Assembly (NCBI GenBank): GCA_913020295.1
Contig: CAJWAA010000010.1
Span: forward strand, 1 to 64,000
Length of the DNA stretch: 64,000 nucleotides
Reading direction: 5' to 3'
DNA from: an uncultured Flavobacteriaceae bacterium
GTDB lineage: Bacteria; Bacteroidota; Bacteroidia; Flavobacteriales; Flavobacteriaceae
Below are positions 1 through 64,000 of this stretch, piece after piece. Both the position numbers and the translations under genes were made by a program. The notes under the pieces are model-generated. The model did not search any database. It was not told the DNA's origin and worked only from the letters and a program-made list of their open reading frames with translations. Every line of letters begins with the position of its first letter. Within the stretch, counting starts at the first letter, position 1.

Positions 1-54
1 ACCCAGGACCCTCTCCTTAAAAGGGAGATGCTCTACCAACTGAGCTACCAAGTC
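1..54 (-). tRNA. tRNA-Lys (anticodon TTT), 3' end cut by the window
   Basis: Read on the minus strand, the 5' end at 54 begins GACTTGG (acceptor strand), then TA, a D-arm GCTC-AGTTGGTA-GAGC, and an anticodon arm TCTCC-CTTTTAA-GGAGA. The seven-base loop puts TTT at positions 34-36, so it reads lysine codons. The window starts inside the variable/T-arm region, so the T arm and acceptor 3' strand are missing. A good promoter lies just upstream (66-95). Confidence 0.93.
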
Positions 55-65
55 TTTTGAGGCTG

Positions 66-95
66 CAAATATAATATCAATTATTTATTTTTCAA
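66..95 (-). promoter_or_regulatory. Promoter of tRNA-Lys, Bacteroidota type
   Basis: On the minus strand TTG (93-95) is followed after 19 bases by TATATTTG (66-73), matching the TTG / TAnnTTTG consensus of the Bacteroidota primary sigma factor. Transcription would begin near 60, a few bases before the tRNA 5' end at 54. The same 19-base spacing is found in front of the SRP RNA and the transketolase gene. Confidence 0.75.
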
Positions 96-101
96 GTTCA
101 A

Positions 102-130
102 TTGTTATAATTTTATACCCGATAATATTG
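102..130 (+). promoter_or_regulatory. Candidate promoter of aroK
   Basis: TTG (102-104), 18 bases, then TAATATTG (123-130), one mismatch from TAnnTTTG. It ends nine bases before the aroK ATG, so the leader would be very short. It is back to back with the tRNA-Lys promoter. Weaker than that promoter because of the mismatch. Confidence 0.4.
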
Positions 131-139
131 CTTAAATAA

Positions 140-667
140 ATGGAGAAATCTCTTGTTTTAATGGGTTATATGGGATCTGGTAAATCAGTAATAGGTAGAC
201 GTTTAGCGGAATTTAAATCGGTCAAATATATTGATCTTGATCACTATATTGAATCTAATGAAAAAATTTCTATTTCCAAGATGTTTAAACAGCGTGGTGA
301 ACTATATTTTCGAAAAAAAGAACGATTTTATTTGAAAAATTTACTTTCGAAAAATTTTCCATGTGTTATATCCCTTGGGGGAGGGACACCTTGTTATTTT
401 GATAATGTAGACTATATCATTCAAAAAAAAAACCTTCAGTCGATTTATTTGAAAACTTCTCCATCGGCTCTTGCAATGAGGTTATTTGAACAAAGGGAGC
501 ATCGCCCTATGATTGCACACCTCAATTCAACTATGGAATTGGAGGAATTTATTGCCAAACACCTTTTTGAAAGGATCCCTTTTTATCTCAAGGCCAAACA
601 CCATATTTCTACTGATGATCAACCCATTGAAGATTTAGTCATTCAGATCAGTAGGTTGTTAACTTAA
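140..667 (+). CDS. aroK: Shikimate kinase
   Basis: Phosphorylates the 3-hydroxyl of shikimate with ATP, the fifth step of the chorismate pathway, in the cytoplasm. The 175-residue length is normal for the family. Visible motifs are the P-loop GYMGSGKS (residues 9-16), the shikimate-contacting Asp34 in IDLDHY, Arg58 in GELYFRK, the GGGTP loop near residue 80, and the lid arginine in EHRPM near 120. The ATG at 140 leaves only two residues before the first beta strand, so the start is firm. It stands alone on the plus strand and its 3' end overlaps the convergent phosphoribosyltransferase gene by nine bases. Confidence 0.95.
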   Translation: MEKSLVLMGYMGSGKSVIGRRLAEFKSVKYIDLDHYIESNEKISISKMFKQRGELYFRKKERFYLKNLLSKNFPCVISLGGGTPCYFDNVDYIIQKKNLQSIYLKTSPSALAMRLFEQREHRPMIAHLNSTMELEEFIAKHLFERIPFYLKAKHHISTDDQPIEDLVIQISRLLT

Positions 668-1159
668 ATAAACTCCCTCGTCTTCTCCAAACGTTACATC
701 TATGTGTTCTTTGATAGAGGTAGATAGAGAGATTCCTTTAAAATCTCCTTTTACAGGAAAGTTTTTATGATTTCGATTTACTAATACAGCTGTTTGTAGT
801 TTTTTCAGTTTAATGCTCAAAAAATGAGTAACGGCATAGATCAATGTGCTACCGGTATTTAGAACGTCGTCAACAACTACAACTGGATTGTTTTTACAGA
901 CCTCTAATTTTTGACTTAAGACAATGGGGTTGATTGGATTTTTTTTGTCTACACTTATTTCCATAAATATTACATCAATATCACTGATCTTTTTTAGTTC
1001 ATTACGAATTCTGGTGGCCATAATCACTCCGTTTTTTGCGATACCTGCCAAAACCAATTGTGATTCTTCGAAATGCGTTTCATAGATTTGATAAGAAATT
1101 CTTTTTATGGTCCTATGGATGTCATTAGCATCCATTATTTTATTTTTCTTTTCAGGCAT
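659..1159 (-). CDS. PyrR-like phosphoribosyltransferase
   Basis: Type I phosphoribosyltransferase fold of 166 residues. The PRPP-binding signature VVVVDDVLNTGSTL (about residues 92-105) carries the paired acidic residues expected of an active enzyme, and the N-terminal part (LAGIAKNGVIMATRI) matches the PyrR/UPRT-like hood and PPi loop. PyrR proteins combine uracil phosphoribosyltransferase activity with attenuation control of pyrimidine genes in Firmicutes. In Bacteroidota these homologues are free-standing, and no pyr gene or attenuator is adjacent here, so the substrate and any regulatory role are open. It converges on aroK with a nine-base overlap. Confidence 0.8.
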   Translation of the reverse strand: MPEKKNKIMDANDIHRTIKRISYQIYETHFEESQLVLAGIAKNGVIMATRIRNELKKISDIDVIFMEISVDKKNPINPIVLSQKLEVCKNNPVVVVDDVLNTGSTLIYAVTHFLSIKLKKLQTAVLVNRNHKNFPVKGDFKGISLSTSIKEHIDVTFGEDEGVYLS

Positions 1160-1289
1160 TTTTATGTTCTAGCAATGTTAACGAAATATATAAATAGATT
1201 TTAACTTAATTTTATTCAAAAGGAAAGTTTTGCATTTCGACACAGAATTTATAAATCCAGTTGATTATCGCTCAAGACATGTTTTATAA

Positions 1290-1658
1290 TTATGAATCTT
1301 CAAAATAGTCATCCATTTCTCTTCGATCTTTTTTTGTTGGCCTTCCAGTTCCCTTTTCCCTTCTGGGTACCTTTGATAGGTTTTGAATATTTAGATGATC
1401 AAAGGCATCGTCGGGTGTAATATTTTCTCTGTAAATATCCACGAGATTCGCACCTAATCTACTTTTGGGAATGTCCATCACTATTAATTTATGCCAAATT
1501 TGGTTTTTTCTAACCTTGATTTTATCTCCAATAATAACTTCTCTTGATGGTTTCACTAATTGGTCTCCAATTCTAACATGGCCTTGTTTGCATCCCAAAC
1601 TGGCTTGATTTCTTGATTTATAGTAGCGTAGACACCAAAGGTATTGATCAACTCGCAT
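1290..1658 (-). CDS. S4-domain RNA-binding protein, Hsp15 (HslR) type
   Basis: 122 residues. The N-terminal half is an S4 RNA-binding domain (MRVDQYLWCLRYYKSRNQA, with HVRIGDQLVKPSREVIIGDKI). The C-terminal tail is basic and disordered-looking (RREKGTGRPTKKDRREMDDY), as in E. coli Hsp15. Hsp15 binds dissociated 50S subunits that still hold a nascent-chain tRNA and helps rescue stalled ribosomes. The assignment rests on domain order and tail composition. The gene is monocistronic on the minus strand and divergent from the FKBP lipoprotein gene. Confidence 0.85.
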   Translation of the reverse strand: MRVDQYLWCLRYYKSRNQASLGCKQGHVRIGDQLVKPSREVIIGDKIKVRKNQIWHKLIVMDIPKSRLGANLVDIYRENITPDDAFDHLNIQNLSKVPRREKGTGRPTKKDRREMDDYFEDS

Positions 1659-1725
1659 TTTTAAACTTACAATAATTCATTTATAAAAATAAAGTAAAAT
1701 TGTATCTTGCGACCAATTTTTTTTA

Positions 1726-2613
1726 ATGAAAGATTTGAGCTATTTTTTGTTTATTATAATTTCATTAACTCTTGTTTTGAGTTGTAAGAAAGACGATGGC
1801 CCTGAGCCTGTGAGAGAACTTCAAGAACAGGCTCCAAAAGATGATGAAGCCATAGTGAGTTACCTTCAAACTCATTTTTACAATTACGAAGAATTTGAAG
1901 AAGATCCTAATAACTTCAGAATAGAAATAAGCATCGACACAATAGCAGATGATAATAGCGACAAAACTCCACTTTGGGATCAAGTGCAAACTAAAACTAT
2001 TGAATTGACCGATAAAAATGATAATGTAATTCCCAATAAAATGTACTTTTTAGTTGTTAGAGAAGGAGTTAGTGAAAAACCAAGCAGGTTGGATTCTACT
2101 TTTGTAACCTACAAGGGAACACTGTTGAATGGGAATATTTTTGATCGAAAGCTACTCCCTGTTTGGTTTGATTTGGCTGAGGTTATCCGAGGGTTTAGAG
2201 AATTCCTACCGGAATTGAGAGCTGGAAACCATACCTTAAACAACGATGGCACCTATGAATTTGATAAATTTGGAAAAGGGATATTTTTTATTCCCTCTGC
2301 TTTGGGATATTATTCAAGAGAAATTTTGACTATTCCTAAATACTCTCCTTTGATATTTTCTGTAGCCTTGCATAAAATGAACCCTGCTGATCATGACAAT
2401 GATGGTATTTTGTCTATTAATGAAGATCCTGACGGTGATGGCAATCCGTTTAATGATGATACGGATAATGATAGAGTTGTAAATTACTTGGATAGTGATG
2501 ATGATGGTGACGGAACTAGCACCAGAGAGGAATATGACCGAGATCTGGATGGTATTCCAGACGATGACGACCAAGATGGGATTCCTGATTATTTAGATCA
2601 AGACAATAATTAA
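1726..2613 (+). CDS. FKBP-type peptidyl-prolyl isomerase lipoprotein with C-terminal calcium-type repeats
   Basis: 295 residues. The signal peptide ends in the lipobox LVLSC, so Cys20 would be lipidated and the protein placed in the cell envelope. Residues of roughly 100-215 match an FKBP domain (VTYKGTLLNGNIFD, VIRGFREFLPELRAG, IFFIPSALGYYS, PLIFSVALHKM). From about 217 to the end there is a run of Asp-rich units (DHDNDGI, DPDGDGN, DSDDDGDG, DQDGIPD) of the thrombospondin type 3 kind that bind calcium. It probably assists folding of envelope proteins. The stop codon shares TTAA with the convergent barrel gene. Confidence 0.88.
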   Translation: MKDLSYFLFIIISLTLVLSCKKDDGPEPVRELQEQAPKDDEAIVSYLQTHFYNYEEFEEDPNNFRIEISIDTIADDNSDKTPLWDQVQTKTIELTDKNDNVIPNKMYFLVVREGVSEKPSRLDSTFVTYKGTLLNGNIFDRKLLPVWFDLAEVIRGFREFLPELRAGNHTLNNDGTYEFDKFGKGIFFIPSALGYYSREILTIPKYSPLIFSVALHKMNPADHDNDGILSINEDPDGDGNPFNDDTDNDRVVNYLDSDDDGDGTSTREEYDRDLDGIPDDDDQDGIPDYLDQDNN

Positions 2614-3200
2614 TTTATTTTAAAAGAAACCCCCAATGTTAGTTGGTCCTTTTGGGAATCTATTTGTCCATTAACGGGAATTCCTGCTTGAGATATAAGC
2701 TTAGTCTCAGTGGTTGACAAACTTTTTTCGTAGCGCACATCGACTCCAAGAGCTCCTAATTTCAAACGAGCACCGATATGTAACCCCAAAGAGGTTGTGT
2801 TTTGGATTTTCTCAAGCTTAAGTTCATTAGCCTTTTGAGAGAGGTTATAATACCCTATTGGTCCCAAAAACAGGCTTATAGGCCCCATTATTGAGTAGCC
2901 TAGAGATAATGGAAGTTCAATTCTTTCGTTAACAATCAAATTATCTTCAAATTGACTGCTGAGTTTAGTGTACTGAAATTCAGGTCTAAAATAAAACATA
3001 AGAAAATAAACCTCTGAGTAAACACCCAAGTGATATCCAGTATTACTAGATAAATCCCCCTCTTTTTGGAGTTGATCAGTAACGACCAAAATGTTTCCAG
3101 AGGAACCAAAATTAAGCCCTCCTTTGAGACCATATTCAAACTGCGAAAAGGAGAGTTGCGTGCAAAAAACTAGAAAAAAGAAAATGGGACGCAATTCCAT
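2610..3200 (-). CDS. Outer-membrane beta-barrel protein, PorT-like family
   Basis: 196 residues with a cleavable signal (MELRPIFFFLVFCTQLSFSQ) followed by alternating beta strands rich in Gly, Tyr and Phe (FEYGLKGGLNFG, YHLGVYSEVYFLMFYFRPEF, LGLHIGARLKLG). It ends in DQLTLGVSFKIN, a barrel-like terminal strand. This is the general outer-membrane barrel domain common in Bacteroidota; I cannot assign a transported substrate or prove a link to the type IX secretion factor PorT. The gene converges on the FKBP lipoprotein gene and sits 16 bases downstream of the transketolase pair. Confidence 0.75.
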   Translation of the reverse strand: MELRPIFFFLVFCTQLSFSQFEYGLKGGLNFGSSGNILVVTDQLQKEGDLSSNTGYHLGVYSEVYFLMFYFRPEFQYTKLSSQFEDNLIVNERIELPLSLGYSIMGPISLFLGPIGYYNLSQKANELKLEKIQNTTSLGLHIGARLKLGALGVDVRYEKSLSTTETKLISQAGIPVNGQIDSQKDQLTLGVSFKIN

Positions 3201-3216
3201 GTTTTAATTTATAAAA

Positions 3217-4170
3217 TTATTTTTTTCTGATGGCTTTTTTGCAAGATGCAATTATGGAAGTTTTGTTCAGTCCGTATTTTTCCATCAGTTGAGCAGGTTT
3301 TCCAGACTCACCAAAAGTATCTTTGGTAGCGACGAACTCTTGTGGCGTGGGATGATTTTTAGCTAGTGCTCCAGCAATACTTTCCCCCAAACCACCTAAG
3401 TAGTTGTGTTCCTCAGCCGATACAATACAGCCTGTTTTTTGGACAGACGAAATCAGCAGTTCGGTATCCAGTGGTTTGATGGTGTGAATGTTGATTACTT
3501 CAGCAGATATGCCCTCGATCTCCAGGGCTTCGGCTGCCTGTAAAGCTTCCCATACCAAATGACCGGTAGCAGCAACGGTAACATCATTTCCAGGGTTTAA
3601 AATGATACCTTTACCGATTTCGAAGGGGATATCGTTTGATGTGAAATTAGGTACTTTAGGACGACCGAAGCGAAGGTAAACAGGCCCTTGATATTCTGCA
3701 ATGGCCATTGTCGCTGCTTTAGTTTGATTGAAATCACAGGGATTGATCACTGTCATACCAGGCAACATTTTCATAAGTCCAATATCTTCCAAAATCTGAT
3801 GGGTAGCTCCATCTTCTCCAAGCGTGATGCCTGCGTGTGAAGCACATATTTTGACATTTTTTCCTGAGTAGGCAATAGATTGACGAATTTGGTCGTAAAC
3901 CCTACCGGTAGAAAAGTTTGCAAAAGTACCGGTAAAAGGAATTTTACCTCCTATGGTTAAACCTGCAGCGATTCCCATCATGTTGGCTTCTGCAATTCCT
4001 ACTTGGAAAAATCGATTCGGATTTTCGTTAATAAAATCTTGCATTTTAAGTGATCCTACTAGGTCGGCACAAAGGGCCACTACATTGGGGTTGGTTCTCC
4101 CCAGTTCTGTCAATCCGGCTCCAAAGCCCGAGCGGGTATCTACTTTTCCCTGATCCGTATATTTTTTCAT
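3217..4170 (-). CDS. Transketolase, C-terminal subunit
   Basis: 317 residues corresponding to the pyrimidine-binding and C-terminal domains of transketolase ([53 protein letters not shown]). The Glu in VGIAEANM is the residue that activates the ThDP aminopyrimidine. With the next gene upstream it forms a complete two-subunit transketolase for the non-oxidative pentose phosphate pathway. The two genes are 21 bases apart in one operon. Division into two polypeptides is usual in Bacteroidota and archaea and is not damage, because both parts begin and end at domain borders. Confidence 0.92.
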
Positions 4171-4191
4171 AAAATGATTGCCGTTCCTAAA

Positions 4192-5037
4192 TTAATAATC
4201 TCCCAATGTTTCTGGATTTTGAGCCAATGCAATTTCTAATTGTTCATCATTGGGTGCTTTTCCATGCCAGGCATGGGTGTGCATCATATAGTCTACACCA
4301 TTACCCATTTCTGTGTGCATTATTATAACTACAGGTTGGCCTTTTCCTGTTTTGGTAAGGGCCAGTTTTAATATTTCTATGACTGATTTGAGGTCGTTTC
4401 CATCTTGCAGGAGAATGACCTCCCAGCCAAAGGCTTTAAATTTTTCGGCAATGTTTCCCATGGGCAGCACATCGTTTGTTGCTCCATCGATTTGTTTACC
4501 ATTGAGATCGACAGTGGCAATTAGATTGTCCACTTTGTTTGCAGAGGCATACATGATGGCCTCCCAGTTTTGACCTTCTTGTAATTCACCGTCTCCCATG
4601 AGGGCAAAAACGGTTTTGTTGTCGTTGTTTAATTTTTTGGAGAGTGCAGCGCCTATGGCAACAGAAAGGCCTTGTCCCAATGAGCCAGAGGCGATTCTCA
4701 CACCGGGAAGTCCTTCGTGGGTGGTGGGGTGTCCTTGTAATCTCGAGTCGATCAAACGGAAGGTCCGAAGTTCCTCTACTGGGAAATAGCCCTTTCGTGC
4801 CAAAACACTGTAAAATACCGGAGAAATGTGTCCATTGGAAAGAAAAAATAAATCCTCATTGCCGCCATCCATTTCGAAACCCTCTTTGAGTTCCATGATT
4901 TCGTAATAGAGTGCGATAAAAAATTCTGTACAGCCAAGAGATCCACCGGGGTGTCCCGAGTTCACCTTATGAACCATGCGTAAAATGTCTCTTCTGACTT
5001 GAGAAACTAAATTGTCCAAAAAATTAAAGTCTGGCAT
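4192..5037 (-). CDS. Transketolase, N-terminal (ThDP-binding) subunit
   Basis: 281 residues equal to the N-terminal PP domain of transketolase. The ThDP/metal motif is GDGELQEGQNWEA with the distal Asn in VDLNGKQIDG; substrate-pocket features HKVNSGHPGGSLG and GHPTTHEGLPGV are present. It transfers two-carbon ketol units between sugar phosphates together with the C-terminal subunit encoded just downstream. The ATG at 5037 has a strong promoter 19-50 bases upstream, supporting this start. First gene of the transketolase operon. Confidence 0.93.
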   Translation of the reverse strand: MPDFNFLDNLVSQVRRDILRMVHKVNSGHPGGSLGCTEFFIALYYEIMELKEGFEMDGGNEDLFFLSNGHISPVFYSVLARKGYFPVEELRTFRLIDSRLQGHPTTHEGLPGVRIASGSLGQGLSVAIGAALSKKLNNDNKTVFALMGDGELQEGQNWEAIMYASANKVDNLIATVDLNGKQIDGATNDVLPMGNIAEKFKAFGWEVILLQDGNDLKSVIEILKLALTKTGKGQPVVIIMHTEMGNGVDYMMHTHAWHGKAPNDEQLEIALAQNPETLGDY

Positions 5038-5055
5038 TGTGATATATTTTCAGGG

Positions 5056-5086
5056 CAAAAGTAAGCTTTCAACTTTTAGCCACAAA
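5056..5086 (-). promoter_or_regulatory. Promoter of the transketolase operon
   Basis: Minus strand TTTG (5083-5086), 19 bases, TACTTTTG (5056-5063): a full match to the Bacteroidota consensus. Predicted transcription start near 5050, leaving a leader of about 13 bases before the ATG at 5037. Confidence 0.75.
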
Positions 5087-5167
5087 GCAGTGAGAATCTT
5101 TTGTTTAAAAAATATTTTTTTTGATGGTTTTAGATCTCAGATGGAGCAGAATCATTCATCAGTATCT

Positions 5168-5175
5168 TATATTTG
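5168..5175 (+). promoter_or_regulatory. Candidate -7 element of tgt-lptG
   Basis: TATATTTG matches TAnnTTTG exactly and ends 16 bases before the ATG at 5192. I do not see a TTG at the expected distance upstream. Its position inside the longer open frame that begins at 5012 argues that the N-terminal extension is not translated. Confidence 0.45.
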
Positions 5176-5191
5176 CAGCATCTCTCAAAGC

Positions 5192-6322
5192 ATGAAATTT
5201 AAATTAATACAAAAAGATCCGTCCTCATCTGCCAGAGCAGCTGCTTTATCAACTGATCACGGAAATATTGAAACCCCTATTTTCATGCCTGTGGGGACAG
5301 CAGCTACTGTAAAAGGTGTACATCAAAGGGAATTAAAGCAGGATATCAAGCCCGATATTATCTTGGGGAATACTTATCATCTTTACCTCAGACCGGGAAC
5401 AGAAATTCTCCAACAAGCGGGAGGACTCCACCATTTTATGAATTGGTCATCTCCCATACTGACAGACTCCGGTGGATATCAGGTCTATTCTCTAGCGGAC
5501 AACAGAAAGATTAAAGAGGAAGGGGTTACTTTTAAGTCCCATATTGATGGTTCAAAACATTTTTTTTCACCCGAAAGTGCCATCGATATCCAACGAAAAA
5601 TTGGAGGGGACATCATCATGGCTTTTGATGAATGTACTCCATATCCTTGTGATTATAACTATGCCAAAAACTCAATGCAAATGACCCACAGGTGGTTGGA
5701 TCGTTGTATGGAGCATCATGAAAAAAAACCTTTTGAATACAACTACCGTCAATTTCTATTCCCTATCGTTCAGGGAAGTATTTATAAAGATTTAAGGCAA
5801 GAGTCTGCAGACTATATCGCTTCCAAAGGCGCTCCGGGCAATGCCATTGGAGGCTTGTCGGTAGGAGAACCTGCTCCCGTGATGTATGCCATGACCCAAG
5901 TTGTATGCGAACGTCTACCTGAGGACAAACCACGATATTTGATGGGGGTAGGAACGCCCATCAATATGTTGGAAAATATCGCTTTGGGCATCGATATGTT
6001 TGATTGCGTGATGCCAACCAGAAACGCCAGAAATGGCATGTTGTTTAATGCACAAGGAACCCTGAATATCAAAAACAAAAAATGGGAAAATGATTTTTCT
6101 CCCATCGATTCAGCCAATTATTGTTATGTGGATACAGACTACTCTAAAGCGTATTTGCGGCACTTATTTACAGTAAATGAAATGTTGGGTAAACAGATCG
6201 CTACCCTCCACAACCTTAGTTTTTACATGTGGTTGGTAAGAGAGGCAAGAAAGCATATCTTAGCGGGTGATTTTACCTCATGGAAGAATCAAATGTGTCG
6301 TCAAATGGACAATCGATTGTAG
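5192..6322 (+). CDS. tgt: tRNA-guanine transglycosylase (queuine tRNA-ribosyltransferase)
   Basis: Exchanges guanine-34 of GUN-anticodon tRNAs for the preQ1 base in queuosine synthesis. 376 residues from this start, the usual length. Visible are the nucleophile/base region DSGGYQVYSL near residue 90, GGLSVGEP, the second catalytic Asp in IDMFDCVMPTRNARNG, and zinc-ligand residues further on (YCYVDTDYSKAYLRHL). The open frame extends back to 5012, but family members begin like MKFKLIQKDPSSSAR, and a -7 element lies inside the extension, so I chose 5192. lptG follows after one base. Confidence 0.93.
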   Translation: MKFKLIQKDPSSSARAAALSTDHGNIETPIFMPVGTAATVKGVHQRELKQDIKPDIILGNTYHLYLRPGTEILQQAGGLHHFMNWSSPILTDSGGYQVYSLADNRKIKEEGVTFKSHIDGSKHFFSPESAIDIQRKIGGDIIMAFDECTPYPCDYNYAKNSMQMTHRWLDRCMEHHEKKPFEYNYRQFLFPIVQGSIYKDLRQESADYIASKGAPGNAIGGLSVGEPAPVMYAMTQVVCERLPEDKPRYLMGVGTPINMLENIALGIDMFDCVMPTRNARNGMLFNAQGTLNIKNKKWENDFSPIDSANYCYVDTDYSKAYLRHLFTVNEMLGKQIATLHNLSFYMWLVREARKHILAGDFTSWKNQMCRQMDNRL

Positions 6323-6323
6323 G

Positions 6324-7397
6324 ATGAAAATCATCGACTGGTATATCATCAAAAAATACCTCTCCACTTTTGTGGTGATGATCTTACTGTTTATTCCCAT
6401 AGGGATCATGGTGGACATGGCCGAAAAAATTGATAAATTCAAGGAAAATGAGGTGCCCACTCAAGCCATAATTAATTATTATTTAGATTTTACCTGGTAC
6501 TTTGGCAATTTGCTCTTTCCTATATTTCTTTTTTTGGCGGTGATATGGTTTACCTCTAAACTGGCTAACAACACTGAAATTATTGCTTTGCTTAGTTCTG
6601 GGATTTCCTTTAATCGATTTTTAAGACCTTATTTGGTTTCTGCAGGAGTCATCGCACTGTTTGCTTTTTTTTCTGGAATGTTTATCGTTCCCAAGTCCAA
6701 CTCCAGCTACAATGCTTTTCAATATAAATACATCGCTAAAAAAAATGAACGCCAAACCAAAAACCTCTATAAACAAATCAATCCCAGAGAATATATTTTT
6801 GTTAGCAGTTATGATCCCATTCGTAAAAGTGCTAATAATTTTACATTGGAGCATTTTGAAGACAACACAATGACCTTCAAAATTCAAGCCAATAGTATTC
6901 GATGGGTAGATAGAGATAGTGTTTTTAGGCTTTCCGGTTATGTCAAAAGATCCTTTTCCGGTGACTCTGAGGTTTACCACAGAAAAAGCCGATTGGACAC
7001 CTTATTTGATTTTAAGATTGATAATTTGGCTCCTGTCAATTACAAAGCCGAAACCTTAACTTTTTTTCCTCTAAATGAATTCATAAAAAAAGAACGAGAG
7101 GGGGGGTCTGTTATGATAAACAGTCACTTATTGGTTAGACACAAGAGGTGGAGTTTGCCTTTTTCAGCTTTTATTTTGACCCTAATTGGTGTTTCGGTTT
7201 CCTCATTTAAAAAAAGAGGAGGAATGGGAGTAAACTTAGCCTTCGGCATCGCTATGGGGTTCCTTTTTATATTTTTTGATAAAATCTTTTCAGTGATGGT
7301 TAACAAGTCTAATTTCTCCCCTTTTCTGGGGGCTTGGCTCCCGATTACTATTTTTGGTATGTTGGCAATCTTTTTAATGCAAAGAGCAAAAAGGTAA
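6324..7397 (+). CDS. LPS-export permease, LptF/LptG (YjgP/YjgQ) family
   Basis: 357 residues starting MKIIDWYIIKKYLSTF, the usual beginning of the family. Three N-terminal membrane helices (about 12-35, 55-75, 100-122), a large periplasmic jellyroll-type middle (about 125-265), and three C-terminal helices ending in FLMQRAKR give the LptF/G topology. These permeases pair with LptB to move lipopolysaccharide from the inner membrane to the periplasmic bridge. Bacteroidota often carry LptF and LptG unlinked, so I do not choose between them. It begins one base after tgt, clearly co-transcribed and perhaps coupled. Confidence 0.88.
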   Translation: MKIIDWYIIKKYLSTFVVMILLFIPIGIMVDMAEKIDKFKENEVPTQAIINYYLDFTWYFGNLLFPIFLFLAVIWFTSKLANNTEIIALLSSGISFNRFLRPYLVSAGVIALFAFFSGMFIVPKSNSSYNAFQYKYIAKKNERQTKNLYKQINPREYIFVSSYDPIRKSANNFTLEHFEDNTMTFKIQANSIRWVDRDSVFRLSGYVKRSFSGDSEVYHRKSRLDTLFDFKIDNLAPVNYKAETLTFFPLNEFIKKEREGGSVMINSHLLVRHKRWSLPFSAFILTLIGVSVSSFKKRGGMGVNLAFGIAMGFLFIFFDKIFSVMVNKSNFSPFLGAWLPITIFGMLAIFLMQRAKR

Positions 7398-7444
7398 AAG
7401 AACAACTAAAAACCAAATTATTACAGCTGATCAACTTATATTTT

Positions 7445-7452
7445 TAATTTTG
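7445..7452 (+). promoter_or_regulatory. Candidate -7 element of accA
   Basis: TAATTTTG fits TAnnTTTG and ends 18 bases before the accA ATG. No clear -33 TTG is visible at 17-21 bases upstream. Confidence 0.35.
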
Positions 7453-7470
7453 TGATACAGATTTTTTTAA

Positions 7471-8424
7471 ATGGAATATTTAGATTTCGAACTTCCGATA
7501 AAAGAACTTCAAGATCAAATTACTAAATGTCAGGCTATTGGTGACGAGAGCAGTGTTGATGTTACTGAAACTTGTAAATTATTACAAGATAAATTAGAGG
7601 ATACCAAGAAAAAAATTTATGGAGATCTTTCTCCCTGGCAAAGGGTGCAGTTGTCTCGTCATCCGTCTCGACCTTATGCTTTGGACTATATAAAAGCTCT
7701 GTGTGGCGATAGTTTTCTTGAGTTGCATGGAGACAGAAGTTTTGCAGATGACAAGGCTATGGTCGGAGGACTTGGAAAGATTGACAACCAGACCTTTATG
7801 TTTATTGGAACCCAAAAGGGGTATAACACTAAAACTAGACAATACCGAAACTTCGGGATGGCTAAGCCAGAAGGTTACCGTAAGGCACTTAGATTGATGA
7901 AGACCGCTGAAAAATTTCGAATTCCCATAATTTCCTTTATTGATACTCCAGGTGCTTACCCCGGTTTGGGAGCTGAGGAGCGGGGCCAGGGTCAAGCAAT
8001 TGCCAATAATATTTTTCAAATGCTTTCCATCAAGACTCCCATTATTGTTACCATAATAGGTGAGGGAGCTTCTGGTGGAGCCTTGGGTATTGGTGTTGGA
8101 GATCTTATTTATATGTTGGAAAATACATGGTACTCAGTTATTTCTCCTGAATCTTGCTCTTCGATACTATGGAGGAGTTGGGAATACAAAGAAACAGCCG
8201 CAGAAGCTTTAAAGTTAACTGCAGAGGATATGTTAAACCTAAAGTTAATTGATAAAATCATCAAAGAACCCCTTGGAGGTGCACACTATGATCGTCACAA
8301 GGTTTTTCAAACCATAAGAAAACAAATGATTGATGCTTTCAGAGTGTTAGATAAAATGGATAACAATCAACTGATTGAAGTTAGAAGAGCAAAATTTTCG
8401 AGCATGGGAACCTTCAATAGCTAG
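7471..8424 (+). CDS. accA: Acetyl-CoA carboxylase carboxyltransferase subunit alpha
   Basis: Together with AccD, transfers carboxyl from carboxybiotin to acetyl-CoA, making malonyl-CoA for fatty acid synthesis. 317 residues, normal length. Recognisable stretches are the N-terminal helical hairpin ([17 protein letters not shown]), [54 protein letters not shown] and the oxyanion-type [15 protein letters not shown]. Monocistronic; accD is not in the window. Confidence 0.96.
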
Positions 8425-8552
8425 GCCTTACTAACTTCTCAACCTTATTAACAAGTTTTGTTTTTTATCAACAACCAATTTGTTTACCCCTGTAAGATAA
8501 ATCCTATATTTATTTATATGGAAAACCGAGTAAAGCAATTACATTAGCCCAA

Positions 8553-10085
8553 ATGGAAAAAAGCAAATCCATCCAAGTAAATAAACAATCCTCAGGTACG
8601 GTGATCAGTCTTCAACAGGGCAAATTACCCCCTCAAGCAATTGAATTAGAGGAGGCCGTTTTGGGCGCGATGCTGATCGATAAAAAGGGAGTTGATGAGG
8701 TTATAGACCTACTCGAGCCACAAGCTTTTTATAAAACAGCGAATCAAAATATATTTGAATCGGTCTTTAATTTGTTTAAAAATGCTCAACCTATTGATTT
8801 ACTCACAGTTTCTGCCGATCTCAGAAAAAATGGAAAGTTAGAAAGCGTCGGGGGAGATTATTATTTGGTTCAACTCACCCAAAAGGTTTCCTCATCTGCC
8901 CACATAGAGTTTCATGCCCGAATTATTTTACAGAAGTATATTCAGAGAAGTTTGATCCGAATTTCAAATGAGATCATCGAATCTTCTTACAAGGAGTCTG
9001 TTGATGTATTTGATCTTTTGGATGAAGCAGAGTCCAAATTGTACGATGTGTCGCAAGGGAACATCAAAAAATCTTCTGATACAGCACAAAATTTGGTGAT
9101 GCTGGCCAAGAAAAAAATCGAAGAAATTGCCAATAAGGATGGATTAAGTGGTGTTGCTACCGGTTTTGAAAAGCTTGATCTACTTACCTCGGGATGGCAG
9201 CCTAGTGATTTGATCATCATTGCTGCTAGGCCTGGTATGGGTAAAACAGCACTTACTCTATCTATGGCTCGAAACATTGCTGTGACTCAAAAAACTCCCG
9301 TTGCTTTTTTCTCTCTCGAAATGTCCTCAGTCCAGTTGATTACTCGACTGATTTCTGCTGAAACAGGGCTTTCTTCTGAAAAACTCAGAACGGGAAAATT
9401 AGCTAGTCACGAGTGGAAACAACTGAACGTAAAGGTAGGGGATTTGGAAAAAGCACCCCTCTTTATCGATGATACACCTGCGTTGTCGATTTTTGATCTT
9501 CGCGCTAAAGCAAGAAGACTTGCCTCACAACACAAAATTAAACTGATTATTGTTGACTACTTACAGTTGATGACTGCAGGCACTAGCAGTAAAGCTGGAA
9601 ATCGTGAACAGGAAATCTCAACAATATCAAGAAATCTCAAGTCATTAGCCAAAGAATTAGATATTCCTGTAATCGCTCTTTCTCAGTTATCCAGAGCGGT
9701 TGAGACACGAGGGGGCACAAAGCGACCTCAGCTTTCTGACCTGAGGGAATCCGGTGCCATAGAACAAGACGCAGATATCGTTTCTTTTATTTATCGACCC
9801 GAATATTATGGTATTGATGAGTGGGATGATGAAGAGCATAACTCATCTGTAGGTGAAGCTGAATTTATAGTCTCCAAACATCGTAACGGAGGATTGGATA
9901 ATATTCGCATGAAATTTATTAGCCATTTGGGTAAGTTTGAAGACCTTCAATCAAATGACTCTAGCTACGAATTCCAATCTAAAATGAATGATAACGACTC
10001 AGCAAATTCTTTAATTGATGCACTCCCGGGCCCAAATGATGCTTTCGATCCTTCAGATGATGAGGGTGATGACATGCCTTTTTAA
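8553..10085 (+). CDS. dnaB: Replicative DNA helicase
   Basis: Hexameric helicase that unwinds the replication fork. 510 residues: an N-terminal primase-interaction domain (PPQAIELEEAVLGAMLIDKKG onward, about 25-130), a linker, and a RecA-like domain with Walker A ARPGMGKTA near 228, Walker B LIIVDYLQLM near 330, and RGGTKRPQLSDLRESGAIEQ. The C-terminus is an acidic tail (DAFDPSDDEGDDMPF). The N-terminal 25 residues before the conserved core are non-conserved. Its stop codon shares TTAA (10082-10085) with the convergent HAD gene. Confidence 0.96.
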   Translation: MEKSKSIQVNKQSSGTVISLQQGKLPPQAIELEEAVLGAMLIDKKGVDEVIDLLEPQAFYKTANQNIFESVFNLFKNAQPIDLLTVSADLRKNGKLESVGGDYYLVQLTQKVSSSAHIEFHARIILQKYIQRSLIRISNEIIESSYKESVDVFDLLDEAESKLYDVSQGNIKKSSDTAQNLVMLAKKKIEEIANKDGLSGVATGFEKLDLLTSGWQPSDLIIIAARPGMGKTALTLSMARNIAVTQKTPVAFFSLEMSSVQLITRLISAETGLSSEKLRTGKLASHEWKQLNVKVGDLEKAPLFIDDTPALSIFDLRAKARRLASQHKIKLIIVDYLQLMTAGTSSKAGNREQEISTISRNLKSLAKELDIPVIALSQLSRAVETRGGTKRPQLSDLRESGAIEQDADIVSFIYRPEYYGIDEWDDEEHNSSVGEAEFIVSKHRNGGLDNIRMKFISHLGKFEDLQSNDSSYEFQSKMNDNDSANSLIDALPGPNDAFDPSDDEGDDMPF

Positions 10086-10699
10086 AATTCAACCCCTTTT
10101 TCCTTGAGTATGGATTCGAATTCATTTGGTTTCTGAAAGTGAATTGTTTGTATCCCCATTTCATCAGCGGCTCTTATATTTCTTAGGTTGTCGTCTATAA
10201 ACAAACTTTGCTCTGGCTTAAAACCAAAACGATCTAATGTCAATTGATATATTTCTGGAAATGGCTTTCTTGTTTTTTCGAAACCCGATACCACGATCCC
10301 CTCAAAATGATGAAGAAATTCAAAACGATCAAGTGCTACCGGAAAAGTTTCTGCACTCCAATTGGTCAATGCAACGACCCTGTATTGAGGTTTTTTTAAG
10401 AGTTGATCCAAGACATCAACTGTTTTCTCAATTGGTCCACCCAGCATCTCTTCCCAACGACCATAGTACATTCTGATCCATTCCTCATACTCTGGGAACA
10501 TTTTTATCCGATCCTCGGTAGCTTGTTGTATTGGGTAGCCTGCATCTTGATTTTCATTCCATTCCATAGTGCAGATATCATTAAAAAACCATTGCATTTT
10601 TTTTCGATCTCCTTCAAAGACTTCTAAATACAAATACTCTGGATTCCAATCGATGAGTACTCCACCCAAATCAAAAATTATATTTTTGATTATATACAT
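10082..10699 (-). CDS. HAD-superfamily phosphatase, YihX-like
   Basis: 205 residues. Motif I is FDLGGVLIDWNPEYLY (catalytic Asp in DLGGVL; the second aspartate position is occupied by Gly, as in the YihX subgroup of HAD-IA), motif II ALTNWSAE, motif III Lys in GFEKTRKPFPEIY, motif IV FIDDNLRNI. The YihX group includes an alpha-D-glucose-1-phosphate phosphatase, but substrates vary and I do not assign one. It lies 13 bases downstream of prfB and probably shares its transcript. It overlaps the end of dnaB by four bases. Confidence 0.85.
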   Translation of the reverse strand: MYIIKNIIFDLGGVLIDWNPEYLYLEVFEGDRKKMQWFFNDICTMEWNENQDAGYPIQQATEDRIKMFPEYEEWIRMYYGRWEEMLGGPIEKTVDVLDQLLKKPQYRVVALTNWSAETFPVALDRFEFLHHFEGIVVSGFEKTRKPFPEIYQLTLDRFGFKPEQSLFIDDNLRNIRAADEMGIQTIHFQKPNEFESILKEKGVEF

Positions 10700-10712
10700 A
10701 CTTACAGGTTTT

Positions 10713-11802
10713 TTATTTTTGACCCATCATCATTAGATAACTTTTCAAAAAATCATCAATATTTCCATCCATCACACTGTTGACATCATTGGTTTCTGTT
10801 TGGGTTCTGACATCCTTGACTAGTTTGTAGGGGTGCATAACATAGTTTCTGATCTGTGAACCCCATTCTATTTTCTTTTTGGAGGCTTCAATTTTGTTTC
10901 TTGCAGATAATTTTTTCTGTAATTCGATTTCATAAAGTTGAGATTTTAATAATTGCATGGCTTTATTTTTATTTTCCAATTGCGATCTGGTTTCTGAATT
11001 TTCAATAATTATACCAGTAGGATGGTGTCTCAATCGAACGGCGGTTTCAACTTTGTTGACATTTTGCCCTCCAGCACCACTAGCTCGCATGGTTTCCCAA
11101 GTAATTTCAGATGGATTCACCACTATCTCTATTGTGTCATTAACCAAAGGATAAGCATAAACTGAGGCAAATGAGGTGTGTCTTTTTGCATTGCTATCAA
11201 AAGGAGAGATACGAACCAGTCTGTGTACCCCATTTTCCCCTTTTAGCCAGCCAAAAGCAAATTCTCCAATAATTTCAAGAGTTACTGTTTTAATGCCTGC
11301 CACATCTCCACTTTGGTGATTGAGTTCCTTGACTTTGAAGTTGTTTTTTTCAGCCCACATCATGTACATTCTCATGAGCATTTCTGCCCAGTCGCAACTT
11401 TCAGTTCCTCCTGCTCCTGCAGTAATTTGTAGGACAGAACTCAAGTCGTCTCCTTCATTAGAAAGCATATTCCTAAATTCAATCTCTTCAACAAAATTCA
11501 AAGTTTTATGGAAATGTTCCTCAACCTCGGAATCACTAATCTCACCAGTTTTTTGAAACTCCAACAAAACTGAAAGATCCTCTTGTTTTTGTTTGATGTT
11601 TTCAAAATCATCCACCCATCTTCTTAGACTTCTGATCACGCGCATTAGTTTTTCTGCTTTATGAGCGTCTTCCCAAAAATTTGGAGCTAAAGTTTTTTCT
11701 TCCAGATTCGTGATCTCAATTTTTTTTGCATCTATGTCAAAGATACCCCCTTAACGCATCCAGGCGATCAATAAGCTCTTTTTCTTTATCTGAGGAAATC
11801 AT
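10713..11802 (-). CDS. prfB: Peptide chain release factor 2, with programmed +1 frameshift
   Basis: Terminates translation at UGA and UAA. Translation starts at 11802 ([21 protein letters not shown]), meets an in-frame TGA at 11739-11737, and continues in the +1 frame as [16 protein letters not shown] into the long frame. The total is 362 residues, close to the 365 of E. coli RF2, whereas the uninterrupted frame alone would be about 30 residues short at the N-terminus. The GGQ loop ([10 protein letters not shown]) and the RF2-specific SPF tripeptide ([12 protein letters not shown]) are both present. A consensus promoter lies at 11829-11857; a HAD phosphatase gene follows. Confidence 0.96.
11736..11751 (-). 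promoter_or_regulatory. RF2 programmed +1 frameshift site
   Basis: On the minus strand the sequence reads AGG GGG TAT CTT TGA C: an internal Shine-Dalgarno-like AGGGGG, a three-base spacer, the slippery CTT codon and a UGA stop followed by C. This is the classic autoregulatory site. When RF2 is scarce the ribosome pauses at UGA, slips +1 on CUU, and makes more RF2. Codon 22 is the stop; reading resumes at GAC (11738-11736). Confidence 0.96.
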
Positions 11803-11828
11803 TTTATTTATTGAAAATTTTATAGTGA

Positions 11829-11857
11829 CAAAAATAATTTTAAAATTATTATTGCAA
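11829..11857 (-). promoter_or_regulatory. Promoter of prfB
   Basis: Minus strand TTG (11855-11857), 18 bases, TATTTTTG (11829-11836), a full TAnnTTTG match. Predicted start of transcription near 11823, about 20 bases before the ATG at 11802. Confidence 0.65.
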
Positions 11858-11903
11858 AAACATTATTTTAAATTAAGTTGAATCAAAAAAGCCCCTACCT
11901 ATT

Positions 11904-14051
11904 ATGAAATTTGAAAATTTTTCCTTCATTCCTTTTTTCCCATTCTTCTACTCAATTACTTTTGTATTAGGATGTAATTTTAATCATAAAAGCATGCCCA
12001 ATTTCAACATAATCCCCCCTAAAGCTGATGTGATACCTCATCAACATAAAATTCACAATCAAATTCGAACTGACCCATATTACTGGTTAAATGAACGAGA
12101 AAATCCTAAGGTCTTGGATTATTTGGATCGAGAAAATTATTATTACCAAAAAATGACCTACCATACCCGTTCACTTCAAAATGATCTTTATAAGGAAATG
12201 AGGGCACGAATCAAAGAGGACGAAAGCTCAGTCCCTTATTTTTATAATGGCTATTGGTATATTACGCGCTATGTTCATGGTAAAGATTATCCAATTTACA
12301 GTCGAAAGAAAGAAGAGTTGACTGCAGAGGAGGAGATATTATTTGACTGCAATAAAATGGCTCATAGTTTGGATTATTTTAAATTGGTTGGCATCTCTGT
12401 GAGTCCTGACAACTCCAAGGTTGCATTTGGGGTTGATACCCTTTCTAGAAGGCAATACACCATTATGGTCAAAGACTTAAAAAGTGGAGAAATAATGGCA
12501 ACCAATATAAAAAATACCACGGGTACCAGTGTGTGGGCATTAGATAACGCATCGCTTTTTTACACCAAAAAAGACAAAATAACTCTGCGATCCAAGACCA
12601 TTTACAAACACCGTATCGATGATCCCACCCAAAAAGATGAGCTTATTTATAAGGAAGTTGACGAAACCTATTCCGTTCATGTAAGTTCCTCTAAATCCAG
12701 AAAATTCATTTTTATATCATCTCACAGTACTACTACCAGTGAGTATCGTTTTATTGAATCGGACCAACCTCAAGCAATTTTTAAGGTTATTCAGCCTCGG
12801 ACTGTCAATCTGGAGTATAGTGTTGAGCATTTTGGAGATCATTTTTATCTTCATACAAATTTCAATAATGCTACAAATTTCCAGATCATGAGGACTTCTG
12901 TTAGCCAGACCACATCCAAATACTGGGAGCCTCTTTTAGCTCATAGTGAAGATATTTTGATTGAGGATTTTGAACTTTTTGATCAATATTTGGTGGTTAA
13001 CGAAAGAGAAAATGGCCTTTCCAGATTGCGGATTATGCGCTGGGACAATTTGGAAGATTATTACCTCCCCATCGATAATGAAACCTACGCGCTTAACATT
13101 TCCTTCAACCCAGATTTTAATTCAACCCGCTTGCGTTATGTATTCAATTCTTTGAATACGCCCAGTTCGATAGTTGAATTTGATATGATCAATAGGGAAA
13201 ATACAATTTTAAAAACCCAAGAAGTACTTGGAGAAGATTTTGACCCTAAGCATTATGTTACAAAAAGATTATGGGCCGAATCACGAGACGGTGTTAAAAT
13301 TCCCATTTCTATTGTTTACCACGTGGATACTCAACTGACTGAGCTTACGCCTATTTTACTATATGCCTATGGTTCCTATGGCCACACTATTGACCCATCG
13401 TTTTCTTCCAACCGTTTGAGTCTGTTAAATCGTGGTTTTGCTTTTGCCATCGCTCACATTAGAGGTGGGGAATACTTGGGGAGGTATTGGTATGATCAGG
13501 GGAAGTTATTAAAGAAGAAAAATACATTTTACGATTTTATAGATTGTTCGAAATTCTTAATCGAAAAAAAATTCACCTCTCCCGAACATCTTTATGCCAA
13601 TGGGGGATCTGCGGGGGGTTTGTTGATGGGAGTTATTATCAATCTTGCCCCTGAATTGTACAATGGGGTGATAGCCGAAGTTCCTTTTGTTGATGTGGTC
13701 ACTACCATGTTGGACGACACAATTCCACTGACTACCTCAGAGTATGATGAATGGGGCAATCCCAATGAGAAGGAATTTTATGACTACATGCTGTCTTATT
13801 CCCCCTACGACCAAGTGAAGGAACAAAATTACCCGAATCTATTGGTGACGTCGGGCTTGCACGATTCGCAAGTGCAATATTTTGAGCCTACTAAGTGGGT
13901 TGCTCGACTGAGAGCGAAAAAGACGGATCAAAATTTATTGTTTTTGGACACCAATATGAAAGCTGGGCACAGTGGTGCTTCAGGTCGTTTTGATGGTTTA
14001 AAGGAAATAGCAAAAAAATTTGCTTTTATCATTGATTTGGAAGAAAAATAA
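11904..14051 (+). CDS. Prolyl oligopeptidase family (oligopeptidase B-like) serine peptidase, probable lipoprotein
   Basis: 715 residues in the S9A family. A beta-propeller N-terminal domain (about 40-440) is followed by an alpha/beta-hydrolase domain with the nucleophile in YANGGSAGGLLMG near 575, Asp in VTSGLHDSQVQYFEP near 655, and His in MKAGHSGASGRF near 690. DPYYWLNERENPKVLDYL is typical of oligopeptidase B, which cuts after basic residues in short peptides. The N-terminus (PFFYSITFVLGC) looks like a lipoprotein signal with an imperfect lipobox, implying periplasmic or outer-membrane location. Monocistronic. Confidence 0.9.
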   Translation: MKFENFSFIPFFPFFYSITFVLGCNFNHKSMPNFNIIPPKADVIPHQHKIHNQIRTDPYYWLNERENPKVLDYLDRENYYYQKMTYHTRSLQNDLYKEMRARIKEDESSVPYFYNGYWYITRYVHGKDYPIYSRKKEELTAEEEILFDCNKMAHSLDYFKLVGISVSPDNSKVAFGVDTLSRRQYTIMVKDLKSGEIMATNIKNTTGTSVWALDNASLFYTKKDKITLRSKTIYKHRIDDPTQKDELIYKEVDETYSVHVSSSKSRKFIFISSHSTTTSEYRFIESDQPQAIFKVIQPRTVNLEYSVEHFGDHFYLHTNFNNATNFQIMRTSVSQTTSKYWEPLLAHSEDILIEDFELFDQYLVVNERENGLSRLRIMRWDNLEDYYLPIDNETYALNISFNPDFNSTRLRYVFNSLNTPSSIVEFDMINRENTILKTQEVLGEDFDPKHYVTKRLWAESRDGVKIPISIVYHVDTQLTELTPILLYAYGSYGHTIDPSFSSNRLSLLNRGFAFAIAHIRGGEYLGRYWYDQGKLLKKKNTFYDFIDCSKFLIEKKFTSPEHLYANGGSAGGLLMGVIINLAPELYNGVIAEVPFVDVVTTMLDDTIPLTTSEYDEWGNPNEKEFYDYMLSYSPYDQVKEQNYPNLLVTSGLHDSQVQYFEPTKWVARLRAKKTDQNLLFLDTNMKAGHSGASGRFDGLKEIAKKFAFIIDLEEK

Positions 14052-14068
14052 GCTTTAAAAAAAAGTAT

Positions 14069-14076
14069 TACTTTTG
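14069..14076 (+). promoter_or_regulatory. Candidate -7 element of the putative sulfonolipid pair
   Basis: TACTTTTG matches TAnnTTTG, ending 35 bases before the ATG at 14112. A -33 TTG is not visible at the right spacing. Confidence 0.35.
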
Positions 14077-14111
14077 CTTTGGATATGATATAAAAAAAAA
14101 TCAGCGGTTTA

Positions 14112-15137
14112 ATGAAGGTTGAAAAAAATATACTATCCTTGATAGGAAGTACCCCACTAATCCAATTAAATAAAATAGTTGATGGCTTTGAAGGAAATTT
14201 TTTCACTAAATTCGAAGCTTATAATCCAGGTCATTCTAATAAAGACAGAATTGCACTTCACATCATCGAAGAAGCTGAAAAAAAAGGTATTCTCAAACCC
14301 GGTGATACCATTATCGAGACAACCTCTGGAAATACTGGTTTCAGTTTGGCAATGGTCTCATTGATTAAAGGATATGAATGTATTTTGGCAGTAAGTTCAA
14401 AATCCTCTAAAGACAAAATTGATATGTTACATGCCATGGGTGCAAAAGTATATGTCTGCCCTGCCAATGTAACTGCTGACGATTCCAGATCCTATTATCA
14501 GGTAGCCAAAACTTTGCATAACGAAATTAAAGAATCTGTATACATTAATCAGTACTTCAACGACCTAAATATAGAGGCTCATTACAATACCACAGGTCCG
14601 GAGATTTGGCATCAAACCAATACTGAAATTACCCATTTGGTTGCTTGCTCTGGAACAGGGGGTACCATTTCAGGTTGTGCCAAATATCTGAAAGAACAAA
14701 ATTCAAATATTGAAATTATTGGAGTAGATGCCTATGGATCAGTTCTCAAAAAATATCATGAAACCGGTGAGTTGGATACGGATGAAATTTATCCTTACCG
14801 AATAGAGGGATTGGGAAAAAATTTGATCCCTACTGCAACAAACTTTGAGGTAATTGATACTTTTGTTAAAGTTACGGACGAGGATAGTGCCCATACAGCT
14901 CGTGAGGTAACTCGAAAAGAGGGTCTCTTCGTTGGTTATACTTCAGGTGCTGCCATGCAAGCTGTGAAGCAGTTACAACAAGAGGGAAAATTTAATGATA
15001 AGAGTTGCGTTGTCATCATTTTTCCCGATCACGGATCTCGATATATGAGTAAGATATACAATGATAATTGGATGAGTGAACAAGGGTTCTTTGATACCGC
15101 CAGCCAAGAAGCTCCAAATAAAATTGAGTACGTATAA
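14112..15137 (+). CDS. PLP-dependent cysteine-synthase-family enzyme; candidate cysteate synthase
   Basis: 341 residues, fold type II PLP enzyme of the cysteine synthase/cystathionine beta-synthase family. The PLP lysine is Lys44 (NPGHSNKDR), the substrate loop is TTSGNTG near 78-84, and the phosphate-binding loop is [10 protein letters not shown] near 178-187. It lacks the C-terminal CBS domains. The family alone would suggest cysteine or cystathionine synthesis. However, it is nine bases upstream of a serine-palmitoyltransferase-like gene, and characterised capnine pathways in gliding Bacteroidota use a PLP cysteate synthase (O-phosphoserine plus sulfite) with such a partner. Family assignment is firm; the cysteate role is inference. 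Confidence 0.8.
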
Positions 15138-15146
15138 GTACATCCT

Positions 15147-16418
15147 ATGAATGATAAAATGATGAGGGATTTATTTGATAGATTTTATAATGACAAAGGG
15201 CCAGTTGGAAAATGGGCTGAACATGCTGAAGGATACTTTGTTTTTCCTAAATTAGAGGGACCCATTAACAACCGTATGTATTTTATGGGAAAAGAGGTTA
15301 TCACCTGGAGTGTCAACGACTATCTGGGTTTGGCAAATCATCCAGAAGTGAGAAAAGTAGATGCTGAAGCAGCAGAAGAATTTGGTTCTGCTTATCCGAT
15401 GGGGGCCAGGATGATGTCTGGTCATACAGATCTGCATGAACAGTTGGAGCGAGAGCTGGCGAATTTTGTCTTCAAGGAATCCGCTTATGTACTCAATTTT
15501 GGTTATCAAGGGATACTTTCTACAATAGATACACTGGTGGGCAAGGACGATGTGATTGTATATGACGTAGACGCACATGCCTGTATTGTAGATGGTGTTA
15601 GACTTCACCTTGGCAAAAGATTTACCTATCAACATAATGATGTTGAAAGCTTAGAAAAAAATCTTCAGCGTGCACAGCGGGTTGCTGAGCAAACCGGAGG
15701 AGGTATTTTGGTAATCTCAGAGGGTGTTTTCGGTATGCGTGGTGAACAAGGGAAGCTCAAAGAAATTGTTGCACTTAAAAGTAAATATAACTTTCGTTTT
15801 TTGGTTGATGATGCCCACGGTTTTGGGACTTTGGGAAAAAACGGAGCAGGTGCAGGAGTAGAGCAGGGTATTCAGGATGACATTGATGTCTATTTTGCAA
15901 CTTTTGCCAAGTCCATGGCCTCTACCGGAGCATTTATTGCTGCTGACAAAGAAATAATAGATTATCTGAGGTATAATATGCGGTCTCAGATGTTTGCTAA
16001 ATCACTGCAGATGCAACTGGTTAAAGGGGCACTAAAGAGGTTAGATATGCTCAGAAACCAACCCGAGTTTAAAGCCAAGCTTTGGGAAAATGTTGATGCT
16101 TTACAGGACGGACTCAAAGCCAATGGTTTTGACATTGGTAAAACTCAAAGTTGCGTAACCCCTGTTTACCTAAAGGGAAGTATACCAGAAGCCATGGCAT
16201 TGGTGAAAGACTTAAGAGAAAATCACGGTATTTTCTGTTCGATTGTTGTATATCCTGTGATTCCTAAAGGATTGATATTATTGCGTTTGATTCCTACAGC
16301 TTCCCATTCCCTTGAGGATGTAAAAGAAACTTTAGAGGCATTTGCAAGTATAAGGGAAAAGTTAGAAAGTGGTGTTTATAAAAGAATATCTGATTCCATT
16401 ACTGCTTTGGCAAGATAG
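15147..16418 (+). CDS. Alpha-oxoamine synthase (serine palmitoyltransferase family); candidate cysteate C-fatty acyltransferase
   Basis: 423 residues, fold type I PLP enzyme of the 8-amino-7-oxononanoate synthase/SPT group. Conserved parts are WSVNDYLGLANHPEV, GSAYPMGARMMSGHTDLHEQLE, DVDAHACIVDG, VDDAHGFGTLGKNGAG and the PLP lysine Lys255 in TFAKSMASTGAF. Such enzymes condense an amino acid with an acyl thioester and release CO2. No biotin gene is near. Flavobacterium and Capnocytophaga enzymes of this type use cysteate to make 3-ketocapnine, the base of sulfonolipids needed for efficient gliding, and gldG/gldF lie close by. Serine (sphingolipid) is the alternative substrate. Confidence 0.82.
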   Translation: MNDKMMRDLFDRFYNDKGPVGKWAEHAEGYFVFPKLEGPINNRMYFMGKEVITWSVNDYLGLANHPEVRKVDAEAAEEFGSAYPMGARMMSGHTDLHEQLERELANFVFKESAYVLNFGYQGILSTIDTLVGKDDVIVYDVDAHACIVDGVRLHLGKRFTYQHNDVESLEKNLQRAQRVAEQTGGGILVISEGVFGMRGEQGKLKEIVALKSKYNFRFLVDDAHGFGTLGKNGAGAGVEQGIQDDIDVYFATFAKSMASTGAFIAADKEIIDYLRYNMRSQMFAKSLQMQLVKGALKRLDMLRNQPEFKAKLWENVDALQDGLKANGFDIGKTQSCVTPVYLKGSIPEAMALVKDLRENHGIFCSIVVYPVIPKGLILLRLIPTASHSLEDVKETLEAFASIREKLESGVYKRISDSITALAR

Positions 16419-16425
16419 AGTTTAA

Positions 16426-17544
16426 TTATTCATTCAACATTACCGGCATCACCAACATGGTTACATCTTCTCCATCATCTAGATGGTCAATTGGGGTAAT
16501 TATCCCTGCACGGTTGGGGAGGGACATAGATAACTTGATTACATCGCAATTGATATTATTTAGCATTTCGATTAAAAATCTGGAGTTGAATCCAATTTGC
16601 ATATCGTCCCCCTGATAATCACATCCCAACCTTTCTTCGGCTTTATTACTATAATCAAAATCTTCTGCAGAAACTTGTAATTCGGCTCCTGCCAGTTTGA
16701 GCCTTACTTGGTGGGTGGTCTTGTTGGAAAATATACTAACTCTTCTAACTGAATTAAGAAATTCGCTACGATCAATTTGCATGATATTAGGATTTTCTTT
16801 GGGGATTACCGCCTCGTAATTGGGGTATTTTCCTTCAACCAATCGACAAGTCATTCTCAAGTTTTTAAAACTGAATTCGGAATTAGTTTCGTTGTATTCA
16901 ATGACAAGATCCTCATCCACACTTTGCAATATACTTTTAAGTAACTGAAGCGGTTTTTTAGGCATGATGAATTCGGCATTTTTATCTGCTTTTATATCAG
17001 TACGGGTGTACTTGACTAACTTGTGAGCATCGGTAGCAACAAAAGTCAATTCGGAGGTATTGAACTGAAAAAAAACACCACTCATCACAGGTCTAAGATC
17101 GTCATTTCCAGATGCAAAAAGGGTAGTATTTATCGCAGTGGCAAGAATTTGTCCATTTATTTTAGTTTTAATAGGGTCTTTTACTTGAGCTGCTTTTGGG
17201 AAGTCCTTACCGTCAAGGTATGCCAGAGCATATTTACCATTATTGGCACTAATTTCGACTGTATTTTCTTTGGTTTTGACAAATGTCAGAGGTTGTTCTG
17301 GAAAAGTTTTTAGAGTATCCAATAATAAGCGCGCTGGTAGGGCAATCATGGTATTGTCTTTTGATTCCACTTCAATAGAAGCCGACATTGAAGTTTCAAG
17401 GTCCGAAGCAGTTAATATTAGTTGATTGCCATTCAAATGAAAAAGAAAGTTATCCAAAATTGGAAGGGTGTTATTGTTGTTGATGATCCCGCCCAAAATC
17501 TGAAGCTCTCTCAATAATGACTCACTTGAAACAATAAATTTCAT
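16426..17544 (-). CDS. dnaN: DNA polymerase III sliding clamp (beta subunit)
   Basis: 372 residues, three tandem clamp domains (about 1-120, 130-245, 250-372). The N-terminus MKFIVSSESLLRELQILGGI and the C-terminus ITPIDHLDDGEDVTMLVMPVML are typical; the latter forms part of the peptide-binding pocket used by polymerase and other partners. It is not next to dnaA, as is usual in Bacteroidota, but adjoins gldG. An 18-base perfect palindrome overlaps its start codon. It converges on the acyltransferase gene with seven bases between stops. Confidence 0.96.
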   Translation of the reverse strand: MKFIVSSESLLRELQILGGIINNNNTLPILDNFLFHLNGNQLILTASDLETSMSASIEVESKDNTMIALPARLLLDTLKTFPEQPLTFVKTKENTVEISANNGKYALAYLDGKDFPKAAQVKDPIKTKINGQILATAINTTLFASGNDDLRPVMSGVFFQFNTSELTFVATDAHKLVKYTRTDIKADKNAEFIMPKKPLQLLKSILQSVDEDLVIEYNETNSEFSFKNLRMTCRLVEGKYPNYEAVIPKENPNIMQIDRSEFLNSVRRVSIFSNKTTHQVRLKLAGAELQVSAEDFDYSNKAEERLGCDYQGDDMQIGFNSRFLIEMLNNINCDVIKLSMSLPNRAGIITPIDHLDDGEDVTMLVMPVMLNE

Positions 17545-17560
17545 AAAGTTTAAACTTTAT
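17543..17560. repeat. Perfect 18-base palindrome at the dnaN start
   Basis: ATAAAGTTTAAACTTTAT reads the same on both strands. On the minus strand its last two bases are the AT of the dnaN ATG (17544-17542). It could fold into a weak AT-rich hairpin in the leader or serve as a dimeric protein site. Its composition is close to the background, so chance cannot be excluded. Confidence 0.5.
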
Positions 17561-17609
17561 CCTAAATATAAAATTTAAACAATCTAAAAAAAAAAGAAGT
17601 TATTAAAAG

Positions 17610-19268
17610 TTATCGACCAAATTTTCGAGTTCTCCAACGGTGAACCGATCCACCCAAAGCTAATAAAATCAACAATGGTGTTATTAAGAGTGATGTTTTT
17701 AAAAGACCGGAAATTTGTTTGACTTTTTGGAAATCCAGTTGGGGAAGAAATACTGTTTTGTTTTGTAAATGTAGTAGTTTTTTATTACCCATGAGATGGT
17801 GAATAGTTTTTTGGAGGAATACCTTGTTAGAGTAAAAATTATTGGTCCATTTGTCATAACCTAGCTCTAGAGGATTACCTTTATCTAATTGGTTTTCAGC
17901 AACTGAGCCACTGGAAAAAATGATCATTTGACTTTCACCCGTGATCTTTTTTTCTTTTAGTTCAACTGGTGGAATTCGGTTATCGAAGACTGAGCTGAAT
18001 TTTCCCTCAAGTAAAAGCCCCAGGGTTTGAGGTTTTTGGTCGAAAAGGTTAGGGTTTAATTTATCCGATGCTTCTTTTAGGGATAAACTCACTGGAGTTT
18101 GTATTGTTTGAGAAAAATTTGAACTGCTGATTAGAATTGTTTTTTTTAGTTGATTTTTCAGAGTATCTATGGTCGAGGAAAAAGGCATTAAAACATTCCC
18201 TGAGTGTTTCCCAAACAATTTTTCATATTTAGGTATTGCTAATGGGTAGTATGGCCAGGGATAAGGGATGTATTGTGTCTTTCGGTCGGTACCGGTGGCC
18301 AAAACTACCGGCGCGCAGTATAAGTCTTTGACCAAGTTATTTTTTAATCTGAATCCATACTTAAAAAATGCATTATCCATATTGAGTGTTCTTTTCACCG
18401 CTATGGTCATACCGGTCGGATTGAACAAACTATCCTGATTTACGGCTACAGTATTGATGGCCCACCATTGTTTACCTCCATGCATAAGGTGTTGATCTAA
18501 AAGGTATTTTTCTTTTTCGCTAAAGGATTCCGTGGGATTAGAAACTAAGAGCAATTTAAAACGCTTGATATTTTCAAGGGTTTTTTCGGGGTAGTTTTCA
18601 AGGGCCTTGAGATCGAAAGAAGCCAACTGATAATAGGGGTGTAAACTACGCATAAAATCTGTTATTCTTGTTGACTTGGAGGAACCATGTGAGGTCAATA
18701 CACCAATAGTAGGTTTTAGTTTTTGTGTTATTTTATGTAAAGCATCAAAAAAATGAAATTCCAATTGAGCGATTGAGCGGTTGATCTTTTGTTGCTCATT
18801 ATCCCCCAAAATTTTTTCTAACAAAGGAATCCTATGAGTTTTTCTTCCATCATTGATCATTGCCCAAGGGAAAACGATTGTTTGCTCCATGGCTTGGTTT
18901 TGTTCAGACATAATATACTCGGGGATCATCCCGAACTGCGTCATTTCTCCAATCAATTCATCTTTACTACCTGCCCCTTTAAAAGGATCGATATAGCTGA
19001 CCACTAATTTATCTGTATGTTCTTCCATTACTTTGATTAAGGTAATGATCTCTCTATGCAATCGGTGGTAATCTGCGGGGAGTTTACCTGTCAAAAAAAT
19101 ATCGATTTTTAGGGGTTGCTCCAGGCTTTTCAAAAGGGTTTTAGTATTTTCATTTAGGCTAAAGCGTCCGTCTTGAGTCATGTCCCAACGCAATCCAATT
19201 CCTTGCGACAGAAGTATCAACAACAGGGGAATGGCTAAATTTTTAAACCAATTTGACTTTTCTCTCAA
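17610..19268 (-). CDS. gldG: Gliding-motility ABC transporter auxiliary protein GldG
   Basis: 552 residues, with an N-terminal membrane helix (LAIPLLLILLSQGI), a long periplasmic part containing the substrate-binding-like domain (QPLKIDIFLTGKLPADY..., LKPTIGVLTSHGSS, FKLLLVSNPTESFSEKEK) and a C-terminal helix (SLLITPLLILLALGGSV). GldG acts with GldF and the ATPase GldA; the complex is required for gliding in Flavobacterium johnsoniae but its cargo is unknown. The start is TTG at 19268, which overlaps the gldF stop as TTGA, indicating translational coupling. gldA is not in the window. Confidence 0.92.
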   Translation of the reverse strand: MREKSNWFKNLAIPLLLILLSQGIGLRWDMTQDGRFSLNENTKTLLKSLEQPLKIDIFLTGKLPADYHRLHREIITLIKVMEEHTDKLVVSYIDPFKGAGSKDELIGEMTQFGMIPEYIMSEQNQAMEQTIVFPWAMINDGRKTHRIPLLEKILGDNEQQKINRSIAQLEFHFFDALHKITQKLKPTIGVLTSHGSSKSTRITDFMRSLHPYYQLASFDLKALENYPEKTLENIKRFKLLLVSNPTESFSEKEKYLLDQHLMHGGKQWWAINTVAVNQDSLFNPTGMTIAVKRTLNMDNAFFKYGFRLKNNLVKDLYCAPVVLATGTDRKTQYIPYPWPYYPLAIPKYEKLFGKHSGNVLMPFSSTIDTLKNQLKKTILISSSNFSQTIQTPVSLSLKEASDKLNPNLFDQKPQTLGLLLEGKFSSVFDNRIPPVELKEKKITGESQMIIFSSGSVAENQLDKGNPLELGYDKWTNNFYSNKVFLQKTIHHLMGNKKLLHLQNKTVFLPQLDFQKVKQISGLLKTSLLITPLLILLALGGSVHRWRTRKFGR

Positions 19269-20005
19269 ACCGCTTTATTTTTGATTTTATACAATTTCCA
19301 TTTACTAAGGTATAGAAGGATATAATTTAAACCTATAAAATATATTAGGTCTTTGAGGCTAATTACACCTTGTCGAAGGCTGAGGTAATGGTCAAAAATA
19401 CCCATAGCGTTGAAAAATCGATATAGCTCTTGTTGTTGCATCAAGTCTGCGATGCCTTTCCAAAGGTAGAATTGAACAAAGCAAACCAATAGAGCCAACA
19501 TAAAAGCAGAGGCTTGACTTTTAGTCATTAAGGACGATAAAATCCCAAGAGAAACAAAACTCGCACCTACGCAAAACAAGCCCCAATAAGCAGTAAAAGC
19601 ACTGCCCCAATCGATGGAGTTGTCCTCTAACTTTAAATTGTCGATTGCAAAAAAGTAGACCACCGTGGGGAATAAGGCTATTAAAACCAGCATCAAGTTC
19701 GCAATATATTTTCCCAAGATGATCTGCCATAAACTTAAAGGTTTTGTCAACAGTAATTCCAATGTTCCCAGACGTTTTTCATCGGTAAAACTCCGCATAC
19801 AAAGTGCGGGAACAATTAATATAAATAACCAAGGGGCAAGCACAAAAAATCCATTAAGATCTGCGAAACCTGCTTTGAGTAAATTGAAATCAGTATCTAA
19901 AAACCACAAAAACAGGTTTGATAATGTAAGGAAAAAAAATAAGGTCAGGTAGCCCAAAGGCGTACTAAAAAAAACAAACCATTCTCGTTTGACTAATGCC
20001 CACAT
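19265..20005 (-). CDS. gldF: Gliding-motility ABC transporter permease GldF
   Basis: 246 residues with six predicted membrane helices, beginning MWALVKREWFVFFSTPLGYL and including the ABC-2 permease signature CMRSFTDEKRLGTLELLLTKPLS. The frame is open to a TTG at 20014, but the ATG at 20005, one base after the upstream stop, gives the usual family start. It lies between the SAM hydrolase gene and gldG in one operon and is needed, with GldA and GldG, for surface gliding. Confidence 0.93.
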   Translation of the reverse strand: MWALVKREWFVFFSTPLGYLTLFFFLTLSNLFLWFLDTDFNLLKAGFADLNGFFVLAPWLFILIVPALCMRSFTDEKRLGTLELLLTKPLSLWQIILGKYIANLMLVLIALFPTVVYFFAIDNLKLEDNSIDWGSAFTAYWGLFCVGASFVSLGILSSLMTKSQASAFMLALLVCFVQFYLWKGIADLMQQQELYRFFNAMGIFDHYLSLRQGVISLKDLIYFIGLNYILLYLSKWKLYKIKNKAV

Positions 20006-20006
20006 A

Positions 20007-20837
20007 TTATTCAAATTTTATTGTTATGGATTCTCTGTACTCTAAACCAAAAAGAGATTGTGCACTGCCTACTGTTTGGCTATTGCTTTTGTATATAGCC
20101 AATTCCAGGTGATCGGCATCGTTGAAAAGAGCTATCTTTTTTCCATCTTCCTCTCTTTTCTCCTTGGATATGTTGTAGTCGATTGCATCGCTATATGTCT
20201 CATAGACCTCTCTAAATTTTACATTTCGAGCAAAAATGGTGAATGGTCTGGATTTTCCTACTTCATTAAAAAATTTACGAGTTATGTTAGTGATTACATT
20301 ACCATAATTATCTATATAAATCACTGCCCCCAAAATTTGATCACCAGTATTATTAACCACCGGTCTGAGTTCTTTGATCTCTTTGATTTGATCTATTTTT
20401 TTGCCTACGACATCCAGGCTACCTTTTCGAGAGAGGTGTGCCGCAACCCATACAAATGCCTCTAGGATTGGATAGTTAGTAGGCATTTGGTCATGGATAT
20501 TGATTGCTACGACCTTATCGGCTTTAAAATCCCCTTTAACCATTGCAAAAATTCCGTTGTCTGCCCCTATGAAATAATGCCCGTCAAAATACATTATAAG
20601 GTGCTGGTTTTCAGGGGTTTTTTCGGATTCAACGCCAATGATATGAATACTGCCCTTAGGAAAAGTTTTATAGGCATTTCTAAGTATATAAGCCGCTTCG
20701 GTGGAGTTGTATGGGGTAATTTCATGGCTAATGTCAACAATTTGAGGGTTTTCTACAGTACTAAGAATCGCACCTTTTACCGCTGCTACAGCGTAATCTT
20801 TATTTCCAAAATCGGTCATTAAAGTTACTATTGGCAT
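20007..20837 (-). CDS. S-adenosyl-L-methionine hydrolase (adenosine-forming), DUF62 family
   Basis: 276 residues. The N-terminus MPIVTLMTDFGNKDYAVAAV holds the conserved Asp of the SAM site; VDISHEITPYN, FIGADNGIFA and the C-terminal NITR (about 180) and FNDADHLELAIYKSN are family marks. Characterised bacterial members split SAM into adenosine and methionine using water, and lack the extra loop of the fluorinases and chlorinases, so halogenase activity is not expected. It is the first gene before gldF and gldG, an order I recall from other flavobacteria; the reason for the link is not known. Confidence 0.88.
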   Translation of the reverse strand: MPIVTLMTDFGNKDYAVAAVKGAILSTVENPQIVDISHEITPYNSTEAAYILRNAYKTFPKGSIHIIGVESEKTPENQHLIMYFDGHYFIGADNGIFAMVKGDFKADKVVAINIHDQMPTNYPILEAFVWVAAHLSRKGSLDVVGKKIDQIKEIKELRPVVNNTGDQILGAVIYIDNYGNVITNITRKFFNEVGKSRPFTIFARNVKFREVYETYSDAIDYNISKEKREEDGKKIALFNDADHLELAIYKSNSQTVGSAQSLFGLEYRESITIKFE

Positions 20838-20918
20838 AGGAATTTAGTGAATAAAATTATTTAATTTTGAAACTATATATTAATCAGACAAAATTAATTT
20901 TTTTTAATTGACTATCAT

Positions 20919-21872
20919 TTGAACGAAATAAAAATTGAACTTTCTGAGGTTAATCCTCAGGAATTTTTCGGGCAGCAAAATATCAATATTGTAAAATTAA
21001 GGCACTATTATCCCAAACTTAAGATTGTAGCCAGAGGGGCTACGCTCATGGCCTTTGGTGAAGAAGTTATCTTGGAGGAATTTCAAAGGCGTGTAAACAT
21101 GTTAATCACACATTTTGGGAAATACAATCACCTAAATGAAGAGACCATAGAACATATCGTTACTGCATTTGACCCTTCGGACTTTGATCCCATCTCACAT
21201 GAGGAAAATTTTATTCTCCACGGTGTTGGTGGCAAAATCATCAAAGCTCAAAGTCACAATCAACAGTTGTTGGTAGAAGCAGCAAAAAAAAACGACATGA
21301 TTTTTGCTATTGGTCCCGCCGGTACCGGAAAAACATACACCGGAGTTGCACTGGCAGTAAAAGCACTCAAGGATAAACAAGTCAAAAGGATAATTCTAAC
21401 TCGACCGGCAGTGGAAGCCGGAGAGAACTTGGGTTTCTTGCCCGGTGATTTCAAAGAAAAGCTTGATCCCTACATGCAACCTCTTTACGATGCTTTGATG
21501 GACATGATTCCACAAGAAAAACTAAATAGTCACATAGAAAGTGGTACCATTCAGATAGCTCCATTGGCTTATATGCGTGGACGAACTTTGGACAATGCAT
21601 TTGTCATATTGGATGAGGGACAAAATACCACCCATGCCCAAATGAAGATGTTTTTGACTCGAATGGGGCGTAATGCCAAATTTATTGTTACCGGGGATCC
21701 AGGCCAGATCGACTTGCCCCGAAGAGTAATCTCAGGACTGAAAGAAGCTCTTTTGATCCTAAAAGAAACACAAGGTATCAGTATCATTACCCTTGCCGAA
21801 AAAGATGTAATCCGTCATTCATTAGTTAAAAAAGTAATTGAGGCTTACAGAAGAATAGAACACCACAATTGA
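20919..21872 (+). CDS. PhoH-like ATPase
   Basis: 317 residues: a KH-like N-terminal part ([22 protein letters not shown]) and a P-loop ATPase domain with Walker [12 protein letters not shown] near 133 and Walker [13 protein letters not shown] near 228, then [10 protein letters not shown]. PhoH proteins are linked to RNA metabolism, often next to the endonuclease gene ybeY; ybeY is not adjacent here. The start codon is TTG (20919), chosen because the family begins MNE-I-I-L at this point. The stop overlaps the TTG start of purC. Confidence 0.9.
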
Positions 21873-22831
21873 CTACAAGCTTGAACCATAGCCTAAACCA
21901 TTGCGATTTTCATTTTCCCGGTCAGTTGTCCCACTACAAGGGCAAAGTCAGAGAGGTATACCAACTTGAGAACAATTTACTAGTCATGGTTGCCTCAGAT
22001 CGGTTGTCGGCTTTTGACATCATAATGCCCAAAGGAATTCCATTCAAAGGACAAATTCTTAACCAGATCGCCACTAAAATGATGTTTGCTACGAATGACA
22101 TTGTTCCAAATTGGCTCACTGCCACTCCTGATCCTAATGTGTCAATTGGCGAATGTTGTGATCCATTTAAGGTAGAAATGGTTATCCGGGGTTATCTTTC
22201 CGGTCATGCTGCCAGAGAATATAAAGTGGGGAAAAGAAGTTTATGTGGGGTAGATATGCCTGAGGGAATGATCGAAAATGACGCTTTTCCTACCCCTATC
22301 ATTACCCCTTCCACCAAAGCTGATGAGGGACACGACCAGGATATTTCCAGGGAGGCCATTATAGAACAAGGTATTGTATGTGAAGCCGACTACCTGAAAT
22401 TGGAGCAATACACTCGGGCTCTTTTTCAAAGGGGAACCGAAATTGCCCAAAAAAGAGATTTGATTTTGGTGGATACTAAATATGAATTCGGTAAAAATAT
22501 CCATGGTGAAATTGTTTTAATTGATGAGATTCACACCCCGGATTCTTCTCGATATTTTTATGCAGATGGCTATGCAGAACGCCAAGCCCATGCAGTTCCA
22601 CAAAAACAATTATCTAAGGAATTTGTTAGACAGTGGCTGATCTCCAAAGGTTTTCAAGGTCTTGATGGGCAGGAAGTTCCTTTTATGTCTGACAAATACA
22701 TTAATTCCGTTTCTGATCGTTATATAGAGTTGTATGAAAACATTACCGGTGTAAGTTTTGTTAAGGCAGATACCTCGAATATGATCCAGCGTATTGAGAG
22801 GAATGTTTTGGATTTTTTAAATGAAGTGTGA
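21869..22831 (+). CDS. purC: SAICAR synthase (phosphoribosylaminoimidazole-succinocarboxamide synthase)
   Basis: Joins aspartate to CAIR in de novo purine synthesis. 320 residues, the longer Bacteroidota/yeast-like form. Motifs are [20 protein letters not shown] at the ATP-binding strand, [38 protein letters not shown] and [12 protein letters not shown]. It starts with TTG at 21869, sharing the bases TTGA with the phoH stop, so the two are probably coupled. Nothing regulatory is visible between them. Confidence 0.95.
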
Positions 22832-22953
22832 TTCACCTTTTAGAATAAAAATATTTTTTTGATAAAGATTTGGAATTTATGTTTTATGTATCTAAAATTT
22901 ATACTATAAATTTACTCATCAATTAAATATATAATTGGAAGTGAAATGAAAGA

Positions 22954-23865
22954 TTAGCTTATGGACTCAATACAATCTAAAGCAATTTTAATAGCTTTTA
23001 CTGGGACATCCATAGGAATCACGTGGGTATTTAGTTGGTTGAACCAGGTTATTTGGCGTTTGGCATAGCGCCGTGTATTTTTTTGTATTTCTGAGATGGT
23101 TTCTTCTCGGGAGTATTTTCCTTCAAAATGATCAAACCATTCGCGATAGCCAACAGTTTGTAGAGCGGGAAGGTTTTTATAGCTATAAAGACGTTGGGCC
23201 TCCCTCTCCAGTCCATCTTTTACCATTAGTTCCACTCGCTGATTGATGTCGTTATAGAGCTTGTTACGTGGTAACTGTAATAGCAGGATTTGGGAGCCAA
23301 AAGTTCTTTGTCTGTTTGATTGACCCAAAAATGAGGAATAAGGTTTTTTTGTGGCTTCAAATACTTCTAAAGCTCTAATGAGTCTTCTAGGATTTTTTAA
23401 ATCAACCATTTTGTAATAATCAGGATCTTTTTCTTTTAACAACTTTTGGAGGCTATCTAAACCATTTTTTTGGTAGAGTAATTTTACCTTAGATACAGAA
23501 TCTGGTTCGATTTCGGGGAATTTATCCATGCCGTCCATCAGCGCTTTAGCATAAAGACCCGAGCCGCCAACCATGATTACATAATCATGTTTTTTGAATA
23601 GCTGTTCCAAGAGATTTAGCCCTTCCTTTTCAAATCTCCACGCATCAAAACTTTGGTGAATGCTTTTGGATTGGATAAAGTGGTGCGGTATGCTGGCTCT
23701 ATCCTCTTCATTGGGAACAGCTGTGCCTATTGTCATTTCTCGATAACACTGTCGGGCATCGCAAGAAATTATTTCCGTCTGAAGTTCCTTTGCCATAGAA
23801 ATGCTCAAGGCGGTTTTCCCTACACCTGTTGGTCCTGCAATATATAACAGCCGTTTATTCGACAT
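22954..23865 (-). CDS. miaA: tRNA dimethylallyltransferase
   Basis: Adds the dimethylallyl group to N6 of A37 in tRNAs reading UNN codons. 303 residues from this start. P-loop GPTGVGKTALS (residues 11-21), ISCDARQCYREMTIGTA, the catalytic region GGSGLYAKAL, and the tRNA-binding QKNTRRYAKRQITWF near 270 are all present. The frame runs back to 23904, but the ATG at 23865 gives the normal N-terminus and an 11-base overlap with the channel gene (ATGTCGAATAA), suggesting coupling. It is the last gene of a minus-strand run from yggS. Confidence 0.94.
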   Translation of the reverse strand: MSNKRLLYIAGPTGVGKTALSISMAKELQTEIISCDARQCYREMTIGTAVPNEEDRASIPHHFIQSKSIHQSFDAWRFEKEGLNLLEQLFKKHDYVIMVGGSGLYAKALMDGMDKFPEIEPDSVSKVKLLYQKNGLDSLQKLLKEKDPDYYKMVDLKNPRRLIRALEVFEATKKPYSSFLGQSNRQRTFGSQILLLQLPRNKLYNDINQRVELMVKDGLEREAQRLYSYKNLPALQTVGYREWFDHFEGKYSREETISEIQKNTRRYAKRQITWFNQLNTHVIPMDVPVKAIKIALDCIESIS

Positions 23866-24676
23866 CGTTGAGGATTTCACCGCATTGGTGGCAATATATG
23901 GCATTGTCTTTGTGTTGGGTGGTCATGCAGTGGGGGCAAGCTTGGGTATTGTGGTCGATGTTAAAGGCCTGAGATGTTAATTCTGCCGAGACAATACCAG
24001 TGGGTACGGCAATTATTCCATAGCCCAAGACCATAATGACTGAGGCGATGAATTGACCTAAGGGACTTGAGGGGGCAATATCACCATAACCCACAGTCGT
24101 CAGCGTTACAATACACCAATAGATGCTGCGGGGGATGCTGGTAAAACCACTCTCGTCGTCCTCGACCATATACATAATTGTGCCAAATATTACACACAAT
24201 ACTACAACGCCAAACATGAAGACTGCTATTTTGGTTTTGCTTCTATCTATTGCTTTCACTAAGCTATTGGATTCCCCAACAAAGTGAGTAAGTTTGAAAA
24301 TTCTAAAAACTCGAAGTAATCGAATTGCTCTAAGAGCCAAGAGGGACTGGGTACCCACAAAAAATAATGAAATATACTTAGGAATAATGGAGACAAAATC
24401 GATAATACCGTAGGGACTGAAAATATATTTGAAGGGTTTGTTTATTGAAATAATCCGCAATAAGTACTCTACACTAAAGATTGTCGTGATGATCCATTCG
24501 GCAACATTGAGTTGGTTGTGGTATTTTTTGTCTATCCAATCGATACTTTCCAAGGCGACCAATAAGACACTAGATAGAATAAAAATGAGTAAAATTACAT
24601 CAAACACTTTACCCCCACGGGTATCGGCTTCGTATATGATTTCGTGTAAACTATGTTTGAAACTCTTACAAGGCAA
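23855..24676 (-). CDS. Voltage-gated-type potassium channel with C-terminal zinc ribbon
   Basis: 273 residues with six membrane helices. S4 carries regularly spaced arginines (ALRAIRLLRVFRIFKLTHF, about 128-146), and the pore loop holds the K+ selectivity sequence TLTTVGYGDIAP near 200. After S6 the protein ends in a small zinc ribbon: CPHC, 12 residues later CHQC (about 251-270). Upstream, ALESIDWIDKKY marks the S1-S2 region of the ion-transport family. The start is TTG at 24676; no ATG is available near. The ligand or partner of the zinc ribbon is unknown. Confidence 0.87.
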   Translation of the reverse strand: MPCKSFKHSLHEIIYEADTRGGKVFDVILLIFILSSVLLVALESIDWIDKKYHNQLNVAEWIITTIFSVEYLLRIISINKPFKYIFSPYGIIDFVSIIPKYISLFFVGTQSLLALRAIRLLRVFRIFKLTHFVGESNSLVKAIDRSKTKIAVFMFGVVVLCVIFGTIMYMVEDDESGFTSIPRSIYWCIVTLTTVGYGDIAPSSPLGQFIASVIMVLGYGIIAVPTGIVSAELTSQAFNIDHNTQACPHCMTTQHKDNAIYCHQCGEILNDVE

Positions 24677-24686
24677 TGTATCGATA

Positions 24687-26069
24687 TTATGAGGAGCTTA
24701 GCTCGGTTTCTATCAAAGGTATTAATTTTCTGTATTTGTTATGTTTGATGTGGGATAGGATTAGGGCACGACAATCTGTGTTGTCTTCAATGGGGATAAT
24801 CCGGTTGTGGATTTTTTTCTTGCAGTTTATTTGGTGATTAAGTTCATAAAAACCATAACCTTTAAAGGACTGATCTTCGATGTAAACAAAGCTGTACTCT
24901 CCTTCTTTTCTTCCACTTTCTATCATTAAAAAATCGTCGTGGGGATATTTTTTTTTGTAGATTAGCTGGAGTAGTCTTTCGTTATAGGTTTGAGGCGATT
25001 CATCACACAAACAAGCGCCTTTGCATTGATTGTTTTTGTAACCATAACAGGCTCCATCTGAATCTTTGAGGGAAGAATGTTTGTGACAGAATTGGTGAGT
25101 TTTCATCCACTTCAACATGATGTTCTTTGCTACTTGCCCGTTTCTAAACACTGCAATGTAATCATTGTGATTACGAACTTGCTCTAATACCAGTTGGTGA
25201 TAATCGCTTTTTCGATCGATACGTATTCCCATCGGGTAAAGACGATAACGACCGTCTTTGTTAATCTGGGGTTGGTTTTTCTTGATTTCATGTTGCTCTT
25301 TCAAAAGTGCTATGAGTTCACTACCGGTGGTTTCAAAATTAATCTTATGAAGTTTTTTTTGAATTTTTTGGGATTTGCGATCATTAGCAGTGAGGTGAGC
25401 TCTTACCCGCTTTTGAATATTTTTACTTTTACCTATATAAATGATATCACCAACTGCATTGTGAAGATAGTAGACACCTGTAGCAGGGGGCAATTGTTCG
25501 ATGACAGAAAGGTATTTGGAAGGTACCTGATGAGTGTGAATTGCTTTGATTTGTGATTTTAGGATCTGTTTGCTGCTGTCTTTTTCAAGAAGTAATTCAA
25601 AGAGCTTGACCGTAGCCAATGCATCGCCATGGGCACGATGACGGTCACTGATGGGTATGCCAAGCGAGCGTGACAGCTTTCCCAACTTGTAGGACTCCAG
25701 ATCGGGCAGTAGTACTTGAGACAGACTCACTGTACATATAGAGTCTCGCTCGAAGCTGAATCCTAAACGCTTGAATTCGGTTCTGAGTATACGGTAATCA
25801 AAATCGGCATTGTGAGCCACAATAAGACAATTTTCAGTGATTTCGATAATTCGTTTTGCCACTTCAAAAAAGCGTGGCGCATTGCGCAGCATTTTGGCAT
25901 TGATTCCGGTGAGTTTTTCTACAAATGGCTGAATGGTTCTTTCTGGATTGACCAAAGTGATGAATTGATCCGTCACATTCCGGCCATTGTGACGATAAAT
26001 GGCTATTTCTGTTATTCCTTCCTCATTGTACTTTCCTCCTGTAGTTTCAATGTCTAATATGGCGTACAT
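24687..26069 (-). CDS. DEDDh exonuclease / GIY-YIG nuclease fusion
   Basis: 460 residues. Residues 1-170 are a DnaQ-like 3'-5' exonuclease (LDIETTGG with Asp6 and Glu8, VAHNADFDYRIL, HRAHGDALATV). Residues of about 195-280 are a GIY-YIG nuclease domain of the UvrC/Cho type (TGVYYLHNAVGDIIYIGKSK, then RVRAHL). The remainder contains a Cys-rich insertion (CYGYKNNQCKGACLCDES). Similar fusions exist in Bacteroidota and Actinobacteria, and the best-known GIY-YIG relative, Cho, incises damaged DNA. A repair role is likely but unproven. It lies three bases after yggS. Confidence 0.88.
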   Translation of the reverse strand: MYAILDIETTGGKYNEEGITEIAIYRHNGRNVTDQFITLVNPERTIQPFVEKLTGINAKMLRNAPRFFEVAKRIIEITENCLIVAHNADFDYRILRTEFKRLGFSFERDSICTVSLSQVLLPDLESYKLGKLSRSLGIPISDRHRAHGDALATVKLFELLLEKDSSKQILKSQIKAIHTHQVPSKYLSVIEQLPPATGVYYLHNAVGDIIYIGKSKNIQKRVRAHLTANDRKSQKIQKKLHKINFETTGSELIALLKEQHEIKKNQPQINKDGRYRLYPMGIRIDRKSDYHQLVLEQVRNHNDYIAVFRNGQVAKNIMLKWMKTHQFCHKHSSLKDSDGACYGYKNNQCKGACLCDESPQTYNERLLQLIYKKKYPHDDFLMIESGRKEGEYSFVYIEDQSFKGYGFYELNHQINCKKKIHNRIIPIEDNTDCRALILSHIKHNKYRKLIPLIETELSSS

Positions 26070-26071
26070 AA

Positions 26072-26722
26072 TCAGTAGTTTCTTAGACCAAAAATTTTAC
26101 TCCCCACGCGGATCATATTGCTCCCTTTTTTGATAGCGATGGGGTAATCCTCACTCATGCCCATAGAGATGATTTCAAGGGGAACGTTTTGATGTATCAA
26201 TTGATCGTATAGTGTTTTGAGTATCTCAAATTCCTTGGCAATTTGGCTCTGATCATTAGTTAATGTTGCCATTCCCATCAGTCCTACGATTTTAGTGCTC
26301 TGCAGGCTTTTTGCCATTTCAATAGCTTCATGACATGCCTCTATCGACAGTCCAAATTTGCTTTCTTCCTCGGCAATGCGGATTTGAAGTAGACAATCAA
26401 TTACACGGTTGTTTCTTAGAGCTTGTTTGTCGATTTCCTTTAATAATTTTTGACTGTCTACCCCATGAATAAGGCTAACGTAAGGTGCCATATACTTGAC
26501 TTTGTTGGACTGTACATGACCAATCATATGCCATTGAATGTCTTTGGGAAGTTCTTCATACTTGCGGCTCATCTCTTGAATCTTGTTTTCCCCAAAAACC
26601 CTTTGACCAGCATTATAAGCTTGCATTATCTCCTCATTAGATTTAGTTTTGGATACCGCTACCAGTTTTACCGTGGCGGGTATTTCTTCGAGCAATAACT
26701 CAATATTTTTTGTTATATCCAT
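26072..26722 (-). CDS. yggS: YggS-family PLP homeostasis protein
   Basis: 216 residues, a single TIM-barrel PLP-binding protein related to the N-terminal domain of alanine racemase. The PLP lysine lies in VKLVAVSKTKSNEEI near 24. FGENKIQEMSRKYEEL, WHMIGHVQSNKVKYM and SMGMSEDYPIAIKKGSNMIRVGSKIFG are family signatures. It binds PLP and controls its free level; no catalytic activity is established. First gene of the run yggS, exonuclease fusion, channel, miaA. Confidence 0.94.
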   Translation of the reverse strand: MDITKNIELLLEEIPATVKLVAVSKTKSNEEIMQAYNAGQRVFGENKIQEMSRKYEELPKDIQWHMIGHVQSNKVKYMAPYVSLIHGVDSQKLLKEIDKQALRNNRVIDCLLQIRIAEEESKFGLSIEACHEAIEMAKSLQSTKIVGLMGMATLTNDQSQIAKEFEILKTLYDQLIHQNVPLEIISMGMSEDYPIAIKKGSNMIRVGSKIFGLRNY

Positions 26723-26793
26723 TGTAATGATCTACGGTTTTGCGATAACAAAGAACAAAAAATTAACTTTAAATTAAGCCTTATTTCAGGCAT

Positions 26794-27759
26794 TTAAACT
26801 TGACAACATTCCATAATCTGATAAGCTAGCTCCAAAGCATGGGTTCCGTTTTCAAGGGAAACAATAACAGGCTTATTGTCTTCGATGGCATCAGCAAATA
26901 CTTCCAATTCTTCCAATATAGCGTTGGAGTCATCAATTGTTGGGTTTTCGAAATAGATCTGTTTTTTTTCTCCTTCTGCATTTTCCAGAATTAGTGCAAA
27001 ATCATCTGGATTTTTGGGTGCTGTTTTCATTTTGACCACTTCCACTTTTTTCTCCAAAAAATCAACGGCGATATAGGCGTTTTTTTGAAAAAAACGCGTT
27101 TTTCGCATTTTTTTTAAGGATATCCTACTGGCAGTGAGGTTTGCCACACAACCGTTTTCAAATTCTATACGGGCGTTGGTAATATCTGGTGTAGTACTTA
27201 TTACTGCTACTCCTGAGGCGGAAACTGACTTTACCTTGCTATTTACTACACTGAGCAATACATCAATGTCGTGGATCATCAAATCCAAAACCACAGGCAC
27301 ATCAGTTCCTCTGGGGTTGAATTCTGCTAAACGATGGGATTCAATGAACTTGGGGTGGGTCACTGAACTTTTTACGGCCTTATATGCAGGGTTGAAACGC
27401 TCTACATGACCCACCTGTCCCAATACACCTTTTTGGGCGGCTAATTCAGTAATTTCTTGAGCTTCGGTAATACTATTGGCAATGGGTTTTTCGATAAAGA
27501 TATGTTTGCCCTGTTTGATTGAATGGATGGCATTTTGATAGTGGAAAATAGTAGGGGTTACAATATCTACCATATCACATGCTCGGATCAGTTCTTCTTC
27601 ACTTTCAAAAAGATGATAGCCTTTTTCCTCGGCAAGGGCTTGTGCGTTTTTTTGATCTGAGTCATAAAATCCAACCAATTCATAACGTATTGAGTCCTGA
27701 AGCAACCGCAAGTGAATTTTACCCAAATGTCCAGCACCCAAAACGCCAACTTTAATCAT
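26794..27759 (-). CDS. Gfo/Idh/MocA-family NAD(P)-dependent oxidoreductase
   Basis: 321 residues. The Rossmann motif is GVLGAGHLGKIHLRLL (residues 4-19), followed by the EKP motif in HIFIEKPIANS near 95, which supplies the catalytic lysine. The C-terminal alpha/beta domain contains DLMIHDIDVLLSVV near 175. Members oxidise or reduce sugars or related polyols, but the substrate cannot be read from sequence and the gene is isolated between yggS and the divergent pcm gene. GQVGHVERFNPAYKAV is common in the Bacteroidota version. Confidence 0.87.
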   Translation of the reverse strand: MIKVGVLGAGHLGKIHLRLLQDSIRYELVGFYDSDQKNAQALAEEKGYHLFESEEELIRACDMVDIVTPTIFHYQNAIHSIKQGKHIFIEKPIANSITEAQEITELAAQKGVLGQVGHVERFNPAYKAVKSSVTHPKFIESHRLAEFNPRGTDVPVVLDLMIHDIDVLLSVVNSKVKSVSASGVAVISTTPDITNARIEFENGCVANLTASRISLKKMRKTRFFQKNAYIAVDFLEKKVEVVKMKTAPKNPDDFALILENAEGEKKQIYFENPTIDDSNAILEELEVFADAIEDNKPVIVSLENGTHALELAYQIMECCQV

Positions 27760-27815
27760 GAGTTTTATTTTTACTCAAAAATACCATCTTTTTCTGATTT
27801 TTTTTGGGAAGTAAT

Positions 27816-27823
27816 TACATTTG
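27816..27823 (+). promoter_or_regulatory. -7 element of pcm, suggesting a leaderless mRNA
   Basis: TACATTTG matches TAnnTTTG and ends five bases before the pcm ATG (27829). With the usual 5-7 base distance to the transcription start, the mRNA would begin at or next to the start codon. The -33 region has no clean TTG. Confidence 0.45.
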
Positions 27824-27828
27824 TCTAA

Positions 27829-28473
27829 ATGATCGATTCAACTAAATATCAAGGCCAAAGAAGACGTTTGGTAAAACTGTTGAAGGAAAAAGGAATCCAA
27901 GATAAAGGGGTGCTTGACGCCATGGGGCGTGTTCCTCGTCATTGTTTTATGGATCCAGGATTAGAAGGTTATTCCTATGTCGATAAGGCCTATCCTATTG
28001 CCGCTAATCAGACCATCTCACAGCCTTATACAGTAGCTTTTCAGACCCAATTGATGGAACTCAAAAAAGGAGATTGTGTTTTGGAAATTGGAACGGGTTC
28101 GGGTTATCAAACAGCAGTGCTTTTAGCAATTGAGGGTGTCAAAGTTTATACAATTGAACGCCAATTAGAGTTATTTAAAAAAACAGCTATGTTATTTAAA
28201 AAAATGCGGTTGAATCCTAAAAAAGTTATTTTTGGGGACGGATATAAGGGATTTCCCGAAAAAGCCCCTTTTGATGCTATTATAGTAACTGCAGGCGCCC
28301 CAAAGGTACCCATACCGCTGATGGAACAGTTGGCAATTGGTGGGAGACTTGTTATACCTTTGGGGGAAGAAAAACAGATCATGACCCGTTATGTCAAAAC
28401 AGCCCAAAAAGCATTTGATCGGCAAAGTTTTGGAACATTCAAATTTGTACCACTTTTAAAAGATAAGAATTAA
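27829..28473 (+). CDS. pcm: Protein-L-isoaspartate O-methyltransferase
   Basis: Methylates isoaspartyl residues in aged proteins with SAM so that they can revert to aspartate. 214 residues. The N-terminal helix region (VLDAMGRVPRHCFMDPGLEGYSYVDKAYPI) and ANQTISQPYTVAFQTQLM contain the substrate-binding elements; VLEIGTGSGYQTAVL is SAM motif I near 87; PFDAIIVTAGAPKVP is motif II. It ends FKFVPLLKDKN. The stop shares TTAA with the convergent smpB gene. Confidence 0.94.
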   Translation: MIDSTKYQGQRRRLVKLLKEKGIQDKGVLDAMGRVPRHCFMDPGLEGYSYVDKAYPIAANQTISQPYTVAFQTQLMELKKGDCVLEIGTGSGYQTAVLLAIEGVKVYTIERQLELFKKTAMLFKKMRLNPKKVIFGDGYKGFPEKAPFDAIIVTAGAPKVPIPLMEQLAIGGRLVIPLGEEKQIMTRYVKTAQKAFDRQSFGTFKFVPLLKDKN

Positions 28474-28934
28474 GTTTTATTAAAACTTTTTTTGATTCGA
28501 TCCAAGTTCCTTTTGTTATCCCTATCCTTTAGGGTTTCTCTTTTGTCATAGAGTTTTTTTCCACGCGCCAATGAAATCAAAATTTTGGCAAAACCGTTAT
28601 CATTAATAAAGAGTTTCAAGGGTACGATGGTTAAGCCTGTGTTTCTGACCTCTTTGTTAAGTTTTTTGAGCTCTCTATTGTTGAGCAAAAGTTTTCTGCT
28701 ACCGCGAGGGCGGTGGTTAAACCTGGTGCCAAATGCATACTCTTCAACATACATATTAACAATAAATAGTTCCCCTTTTTCATTGAATTCGCAAAAACTA
28801 TCCTTAATAGAAGCCTTGCTGTTTCGTATCGATTTGATCTCAGTACCGGTTAATACAATCCCAGCGGTAAATTGATCGAGAATCTCGTATTCAAACCGCG
28901 CCCGCTTATTCTGTATGTTGATCTTTTTTTGCAC
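28470..28934 (-). CDS. smpB: SsrA-binding protein
   Basis: Partner of tmRNA in rescue of stalled ribosomes. 154 residues: NKRARFEYEILDQFTAGIVLTG at the N-terminus, GTEIKSIRNSKASIKDSF, RDNKRNLDR tail that would occupy the mRNA channel. The start is GTG at 28934. A -7 element ends four bases before it, so the transcript is probably leaderless. The tmRNA gene itself is not in the window. The four final bases overlap the pcm stop. Confidence 0.95.
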   Translation of the reverse strand: MQKKINIQNKRARFEYEILDQFTAGIVLTGTEIKSIRNSKASIKDSFCEFNEKGELFIVNMYVEEYAFGTRFNHRPRGSRKLLLNNRELKKLNKEVRNTGLTIVPLKLFINDNGFAKILISLARGKKLYDKRETLKDRDNKRNLDRIKKSFNKT

Positions 28935-28938
28935 CTTA

Positions 28939-28946
28939 CAAATTTA
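28939..28946 (-). promoter_or_regulatory. -7 element of smpB, suggesting a leaderless mRNA
   Basis: Minus strand TAAATTTG, an exact TAnnTTTG match, ends four bases before the GTG start codon at 28934. No -33 TTG is seen at 17-21 bases. Confidence 0.4.
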
Positions 28947-29054
28947 CAACTTATTCCATGATTAAGATGAGTATGTCAGTGGAGGGGTATGAAACAACAA
29001 GGAATTATTTACCACCCTTCCACATTAATTCATATTGGTAGTAAGTGCAGGTTA

Positions 29055-31643
29055 TCATGCGGGTTTTCTAAAAACGATTTCCCCATCAAAATAATCCACC
29101 AAAATAGGTTTGGTATTATCTATTTTTCCTGCTAAAAGCGCTTTACTCATCGCATTGAGCACTTTTTTCTGCATGACTCTTTTAACTGGTCTACCTCCAT
29201 ATTCAGGCTCAAAGCCCAATTCGGCCAATGCAGAGATGGCGTGGTCAGATGCCGAGATATTAAGCTCTTTTTGTTTGAGTCCTTCTGCCAAAATTTTGAA
29301 TTGTAAACGTACAATTGATTCAATTTCTTTGGCAGTGAGAGGTGAAAACATGATAATTTCGTCGATTCGATTTATAAATTCTGGTCTTACAGTAACTTTG
29401 AGTAATTCCAAGACATCCTCTTTGGCCTTTTCTTGGGCAAGATCAAAATCGGTGATCCTCTCGAAAGTAGATTTGATTTCGTGACTTCCAAGGTTTGTGG
29501 TCATGATAATAATCGTATTTTTAAAATCTGCAGTTCTACCTTTACTATCTGTCAATCTACCCTCGTCCAAAACTTGTAACAACACATTGAAGATGTCAGG
29601 ATGGGCCTTTTCTATTTCATCAATAAGCACTACCGAATACGGTTTACGCCTAACAGCTTCGGTGAGTTGTCCCCCTTCATCATAACCGATATAACCTGGT
29701 GGGGCACCCAGTAGACGGCTTACCGAATGCTGTTCTTGATATTCGCTCATATCGATGCGGGTGATGTTGTTCTCGTCATCAAAAAGAATTTCGGCGAGTG
29801 CTTTAGCAAGTTCTGTTTTCCCTACACCTGTGGTTCCAAAAAAAAGAAAACTTCCAATGGGGCGGTTTTGATCTTTCAATCCTGCCCGGCTTCGTCGAAT
29901 GGCATCTGAAACGGCTTCAACGGCAGTTTCTTGGCCCACCATGCGTTTATGTATCTCTTTTTCGAGATTTAGCAGCCGTTCTTTTTCAGATTGTAACATT
30001 TTGTTGGTGGGTATGCCCGTCCATTTTGACACTACTTCGGCGATGTCATCATAGTTGACCTCCTCTTTAATTAGTTTTTCACTCTCTTGGTATTCCAAAA
30101 ATTTGCTGTGTAATTGATCTAACCTTTCTTGGTAAGTTTTTATCTTTCCATAGCGTATTTCGGCAACGGTAGCATAATCACCTTCTCTCTCTGCACGGTC
30201 GGCTTGCATTTTAAAGTTTTCGATATCTTGTTTAACCTGTTGGATCTTATCCACCCTTTCCTTCTCTTCACTCCACCTGGCAAAAAGGGTGTTACGCTCT
30301 TCTTTGAGATTGGACAGCTCTTCAGTCAGCTTGTCCACCTTTTGTTTATCTTTTTCGCGTTTGATGGCTACGATTTCAATTTCTATCTGTCTAATTTTAC
30401 GATCCAGTGTATCGAGTTCCTCAGGTTTTGAATTCATTTCCATCCTCAGTTTAGAGGCGGCTTCGTCCATGAGATCGATGGCTTTATCAGGCAGGAAGCG
30501 GTTAGAGATATAACGATCCGAGAGCATCACCGAAGCAATAATAGCCTCGTCTTTGATTCGCACTTTGTGATGGGCCTCGTATTTTTCTTTAATTCCACGT
30601 AAAATAGAGATTGCACTTTCAGTATCGGGTTCTTCAACAAGGACATTTTGGAAACGCCTTTCCAAAGCTTTGTCTTTTTCAAAATATTTTTGGTATTCGT
30701 CCAGTGTTGTAGCTCCAATAGCTCTGAGTTCACCCCTTGCCAGGGCGGGTTTTAGTATGTTAGCCGCATCCATTGCACCCTCTCCGCCACCTGCACCGAC
30801 AAGCGTATGAATTTCATCGATAAACAAGAGAATGTCTCCGTTGCTGTTTACTACTTCCTTGATAACGTTCTTAAGTCGTTCTTCAAACTCACCTTTGTAC
30901 TTAGCGCCTGCAATGAGCGCACCCATATCGAGGGCAAAAATTTCTTTTTCTTTGAGATTTTCTGGCACGTCACCGTCAATAATACGGTGGGCCAGTCCCT
31001 CAGCAATTGCTGTTTTTCCTGTTCCTGGTTCTCCTACCAGTATGGGGTTATTTTTTGTTCTTCGAGAGATGATCTGAAGCAAACGACGGATTTCTTCATC
31101 CCTACCGATCACAGGATCGAGTTTTCCGTTTTGGGCCAATCGATTGAGGTTTTTGGAGTATTTTTCTAAGGCATTATACTGATCCTCTGCCGAAGCGGAA
31201 GTTATTTTCTCTCCTTTTTGAAGCTGGTTTAGGGATTCCTCCAGGCTCTTTTGAGTAATGCCTTGGTCTTTTAGAATTTTACTGATGTTACCTCTACTAT
31301 CAAAAAGAGCCATCAAGAGGTGTTGAGTAGCTACAAACTCATCTTTAGAGGCTTTAGAAATATTGATGGCTTTAATAAGCGTTTTCGAGGTATTAGGGGA
31401 CAGTACAATATTTCCTCCTGTAACTTTAGGTAGGCTATCAACTTCGCTTTCTGTCAATTTTTTTATAAGAGAAAAATTGACCTGAAGTTTTTTAAAGATA
31501 AAAGGCAATACATTGTCATCTACCTCCAATAATGCTTTGAATAAATGTTCGTTTTCGATTTGTTGGTGTCCCATTTCCTGGGTCAATTGTTGAGCAGCCT
31601 GGACGACCTCCTGCGATTTTAGGGTAAAATTTTTTAGATTCAT
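29055..31643 (-). CDS. clpB: ATP-dependent disaggregase ClpB
   Basis: 862 residues from [12 protein letters not shown]; the frame also contains an ATG eight codons earlier, but this start matches the family. Order: Clp_N double repeat (1-145), first AAA domain with Walker [16 protein letters not shown] near 205 and [10 protein letters not shown], middle coiled-coil M domain (about 400-520; [20 protein letters not shown]), second AAA domain with [15 protein letters not shown] near 605, and a C-terminal domain ending with EIVFRKPA. Works with DnaK to resolubilise aggregated proteins. Monocistronic; I see no recognisable heat-shock promoter. Confidence 0.96.
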
Positions 31644-31732
31644 GGCTTTTTTTTTAAAAATTATCAAGTTTTATTCCAGCCTAAAATTTATGTCGATTTG
31701 TCTGTTTAAGGACTATAAAACTGACATACTGT

Positions 31733-33241
31733 CTATTTTTTGCTTTCGTTTTCGGCTAGCAACCAGACCGCATTGAGTCCATTGATAATGTCAGAAGCTA
31801 ACATAAAAGGAGAGGATATAGATTTAGCTTGAAGATCGGCTGCACGGCCATGAGCAAAGACCCCAAGTAGTGCCGCTGATTTGGGGGTATAGCCTTTTGC
31901 AAGCAGTCCACCTATAATGCCCGTCAGCACGTCACCACTTCCTGGAGTTGCCATGGCCGGATTACCACTGCTATTGAACCAAATGTTCCCATCAGGTAAG
32001 GCGATGGCAGTATGTGCACCTTTTAAAACACATATGAGTTGGTGATTTTTTGAAAAATTACTGAGTCGTTCCATTTTATCTCGATCGTTTTTCCATGATC
32101 CAACAAGCCTCTCAAATTCTTTGGGGTGGGGAGTAAGAATTGAATTTTTTGGGAGATGTGTTTTTAATTCGGGATGTGCAGCAATCAGATTGATGGCATC
32201 CGCATCGATGACCACTTGAGCTTTACAAGAAATCAGCACAGATTGCAAATAATTTTTGGTCTCTGTTGCTGTTCCTACACCGGGTCCCATCGAAATGGTC
32301 TTGTAATTTAATCCATAATACCCTGATATTGCATTAACACCACTGTTCAACTCAATCATAGCCTCAGGTATGGTAGTTTGTAAGATATCAATTCCGCAAC
32401 GCGGAGTGAGCACAGATAATTTTCCGGTTCCTGTTCTGAGTGCTGCTTGCGCGGCTAACACTGCGGCTCCCATTTTACCGCTACTTCCTGCAATCAATAA
32501 CAGGTGTCCATTATTCCCCTTGTGATCAAATTTTTTAGGGGTTTTAAAAAAGCTTTCTGCTATTTTTGGAGTAAGATAATGATAGGGTGTTTTGACCTTT
32601 TCCAAATAAGAGGGTAAAAGACCAATATCTAACAGATGAAAATGACCTGATTTCTCGCCGTATTCGGGCAAAAGGAATGACAATTTTGGCATTTGAAAAC
32701 TTAGGGTGTGCTTGGCCTGAACAATGCTATCGGGGGGATTGCTTGTATTGAAATCCGAAAATAGCCCGGATGGTATGTCAATGGACAATACGACATTTGG
32801 CATTGCATTTAGGGCTTGAATGATTTTTTTTAATGTTCCTTTTACAGGTCGATTGAGTCCCGTGCCTAACAAGGCATCAATTATAATATCATTCTTTTGG
32901 ATGATTGAAAAGGATTCAAGGCTTAATGCATTGATTTTTTTGTTGCCAATTTTCAATTTGTTTCGGACATAATCATCAGTAGGTTTGTTCCCCAATGAAT
33001 ATTCAAATAGGGTACAGGAATATTTTTTTTTGCAAAGCATTCTATAAAGTGCCAGTCCATCCCCTCCATTGTTTCCGGTGCCACACAATAGGCTGAACTT
33101 CTGATCGGTATTATAATTTTGGCAAATCCATTTAAAACAAGCTTTTGCGGACCTTTCCATCAACTCTATAGAGGTGACAGGCTCCATTAGTATGGTTTGG
33201 CGATCTGCCTCTTGAATTTGGGATTTTTGTAAGATTTTCAT
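31733..33241 (-). CDS. nnrD: Bifunctional NAD(P)HX epimerase / ADP-dependent NAD(P)HX dehydratase
   Basis: Repairs hydrated NADH and NADPH. 502 residues. The N-terminal epimerase half (about 1-215) has CGTGNNGGDGLALYRML and IIDALLGTGLNRPV. The C-terminal dehydratase half, of ribokinase-like fold, has LIAGSSGKMGAAVLAA, SMGPGVGTATE, LTPHPKEFERL and the catalytic GSGDVLTGIIGGLLAKG. ATG at 33241 is preferred to the TTG one codon before. Divergent from glyA. Confidence 0.94.
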   Translation of the reverse strand: MKILQKSQIQEADRQTILMEPVTSIELMERSAKACFKWICQNYNTDQKFSLLCGTGNNGGDGLALYRMLCKKKYSCTLFEYSLGNKPTDDYVRNKLKIGNKKINALSLESFSIIQKNDIIIDALLGTGLNRPVKGTLKKIIQALNAMPNVVLSIDIPSGLFSDFNTSNPPDSIVQAKHTLSFQMPKLSFLLPEYGEKSGHFHLLDIGLLPSYLEKVKTPYHYLTPKIAESFFKTPKKFDHKGNNGHLLLIAGSSGKMGAAVLAAQAALRTGTGKLSVLTPRCGIDILQTTIPEAMIELNSGVNAISGYYGLNYKTISMGPGVGTATETKNYLQSVLISCKAQVVIDADAINLIAAHPELKTHLPKNSILTPHPKEFERLVGSWKNDRDKMERLSNFSKNHQLICVLKGAHTAIALPDGNIWFNSSGNPAMATPGSGDVLTGIIGGLLAKGYTPKSAALLGVFAHGRAADLQAKSISSPFMLASDIINGLNAVWLLAENESKK

Positions 33242-33389
33242 CAATTTTAAAAATTTGATAAGTTGTAAATATTTTATTACTAGTAACTGTTTTTAATTAC
33301 CTGTTTATCAAAATATTATATTTCAACAGTTTGATTTTATTATAAAATGTTCAAAATATTTCAATTTTAATTTAATAATAAATTATTAA

Positions 33390-33413
33390 GGTTTTATTAA
33401 AACCGTATTTTTG
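33390..33413 (+). promoter_or_regulatory. Candidate glyA promoter core with adjoining palindrome
   Basis: TATTTTTG (33406-33413) is an exact -7 match about 18 bases before the glyA ATG. Immediately upstream, GGTTTTATTAAAACC (33390-33404) is a perfect inverted repeat of seven bases around one central base, placed between where the -33 and -7 elements would be. That is a position where a bound repressor would block transcription. No -33 TTG is visible. Confidence 0.4.
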
Positions 33414-33430
33414 TTATTCAATTTAAGGGA

Positions 33431-34711
33431 ATGATGACAGCACGAGACACCACCATTTTTGATTTGATCGACTCAGAAGAAAAACGACAGTTAAATGGCA
33501 TTGAATTGATCGCCTCTGAGAATTTTACCAGCCCAGCCGTTATGCAGGCTACAGGATCTATATTGACCAATAAATATGCAGAAGGTTACCCAGGCAAACG
33601 CTATTATGGTGGATGTGAGGTGGTTGATCAAATCGAACAGATTGCGATAGATCGCGCCAAGGCATTGTTTGGCGCAGTATACGCCAACGTTCAGCCCCAT
33701 TCGGGTTCACAAGCAAATACAGCGGTATTTCATGCTTTTTTAAAGCCAGGAGACAAAATATTGGGGTTTGATCTATCTCATGGTGGACATTTGACCCATG
33801 GATCTCCGGTTAATTTTTCCGGTCGTTTATATGAAGCCCATTTCTATGGAGTTCAAAAAGAGAGTGGGAGATTGGATTACAACAATATTTTAGCTATCGC
33901 CAAAGATGTTGAGCCTCAAATGATCATTGCTGGTGCTTCGGCCTATTCTCGAGATATTGATTTTGAAAGGTTTCGTTCCATAGCCGATGAGGTTGGCGCT
34001 TTTTTATTGGCTGACATTTCACATCCCTCTGGAATGATAGCCACTGGATTACTTTCTAATCCAATTCCATATTGTCATGTAGTGACCACTACTACACATA
34101 AGACACTCAGAGGCCCCAGAGGAGGACTGATTTTAATGGGTGAGGATTTTGACAATCCCTTCGGCATTGTACTGAAAGATGGTACTTTACGGAAAATGTC
34201 ACATTTGTTAGATATGGCCGTTTTTCCTGGTAATCAGGGTGGACCATTAGAGCATGTAGTGGCCGCTAAAGCCATTGCCTTTGGAGAAGCACTAAAACCA
34301 GAATTTAAAGCTTATATGAAACAGGTTAAAAAAAATGCTAATGCCATGGCCAAAGCCTTTCTGAGTAAAGATTATCATTTGATCTCTGGGGGAACAGATA
34401 ACCATATGATGTTGATCGATTTGCGAAATAAAAATATAACAGGTAAAGCGGCTGAGCAGGCTCTAGTCAGGGCAGAAATAACCGCTAATAAAAATATGGT
34501 TCCTTTTGATGATAAATCACCATTTGTCACCTCAGGTATACGTTTTGGCACTGCTGCAATTACCACTCGTGGACTTAAAGAGAATGATATGGAAACGGTT
34601 GTAGATTTAATCGATCGCGTGATCTCTGATCCAGAGAATGTTAACAATATTTCAGCAATTGCCAAAGAAGTCAAGGAATTGATGATGAACAGACCATTGT
34701 TCAAAGCCTAA
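33431..34711 (+). CDS. glyA: Serine hydroxymethyltransferase
   Basis: Interconverts serine and glycine with tetrahydrofolate, the main source of one-carbon units. 426 residues, fold type I PLP enzyme. [35 protein letters not shown], the PLP lysine in [17 protein letters not shown] near 226, and [18 protein letters not shown] near 357 are diagnostic. Two ATG codons in tandem (33431, 33434) could serve as the start. Monocistronic, with a palindrome overlapping its promoter region. Confidence 0.96.
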
Positions 34712-34826
34712 CCCCAATATTGGCAAATACATTAGATTTTTTCAAGGGTCGTAAAGGTTTAGGATATTTCACTGTAATTTTTTTATTAATTTTAGTAAAA
34801 TAAACTGAATTTATTAAGCCAATTTA

Positions 34827-37148
34827 GTGAGAACATATTTACTTTATTTTATTGGATCTTTTTTACTGGCATTAGGAATTAAAGCTATATACAGTTACCG
34901 TCCCCAAACTGAAATTTCAGCAGTGCTTGGCTCAGATGATCCACAGACTTCCTTAGCTAAAATCCCAGAGAATATCAGTTACAATTTTGACGTGAAACCG
35001 ATTCTATCCGATAAGTGTTACACCTGCCACGGCCCAGACCCCAAGTCAGTTAAAGCTAATTTAAGACTAGATATCAGTGATCATTGGTACAGAACAAGTG
35101 ATGCAAATCCAAATAAGCAGATTATTTTTTCAGGAAAGGTTTCCAATAGTGAGTTGGTTGATAGAATACGATCCACAAAAGCTTCCCACCAAATGCCTCC
35201 CCCTGAAACCAATTTGTTTTTGACCGAGAGGGAGAAACAAATCATTGAAAAATGGATTGAACAAGGAGCCAAATGGGAAACCCACTGGGCTTATATACCT
35301 CCTGTAAAAAATGATCCTCCACCAGGAAATTTTGATGCCCAAAGTACCAGCATCATTGATCGTTTTGTCATCAAACAAATGGTTAAAAAGGGATTGAAGC
35401 CTGCACCTAAGGCTCCTAAAGAGATTTTGCTTCGACGCTTGTATTTTGATCTTACGGGGCTTCCACCATCAATTAGTGAAATTGATAATTTTCTTAATGA
35501 CTTTTCTGAGGATGCATACGAAGATGTAGTGGATCGCTTGCTGCTATCCCCTTCCTATGGAGAGCGAATGGCATCAATATGGATGGACATTTCCCGATAC
35601 GCTGATACCAATGGTTATCAAGATGATACTGAAAGAACAATGTGGCCATGGCGTGATTGGGTGATTCATGCATATAATAAAAATCTCCCCTATGATAAAT
35701 TTATTACCTGGCAACTGGCAGGTGATTTGATTCCTAGTGCAACCAAAGAACAAATATTAGCCACTGGATTTAATCGTAACCATATGATCACCCAAGAGGG
35801 AGGAGTGATTGAGGAAGAATACCGTGTTGAGTATGTTGCAGATCGAGTCGTGACCACATCAAAATCATTAATGGGATTAACAATGGAGTGTGCACGTTGT
35901 CATGACCACAAATACGATGAGTTAACCCAAAAAGATTTTTTTAATTTATTTGACTTTTTCAACCAAATTGACGAAGAAGGTAGAATATCTTACCAAAATA
36001 AAGCACCTAGACCAAAATTGAAACTCGATCTAAATACAGTAAAAGAAGAACTTTCTTTTATCAAAATGCCAGATAGCATACCTGAGTTGGAGGTTATGGT
36101 TATGGAAGAGGTAAGAAATTTAAGAAAAACCTATATCCTGAATCGTGGTGCTTATGATTCTCCAACAGAGCATAAAGTTGAAGGGGGAATGCCAAGTAAC
36201 ATATTGAACTTCGAGGTTAATTTGCCTAAAAATAGATTAGGGCTTTCAAAGTGGCTTTTTGATCCAAAAAATCCCTTAACATCTAGGGTAGCTGTAAATA
36301 ATCTATGGCATCAATTTTTTGGCATGGGTATCGTGGCAACACCCTCCGATTTTGGAAATCAAGGTTCACTCCCTACTCATCCCGAATTATTGGATTGGTT
36401 GGCTGTTACTTTTGTAGAAGAAGGTTGGGATATTAAAAAGATGATCAAAAGAATAGTCATGTCTAACACCTATCAGCAATCAAGTAAATTTAATGTCTCA
36501 CAATTGAATATTGATCCTAAAAACCAATATTTATCTGTATTTCCAAGGCAAAAACTAACCGCGGAGATGATCAGAGATAACGTATTGGTGAGCAGTGGCT
36601 TGTTTGTTAACAAAATTGGAGGTCCCAGTGTTAAGCCATATCAGCCACCGGGCTTATGGGATGAAATGACTGGAGGAAGTACCTCTAATTCACTCAAAAG
36701 ATACGTCATGTCAACCGACGGTAATCAGTATCGAAGAAGTCTCTATACTTATTGGAAAAGAACGGTTCCTCCCCCGGGGATGATTACTTTTGATGCATCT
36801 ACCAGAGACTATTGTACTGTGGAGAGACAGAAAACCAGTACGCCATTACAATCCCTTATATTACTGAATGATCCACAGGTTCAAAATGCCGCTGAAGCGA
36901 TTGCCTCCCTTGTTCTGAATAGTGAAATCAAAAAAAATAAAGAACGCATAATTGAAATTCATCGTCGTATTACGGGAAGGACACCCACAAAAAAAACTCT
37001 ATCTCAAATGATTGACTATTTGGATACGGTAGGGGAGTTGCATTCTGAAAAAATGGGGGAATATAATAGCATGGACTTGGAATTTAAAAGTTTTACCTCA
37101 TTGGCGCTTATGATTTATAATTTGGATGAAACCACCCAAAAGAGTTAA
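34827..37148 (+). CDS. Planctomycete-type cytochrome / DUF1549 / DUF1553 secreted protein
   Basis: 773 residues from a GTG start. An N-terminal helix (LLYFIGSFLLALGIKAI) acts as signal or anchor. Residues of about 52-145 are a PSCyt1 domain with one c-type heme motif (Cys64-x2-Cys67-His68) followed by HGPDPKSVKANLRLD. Residues 180-400 are DUF1549 (PSCyt2; RLYFDLTGLPPS, a second CxxCH at 355-359 in CARCHDHKYD). Residues 480-760 are DUF1553 (PSD1; NPLTSRVAVNNLWHQFFG, RQKLTAEMIRDNVL). Function of these domains is unknown; they are abundant in Planctomycetes and Verrucomicrobia. First gene of a four-gene operon with DUF1501 and a polysaccharide lyase. Compact for the family. Confidence 0.9.
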   Translation: MRTYLLYFIGSFLLALGIKAIYSYRPQTEISAVLGSDDPQTSLAKIPENISYNFDVKPILSDKCYTCHGPDPKSVKANLRLDISDHWYRTSDANPNKQIIFSGKVSNSELVDRIRSTKASHQMPPPETNLFLTEREKQIIEKWIEQGAKWETHWAYIPPVKNDPPPGNFDAQSTSIIDRFVIKQMVKKGLKPAPKAPKEILLRRLYFDLTGLPPSISEIDNFLNDFSEDAYEDVVDRLLLSPSYGERMASIWMDISRYADTNGYQDDTERTMWPWRDWVIHAYNKNLPYDKFITWQLAGDLIPSATKEQILATGFNRNHMITQEGGVIEEEYRVEYVADRVVTTSKSLMGLTMECARCHDHKYDELTQKDFFNLFDFFNQIDEEGRISYQNKAPRPKLKLDLNTVKEELSFIKMPDSIPELEVMVMEEVRNLRKTYILNRGAYDSPTEHKVEGGMPSNILNFEVNLPKNRLGLSKWLFDPKNPLTSRVAVNNLWHQFFGMGIVATPSDFGNQGSLPTHPELLDWLAVTFVEEGWDIKKMIKRIVMSNTYQQSSKFNVSQLNIDPKNQYLSVFPRQKLTAEMIRDNVLVSSGLFVNKIGGPSVKPYQPPGLWDEMTGGSTSNSLKRYVMSTDGNQYRRSLYTYWKRTVPPPGMITFDASTRDYCTVERQKTSTPLQSLILLNDPQVQNAAEAIASLVLNSEIKKNKERIIEIHRRITGRTPTKKTLSQMIDYLDTVGELHSEKMGEYNSMDLEFKSFTSLALMIYNLDETTQKS

Positions 37149-37151
37149 TAG

Positions 37152-38627
37152 ATGGAAGAATTAAATAAATATTTTTTAAATAACAATAGGCGTCATTTTC
37201 TAAAAAATTTAGGCTTTGGTATCGGTGGTTTGGCCCTAGGGAGTCTGATAGATCCACTTAGCCTGAGTTCCATGGGAGAAGAAGGAGTTGCCCCTCAGTT
37301 ACAGTCAGGTCCATTGCCCTTACCTCATTTTGCGCCCAAGGCCAAAAGGGTGATTTACCTTTTTCAAAGTGGAGGTCCTTCACAATTGGATTTGTTCGAC
37401 TACAAACCATATCTTAACAAGTATCGAGGAATGGACTTACCTGATTCAATCAGGAAAGGACAAAGACTTACGGGTATGACGTCCGGTCAAGACAAATTTC
37501 CCGTTACCGGAAGCTTATTTAATTTTAAACAATATGGTGAATCCCGCGCTTGGGTGAGTGATTTGATGCCCAACGTATCTAAGGTAGTAGATGAATTGTG
37601 TTTTGTGAAATCCATGCATACCGAAGCTATCAATCATGATCCAGCCATCACTTTTTTTCAAACGGGCTCTCAGTTACCCGGCCGTCCCAGTATAGGTTCT
37701 TGGATGAGTTATGGCTTGGGAAGCCTCAATGATAATCTGCCTTCCTTTATCGTTTTGCTGTCCACCGGAAACGGAAAACCACAACCACAACCGCTATACT
37801 CTCGATTGTGGGGTAATGGCTTTTTAAGCTCATTGCATCAGGGAGTACAATTCCGTTCGGGCAAAGATCCCGTTCTGTATTTGCAAAATCCCGACGGGGT
37901 TTCCAGGGCTGAGAGAAGAGAAATGTTGAATCATTTGGCCTCGTTAAATGAGGCACAAGAAAAAACTTTTGGAGATCCGGAGATTAACAGTCGTATTTCC
38001 AATTACGAGATGGCCTATAGAATGCAAACCTCTGTACCTGAGGTGATGGATATCAGTGAAGAACCCGATCATATTTTGCGTATGTATGGTAAAAATTCTT
38101 ATCGTCCGGGTACCTATGCTGCAAATTGTCTCTTGGCCCGTCGCTTGATTGAAAAGGATGTACGTTTTGTTCAGTTGTATCACACGGGTTGGGATCAACA
38201 CGACAACCTTCCTGCCCAAATCAAACGTCAATCAGAGGATGTGGATCAGGGAACAGCAGCTTTGATCATGGATCTTAAACAGAGAGGTCTTTTAGAAGAT
38301 ACATTGGTGATTTGGGGTGGAGAATTTGGTCGAACCAACTACTGTCAGGGGAAACTCACCGATATCGACTATGGAAGAGATCACCACCCACGATCTTTTA
38401 CCATTTTTATGGCGGGAGGCGGAATCAAACCAGGATTTACCTATGGGGAGACTGATGATTTCGGATACAATATCGTCAAAGACCCTATGCATGTCCATGA
38501 TTTACAAGCGACCTTGCTGCATCAGTTTGGGGTTGATCACGAAAAAATGATATATAAAACCCAAGGCAGGAGGTTTAGATTGACCGATGTCTCAGGTGAA
38601 GTGAAAACTGACATATTATCTAGTTGA
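37152..38627 (+). CDS. DUF1501 protein with Tat-type signal
   Basis: 491 residues. The N-terminus NNRRHFLKNLGFGIGGLALGSL is a twin-arginine signal, so the protein is probably exported folded. The body is of the alkaline-phosphatase/sulfatase-like fold: VIYLFQSGGPSQLDLFDYKP near 75, PNVSKVVDELCFVKSMHTEAINHDPA, HTGWDQHDNLPAQIK near 343, VIWGGEFGRTNYCQG near 385, GRDHHPRSFTIFMAGGGIKPG. Conserved Asp, His and Glu residues suggest a metal centre but no reaction is established. DUF1501 genes habitually follow DUF1553 genes; here the gap is three bases. Confidence 0.9.
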   Translation: MEELNKYFLNNNRRHFLKNLGFGIGGLALGSLIDPLSLSSMGEEGVAPQLQSGPLPLPHFAPKAKRVIYLFQSGGPSQLDLFDYKPYLNKYRGMDLPDSIRKGQRLTGMTSGQDKFPVTGSLFNFKQYGESRAWVSDLMPNVSKVVDELCFVKSMHTEAINHDPAITFFQTGSQLPGRPSIGSWMSYGLGSLNDNLPSFIVLLSTGNGKPQPQPLYSRLWGNGFLSSLHQGVQFRSGKDPVLYLQNPDGVSRAERREMLNHLASLNEAQEKTFGDPEINSRISNYEMAYRMQTSVPEVMDISEEPDHILRMYGKNSYRPGTYAANCLLARRLIEKDVRFVQLYHTGWDQHDNLPAQIKRQSEDVDQGTAALIMDLKQRGLLEDTLVIWGGEFGRTNYCQGKLTDIDYGRDHHPRSFTIFMAGGGIKPGFTYGETDDFGYNIVKDPMHVHDLQATLLHQFGVDHEKMIYKTQGRRFRLTDVSGEVKTDILSS

Positions 38628-38631
38628 TCCG

Positions 38632-40728
38632 GTGGAGTACGCTTTAGAAATATTAAAATATGTTGGTAAATTCCACCCCTTGGTGCTCCATTTACCGATA
38701 GGGTCTTTAATAATGACCTTTTTGTTGTTAGTTGTTTCAAGATATCAAAAAGCAAGTCTTGAAAAGGCGATTCGTATTGGGGTTGATTTTTCATTTGCAG
38801 GAGCATTAATGGCCGCCCTGATGGGCTGTTTACTTTCTTTAGATGAGGCCTATGATTTCAGCAGCTTGAAATTCCATTTTTGGGCCGGTATCATCACTTT
38901 AATTCTAAGCTTTAGCTTGTGTATTTTACATCGAATGAAGGGTAAGGAAAATCTTTTTTTTGGTTCTTATCTCCTGACTTTACTCTCATTAACGGTTGCA
39001 GGACACAAAGGGGGTCAAATTACTCATGGTGAGGATTATCTTTCTACTGCCGCTCTGTTTGAGGAGCCAATTATGGTGGTCCAAAAAGACAGTCTAGATT
39101 ACTACAAAGAAGTTGTTCATCTGATTTTTGAAGACAAATGCGTTAGTTGTCACAATTCCAACAAAAGTAAAAGTGAATTACGTTTGGATCGCTATGATCT
39201 GATGTTAATAGGAGGAGAAAGAGGAAGTATGTTTGATGCCCAACATCCAAATGAAAGCCGATTGATTCAATATATCAACCTGCCCAAGGAAGACAAATTG
39301 CATATGCCGCCCAAAAATAAGTCTCAATTGAGCGAAAAAGAGAAATGGCTACTGACAGATTGGGTCACTTCCGGTGCCTATTTGAAAGAAGGGAAGGTAA
39401 GCCTTTTAAAAAACGAAAATTTAGAGTCAAATGTATTGTCATTTTTGGGAGCTGACAAACAGGTGAGGGCAGCCAGTAGAGGAGATTTGGCAAAGCTTTT
39501 GGCCACAGGTTTTAGGATAAAACCCAATGCCTTACACGACAATCTCTTAAGGATTAAGTTTATGAAATCTCGCTTAACTAGTGATCATTTGAAAACTTTG
39601 GTTAAGGTCAAAAAACAACTTTTCGAATTGGATGTCAGTAATACCAATTTTGATGATGAAATGGCTACTATTTTGATAAATTTCCCACGGCTTAAACACT
39701 TGCGATTGGATCAGACCAAAATCAGTGATGATGCACTGAGTTTCCTAAAAAATACAGCACTAGAGGTCTTGAATTTGTGCAATACCAAAGTCACCCATCA
39801 AGGGGTAGAAAACCTACTTAAAGTGAAGCCTCCAAAAACGGTTTATGCTTGGAACACTGCTATTGATAGGGATCAACAAAAGCAATTGGCTTCCATTGCT
39901 CCTTCATTGATCCATTTTGGAACTGCAGATTTGTTTTCTGAAAGGTTGAACCTCAGTCCACCTGAGCTCCATAATGTAAATGTAATCTTTGAAGATACTA
40001 TTAGTGTAGTGTTTAAAAAGTCTCAAGTAAAAAATATCAATATCCACTACACCTTAGATGGTAGTGAGCCCGATGAAAATGCCCCTGTTTATATGGCTCC
40101 TATTTTGCTAAATGACTCTAAAATGTTAAAGGCAAAATCTATTAAGAAGGGCTGGATTGACAGTCCTCTATTTGAACAAATGATCTTTAAAAACAGTAAT
40201 CAGATCATTGGTTACAAGGTTAACAATGATTTGGACAAGAGTTTTTCCATTAGCCACCATGTCAATTTTACTTTTAAAGACAATCAATCGGTTTTATTTG
40301 ATGGAAAAAAGGGAAAAAGAGTGTATAGAGGGACTAGTATTGAAGATGCCAAGACTTGGTTGGGGGTGGTAGAGGAGGATTTGGAGATTGAGGTAAAACT
40401 TAAGGATTCGGATCAGATAAATTATATTACCCTCAGCATGTTGGAAAACCAGGATATGAGAACTGTTTTTCCCAAAAAAATTGAAGTGTATGGTAAGTCA
40501 GCACAAGGAAAGTATAAGTTGTTAAATTCCTTGGATATTCCTGTTCAACAAAACCCTGATGAAAGAATATCTTATTTCAAAGATTTTACTTTGGCTGTTG
40601 ATTTGAAGGGTTATGATGAGGTTAAGGTAGTAGGGGTAGGCCATGGAAAGTTTCCCGACGCCCCCGTATATAGAAGGTTTATCAAAAGAAATGCTTGGAT
40701 TTTTGCCGATGAAATTATCTTTTGGTAA
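38632..40728 (+). CDS. DUF2231 / PSCyt1 cytochrome / leucine-rich / chitobiase-C-like membrane protein
   Basis: 698 residues from a GTG start, four bases after DUF1501. Residues 1-140 form a DUF2231-like membrane module (KFHPLVLHLPIGSLIMTF; four helices; GHKGGQITHGEDYL). Residues 150-250 are PSCyt1 with a heme motif at Cys170-x2-Cys173-His174 and HMPPKNKSQLSEKEKWLL. Residues 285-420 are leucine-rich (LKHLRLDQTKISDDAL, LEVLNLCNTKVTHQGVE). Residues 445-520 resemble the chitobiase C-terminal domain (IHYTLDGSEPDENAPVY). The end (about 530-690) looks like an F5/8-type carbohydrate-binding fold. It probably anchors electron transfer and glycan contact in the envelope; no enzyme activity is visible. 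Confidence 0.82.
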   Translation: MEYALEILKYVGKFHPLVLHLPIGSLIMTFLLLVVSRYQKASLEKAIRIGVDFSFAGALMAALMGCLLSLDEAYDFSSLKFHFWAGIITLILSFSLCILHRMKGKENLFFGSYLLTLLSLTVAGHKGGQITHGEDYLSTAALFEEPIMVVQKDSLDYYKEVVHLIFEDKCVSCHNSNKSKSELRLDRYDLMLIGGERGSMFDAQHPNESRLIQYINLPKEDKLHMPPKNKSQLSEKEKWLLTDWVTSGAYLKEGKVSLLKNENLESNVLSFLGADKQVRAASRGDLAKLLATGFRIKPNALHDNLLRIKFMKSRLTSDHLKTLVKVKKQLFELDVSNTNFDDEMATILINFPRLKHLRLDQTKISDDALSFLKNTALEVLNLCNTKVTHQGVENLLKVKPPKTVYAWNTAIDRDQQKQLASIAPSLIHFGTADLFSERLNLSPPELHNVNVIFEDTISVVFKKSQVKNINIHYTLDGSEPDENAPVYMAPILLNDSKMLKAKSIKKGWIDSPLFEQMIFKNSNQIIGYKVNNDLDKSFSISHHVNFTFKDNQSVLFDGKKGKRVYRGTSIEDAKTWLGVVEEDLEIEVKLKDSDQINYITLSMLENQDMRTVFPKKIEVYGKSAQGKYKLLNSLDIPVQQNPDERISYFKDFTLAVDLKGYDEVKVVGVGHGKFPDAPVYRRFIKRNAWIFADEIIFW

Positions 40729-40759
40729 TTGATTCATTAATTTTTCTGAAATTAAAGAG

Positions 40760-43045
40760 ATGAAAACCAATTATTTAAATTCAAATCGTGTGTTGTTTTT
40801 TTACAATAAGTTAGCATTACTTCTTCTATTTAATTTTAATTTCATCAATGGCCAATCCTCTGATATTGATATTATTAGGGATAGAGTATATCACACTATT
40901 TTGGATAACTATAACTACTCCGTATTTTCATCTACAGAATCCGGGTTTGATGATGAAGCAATAAAAAAGATTCTATCAGATTTCGATGGAAATAAGTGGC
41001 CCTACATTCGTTATGAGGACGTCTCCAGAGAAGGTTTCGACAATACCATTCACTTAAATAACTTATTGAGGTTGGCTGTAGCTTATAAGAGCTCAGCTTC
41101 CAATTATTTTAATGATAATAATATTTTAAAGACGATTATCAGAGGATTAAAGTTTTGGTGTGATAATGATTTTATTGGTGAGAACTGGTGGAATAACCAA
41201 ATAGGAACGCCACGAATGTTGGTTCGAATAATGCTTGTTATTGGAGATGAGCTGCCTCAAAAATTGATTTTAAAATCTCAAAAAATTATCGACAGAGCTG
41301 ACATTACCAAAGGTGGTTCAAGACCAGGAGGCGATCGCATCAAAGTCGCTTCTATTGCCGCCAAAAATCAACTTTTTTTGAAAAACCAAACCCAATTTGA
41401 GTTAATCATCAACATTATAGAAAATGAAATAAAGTTTGTGGATTGGATTGGAACAGAATTTGGTTATACCTATTCAAATTCCGATACAGGAGGATTTAAT
41501 GAATTTATAAAGGCAAATGGCAGGGGCTTACAATATGATTATAGCTTTCACCATAGAACCGATGGGGTGAACAATACCCTCTCATACGGACTAGGTTGGG
41601 CCTATGCTTTTGTAGAATGGGCTTTTTATACAAGGAATACAGATTATTCTTTTTCGAGCGATAAATCTAAAATCCTAGTAGATTACTATTTGGACGGTGT
41701 TTGCAAGACTTCCGTTTACGGTGTAAAACCTGATTTTGGAGCTAAGAATAGAAGTATTTCAAGGATCGGAAGTACCAAAGCATTCGATAATGAGATTCCC
41801 AAGAAGATCTTGGCATTGACCAGCTACAGGTCTGATGAATTGAAGCAAATTATAAAATTGAGGTCAAAAGACGCTAATGTTAAACCAATTTCACACGCTA
41901 CTTATTATTGGAATAGCGAGCATTTTGCATTTCAAAGACCTGATTTCTATTCTTCAGTTAGATTGTATTCCTCCCGAAATATGAACATGGAGAGTCCATA
42001 CAACAGTGAAGGATTATTGAATCATCATAGAGGAGATGGTGCCAATCATCTTTATACGTATGGATATGAGTATGAAGATATTTCTCCTGTACTTGACTAT
42101 CAGAAAATTCCAGGAACAACGGTTGTGCAAAAGAAAAAATTACCCCATCATCATGATATAAAAAAATTAGGCTTTACTGATTTTGTAGGCGCTGCTACTG
42201 ACGGAAACTACGGAGTAGTGGGCTTTGACTTTAAAAGCATTCATGATCCGCTGGTAGCCAGAAAATCATGGTTTTTCTTTGATGACCAATACGTATGTCT
42301 GGGTTCTGGAATCTCAACAAAATCAAAAAATGAAGTTAATACAACCATCAATCAGTGTTTGTTAAATGGAGCGGTTAACATTTCCTCTAAAGGAAAAAGT
42401 CGAAAACTTGACAATGGATCTCAGGTGTATCATGATATTGAATGGATTCATCATGATAATGTGGCCTATTTTTTACCTGTTTCAGGAGATATAGAGCTTC
42501 ACAATGATTTTTCAGAAGGTTCGTGGTGGAGGATCAACAGGCAGATCGATTCATCTAAAGATCAAATCAGCAAAGAGGTATTTAAGTTGTGGATCGACCA
42601 CGGTGTTTCTCCCAACAATGAATCTTATGAATATATTGTTAGACCGAATACCAACCTTGATGAATTAGAAAAAGGAAAAGTCACAAATCCTATCGATATA
42701 ATTTCCAACACTCCCTATTTGCAGGCAGTTCAAAACAAAGAGGTCAACCTTATTCAGGCTGTTTTTTATCGTGCAGGTCAGTTGGAAATTATTGATGAAT
42801 TGACCATTCAAGCTTCTGCACCTTGTATTTTAATGTTACAGTTAAATCAAAACGATCAGGTCGAACAAATTACGGTTAGTGACCCTAACAGGGAACTATC
42901 TATTTTGGTTCTGAACCTCTCTAAAAAGTTTGAGGCATCGGCTGAGAATTATAGATCTGAGTGGATAGCTGATCCAGGCTATACTAGGGTTATTGTTAAT
43001 TTACCCACACAGGGGTATTCAGGAAAATCTGTCGTGATTCGTTAA
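40760..43045 (+). CDS. Polysaccharide lyase family 8 (chondroitin/hyaluronan/xanthan lyase type)
   Basis: 761 residues with a signal peptide ending near FNFINGQ. The N-terminal alpha/alpha toroid (about 30-370) holds the catalytic elements: ENWWNNQIGTPRML (Asn), YSFHHRTDGVNNTLSYGLGW (His and Tyr) and the Arg in AKNRSISRIGS. The C-terminal beta-sandwich begins near 380 and includes NMNMESPYNSEGLLNHHRGDGANHLY and YDWQK-like DYQKIPGTTVVQKKKLP. PL8 enzymes cleave uronic-acid polysaccharides by beta-elimination. The exact substrate is not readable. It lies 31 bases after the cytochrome gene and is probably the operon's last gene. Confidence 0.9.
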   Translation: MKTNYLNSNRVLFFYNKLALLLLFNFNFINGQSSDIDIIRDRVYHTILDNYNYSVFSSTESGFDDEAIKKILSDFDGNKWPYIRYEDVSREGFDNTIHLNNLLRLAVAYKSSASNYFNDNNILKTIIRGLKFWCDNDFIGENWWNNQIGTPRMLVRIMLVIGDELPQKLILKSQKIIDRADITKGGSRPGGDRIKVASIAAKNQLFLKNQTQFELIINIIENEIKFVDWIGTEFGYTYSNSDTGGFNEFIKANGRGLQYDYSFHHRTDGVNNTLSYGLGWAYAFVEWAFYTRNTDYSFSSDKSKILVDYYLDGVCKTSVYGVKPDFGAKNRSISRIGSTKAFDNEIPKKILALTSYRSDELKQIIKLRSKDANVKPISHATYYWNSEHFAFQRPDFYSSVRLYSSRNMNMESPYNSEGLLNHHRGDGANHLYTYGYEYEDISPVLDYQKIPGTTVVQKKKLPHHHDIKKLGFTDFVGAATDGNYGVVGFDFKSIHDPLVARKSWFFFDDQYVCLGSGISTKSKNEVNTTINQCLLNGAVNISSKGKSRKLDNGSQVYHDIEWIHHDNVAYFLPVSGDIELHNDFSEGSWWRINRQIDSSKDQISKEVFKLWIDHGVSPNNESYEYIVRPNTNLDELEKGKVTNPIDIISNTPYLQAVQNKEVNLIQAVFYRAGQLEIIDELTIQASAPCILMLQLNQNDQVEQITVSDPNRELSILVLNLSKKFEASAENYRSEWIADPGYTRVIVNLPTQGYSGKSVVIR

Positions 43046-43135
43046 TTAGCACAATCAAAGCGGAAATCATTGTCACTCTGTATGCGTCATATAAGTGTTC
43101 TTATTTCACCAAATGTAATTCGATTTATTGATAGC

Positions 43136-44158
43136 TCATTCTTTGAGTTTAATTTTAACTTCAAATAATTTACTCCAATTTTTTCCAGTAACAAAAAATG
43201 TTTTTCTTTTCGGATGATAAGCTATACCATTCAGAACATCCAAATTGGAAACTTGTTCAACTTTACTTTTCAATCCTGAAAAATCAATAACCCCATCGAC
43301 CCTACCATTATTTGGATCAATAATGATGCCTACTTCTTTATTGAATTGGTAGGTATTGGCATAAATTTTACCCTCAACCCATTCCAATTCATTTATTTTT
43401 TTTATGGCATTTTTATCGGTCATCACCTGAATTTTATCAATTTCTTTTTGTGTTTCAGCATCCAAAATCCAAATTTGATGAGATCCATCGGACTTGAACA
43501 TCCTTTTACCGTCATTACATAGACCCCATCCTTCTTTACTGTCTTGATAAGCAAAAGAGCGTTCTACTTTGAGTTGATCAGTACGGTATTGAAGACCCAT
43601 ATTGCCTTGCCAAGTAAGCTGATAAAGTTTATCATTTAAAATGGTTATACCTTCCCCAAAATATACCTTATCCAAAGCAACTTGATTGTAGATTTCTCCA
43701 CTTATAAAATCAACTTTACGTAAACTAGATTTTCCCCTCAATCCTGTGCTTTCATAAAGAGTGTCTTTGTAAAACTCCAAACCTTGTGTGTAGGCGGTTT
43801 TGTCGTGTGGAAATTCGTTGACTATTATGTAAGAGTACAATCTTGGTTTTGAGGGAGATACAATACTAATCTTTTGTATATATTCTAATTTATTTCTGGA
43901 AACATATACCGAAGCTTTTATGTTATAAATCCCTAATTTTTTATTGTTCAATGGTTGATTTTCACTAATTTTTTTTCCATCTAAATGGTAAACTATTGAA
44001 TCAATGATATGATTTTTTTTATTCGTAAGAATAAATTTTAATGTATCGCTGGGAATAAATTTTTTACTTTTTTTAATAACACTCAGTTTAAAATCTTTTG
44101 TGATATCTGTGTTACATTTGAGCAAAAACAATGAGAGGAGTAAAATCCATATTTTCAT
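43136..44158 (-). CDS. Glutaminyl-peptide cyclotransferase (glutamine cyclotransferase family), lipoprotein-like
   Basis: 340 residues. The N-terminus MKIWILLLSLFLLKC resembles a lipoprotein signal with an atypical LLKC lipobox. From about residue 105 to the end there is the five-bladed propeller of the plant/bacterial glutamine cyclotransferase family: FPHDKTAYTQGLEFYKDTLYESTG, WGLCNDGKRMFKSDGSHQIW, ELEWVEGKIYANTYQ, VLNGIAYHPKRKTFFVTGKNW. These enzymes convert N-terminal glutamine to pyroglutamate, which is common on exported Bacteroidota proteins. Convergent with the PL8 lyase; no functional link is implied. Confidence 0.88.
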   Translation of the reverse strand: MKIWILLLSLFLLKCNTDITKDFKLSVIKKSKKFIPSDTLKFILTNKKNHIIDSIVYHLDGKKISENQPLNNKKLGIYNIKASVYVSRNKLEYIQKISIVSPSKPRLYSYIIVNEFPHDKTAYTQGLEFYKDTLYESTGLRGKSSLRKVDFISGEIYNQVALDKVYFGEGITILNDKLYQLTWQGNMGLQYRTDQLKVERSFAYQDSKEGWGLCNDGKRMFKSDGSHQIWILDAETQKEIDKIQVMTDKNAIKKINELEWVEGKIYANTYQFNKEVGIIIDPNNGRVDGVIDFSGLKSKVEQVSNLDVLNGIAYHPKRKTFFVTGKNWSKLFEVKIKLKE

Positions 44159-44203
44159 TTTACAGTAGTATTTATTGCCTTTAAAATTAAGAATTTAAAA
44201 TAA

Positions 44204-44233
44204 TTGTCGATCGATCGAAACCTATTATCTTTG
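44204..44233 (+). promoter_or_regulatory. Promoter of the SRP RNA gene
   Basis: TTG (44204-44206), 19 bases, TATCTTTG (44226-44233). The RNA's 5' end at about 44238 is five bases after the -7 element, the expected distance, which supports both calls. Confidence 0.8.
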
Positions 44234-44237
44234 CTTT

Positions 44238-44334
44238 GGGCAAGTCCTGCACAACCAGCTCCTGCCGAATCCCCCCAGGGCGGGAACGCAGCAAGGGTAG
44301 GCGGTTGTAGCGGTGTGATGTAGATCGCTTGCCC
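44238..44334 (+). ncRNA. ffs: Signal recognition particle RNA, small bacterial (4.5S) type
   Basis: About 97 bases. GGGCAAG (44238-44244) pairs with CTTGCCC (44328-44334) to close the hairpin. The apical part contains the conserved SRP Alu-less tip: a CCAGGGCGGGAACGCAGCAAG segment (with GGAA-like tetraloop region and the AGCA/GCAGCAAGGGTAGG asymmetric loop that binds Ffh). The RNA scaffolds Ffh for co-translational membrane targeting. A T run follows directly, so the closing stem may double as the terminator. Confidence 0.9.
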
Positions 44335-44340
44335 TTTTTT
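44328..44340 (+). terminator. Intrinsic terminator made by the SRP RNA closing stem
   Basis: The 3' strand CTTGCCC of the closing stem is followed immediately by TTTTTT (44335-44340). The SDR gene begins only six bases later, so it must have its own start of transcription or depend on read-through. Confidence 0.5.
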
Positions 44341-44346
44341 ATTTAC

Positions 44347-45153
44347 ATGACTAAAGTTGTTCTTATTACTGGTGCCTCTTCTGGCCTTGGCAAAGCCACA
44401 GCTTCTTATTTGTTAGCAAATAATTATCGTGTTTTTGGTACTTCAAGAGATCCCCATAAATACAATTATGATAAAAGTATAGAGTTGCTAACTTTTGATT
44501 TAAACCAACCGGAAACAGCTCAGCAATTGGTAGATCAGGTGATGCATAAAACAGGACGTATTGATGTTTTGATTAACAATGCTGGAGCGGGAATCACGGG
44601 ACCCATAGAGGAAACAGATTTGAAATCAATGAAGTATCATTTTTCAACAAATTTATTTGGCCCATTATCGTTGATTCAGAAAGTATTGCCAATAATGCGT
44701 GAACAAAAATCGGGTTTAATTATCAATATCACCTCTATTGGAGGATATATGGGCCTACCTTTCAGGGGTATGTACTCTGCCTCTAAGGGTGCTTTGGGGG
44801 TAACTTCCGAAGCACTTAGAATGGAAGTCAAACGCTTTGGTATTGATGTAGTGACTCTTGCTCCTGGAGATTATGCAACCGATATCCCGACACGACGAAT
44901 TTATTCCCCTTTAAAAAAAGATTCTCCATACCACGCTTTATACAAACACTCTCTCGATACCATCGATGAGCATGTTTATCATGGTAGTCGTCCCTTAGAT
45001 TTTGCCCGAGTGGTTCATAAAATAATAAAGCTGAAAAAAAGAAAGGTACATTACCTATCCGGGTCTTTTCTTCAAAAGTTATCTCTATTACTCAAGAGTA
45101 TCTTACCAGATACTCTTTTTGAAAAAATTATAATGAATCATTACAAAGTTTAA
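44347..45153 (+). CDS. Short-chain dehydrogenase/reductase
   Basis: 268 residues, classical SDR. NAD(P)-binding TGASSGLGKAT (residues 8-18), DVLINNAGAG near 80, catalytic Ser in ITSIGG near 137, and the Tyr/Lys pair in MYSASKGALG near 150. The frame is open back to a TTG within the SRP RNA (44329), but the ATG at 44347 gives the usual SDR start. The C-terminal KKRKVHYLSGSFLQKLSLLLKS is hydrophobic, as in enzymes acting on lipid substrates. Reduction of a 3-keto sulfonolipid precursor is one possibility, without direct evidence. fsa follows after 18 bases. Confidence 0.88.
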   Translation: MTKVVLITGASSGLGKATASYLLANNYRVFGTSRDPHKYNYDKSIELLTFDLNQPETAQQLVDQVMHKTGRIDVLINNAGAGITGPIEETDLKSMKYHFSTNLFGPLSLIQKVLPIMREQKSGLIINITSIGGYMGLPFRGMYSASKGALGVTSEALRMEVKRFGIDVVTLAPGDYATDIPTRRIYSPLKKDSPYHALYKHSLDTIDEHVYHGSRPLDFARVVHKIIKLKKRKVHYLSGSFLQKLSLLLKSILPDTLFEKIIMNHYKV

Positions 45154-45171
45154 CCTTTAATCCATAATCAA

Positions 45172-45825
45172 ATGAAATTTTTTATTGACACAGCCAATTT
45201 AGACCAAATTAAGGAGGCCCAAGACTTAGGTGTTTTGGATGGGGTAACTACCAATCCATCACTCATGGCTAAGGAAGGGATTACCGGAGCGGAAAACATT
45301 CTCAAGCACTATGTAGCCATTTGTGATGCTGTAGAGGGAGATGTATCTGCCGAAGTTATTGCAGTAGATTTTGAGGGCATGGTCAAAGAAGGGGAACAGT
45401 TGGCGGCATTACATCCTCAAATTGTTGTTAAAATCCCCATGGTTAAAGATGGAATTAAAGCTTTAAAATACTTTTCTGATCGTAAGATTAAAACAAATTG
45501 TACGCTTATTTTTTCGGCAGGGCAAGCTCTTTTGGCTGCCAAAGCAGGAGCAACCTATGTCTCTCCATTTATTGGACGATTGGATGATGTGTCAACCGAT
45601 GGTATTTTTTTGATCAACGAGATTAGAGAGATTTATGACAACTATGCCTTTGAGACCGAAATATTAGCAGCTTCGGTACGACACACCATGCATATAATCA
45701 ATTGTGCCAAAATCGGGGCAGATGTAATGACTGGTCCTCTCAAGGCCATCACGGGACTCTTGAATCATCCTTTAACTGACAACGGTTTGAAAAAGTTTTT
45801 GGATGATTACAAAAAAGGAAATTGA
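45172..45825 (+). CDS. fsa: Fructose-6-phosphate aldolase / small transaldolase
   Basis: 217 residues, class I aldolase of the transaldolase subfamily. MKFFIDTANLDQIKEAQDLGVLDGVTTNPSLMAKE at the N-terminus, the Schiff-base lysine in VVKIPMVKDGIKAL near 88, and YVSPFIGRLDDVSTDG near 125 are characteristic. Members labelled TalC act as transaldolases and others as fructose-6-phosphate aldolases; sequence alone does not decide. It would complement the transketolase at 3.2-5.0 kb in the pentose phosphate pathway. Stop lies two bases from the convergent lipoprotein gene's stop. Confidence 0.92.
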   Translation: MKFFIDTANLDQIKEAQDLGVLDGVTTNPSLMAKEGITGAENILKHYVAICDAVEGDVSAEVIAVDFEGMVKEGEQLAALHPQIVVKIPMVKDGIKALKYFSDRKIKTNCTLIFSAGQALLAAKAGATYVSPFIGRLDDVSTDGIFLINEIREIYDNYAFETEILAASVRHTMHIINCAKIGADVMTGPLKAITGLLNHPLTDNGLKKFLDDYKKGN

Positions 45826-45827
45826 TT

Positions 45828-47213
45828 TTATTGGAGTAATTCCACAAAATTAGGAGCACTGAAATTTGCAAAACCCTCCTTAATATTTCCATTAGCATCG
45901 ACCACTATGGCCCTATTGAGTAAAGAGAGTACCCATTTTTTACTGTCTTTGTCAAAATTTACAAAAGCTAATTGTGTTTCAGGATCAATATTCATCATAC
46001 GGTGAACTTCAAAAACAATTTCGTTAAAAGGCTGGATACAAACCCCTTTAAACTGAAATTCAGGATATTTTTTTTCTAACTCTTTAACTTTCAGTACTGT
46101 ATTTCGATAATGACTCATTTGAGTTTGTGACCAAAAATAAAAAATGGTAGGGTTTTCTATCAGTTCATCAGTGCTCACAATTTCTAATCGGTGGTTTTGA
46201 AGTTTGAGTTCCGGCAGTTTTTTTCCAGCCGACATGTTCTCTATGTCATTATGTAAATCTAATACCTCTTTCAAGTATGACTTTGAAGTATTGACCATCA
46301 AAAATTGTTGGAGGAATTTTTCGTGATTTTTATTGTTTTCAATTTTCATCAATTCTTCAAAAGCAACCGCTCTAGATAGATTATTTCTTAAAACATTTCC
46401 TTTGATATGAGATTTAATAAGTTGTAATCGCTTGATGTTAAAATTAGTTTTTTGCCTGTTTCTAAAATAATTTTCGCTACTATCAAGTGCTTTTTCGCTC
46501 AAATAATTCAAAACATAATTGATGTAAGGATCAAAAAAAGCCAAGTCTGTTTCTGAGTGACTCAGGTATTTTCTATAATCAAAATAAACAGAGTCTCGCT
46601 TTATATCCCAAAAAGTTCCTCTTAGGAGTGCATAGCGTTCTTTTCGAGTGGCATAGGGGTAGATATATGCCGCCTGGGTTAATTTTTGTGCTATAGGGGA
46701 AAGTTGATTTATAGAGTCCATAAGTATCCACTTATTTTTTTTCTCTATCAGAAGAGAGTCTATTATTTTTGTGAATGTTTCGCTGTCACTGGAATATTTG
46801 GAAGAGAGAAAGCTGTTTTCTTTTTCAAAACTAAGTAGTAAATCCATCATAAAGTTATTTTTTGCTGATCCACGACCAGAAAAAACAATGGATTCGTCAA
46901 AGGAGGAGGCATTGATTCGTGTCCATATACTGTCACCTTTCTCCAAAAAAACAGATTTGTACTCAGGAATGTGTTCAATTTTATAAATACCTGAATCCAA
47001 AGAGTCATAATATTTAAAAAATCGATAGTTTAGATTCAGGGGTAAAGAATCAATGGTTTTATTATCCTTGTAAAGGGTAACATAGGTTGATGAGGGATTC
47101 ACGATCTGCCCTCCAAAAAAAATTCTATCAGAGTAAACTTTTTTTTTACAAGAACTTGCAGTACATATCCATATCATTAGAAAAATGATACCAAAATGTT
47201 TTGAGTTGACCAT
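45828..47213 (-). CDS. Thioredoxin-fold lipoprotein without CxxC
   Basis: 461 residues. The lipobox TASSC lies near residue 22, so this is an envelope lipoprotein. The N-terminal part (FGGQIVNPSSTYVTLYKDNKT) resembles the DUF4369-type domain that precedes thioredoxin domains in Bacteroidota. The middle is helical. The C-terminal thioredoxin-like domain (about 335-461; PTIFYFWSQTQMSHYRNTV, FKGVCIQPFNE, NRAIVVDANGNIKEGFANFS) has Gln-Thr-Gln-Met where the redox CxxC would be, so it cannot act as a thiol oxidoreductase in the usual way. ATG at 47213 is preferred to a TTG four codons upstream. Confidence 0.8.
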   Translation of the reverse strand: MVNSKHFGIIFLMIWICTASSCKKKVYSDRIFFGGQIVNPSSTYVTLYKDNKTIDSLPLNLNYRFFKYYDSLDSGIYKIEHIPEYKSVFLEKGDSIWTRINASSFDESIVFSGRGSAKNNFMMDLLLSFEKENSFLSSKYSSDSETFTKIIDSLLIEKKNKWILMDSINQLSPIAQKLTQAAYIYPYATRKERYALLRGTFWDIKRDSVYFDYRKYLSHSETDLAFFDPYINYVLNYLSEKALDSSENYFRNRQKTNFNIKRLQLIKSHIKGNVLRNNLSRAVAFEELMKIENNKNHEKFLQQFLMVNTSKSYLKEVLDLHNDIENMSAGKKLPELKLQNHRLEIVSTDELIENPTIFYFWSQTQMSHYRNTVLKVKELEKKYPEFQFKGVCIQPFNEIVFEVHRMMNIDPETQLAFVNFDKDSKKWVLSLLNRAIVVDANGNIKEGFANFSAPNFVELLQ

Positions 47214-47275
47214 ATTACTTTGCAATTTACGCCAACTAAACTTTAAAAAAAAGAAAACCCTATTGTAGAAATATT

Positions 47276-47283
47276 TACTTTTG
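47276..47283 (+). promoter_or_regulatory. Candidate -7 element of the ABC-F gene
   Basis: TACTTTTG matches TAnnTTTG and ends 19 bases before the ATG at 47303. No -33 TTG at the right distance. Confidence 0.35.
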
Positions 47284-47293
47284 CGAACACTAA

Positions 47294-48928
<1,635 letters not shown>

Positions 48929-49004
48929 AATTAATATGTTCTAAATACTATAATGGAATTTCTTTAAAGTTATCACCATATGGTATTGCTGTTTTTAAAA
49001 ATGC

Positions 49005-49706
49005 TTAAAAAGTATGATGTAAACTGAGCTGGAGCTGATTTTTTCCAAATTTGTTAGATGTTAATCTCATCATGCCGAATTGCATTTTGAATCCTTTTCT
49101 AAAGACATAACCCAAAGCACCATATAGACGATTATGATCGAAAAAAGTAACAGTTTTTCCTTTACCTATTCTTCGTTGGCCATTGATGAAAACTTCGTCA
49201 TAAAGGGAGATATAAAAAGTATTAGGTTCAATTAAAGGTCTGTTGAGTGGAATATTCAAAAATATAGCATAGCGATAACGGGTTCTGAAATCTTGATCTT
49301 CAATATAACGCATTTCATATCGAAAACGATGAGTTGAAAATAAGCCTTTGGCCAATTTTATTGGAAAAGAAGTTTCTTGATAAAAACGATGTTCTGCAGT
49401 CTTTTCATCACTGTCTCCATAAGTCCCAATACTAATATATGCGTATCCTAAGGTTAATTTTAATGGACTTTCTTTTGGCATATAAGTAAAGCCACCACGT
49501 ATAAGTAACTGTTGTAAATCACCAATTAGGTTAAAATTTCTATGCTGAATGTCTCCTTGAAACCCCCAAAGACTATCTTTTTTAAACTGGGTGCTGAGTA
49601 TGTACATATACCAAGCTCCCATTTCGTCGGGATCAGTTTGAGAGTTAATATTAGTGGGTAAATTCAATAATAATAGTAAGGGCAATGTGTAAATGAATTT
49701 TTTCAT
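49005..49706 (-). CDS. DUF2490 outer-membrane protein
   Basis: 233 residues with a signal peptide (FIYTLPLLLLLNLPTNINSQ). The rest is beta-strand rich with aromatic-ended strands (GAWYMYILSTQF, FQGDIQHRNFNLIGDLQQLLIRGG, HRFRYEMRYIED, FRTRYRYAIFLNIPL) and the C-terminal LQLSLHHTF fits an outer-membrane barrel terminus. DUF2490 has no assigned role. A -7 element ends five bases before its ATG. Neighbouring genes give no functional hint. Confidence 0.8.
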   Translation of the reverse strand: MKKFIYTLPLLLLLNLPTNINSQTDPDEMGAWYMYILSTQFKKDSLWGFQGDIQHRNFNLIGDLQQLLIRGGFTYMPKESPLKLTLGYAYISIGTYGDSDEKTAEHRFYQETSFPIKLAKGLFSTHRFRYEMRYIEDQDFRTRYRYAIFLNIPLNRPLIEPNTFYISLYDEVFINGQRRIGKGKTVTFFDHNRLYGALGYVFRKGFKMQFGMMRLTSNKFGKNQLQLSLHHTF

Positions 49707-49711
49707 AGAGG

Positions 49712-49719
49712 CAAATATA
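49712..49719 (-). promoter_or_regulatory. -7 element of the DUF2490 gene, suggesting a leaderless mRNA
   Basis: Minus strand TATATTTG, exact consensus, ends five bases before the ATG at 49706. No TTG at the usual -33 distance. Confidence 0.4.
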
Positions 49720-49960
49720 TAAAAATAGGAAAATTATATATTTAATAAATTGAGTATCTTAATTGATAGTTGTAGTTTGTCTTTTTACTCTCTGAGTGTG
49801 TTTGTTGGTCAAGATTATAATCTCTAACAAAAGTACCTGAGCTAAAATGTCTTTTAACACAGGTAAGATAAGATTTTTATTACTTGGCAAGTACAATTAC
49901 TATTACTGAAATAGTATTTCCTTTAAAATTTCGAGCGAATATTAAGAAGTAAAAATGATC

Positions 49961-50641
49961 TTAGGTTTTATCGTAACGGTTATTCCAAATGGCGGGATTA
50001 AAGTTTTTTCCCAAAGCAAAACCATAATATAAAACTATTGAAGCGATCGCTTTAAACATAAAGAAATAAAGCATCCAAAAAGTTTTTGCTGTTGGGGTTT
50101 TAGTGAAAATTTGATAGGGTGTTAGAAGTGTTGCAAAAAAACTGACCAGCAAAACAGCAACCAATAGGTTCCAGATGTTTTTAAATGGCCATGCCCAAGC
50201 TTTTCTGAAAAAAGACAGATCATTACCCCATTTGTGAATGAGGTAAAAGTAATTATTGCCAAGGGGGACAAACAATAGTGGATCGTCTGTTTTATTTAAC
50301 CTAAAAAGTACTGAGGGTGCCATTATCTTGAAACCTTCCACAGAAGTTTCGTGCTCCTTTTCCAATTGGGTGATTTTTTCAATGCCCTCCTTTGGGATAT
50401 TTCCTTTGAAATATTTGAGATCTAAAAACCTAAGTCTATAATCAATGCAAACTTTTTTAATTTGATTTAAATGGAAAATCTTGTTAGTTTCCAATCGCTC
50501 AAAATCAAAACTATTAACACATTTTTTGGCTTTGGCGTTTTGGTAAAAATAATCAACAAGGCTGATCGGTGTATCATCCTGCTTAAGTTCTTGAAGTATT
50601 TTATCAATCTGTGTTCGAGGGAAAAGCTTCATCATCATCAT
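49961..50641 (-). CDS. Hypothetical protein with two C-terminal membrane helices
   Basis: 226 residues counted from the first of four consecutive ATG codons (50641, 50638, 50635, 50632); which is used cannot be told. The first 150 residues are soluble and hydrophilic (FPRTQIDKILQELKQDDTP, KYFKGNIPKEGIEKITQLEKEHE). Two helices follow (NLLVAVLLVSFFATLLTPY about 160-178; TFWMLYFFMFKAIASIVLYYGFAL about 185-210), then a short tail. I recognise no domain. Similar two-helix proteins seem common in Flavobacteriia. It is separated by more than 70 bases from pheT and 254 from DUF2490, so probably monocistronic. Confidence 0.7.
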   Translation of the reverse strand: MMMMKLFPRTQIDKILQELKQDDTPISLVDYFYQNAKAKKCVNSFDFERLETNKIFHLNQIKKVCIDYRLRFLDLKYFKGNIPKEGIEKITQLEKEHETSVEGFKIMAPSVLFRLNKTDDPLLFVPLGNNYFYLIHKWGNDLSFFRKAWAWPFKNIWNLLVAVLLVSFFATLLTPYQIFTKTPTAKTFWMLYFFMFKAIASIVLYYGFALGKNFNPAIWNNRYDKT

Positions 50642-50713
50642 TTTCAATTTCAGATGTAAATTTAGGAATAAAATTAGGTTTTGACAACAGTAAAAAAAAT
50701 CTAAATTCTAATA

Positions 50714-53134
50714 TCAACGCAGTTGTGCGCCAAATTCTTTTTCAAATTGATTTTGTAACTTCAACATGATTATGTCGACATATTTGTCCGTCAGGGTCTT
50801 TTTAGGATCTTGAAAATAAAAGCTTACACCGTAAGACTTTTTTCCCTTTGGGAGTTTGTTGCCCTCATAAACATCAAAAAGCTTTACAGCTTTTAGTATA
50901 TTTTTTTCAGTTTTTAAAGCAGTTTTTTTCAATGCATCGAAAGAGACGCTATCATCAAGTAAGAGTGCAAAATCTCTTCGTATTTCAGGAAATTTACGAA
51001 TTTCATTAAATTGAATCTTGTTATTTTTGACAAATTCAGCTAATAAACTAAAACTTATTTCTGCGAACAGAACCTCCTGGTTTATATTAAATTTTTGTAG
51101 AATATCATTTTTTACATATCCGAAATCTAAAATTGTTTTCCCTTTGTGACTATATGTTAATCCTTCGGAAAAAATATCCTTACCTGAAATGGTTTCTTCC
51201 CAATGAATCGAGCAGTTTTTTTGAAGTATTTGTTGGATTATACCTTTGAAATAGAAAAAAAGATGAGGTTGATATGAAACATTCCAGTTTTCTCTGTATG
51301 CATCACCACAAATGGCTATAGAAAGGCATTTGTCTTCCTTATAGCCCCCATTAGCATAATGGTAGGTTTTTCCAAACTCAAAAAATTTCAAGGATTTTGA
51401 CTGACGGTTAATATTAAATGCAAATACTTCTAATGCTCCAGGAAGAAGGGAGGTCCTCATTTGAGATAGTTCCTGACCTAATGGATTAATAATATTTACC
51501 CCCTCTAGGGCTTTGATACTTTTGGAAATTTTTCCGTAATCAGGACTGTTGATTGAATTGTTAATCATTTCGTGAAAACCCAAACTGACCAATTGATTGG
51601 ATAATCGTTCAGTAATTTGGTGATCGTTAGAAATTTCAAAATCAGGAAGATTGGTTTTAAGTAGGGTGGATATATTTACATTATTGTAACCATATACCCT
51701 GAGTATTTCTTCAATGACATCGGCAGGGCGTGTAACATCCACTCTGTACTGCGGAATTTCAACCAACATTCCTAGCTCATTGGAATTTTCTATTTTAATT
51801 TCAAGTCCCGTCAAAATTTTAGAGACTTCATCTTTAGAAATTTCTTGTCCAATCGTATTATTGATTTGCTCATAGCTTAACATAAATTTGTGTGCCTTGG
51901 GGAGTTCTTGCTTGATGTCATACACTTTTCCTTCAATGGTTCCCCCTGCTAGTTCCACAACCAATTTGGCAGCATAACTAAGTGCTTTGCTTGTGATCTG
52001 TGGGTCAATTCCTCGCTCAAACCTGAAGGATGCGTCGGTATTCAATCCATGTCTTTTGGCTGACTTTCTTATACTTACAGGATCAAAGTAGGCACTTTCA
52101 AGAAATATACTTGTAGTATTCTCTCTGACTCCAGAATCTTGACCCCCAAAAACTCCCGCAATACAAAGAGGTTTTTGATGATCGCAAATCATAAGATCAT
52201 CGGCATGGAGTTTACGTGACACACCATCTAAGGTGACGAAAGGAGTGTCCTGTGGAACATTTTTAACAATAATTCCACCTTTAATTTTATTCAAATCAAA
52301 GGCATGTAAGGGTTGTCCCAGATGATGTAAAACAAAATTTGTAATGTCTATAATATTATTTTTTGGAGTTATACCTATGGCTTTAAGACGATTCTGGAGC
52401 CAATCTGGGGAGGTTTTAATAGTCAAATTTTTGATTTTGACTCCCATATATCTTGGCACCTTTTTTTCAGATTCGACAGAAACACTAAACTTTTTGTCAG
52501 AAGATTCAGCGATGAATTTATCTATAACGGGTTCTGACCATTTAAATTTGATGCCTCTAAATTGAAAATAGGCTTTTAGATCACGAGCAACTCCCATATG
52601 ACTCATAGCATCAGAACGATTCGGTGTTAGTCCTATTTCAAAAACAGTATCTACTTCGATATCGAAAACCTCGTTGCAGGGGGTTCCATTTTTCAAATCA
52701 GTATCCAAAATCATTATACCATCGTGAGATTCACCCAGTCCCAGTTCATCCTCTGCACAGATCATACCATCACTTTCCTCCCCTCTAATTTTACTCTTTT
52801 TAATTAAAAATTCTTTTCCTTCTTTATCGTATAATGAAGTGCCCACAGTGGCAACTGCAACTTTTTGACCTTTAGCTACATTAGGCGCTCCGCAAACGAT
52901 TTGAACTACTTTCTTCCCTAGATCAACTTCTGTGACCTTTAAACGGTCAGCATTCGGATGTTGTGAACAATGTAAAACCTCACCTAAAACAACACCTTCA
53001 AGCCCTCCTCTAACGGATTCGTGTGTTTTAACGCTTTCGACCTCCAGACCCAAATTGGTCAAAATTTCGGATACCTGTTCTGAGGGAAGGTCAATCTCTA
53101 GAAACTGCTTGATCCAGTTGTATGATATTTTCAT
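50714..53134 (-). CDS. pheT: Phenylalanyl-tRNA synthetase beta chain
   Basis: 806 residues, normal length for the bacterial type. MKISYNWIKQFLEIDLP start, EMAP-like tRNA-binding domain (GVVLGEVLHCSQHPNADRLKVTEVDLG, about 45-150), B3/4 editing domain (about 205-395; HALGQPLHAFDL-like HHLGQPLHAFDLNKI), B5 domain, catalytic-like core, and the C-terminal anticodon-binding FDX-ACB domain (KFPEIRRDFALLLDDSV, about 710-806). Pairs with PheS, not in this window, to charge tRNA-Phe. Monocistronic here. Confidence 0.96.
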   Translation of the reverse strand: MKISYNWIKQFLEIDLPSEQVSEILTNLGLEVESVKTHESVRGGLEGVVLGEVLHCSQHPNADRLKVTEVDLGKKVVQIVCGAPNVAKGQKVAVATVGTSLYDKEGKEFLIKKSKIRGEESDGMICAEDELGLGESHDGIMILDTDLKNGTPCNEVFDIEVDTVFEIGLTPNRSDAMSHMGVARDLKAYFQFRGIKFKWSEPVIDKFIAESSDKKFSVSVESEKKVPRYMGVKIKNLTIKTSPDWLQNRLKAIGITPKNNIIDITNFVLHHLGQPLHAFDLNKIKGGIIVKNVPQDTPFVTLDGVSRKLHADDLMICDHQKPLCIAGVFGGQDSGVRENTTSIFLESAYFDPVSIRKSAKRHGLNTDASFRFERGIDPQITSKALSYAAKLVVELAGGTIEGKVYDIKQELPKAHKFMLSYEQINNTIGQEISKDEVSKILTGLEIKIENSNELGMLVEIPQYRVDVTRPADVIEEILRVYGYNNVNISTLLKTNLPDFEISNDHQITERLSNQLVSLGFHEMINNSINSPDYGKISKSIKALEGVNIINPLGQELSQMRTSLLPGALEVFAFNINRQSKSLKFFEFGKTYHYANGGYKEDKCLSIAICGDAYRENWNVSYQPHLFFYFKGIIQQILQKNCSIHWEETISGKDIFSEGLTYSHKGKTILDFGYVKNDILQKFNINQEVLFAEISFSLLAEFVKNNKIQFNEIRKFPEIRRDFALLLDDSVSFDALKKTALKTEKNILKAVKLFDVYEGNKLPKGKKSYGVSFYFQDPKKTLTDKYVDIIMLKLQNQFEKEFGAQLR

Positions 53135-53197
53135 CAGATATTAGTGAAATTTAAATCGATGGGTGTAAAGATAAGAATCTATGCTTAACCCGCTTTT

Positions 53198-55297
53198 CTA
53201 ACTGATGTAATTCCATATGTTTTGATAGACTTTCATTTTTGCTAAGGTTTGTCTAAGAGGGGTGTTTTTTTGAGCTTCCAATTGAGGGTCTTCTAGTAAT
53301 AATGCTGTGGCATCACTGCGGGCGGCTTTGAGCCACTGATTGTCCTTTATAATGTCTGCAATTTTGAGTTGTAACACACCACTTTGTTGTGTTCCCATAA
53401 GATCTCCCGGCCCTCTGAGCTTTAGATCAACTTCTGCAATTTTAAATCCATCGGTAGTGGCGGTCATAGTTTCCAATCGGGTTTTGGCCTCAGTACTGAG
53501 TTTGTGACTGCTCATCAAAATGCAATAACTTTGGTCATTGCCCCGACCCACACGACCACGTAGTTGATGCAGTTGTGACAATCCGAAACGCTCCGCACTT
53601 TCTATGACCATAACTGAGGCGTTGGGAACATTGACGCCTACTTCTATCACAGTGGTTGCCACCATGATTTGGGTTTGTTTTTTGACATAGCGTTCCATTT
53701 CATAATCTTTGTCTTTGGAGGGCATTTGGCCATGTACTATACTGACTTGATATTTCGGAGGGGGGAAGGCTCTGACAATACTTTTATAACCATCCATCAA
53801 GTCTTTGTAATCCATTTTTTCAGATTCCTTGATCAGCGGATATACCATATAAATTTGCCGGCCTTTTTGGATTTCATCTGCAATGAATTTAAATACCTTC
53901 AAACGATTACTGTCAAAGCGATGGATTGTTTTGACCTTCTTTCGACCGGGTGGTAGTTCATCGATGACCGAAATGTCCAAATCTCCATATACGCTCATGG
54001 CCAGGGTTCGAGGTATGGGGGTCGCGGTCATGACCAGTACATGTGGGGGGGTAGAGTTTTTTCGCCAAAGCTTGGCCCTTTGCGCCACCCCAAAACGGTG
54101 CTGTTCATCAACCACTGCCAACCCAAGATTCTTAAATTGAACTTTCTCTTCGATCACTGCATGAGTTCCGATCAAAATATCCAATTCGCCAGACTCCAAT
54201 TGTGTTGCTAATTTGGTTCGTTCAGTTTTTTTGGAACTGCCAGTTAACATACCAATAGTGATATCCAGATCACCGATAAATGAATTTATAGCAATAAAAT
54301 GCTGTTTGGCAAGTATTTCTGTGGGGGCCATTAAGCAGGATTGAAAACCGTTATCAGCTGCGATCAACATCAGCATTAGGGAAACTATGGTTTTTCCTGA
54401 CCCTACATCCCCTTGAAGTAGTCGGTTCATTTGCTGTCCGTTACCGATATCCTTTCGTATTTCTCGGACGACTCTTTTTTGGGCCCCGGTCAATTCAAAA
54501 GGAAGATGGTTTTTGAAAAAATTATTGAAGTGATGCCCAACTTTTTCAAAAACAAAGCCTTTTATTTTCTGTTTGCGTTGAAGGTTTTTCATCAACAATT
54601 GCAATTGGATGAAAAACAACTCTTCATACTTAAGTCGATTTTGAGCAGCAGTGAGTATATCTTGATTCTCAGGAAAATGTATGTTTTTAAGGGCTGTATT
54701 TTTATCGATAAGTCGATATTTGGATCGTAAATCATCTGGAAGAGTCTCCACAAAAGAGTTTTTGAAAGAGCGTAACAATTCCCCCATCATCTTGATGATG
54801 ACCCTTTGCGAAATTCCTTTAGAGAGCAGTTTTTCAGTACTGGGGTAAATCGCTTGAAGGTTTTTGGAAAAGCCTTTTTCAAAGTTTTCAAGAGTTTCCA
54901 TTTCAGGATGCGGCATATTAGGTCGATTACCATACCAGTTGAGGCGACCGAAAATCACATAGACTACGTTTAATTTTAAACTCTCTTTGATCCATTGATG
55001 ACCGCGAAACCAGACCAACTCCATGTTATTTTCCTCGTCGGTAAAGGTAGCTACAAGACGTTTTCCTCTTTTTTGAGGGATCATTTTAAGGTCAATGATC
55101 TTCCCCTTGATTTGAATTTCGGAAGTGTTTTTGGGCAAGTCTTTTATTTTGTAGAAAGTCGAACGATCGATGTACCGTTTGGGAAAGAAATGTAGCAAGT
55201 CTTGAAAAGTAAAAATATTCAATTCTTGTTTTAGGAGATTGGCCCGGTTGGGCCCAATCCCTTTGAGATATTCTATGGGAGTTTGGAGTGTATCCAT
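53198..55297 (-). CDS. recG: ATP-dependent DNA helicase RecG
   Basis: 699 residues from MDTLQTPIEYLKGIGPNRANLL; an earlier in-frame ATG at 55309 is less likely. The N-terminal wedge/OB domain (about 60-150; SEIQIKGKIIDLKMIPQKRG) binds branched DNA. The helicase core has Walker A LLQGDVGSGKTIVSL near 297, AVVDEQHRFGVAQR (DEQH box), VLVMTATPIPRTLAM, VGVNVPNASVMVIESAERFGLSQLHQLRGRVGRG. RecG reverses stalled forks and processes Holliday junctions. Isolated on the minus strand next to a 447-base gene-free stretch. Confidence 0.95.
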   Translation of the reverse strand: MDTLQTPIEYLKGIGPNRANLLKQELNIFTFQDLLHFFPKRYIDRSTFYKIKDLPKNTSEIQIKGKIIDLKMIPQKRGKRLVATFTDEENNMELVWFRGHQWIKESLKLNVVYVIFGRLNWYGNRPNMPHPEMETLENFEKGFSKNLQAIYPSTEKLLSKGISQRVIIKMMGELLRSFKNSFVETLPDDLRSKYRLIDKNTALKNIHFPENQDILTAAQNRLKYEELFFIQLQLLMKNLQRKQKIKGFVFEKVGHHFNNFFKNHLPFELTGAQKRVVREIRKDIGNGQQMNRLLQGDVGSGKTIVSLMLMLIAADNGFQSCLMAPTEILAKQHFIAINSFIGDLDITIGMLTGSSKKTERTKLATQLESGELDILIGTHAVIEEKVQFKNLGLAVVDEQHRFGVAQRAKLWRKNSTPPHVLVMTATPIPRTLAMSVYGDLDISVIDELPPGRKKVKTIHRFDSNRLKVFKFIADEIQKGRQIYMVYPLIKESEKMDYKDLMDGYKSIVRAFPPPKYQVSIVHGQMPSKDKDYEMERYVKKQTQIMVATTVIEVGVNVPNASVMVIESAERFGLSQLHQLRGRVGRGNDQSYCILMSSHKLSTEAKTRLETMTATTDGFKIAEVDLKLRGPGDLMGTQQSGVLQLKIADIIKDNQWLKAARSDATALLLEDPQLEAQKNTPLRQTLAKMKVYQNIWNYIS

Positions 55298-55744
55298 ATC
55301 AATGACCAAAATAATTGATTTGGAAGTGATTCAATTTGAATTGTTCAAAACTTCTATTAATTTGGGATAAAATTGTATTGTATGAGAGCACTGGCGCTAT
55401 CCGGCGAAGCACCAAAGAAGCTTTTATCGGCCGAGTTGCAGAATACTTTATCCTATTGAAGAATAAAAAGTACGATTTGTTTTTTTGCATCATCGAGCAT
55501 AAGTTTCATTAGCAATAATTGGGACTACAAACCTAGTAATTACAAGATATTTACCACTTAAGGAAGTGTTAAAAAAAATGCTTAGAAGATAAAATTATTA
55601 GATCAAGAATACTTTATGATTTTGACAGTCACGTATATGCAAAACATTTCCTTTCCAGTATCGGGTATAAAATTCATAAAAAGCTGTGGATAACTAAAGG
55701 TCTGAGGCTTTCTTGGGGTTTAATTATTGCGTTAATTTTAGATT
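55298..55744. other. Gene-free stretch between recG and the UvrD helicase gene, with a G+C-rich island
   Basis: I find no convincing gene. Between about 55384 and 55435 the sequence is markedly richer in G+C than its AT-rich surroundings (19 of 28 bases in GAGCACTGGCGCTATCCGGC and the eight after it). One short plus-strand frame (55382-55459, 25 codons, MRALALSGEAPKKLLSAELQ then NTLSY) covers it, and a minus-strand frame of 64 codons crosses it; neither resembles a known protein. It may be a decayed gene or the copy of a dispersed repeat. Near the right end TTG, 17 bases, TAATTTTA (55713-55740) could be the helicase promoter. Confidence 0.4.
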
Positions 55745-58066
55745 GTGAACGAAACACCCACAGATTACCTCACAGAACTCAACGAAACACAGCTTGAACC
55801 CGTGTTACATAAGGATGGCCCTCTTATGGTGATTGCAGGAGCAGGGTCCGGAAAAACAAGGGTTTTAACCTATCGTATTGCCCACTTAATGCAACAGGGG
55901 GTGGATGCTTTTTCTATTCTGGCTTTGACCTTTACCAACAAAGCATCTCGTGAAATGAAAGCCCGAATCGCGGAATTGGTAGGAGAGGGGGAGGCCAAAA
56001 ACTTGTGGATGGGTACCTTCCACTCTGTTTTTGCCAGAATTCTCCGACAAGAGTCCGACAAATTGGGTTTTCCAAGGGATTTTACCATTTATGATACCCA
56101 AGACAGTAACCGTTTAATAGCCTCAATTATAAAAGAGATGAGACTTGATAAAGACATTTACAAGTTCAAACAGATCCGAAACCGCATTTCATCTTTCAAA
56201 AACAGTCTGATAACTGTAAAAGCTTATCATAATAACCCTGATCTGCAAGAAGCTGATTCCATGTCGAGACGACCTAAGTTAGGAGAGATTTACAAAGAAT
56301 ACGTAGAACGATGTTTTAAAGCGGGTGCCATGGATTTTGATGATCTTTTACTCAAAACCAATGAGTTATTAAATATGCACCCCCAAGTATTGGCCAAATA
56401 TCAAGATCGTTTTCGATACATTCTTGTTGACGAATATCAGGATACCAATCACTCACAGTATTTGATTGTGAGAGCTCTTTCAGATAAATTTCAGAATATC
56501 TGTGTGGTGGGAGACGATGCGCAAAGTATTTATGGCTTTCGTGGAGCCAACATCAACAACATATTGAATTTTCAAAAAGATTACCAGGATGTAAAGTTGT
56601 ACCGCTTGGAACAAAATTATCGCTCCACCAAAAATATTGTCAATGCGGCCAATTCCATAATCAGTCACAACAAAAATAAGATTGAAAAAGTGGTCTGGAC
56701 CGGCAATGTAGAAGGTAGTAAGATTAAGGTACAAAGGTGTATCACAGATGCAGATGAGGGCAGAGAAGTAGCCTCGCAAATTTTTGAGTTCAAAATGCAA
56801 GAGCAACGTCAAAACAAAGAATTTGCCATATTGTATCGCACCAATGCGCAGTCGCGAGCCATAGAGGATGCACTGAGAAAGCGCGACATTCCCTATCGTA
56901 TCTATGGGGGGCTTTCATTTTACCAAAGAAAAGAGATTAAAGATCTTTTGGCTTATTTGCGTTTAATCATTAACCCCAAAGATGAAGAAAGCCTTAAAAG
57001 GGTCATCAACTACCCCACCAGAGGGATAGGTCAAGCCACCTTAGACAAATTGATCATCGGAGCCAAGAATCATAGCTTTTCCCTTTTTGAAACCCTTCAA
57101 AATGCCTCTGAACTGAATCTTTCTCTGAATTCGGGAGCTTTAAAGAAACTTGAAGGTTTTGTTAATTTAATTTTGAGTTTACAAATAGAAAACCAAAAAT
57201 CTAATGCTTTTGAAATTGCCGAATTAGTGACTAAAAAAAGTGGGTTGGTACTGGAATTAAAGAAGGATGGAACACCAGAGGGTGTTTCAAAGGTCGAGAA
57301 CATAGAGGAATTGCTCAACGGTATTCGAGATTTTGTTGAAGGACAAAGGGAACTAGCAGATGCTACAGGGAACTTGTCTGAGTTTTTAGAAGATGTTGCT
57401 TTGGCAACAGATTTTGACAACGAAAAGGAAAGTGACCTAGACTGTGTTTATTTGATGACGATTCACCTTTCCAAGGGCTTAGAGTTTCCAGTGGTCTTTA
57501 TCGTGGGCTTAGAAGAGGATCTATTTCCCTCTGCCATGAGCCTCAGTACCCGCAGTGAGTTAGAGGAGGAGCGTCGATTGTTTTATGTCGCCATGACCCG
57601 GGCAGAACAAAAGGCGGTATTGACTTATACTCTTTCTCGTTATCGCTGGGGTAAACTAGTGGATGCGGAACCTAGTCGTTTTATTGAAGAAATAGACGAT
57701 CAGTATTTGGATCATATCATTCCCAAAGACGATTATGTTTTCAAACCTATGATCGACAAGGGAATATTTGAAGGTTTTGACCCAAACGAAAAATTTCAAA
57801 CGACTAAAATAAATACTTCTCCTAGTCAAAATCAAATGGGAAAATTGAGGAAAATTATTTCCTCGGAAACCTACCAAAAGAATACTGATCCGATTCAAAT
57901 AAGAGAACTAAAGGTGGGTATGACAGTAGAACACGATCGGTTTGGCTATGGTAAAGTTGTCACCATTGAAGGAAATGGGAGTGACAAAAAAGCCTTAATT
58001 GATTTCAGCGGAGTGGGCCAAAAACATCTTTTATTGCGCTTTGCCAAGCTAAAAATTAAAAATTAA
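55745..58066 (+). CDS. UvrD/PcrA-type DNA helicase
   Basis: 773 residues, superfamily 1A 3'-5' helicase. Walker A VIAGAGSGKTRVLTYRIA near 29, Walker B LVDEYQDTNHSQY near 226, VGDDAQSIYGFRGANI near 254, LEQNYRSTKNIV, MTIHLSKGLEFPVVFIVG near 575 and VAMTRAEQKAV near 620. The C-terminal 70 residues form a Tudor-like domain (IRELKVGMTVEHDRFGYGKVVTIEG) that contacts RNA polymerase in PcrA. Starts with GTG at 55745, four bases after a possible -7 element. Its stop overlaps the next start by one base (TAATG). Confidence 0.93.
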   Translation: MNETPTDYLTELNETQLEPVLHKDGPLMVIAGAGSGKTRVLTYRIAHLMQQGVDAFSILALTFTNKASREMKARIAELVGEGEAKNLWMGTFHSVFARILRQESDKLGFPRDFTIYDTQDSNRLIASIIKEMRLDKDIYKFKQIRNRISSFKNSLITVKAYHNNPDLQEADSMSRRPKLGEIYKEYVERCFKAGAMDFDDLLLKTNELLNMHPQVLAKYQDRFRYILVDEYQDTNHSQYLIVRALSDKFQNICVVGDDAQSIYGFRGANINNILNFQKDYQDVKLYRLEQNYRSTKNIVNAANSIISHNKNKIEKVVWTGNVEGSKIKVQRCITDADEGREVASQIFEFKMQEQRQNKEFAILYRTNAQSRAIEDALRKRDIPYRIYGGLSFYQRKEIKDLLAYLRLIINPKDEESLKRVINYPTRGIGQATLDKLIIGAKNHSFSLFETLQNASELNLSLNSGALKKLEGFVNLILSLQIENQKSNAFEIAELVTKKSGLVLELKKDGTPEGVSKVENIEELLNGIRDFVEGQRELADATGNLSEFLEDVALATDFDNEKESDLDCVYLMTIHLSKGLEFPVVFIVGLEEDLFPSAMSLSTRSELEEERRLFYVAMTRAEQKAVLTYTLSRYRWGKLVDAEPSRFIEEIDDQYLDHIIPKDDYVFKPMIDKGIFEGFDPNEKFQTTKINTSPSQNQMGKLRKIISSETYQKNTDPIQIRELKVGMTVEHDRFGYGKVVTIEGNGSDKKALIDFSGVGQKHLLLRFAKLKIKN

Positions 58067-58683
58067 TGGCTGACCTCTTAAAATTCTACCAATCCAAGCC
58101 CAATCATAAGTTGCTAAAAAAAGCAGCACACGTATTAGAACAAGGAGGATTGATTATTTATCCCACTGACACAGTCTATGCTCTAGGATGTCTGAGTAAT
58201 AATATCAACGGCCTTCAGCGTTTGGCAAACATCAAAAAAATAAAATTAGATAAAGCTCCTCTTAGTTTTTTTATGAGGAATTTTAGTGATTTGTCTAATT
58301 ATGTCAGGCCTTTGGATAATTCGACTTTTAAACTCTTAAAACGGTGTTTACCTGGCCCATATACTTTTATCCTGCCATGTTTAAAACTCCAAAAACCATT
58401 CGAAAGAAGAAGGTCGATTGGCATAAGAATGGCTCATCATCCCGTATTAGAAGCACTAATGGATCTTGTCACAGCTCCTTTGATTACAAGCTCACTACAC
58501 GATGAAGACGAAATATTGGATTATACCACTGATCCTACTACAATTTATGAGTATTGGGAAAAAAATATAGACCTTATGTTGGAGGATGGTTATGGTGGAA
58601 ATATACCTTCTACAGTGGTCGATTTATGTGGTACTGAACCAAAATTAGTAAGGGAAGGTAAAGGAAACTTAAATATTTTGTAA
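58066..58683 (+). CDS. YrdC/Sua5/YciO-family protein (threonylcarbamoyladenylate synthase-like)
   Basis: 205 residues with the YrdC fold: LIIYPTDTVYALGCLSNN near 30-47, ANIKKIKLDKAPLSFFM near 63-79, LLKRCLPGPYTFILPC near 100, RRSIGIRMAHHPV and PSTVVDLCGTEPKLVREGKG at the end. TsaC/Sua5 make the threonylcarbamoyl-AMP used for t6A37 in tRNA. The KxR motif of TsaC appears here as KIK-LDKAPLS, closer to the YciO branch, whose activity is weaker or uncertain. It is translationally coupled to the helicase gene by TAATG. Confidence 0.85.
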   Translation: MADLLKFYQSKPNHKLLKKAAHVLEQGGLIIYPTDTVYALGCLSNNINGLQRLANIKKIKLDKAPLSFFMRNFSDLSNYVRPLDNSTFKLLKRCLPGPYTFILPCLKLQKPFERRRSIGIRMAHHPVLEALMDLVTAPLITSSLHDEDEILDYTTDPTTIYEYWEKNIDLMLEDGYGGNIPSTVVDLCGTEPKLVREGKGNLNIL

Positions 58684-58686
58684 AAA

Positions 58687-58716
58687 AAAAGCATCCCCAT
58701 GTTTGGGCATGCTTTT
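58687..58716. terminator. Bidirectional intrinsic terminator
   Basis: AAAAGCAT (58687-58694) pairs with ATGCTTTT (58709-58716); after one C-C mismatch CCC (58696-58698) pairs with GGG (58705-58707), leaving a seven-base loop. A and T runs on the two flanks make it usable from both strands. It separates the converging YciO-like gene and OmpA gene. Confidence 0.75.
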
Positions 58717-58736
58717 CAAATATTATGAAATAAATA

Positions 58737-59582
58737 CTAATTCATGCCTTGCTGAATCAAATCGTAAAATTGATCTAATTTTGGGAGTACAACTATACGT
58801 GTTCTTCTGTTTCTTGCTCTATTAGAAGCACTATCATTGTCAACTAATGGAATGTAATAACTTCGACCAGCAGCAGTCATTCTCTCTGGACTAACATTAA
58901 AGTCATTTTGAAGAATTCGAATCACGGAAGTAGCTCGTTTAACACTCAAATCCCAGTTGTCATCAATACCATCAATTTTAATTGGAACATTATCAGTGTG
59001 ACCTTCTACCATAAATTCAATTTCAGGTTTGTCATTTACCACTTTCGCAACTTTACCCAAAACTTCTTTAGCTCTTTCAGTTACGGTGTAGCTTCCGCTT
59101 CTAAACAATAGTTTGTCAGAAATAGAGACATAAACCACTCCTTTTTCGACATTAATTTCAATATCATCATCACTCATATTACCCAAAACTCCTTTAAGAC
59201 TAGTAACAAGAGCTAAAGTCACAGAATCCTTTTTGGTCATGGCATCCTGCATAGTTTGGATCTTCAGGTCTTTTTCCTTCATGCTTTCTAAGGACATCTC
59301 AAGGTTTTCAGCCCCCTTTTGGGAGAGGGTAGTTAAATTACCTATGTTGTTAATTAGGTCTTGATTGTTAGCTTGAAGAAAATTCACTCTGTCTTGTAAT
59401 GAGGCTAGTCGAGCTTCAGCAGCTTCCTTTTCTTCATTACAGGTGTTAAGTTTCACAGTGGCAGTATCCAACAAACTTTTAGTGTTTTGTTGAAGTGTTT
59501 CCAATTCAGCGTATTTCTTTTGAGAAACACAAGACGAAAGAAATATAGCAAAAACGATTGCTATTGCAAGATGTTTTTTCAT
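58737..59582 (-). CDS. OmpA-family lipoprotein
   Basis: 281 residues from MKKHLAIAIVFAIFLSSC; the open frame extends 25 codons upstream but the lipoprotein signal with lipobox LSSC fixes the start at 59582. A coiled-coil region follows (about 25-130; ELETLQQNTKSLLDTATVKL, EEKEAAEARLASLQDRVNFL). The OmpA C-terminal peptidoglycan-binding domain occupies about 155-270 (VSISDKLLFRSGSYTVT, EFMVEGHTDNVPIK, WDLSVKRATSVIRIL, NRARNRRTRIVVLP). It would tether the outer membrane to the cell wall. Upstream gene is a glycosyltransferase with a separate function. Confidence 0.92.
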   Translation of the reverse strand: MKKHLAIAIVFAIFLSSCVSQKKYAELETLQQNTKSLLDTATVKLNTCNEEKEAAEARLASLQDRVNFLQANNQDLINNIGNLTTLSQKGAENLEMSLESMKEKDLKIQTMQDAMTKKDSVTLALVTSLKGVLGNMSDDDIEINVEKGVVYVSISDKLLFRSGSYTVTERAKEVLGKVAKVVNDKPEIEFMVEGHTDNVPIKIDGIDDNWDLSVKRATSVIRILQNDFNVSPERMTAAGRSYYIPLVDNDSASNRARNRRTRIVVLPKLDQFYDLIQQGMN

Positions 59583-59653
59583 TTTGATTTTGTTGAACTT
59601 TAAATTAATCTCACGTAAATGTAATATAAAAACATAAATAAACCTCCTGGGTT

Positions 59654-60634
59654 TCATAAATTCTTTTTTTTCAGTAAAAAATAACGAATAGGCAAATAAG
59701 TTTCTGTGTAGTAGTTAATAGATAATGGATTTAGAGAGATTTTTTCTTTTATTCTACTACGATTTTTATAAAATGAATAGTGAGCTTTGATAATCGCAAG
59801 AGCATTTGAAAACTCAAATTTTAAAATAAAAAACAGGAATGCCATACCATCCCACATCATACGCTCAGCTATAAGAAAACTTCTGTTTTTAGGTAAGTTT
59901 TTAAGTAATAAGTAGAGGGAGTTTCTAAAATTCAAAAAAGTTTTTTTTGGAGAGGGTTTCAATGTGCCACCGCCCAAGTGATATACTTTTGTTTTGTAAA
60001 GGGAGTATACATCCAAATTCAGGTTAAATATTCTCCAACAAAAATCTATTTCTTCCATATGGGCAAAGAAATTCTCATCAAATCCTTTCAAAGACATAAA
60101 AACCTTTTTTCTAACGAAAAAACAGGCGCCACTAGCCCAAAATATTTTCTCATCTATGTCGTATTGACCATGATCATATTCAATGTGATTGAACAATCTC
60201 CCTCGGCAATAAGGATAGCCCAAACGGTCAATAAATCCACCTGCTGCTCCTCCATATTCAAATTTATTTGGCTGGTTTAAGTCCATGATATGGGGTTGAG
60301 CTACGACTGTTTTGGGATGTTTTTCAAAATGATCCAAAAAAGGAGATAACCATTTTGGATTTACCAAAACATCATTGTTGAGCAAACAAATGATGTCCTC
60401 TTCAACGAAGACTAGTCCTTTGTTGTATCCACCTGCATATCCATAATTGTCATCCAATAAAATGATTTTAACAGTTGGGTGGTTTTTTTTTGTATAAGCC
60501 ACAGAATCATCTGTGGAAGCATTGTCAATAAGATATAATGTTGCTTCGGGGCTATTGTCTACTGTTTTTTTAAGAAAACGTTTCAATAATTTTTTTCCGT
60601 TCCAATTTAAAATGGCAATGGCAATCGATCTCAT
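59654..60634 (-). CDS. Family 2 glycosyltransferase
   Basis: 326 residues, GT-A fold. IAILNWNGKKLLKRFLKKTV at the start, LIDNASTDDSVAY near 35, the DxD-like site in IICLLNNDVLVNPKW near 80-94, and WASGACFFVRKKVFMSLKGFDENFFAHMEEIDFCWR near 168-203. The C-terminal KTFLNFRNSLYLLLKNLP and a hydrophobic stretch suggest membrane association. The sugar and acceptor are unknown; cell-surface polysaccharide or LPS is likely. Its ATG overlaps the stop of the HsdR-N gene (ATGA), so the two are coupled. Confidence 0.9.
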   Translation of the reverse strand: MRSIAIAILNWNGKKLLKRFLKKTVDNSPEATLYLIDNASTDDSVAYTKKNHPTVKIILLDDNYGYAGGYNKGLVFVEEDIICLLNNDVLVNPKWLSPFLDHFEKHPKTVVAQPHIMDLNQPNKFEYGGAAGGFIDRLGYPYCRGRLFNHIEYDHGQYDIDEKIFWASGACFFVRKKVFMSLKGFDENFFAHMEEIDFCWRIFNLNLDVYSLYKTKVYHLGGGTLKPSPKKTFLNFRNSLYLLLKNLPKNRSFLIAERMMWDGMAFLFFILKFEFSNALAIIKAHYSFYKNRSRIKEKISLNPLSINYYTETYLPIRYFLLKKKNL

Positions 60635-61083
60635 TGTTTGGAATTGTATTGTGGTAAATCAAATAGTAAAAGATATTGACCTTTTTTATAATCCATTCTA
60701 CAAAAGAAGTGAATAAAACCATTTGTCAGCATCAAATAGTCACTATTTAGCACTAAATTATAACGTGCAATTTGATCGAATGTTTTTTGGGTCAACTTTA
60801 CATAAGGGGACTTACATTCAATCAATAGATAAATGGATTGGTCGGGTTTGAAAACTATCAAGTCGTACCTTTTGACTAAATTGTTAAAACTTATTTTTTT
60901 CTCAACCTGAATAAAACCAATAGGAACTTTTTTGATCTTCAACAAGAATTGGATACAATGTTGACGCACCCATTCTTCAGGAGTTAAAGCCAACCATTTT
61001 TTTCTTACAGGGTCGAAAATATAGCTTTTATTTTCCTTACTTTTAAACAAGAAATCGAATTTGGGAAAGTTGAGTTTTTCCAT
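60631..61083 (-). CDS. HsdR N-terminal-domain protein (lone PD-(D/E)xK nuclease fold)
   Basis: 150 residues from MEKLNFPKFDFLF; an ATG five codons earlier (61098) is also possible. It matches only the N-terminal domain of type I restriction endonuclease R subunits: IFDPVRKKWLALTPEEWVRQ, then RYDLIVFKPDQSIYLLIECKSP, which holds the D...ExK catalytic set. No helicase part, HsdM or HsdS is present, and such stand-alone genes sit beside holA in other Bacteroidota, so this is probably not a restriction system. Its role is unknown. Divergent from holA, coupled to the glycosyltransferase. Confidence 0.82.
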   Translation of the reverse strand: MEKLNFPKFDFLFKSKENKSYIFDPVRKKWLALTPEEWVRQHCIQFLLKIKKVPIGFIQVEKKISFNNLVKRYDLIVFKPDQSIYLLIECKSPYVKLTQKTFDQIARYNLVLNSDYLMLTNGFIHFFCRMDYKKGQYLLLFDLPQYNSKQ

Positions 61084-61111
61084 GTAGCAAAATTGCATAT
61101 AATTTTTCAGG

Positions 61112-62113
61112 ATGCAGGAATTTAATCAGTTATTGTCCTCAATAGAAAGGTCTGAATTCAAACCCTTTTATTTATTGTCAGGAACAGAGCCCTATTTTAT
61201 AGACCGTTTTGAGGCTAAAATAACTGAAAAGCTGACAGACGAAGCCTCTCGCTCTTTTGATTATTCATTGTTTTACGGTAAAGAAGTTGAAACCCGAGAG
61301 GTTATTGAAACAGCCAAACGATTTCCGCTTTTGGCTACTTATCATTTGGTTGTTGTCAGAGAGGCCCAGCACTTGGACAAATCAACTGACCTTATTGCTG
61401 AATATCTTTCTCAACCTCAAAAAAAAACAATCATTGTTTTTTGCTATAAATACAAACCTTTTGACAAAAGAAAAAAACTGTATAAAGTAGCGAAAAAGAT
61501 AGGGGCAGTGCTTGAAACAAAAGTTTTATATGATAACCAAGTTGAAAAATGGATTGCCAATAGTTTGAAAGCAGCTAAGTTTAAAATTGAAGCTAAGCCG
61601 CTACAAATTTTATCGGAGGCTTTGGGAAATGACTTAAGTAAAATCGAAAAAGAGGTAGAAAAGTTAAAAATAGTTCTAGATGAAAACACCCAAATTACCC
61701 CAGAACTGATAGAACAGCATGTGGGTTTTAGTAAGGATTTCAATAATTTTGAGCTTTATAAAGCAGTTGGAATGCGAGACTTTTACCATTGTACAAAAAT
61801 TGTGAAATATATGGCTGAAAATCCCAAAAACCACCCATTAGTACTAACTATTTCCGGTTTTTATAACTTTTTTAGAAGGCTTCTTTTGTTTCATGGTTTG
61901 GAGGACAAGTCAAAAGCCTCTTCTCTATTAGGTGTTAACACATATTTTATTAAGGACTATGAGCAAGCTTCCAAAAAATTTAATCTTAAACAAACCAGCA
62001 AAGCAATAAAGTTTACATTAGAGGCTGATTTAAAAAGTAAAGGAGTAGGTGTAAGGTCTGGTAATCAATATCATATACTTCAAGAATTACTTGCAAAGGT
62101 TTTTGCTGCTTAA
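61112..62113 (+). CDS. holA: DNA polymerase III subunit delta
   Basis: The clamp-opening subunit of the clamp loader. 333 residues. MQEFNQLLSSIERSEFKPFYLLSGTEPYFID is the usual start; FDYSLFYGKEVETREVIETAKRFPLLATYHLVVVREA, LSEALGNDLSKIEKEVEKL and FGFSKDF-like HVGFSKDFNNFELYKAV are family features; the C-terminal collar domain runs from about 215. Stop lies two bases from the convergent E1 gene's stop. Confidence 0.93.
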   Translation: MQEFNQLLSSIERSEFKPFYLLSGTEPYFIDRFEAKITEKLTDEASRSFDYSLFYGKEVETREVIETAKRFPLLATYHLVVVREAQHLDKSTDLIAEYLSQPQKKTIIVFCYKYKPFDKRKKLYKVAKKIGAVLETKVLYDNQVEKWIANSLKAAKFKIEAKPLQILSEALGNDLSKIEKEVEKLKIVLDENTQITPELIEQHVGFSKDFNNFELYKAVGMRDFYHCTKIVKYMAENPKNHPLVLTISGFYNFFRRLLLFHGLEDKSKASSLLGVNTYFIKDYEQASKKFNLKQTSKAIKFTLEADLKSKGVGVRSGNQYHILQELLAKVFAA

Positions 62114-62115
62114 GA

Positions 62116-64000
62116 TTAAAATAAAGGAAATTTTTTGGGATCGTTTTCATGCATTATTTCGTAGATACATTCAAATATATCCTCAGCAGAAGGTTTGGAA
62201 AAATAGTCTCCATCTTCAGCATATGCTGGACGATGCTCTTTAGCTGCAATTAGCTTGGGTTCACTGTCTAAAAGAGGGTAAATGTTTTGTTCTTCCAATA
62301 ATTTTTGCAGAATATAAGCAGATGCTCCACCAGGCATGTCCTCATCGACAATCAACAAGCGGTTTGTTTTTGCCAGGCTGTGTCTGATCTCTTTTTCTTT
62401 GTCAAAAGGGATTAGTGTTTGTACGTCAATTACTTCTGCTATGATATCATATTCCTCGAGTTTAAGAGCTACTTCATGAACAATTCTCAAAGTAGATCCA
62501 TAAGAAACTATTGTGATGTCAGTACCCTCTTTGAGTATCTCTATCTTACCGATGGGCAAACAATACTGTCCAAGATTTGAAGGAAGTTTTTCTTTGATTC
62601 GATATCCGTTTAGTGATTCAACTATAACTGCAGGTTGATTCGCTTTTAGTAAGGTGTTGTAAAATCCAGCTGCTTGGGTCATATTTCTGGGAACTAAAAG
62701 ATGAACACCTCTCATCAAATGGATCAAACCCGCCATTTGAGATCCTGAATGCCATATACCTTCTAGCCGGTGACCTCTTGTTCTGATTATCAAAGGAGCC
62801 AATTGTCTACCCTTAGTCCTATAACTCAATGTAGCTAGATCGTCACTTATAATATGAATACAATATAATATATAGTCCAGGTACTGAATTTCAGCAATAG
62901 GCTTTAAACCACGTAGAGCCATACCAATACCCTGCCCTAATATAGTAGCCTCTCTTATTCCAGCATCGGCAACCCTTAGGTTACCAAATTTCTTTTGTAA
63001 TCCCTCTAAACCTTGATTGACACCACCAATTTTTCCACTATCCTCACCAAAAATAATCAAGCGGTCCTCTTTTTTAAGTAATTGATCAAAATTATCTCTT
63101 AAAATAATCCTACCATCCACCATGGGTGCATCTTGTGCATATTTTGGAGCAATTAATTCAACATGATCTGTCCCATTGATCCCCTCACTGTAAAGGTGTG
63201 AAGAATATTTATCTTGTAAAGTGTCTTTAATATCTTTCAACCACTTTTTGAAAGACATTGTATTTTTTATACTGTGTTTAACCAATATGGGGAGTGTTTT
63301 CCTTGCTGTGGCTATGACATCGTGATAAAATAGTTCAGTTTTTTCATTTAAATTTTTATAAAGAATTTTAAGTTCCACATCGTTATTAGAAAGTGGCATA
63401 AATACTTCTAAAAATTCATTTAAACGATCTTTTAGACTAAAAATCGGTTTTTGATAAGCTTCCCATGCAAGTTTTTTCGCCTGCTTGACATTGGATTTGA
63501 TCTGGGACTCTATTTCCTCAAGGACTTCAATATTTGAAATGCCATTGGAAAGAATCCATTCCCTCATCTTGAGGTTACAATCGTATTTTTTTTCCCATTG
63601 GAGTCTATCTTTAGACTTGTATCTCTCGTGAGATCCCGAGGTAGAATGTCCAAGTGGCTGAGTAAGCTCGGTTACATGAATAATAATAGGGATGTGATTT
63701 TCACGTGCTATTTTGGAAGCGTATGCATATGTTTTGAGAAGTGATGAATAGTCCCAGCCCTTAACGGTCAAAATCTCGATTCCCTCATCATTTTCTCGGG
63801 CAAAACCCGCGAGAGCTTTAGATATACTTTCTTTGGTAGTTTGTTTTTTGTTATCAACAGAAATACCATAACCGTCATCCCAAATACTCATAATCATTGG
63901 AATCTGTAAAACTCCAGCTGTATTGATTGCTTCAAAGAACAACCCCTCACTGGTACCAGCATTTCCGATTGTTCCCCAAGCAATTTCATTTCCATTGTTG
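62116..64000 (-). CDS. 2-oxoacid dehydrogenase E1, alpha-beta fusion (N-terminus cut by window)
   Basis: At least 627 residues are present and the frame is open to the window edge (AACAATGGAAATGAAATTGC at 63999 reads NNGNEIA), so the gene begins outside. The visible alpha part has the ThDP motif region WGTIGNAGTSEGLFFEAIN and WDDGYGISVDNKKQT. The beta part (from about 62116 to 63130) has FGEDSGKIGGVNQGLEGL, DAGIREATILGQGIGMAL, TRGHRLEGIWHSGSQMAG and VDEDMPGGASAY. This single-chain E1 is typical of Bacteroidota and probably serves branched-chain 2-oxoacid decarboxylation, feeding iso-fatty acids. E2 and E3 are not in the window. Confidence 0.92.
   Translation of the reverse strand, partial: NNGNEIAWGTIGNAGTSEGLFFEAINTAGVLQIPMIMSIWDDGYGISVDNKKQTTKESISKALAGFARENDEGIEILTVKGWDYSSLLKTYAYASKIARENHIPIIIHVTELTQPLGHSTSGSHERYKSKDRLQWEKKYDCNLKMREWILSNGISNIEVLEEIESQIKSNVKQAKKLAWEAYQKPIFSLKDRLNEFLEVFMPLSNNDVELKILYKNLNEKTELFYHDVIATARKTLPILVKHSIKNTMSFKKWLKDIKDTLQDKYSSHLYSEGINGTDHVELIAPKYAQDAPMVDGRIILRDNFDQLLKKEDRLIIFGEDSGKIGGVNQGLEGLQKKFGNLRVADAGIREATILGQGIGMALRGLKPIAEIQYLDYILYCIHIISDDLATLSYRTKGRQLAPLIIRTRGHRLEGIWHSGSQMAGLIHLMRGVHLLVPRNMTQAAGFYNTLLKANQPAVIVESLNGYRIKEKLPSNLGQYCLPIGKIEILKEGTDITIVSYGSTLRIVHEVALKLEEYDIIAEVIDVQTLIPFDKEKEIRHSLAKTNRLLIVDEDMPGGASAYILQKLLEEQNIYPLLDSEPKLIAAKEHRPAYAEDGDYFSKPSAEDIFECIYEIMHENDPKKFPLF

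Follow-up and report, generated by a model that had tools for sequence, protein, structure and literature searches.

Genes that combine PSCyt1, PSCyt2, and PSD1 domains have been described in Verrucomicrobia beside a neighbouring gene of unknown family, and some copies carry carbohydrate-binding parts (PMC5615132). The portion of that account considered here states that the functions of PSCyt genes are not known, in agreement with an earlier sequence-only reading of the present locus, which held that these families have no established biochemistry; the same portion mentions no third gene and no polysaccharide lyase family 8 (PL8) gene. The Bacteroidota operon that we call the short-PSD1 triad resembles the Verrucomicrobia genes of that portion in its PSCyt and PSD parts and its neighbouring gene, and differs from them in its host phylum, in a short PSD1 form without a Laminin_G insert, and in a frequent third gene for a membrane cytochrome. 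Among the titles and abstracts listed in our literature search none linked PL8 with PSD1 or DUF1501, and none of the listings described such a triad from Bacteroidota in which the third gene encodes a membrane cytochrome.

PL8 genes occur in PULs together with heparinase II/III-like lyases (e.g., in Draconibacterium, Mariniphaga, and Cyclobacterium), whereas in the genome studied here the PL8 of interest lies behind the triad and the PUL is on another contig. A planctomycete-type sibling of the triad, the PSCyt3/PSD2-5 system with DUF1552, has different cytochrome and partner families; it is linked to a PL8 in Flexithrix dorotheae, one locus only among the 80 best PL8 loci (of at least 577 related ones).

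The Locus and its Host Genome

The window, by which we mean the whole stretch of 64,000 nucleotides analyzed, is part of contig C10 of an uncultured Flavobacteriaceae genome (GCA_913020295.1; 1.97 Mb, 27 contigs, 91% completeness). Four ORFs on the same (+) strand occupy 34827..43045, with intergenic gaps of 3, 4, and 31 bp (Table 1), and the gene count, gaps, and two GTG starts of the sequence-only reading agree with the ORF coordinates. Export signals and three CxxCH motifs are present in the four genes. No sulfatase was matched among the 52 ORFs of the window (sulfatase profile, E 1e-3) and no SusC or SusD (the SusC and SusD of the same genome as queries, E 1e-5), so that the absence of all three from the window stands at the sensitivity used.

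Table 1. Coordinates of the four genes, their motifs, and their flanks in the window.
Feature	Position	Strand	Details or basis
Left flank: glyA	33431..34711	+	ORF list, genus contigs
Gene 1: short PSD1 protein, PSCyt1-PSCyt2/DUF1549-PSD1/DUF1553	34827..37148	+	773 aa, GTG start
CYTCH haem motif, gene 1 PSCyt1 domain	35016..35030	+	motif in sequence
CARCH haem motif, gene 1 PSCyt2 domain	35889..35903	+	motif; alignment
Gene 2: DUF1501	37152..38627	+	491 aa, ATG start, twin-arginine type start
Twin-arginine motif RRHFLK, residue 13 of DUF1501	37188..37205	+	sequence motif
DUF1501 D348-Q-H350, candidate metal ligands	38193..38201	+	alignment; role inferred
DUF1501 E391-F-G-R394, candidate metal ligand E391	38322..38333	+	alignment; role inferred
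DUF1501 D410-H411-H412	38379..38387	+	alignment; role inferred
Gene 3: DUF2231-like membrane part, PSCyt1, LRR-like part, Fn3_assoc/CHB_HEX_C_1	38632..40728	+	698 aa, GTG
CVSCH haem motif, gene 3	39139..39153	+	motif in sequence
Spacer, triad to PL8	40729..40759	+	31 bp
Gene 4: PL8	40760..43045	+	761 aa, ATG, hydrophobic N-terminus
PL8 D192, aligned with Asn of two distant PL8s	41333..41335	+	alignment
PL8 H264-H265-R266; chondroitinase AC catalytic His falls on R266	41549..41557	+	alignment
PL8 Y276, aligned with chondroitinase AC catalytic Tyr	41585..41587	+	alignment
Right flank: glutamine-cyclotransferase-family gene	43136..44158	-	Pfam, genus contigs

PSCyt2 and DUF1501 are each matched five times in the same genome, one of the DUF1501 matches being weak, and PL8 is present once. 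Three of its PSD1 copies are long, with a Laminin_G insert, and each adjoins a DUF1501 gene, in surroundings that contain sulfatase, GH92, and GH29 genes in one case, esterase, GH51, GH43, and sulfatase genes in another, and DUF4838 and CBM9 genes in the third; a partial copy lies at the edge of contig C17 next to a 3-keto-disaccharide-hydrolase-family gene. All four SusD matches of the genome are on contigs other than that of the window. C17 carries a PUL in which SusC and SusD are accompanied by two heparinase-like proteins, BNR_4, and GH88; a PhoD-type and a sugar-transporter gene are also present, and farther along come KduI-family, SDR, KDPG-aldolase-family, PfkB, DctM, and UxaC genes. 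A second GH88 on C26 is flanked by sulfatase-like genes.

The Short PSD1 Protein and the Membrane Cytochrome

The product of gene 1 matches PSCyt1, PSCyt2/DUF1549 (7.6e-86), and PSD1/DUF1553 (2.2e-95) in Pfam, and with its CxxCH motifs at residues 64 and 355 it belongs to the PSCyt2-PSD1 planctomycete-type cytochrome family; it has a single N-terminal hydrophobic stretch. Residues C355, C358, and H359 are invariant in all 12 alignment rows. The Laminin_G insert of the long copies of the same genome is missing from gene 1.

Gene 3 matches PSCyt1 (1.9e-11), Fn3_assoc, and CHB_HEX_C_1, and its product has a CxxCH motif at residue 170 and three hydrophobic stretches. Of the domain assignments made earlier, PSCyt1-DUF1549-DUF1553, DUF1501, PSCyt1, and PL8 were recovered, whereas DUF2231 (1.7e-3) and LRR (1.6e-3) in gene 3 fell below the Pfam cut-offs; DUF2231 passes its cut-off in the paralogue L007:4224-5579. 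A DUF2231-PSCyt1 third gene, by which we define the short-PSD1 triad, is present in the window as gene 3. Genes 1 and 3 are 55–82% identical to their genus orthologues (six each).

DUF1501

The DUF1501 match of gene 2 (6.1e-157) comes with a predicted alkaline-phosphatase/sulfatase superfamily fold, although its identity to members of the alkaline phosphatase/NPP/sulfatase superfamily (PDB 7cba, 5egh, 5tj3, 1p49) is only 11–16%. D348, H350, D410, and H411 are invariant in 32 of 32 rows, and E391-F-G-R394 stands where a sulfatase has D-H-G-R, in an alignment whose E-value is marginal. We also considered DUF1501 as an S1 formylglycine sulfatase and rejected this assignment, since C/S-x-P-x-R, which we take to be the signature of that class, occurs in 0 of the 32 rows.

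DUF1501 is the best conserved of the four proteins, with 88–95% identity to six genus orthologues, a level comparable to that of transaldolase (82–95%). Judging from this conservation against the 55–82% of genes 1 and 3, DUF1501 would be the catalytic unit of the triad. A DUF1501 gene stands alongside PSD1 in the window and in all 31 PSD1-centred Bacteroidota loci; it can also stand alone, as both DUF1501 and PSD1 were found in only 12 of 40 viral-contig loci.

The Triad in the Genus and in Other Bacteroidota

The genus set comprised 22 genomes, that of the window included, with sizes of 1.3–2.2 Mb and several only 65–90% complete. Full-length short PSD1 orthologues (66–82% identity) were found in 19 of them, again including the window's genome. 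G020 has a partial copy where its contig ends, and the short-PSD1 type was not found in the genomes G005 and G008. The triad keeps its place: glyA is the left neighbour in 15 of the 16 genus contigs showing that side (the exception is G013), and the glutamine-cyclotransferase-family gene lies to the right, directly or past PL8 or other genes, in 15 of 18, with G016 and G018 differing and G001 ambiguous. Two of these 15 (G008 and G017) show PL8 and the right flank on a contig without the triad.

Across the phylum 61 of 247 genomes, the present one included, gave a match at E ≤ 1e-3, in many cases confined to the small PSCyt1 part, and 14 besides it matched at more than 700 bits. Outside the genus we collected 27 short-PSD1 loci from 20 genomes; a gene 3 homologue is present in 22 of these loci and absent from five (L090, L236, L242, L243, and L326), and an extra gene of ~341–346 aa lies between genes 2 and 3 in seven. 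In nine loci one outer or inner neighbour each was profiled. Two of these neighbours have no family; the others are PNPase (at L236, which lacks gene 3), biotin carboxylase (L240), SIS, GH123, Glucosamine_iso/PIG-L in two loci, and an ApeA-type gene that lies within the triad of L239. A limited comparison showed CAZyme-like genes close to the triad in 6 of the 27 loci (L090, L091, L097, L228, L231, and L232). With such mixed surroundings, neither a housekeeping nor a sugar-related role follows from the neighbours.

In a midpoint-rooted PSD1 tree of 72 rows, in which the eight PSD1 copies of one genome represented the Planctomycetes, the PSD1 of the window falls in a genus clade (SH-aLRT 100), followed by G025 (99) and G027 (100) of the family. 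The wider short-form clade holds 43 Bacteroidota rows at an SH-aLRT of only 83, and four short copies (L096 of G013, L242, L243, and L326) lie outside it. The Bacteroidota clade with the window PSD1 does not include the copies of the sampled planctomycete genome; a transfer of PSD1 between phyla is therefore possible but would be old, far older than this locus. We conclude that the triad (genes 1–3) is an old conserved Bacteroidota operon, whereas the four-gene operon is local to a single genus. The suggestion that the operon had been acquired laterally as a whole thus finds no support in the synteny of the triad within the genus or in the nesting of its PSD1 in genus, family, and Bacteroidota clades.

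The PL8 Lyase

The N-terminal, middle (super-sandwich), and C-terminal Lyase_8 domains of gene 4 score 69.8, 248.9, and 59.3 bits, all above cut-off (E = 7.6e-74 for the middle domain), and one hydrophobic stretch lies at the N-terminus. The canonical PL8 active site consists, as we assume, of Asn, His, Tyr, Arg, Glu, and Asn, and the roles of the aligned chondroitinase AC residues, including the catalytic Tyr and His, are likewise presumed. The best solved match to gene 4 is chondroitinase AC (PDB 1cb8, 1hm2; E ~1e-81, over the entire catalytic part), whose active-site Tyr, two Arg, Glu, and Asn align with residues of gene 4. Tyr276, Arg331, Glu411, and Asn415 are kept in every one of the 85 proteins aligned. 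Two positions differ: the residue that aligns with an Asn of two distant PL8s is Asp (D192 in gene 4) in 82 of the 85, and the His loop, SFHHRxDxVNNT in gene 4, reads HHR in 83. Gene 4 also scores 337 bits against the NCBIfam chondroitinase-AC model, for which the cut-off is 1000. Gene 4 belongs to a large, apparently distinct PL8 group, and the name chondroitinase should not pass to it.

Placement of PL8 within the Genus

A PL8 orthologue is present in 16 of the 22 genus genomes, with no match in G002, G005, G013, G018, G019, and G020, in a set where several genomes are only 65–90% complete. It lies directly behind the triad in eight (G000, G001, G009, G010, G011, G015, G016, and G017), and probably in G008 as well, where PL8 adjoins the right flank and its start coincides with the contig end. 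Because the order of gene 3 and PL8 recurs in the seven genomes other than that of the window, an assembly artefact is excluded; the order is kept with PL8 identities down to 63%. In six genomes PL8 is elsewhere and adjoins a sulfatase (G003, G004, G006, G007, G012, and G014; Pfam-checked in two), in G021 it is located away from the triad, and G016 has a second, distant PL8 adjoining sulfatases. A SulP-type permease gene follows PL8 in G010 and G017.

In nine genomes (G002, G003, G004, G006, G012, G014, G019, G020, and G021) the same right flank comes after the triad with no PL8 between them. In G020 the 99-bp gap retains PL8 codons 752–760 (of 761) in frame, between the end of gene 3 and the right flank, each piece 88–90% identical to the window DNA, which indicates that PL8 was deleted there. 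In the PL8 tree, where most of the surrounding PL8s are from Bacteroidota, the genus proteins form a single clade (SH-aLRT 100), and the triad-linked ones lie on one side of a single branch (100) with that of G021 nested among them, most simply explained by a single relocation to the triad with subsequent losses or further moves. Conversely, 12 genomes carrying such a PL8 were searched by locus, and 5 of them gave no PSD1 match at all; the lyase can thus do without the triad.

The spacer between triad and PL8 measures 31–51 bp across the eight genomes, and no terminator-like site was found in the 31 bp of the window. This spacing and the kept order could mean a real coupling, contrary to a reading of the locus as two units. 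The neighbourhood is largely syntenic, however, and persistence of the order therefore needs no selection.

PL8 Loci outside the Genus

The PL8 scan, with one genome per species, found at least 577 related loci, of which the best 80 were taken. These are interrelated and often on short contigs; seven are of this genus (L112–L116, L120, and L122) and 73 are outside it. Within 10 kb of PL8, DUF1501 or PSD1 occurs at two of these 80 loci, each from the present genus, and at 0 of the 73 others, with many short contigs among the best 80 of at least 577. The search for the same gene order elsewhere was thus positive inside the genus and negative among those 73 loci, and the refuting observation named by the sequence-only reading, that PL8 is never linked to DUF1553 or DUF1501 elsewhere, is nearly borne out in this sample, with the link to a sibling system in Flexithrix speaking in favour of the earlier view. 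In that organism (L139) PL8 is followed on one strand by DUF2231-PSCyt1-PSD3-PSD5-PSD4-PSCyt3-PSD2 and then by DUF1552.

PUL partners were counted in the same best 80 of at least 577. A relative of HeparB (query from C17; 29–61% identity) was present in 42, all among the 73 outside the genus and none among the seven inside it. Fifteen of the 42 were at ≥50% identity and 25 at 29–38%, and for the latter the family, not orthology, is established. SusC was matched in 14 of the 80 (three at ≥50%), SusD in seven (five at ≥50%), and BNR_4 in 12, and in a few loci outside the genus SusC and SusD are 52–57% identical to those of C17. The 31 PSD1-centred loci, taken as a control, gave HeparB 0, BNR_4 0, SusC 2, and SusD 1. 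Against the PUL link, none of the seven genus loci has HeparB near PL8, and within the genus the co-occurrence of HeparB with PL8 in genomes is weak (8 of 16 genomes with PL8 versus 1 of 6 without; Fisher p 0.33; incomplete MAGs). A uronic-acid polysaccharide would be the substrate of the lyase, and probably a sulfated one, as the genus PL8 adjoins a sulfatase in six genomes and a SulP-type permease in two.

Two Probable Units and their Possible Roles

We consider the four genes to be two joined units, the triad and a relocated PL8, with a probability of about 0.75; triad and PL8 look separable, which makes a single new machine of four genes unlikely. Unit A would consist of a membrane-anchored di-haem PSD1, a Tat-exported DUF1501 metalloenzyme, and a membrane protein with a further cytochrome and binding-type domains, acting most likely at the outer face of the inner membrane. 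Judging from the signals and motifs, its proteins would be exported and loaded with haem, and CcsA-type and TatC genes are found in the genome. DUF1501 may cleave or bind an ester- or sugar-like substrate, PSD1 may oxidize this substrate or the product of DUF1501, and the haem of gene 3 may hand electrons to the respiratory chain; every step of this redox/hydrolase mechanism is put forward tentatively. Unit B would be a secreted lyase acting by beta-elimination, in relatives often part of a PUL with heparinase-like lyases. The simplest course is a single move of PL8, in an ancestor of a genus subclade, to a site at the 3′ end of unit A, and the triad promoter may drive its transcription there by read-through. 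Processing of the lyase products would fall to the GH88, sulfatase, KduI-type, and TRAP genes located on other contigs.

Two other readings are each possible, though clearly less probable. The triad could be a general oligosaccharide redox/hydrolase complex behind which PL8 is kept since co-expression helps. The arrangement lasted through the diversification of eight or nine species, the DUF1501 fold is common to sulfatases, with which PL8 travels elsewhere in the genus, and some triads of other loci have CAZyme-like or amino-sugar-type neighbours (GH123, GH92, SIS, and Glucosamine_iso/PIG-L). Yet the synteny described above explains persistence without selection, and four genomes that group with or close to those with PL8 behind the triad (G002, G013, G020, and G021) lack PL8, have lost it by deletion, or carry it elsewhere. 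Alternatively, the triad could be a core envelope system unrelated to carbohydrates, e.g., a respiratory or a cell-envelope phosphate/sulfate-ester enzyme, with PL8 as a passenger. Such a role accords with the near-universal short PSD1 of the genus, the constant place next to glyA, the transaldolase-like conservation of DUF1501, and the plain housekeeping neighbours in two of the nine profiled loci (one without gene 3), and it is at odds with the other profiled neighbours, the CAZymes adjoining the long PSD1-DUF1501 paralogues, and Fn3_assoc/CHB_HEX_C_1 in gene 3.

It is improbable that the triad is an undescribed conserved Bacteroidota membrane complex, an alkaline-phosphatase-fold hydrolase with a three-haem path, that holds PL8 under its control, oxidizes its products, and passes the electrons to respiration; if it were so, an oxidative step would be added to polysaccharide breakdown. 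Similarly improbable is a laterally acquired, secreted four-gene haem machine whose triad oxidizes the PL8 products and replaces a PUL, as first proposed: the recurrent order and spacing, the CAZymes, sulfatases, and esterase beside the other PSD1-DUF1501 pairs of the genome, the Flexithrix locus, and the PSCyt genes near sulfatases or with CBM domains in the consulted portion of the Verrucomicrobia account (PMC5615132) speak for it, and are outweighed by the nine genomes with the triad before the same flank without PL8 (one with a deletion scar), by the 73 loci outside the genus, none of which has DUF1501 or PSD1 within 10 kb of PL8 (among the best 80 of at least 577), by separate PL8 and PSD1 phylogenies, and by the PUL on C17 that keeps the usual partners of the lyase. 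A shared foreign origin is not supported, since PL8 nests in its own, mostly Bacteroidota clade, a machine made for the lyase finds no support in view of triads that persist with PL8 absent, deleted, or elsewhere and of PL8 genomes without a PSD1 match, and a plan different from the Bacteroidota PUL does not fit PL8 relatives that are often found with heparinase-like lyases and in some cases with BNR_4 and SusC/D (among the best 80 of at least 577), nor the matching PUL of the same genome.

Implications

The focus shifts from a presumed four-gene lyase machine to a compact three-gene unit, recurrent in Bacteroidota and maintained in a genus whose genomes measure 1.3–2.2 Mb, which joins a di-haem PSD1, a DUF1501 of predicted alkaline-phosphatase fold, and a membrane cytochrome. 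That a PUL lyase can land behind an apparently unrelated operon is a warning on guilt by association. Because DUF1501 has a structural tie to phosphatases and sulfatases and the operon is small, the function of the triad is testable.

Variation at the triad and PL8 site

Deletion of the PL8 lyase gene has left a scar in one genome of the genus, G020, which still holds codons from near the PL8 end. PL8 is accompanied by a sulfate permease gene in two other genomes (see table). In G018, two reading frames replace one both in glyA (the left flanking gene) and in the third gene of the PSD1-DUF1501-DUF2231-PSCyt1 triad, reflecting either draft errors or decay. Seven loci have an additional gene of ~341 aa separating DUF1501 from the third gene, and its L229 copy contains an NHL repeat.

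Coordinates of the features discussed
Feature	Position	Remark
PL8 lyase	window 40760-43045	
PL8 deletion scar, G020	L111:4213-4311	between gene 3 and right flank
SulP-type sulfate permease, G010	L075:15194-16723	directly 3' of PL8
SulP-type sulfate permease, G017	L110:6049-7578	directly 3' of PL8
Split glyA and gene 3, G018	L087:5042-12232	
~341-aa gene	L229:12078-13103	
PL8, 1204-aa DUF2231-PSCyt1-PSD2/3/4/5-PSCyt3 protein, DUF1552 protein, Flexithrix dorotheae	L139:9977-17270	in this order, one strand
Fifth PSCyt2 copy, G000	G000:C17:221-2269 (L009)	cut by contig edge

PL8 relatives and related genes

In an alignment of the window PL8 with those of L112-L191, the best 80 of at least 577 loci, a large group shows Asp in place of the Asn of two distant PL8s, and its loop around the catalytic His position reads HHR. 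Its hosts are Bacteroidota, plus a few Planctomycetota and Latescibacterota contigs. The PSCyt3-DUF1552 genes beside PL8 in F. dorotheae represent a sibling of the PSD1-DUF1501 system. In the window's own genome, the fifth PSCyt2 copy adjoins a 3-keto-disaccharide-hydrolase-family gene within the uronate locus of contig C17.

DUF1501 on viral contigs

A search of viral contigs identified DUF1501 homologues on 39 contigs classed as viral (L247-L285), several of which bear doublets (~423 and ~454 aa); PSD1 was also present in only 12 of the 40 DUF1501 loci fetched (these plus L286). Because the L247 homologue (61% identical, on a 91-kb contig) lies near a thymidylate synthase and a nuclease, both of phage families, DUF1501 may be carried by phages without PSD1, in several contigs as doublets.
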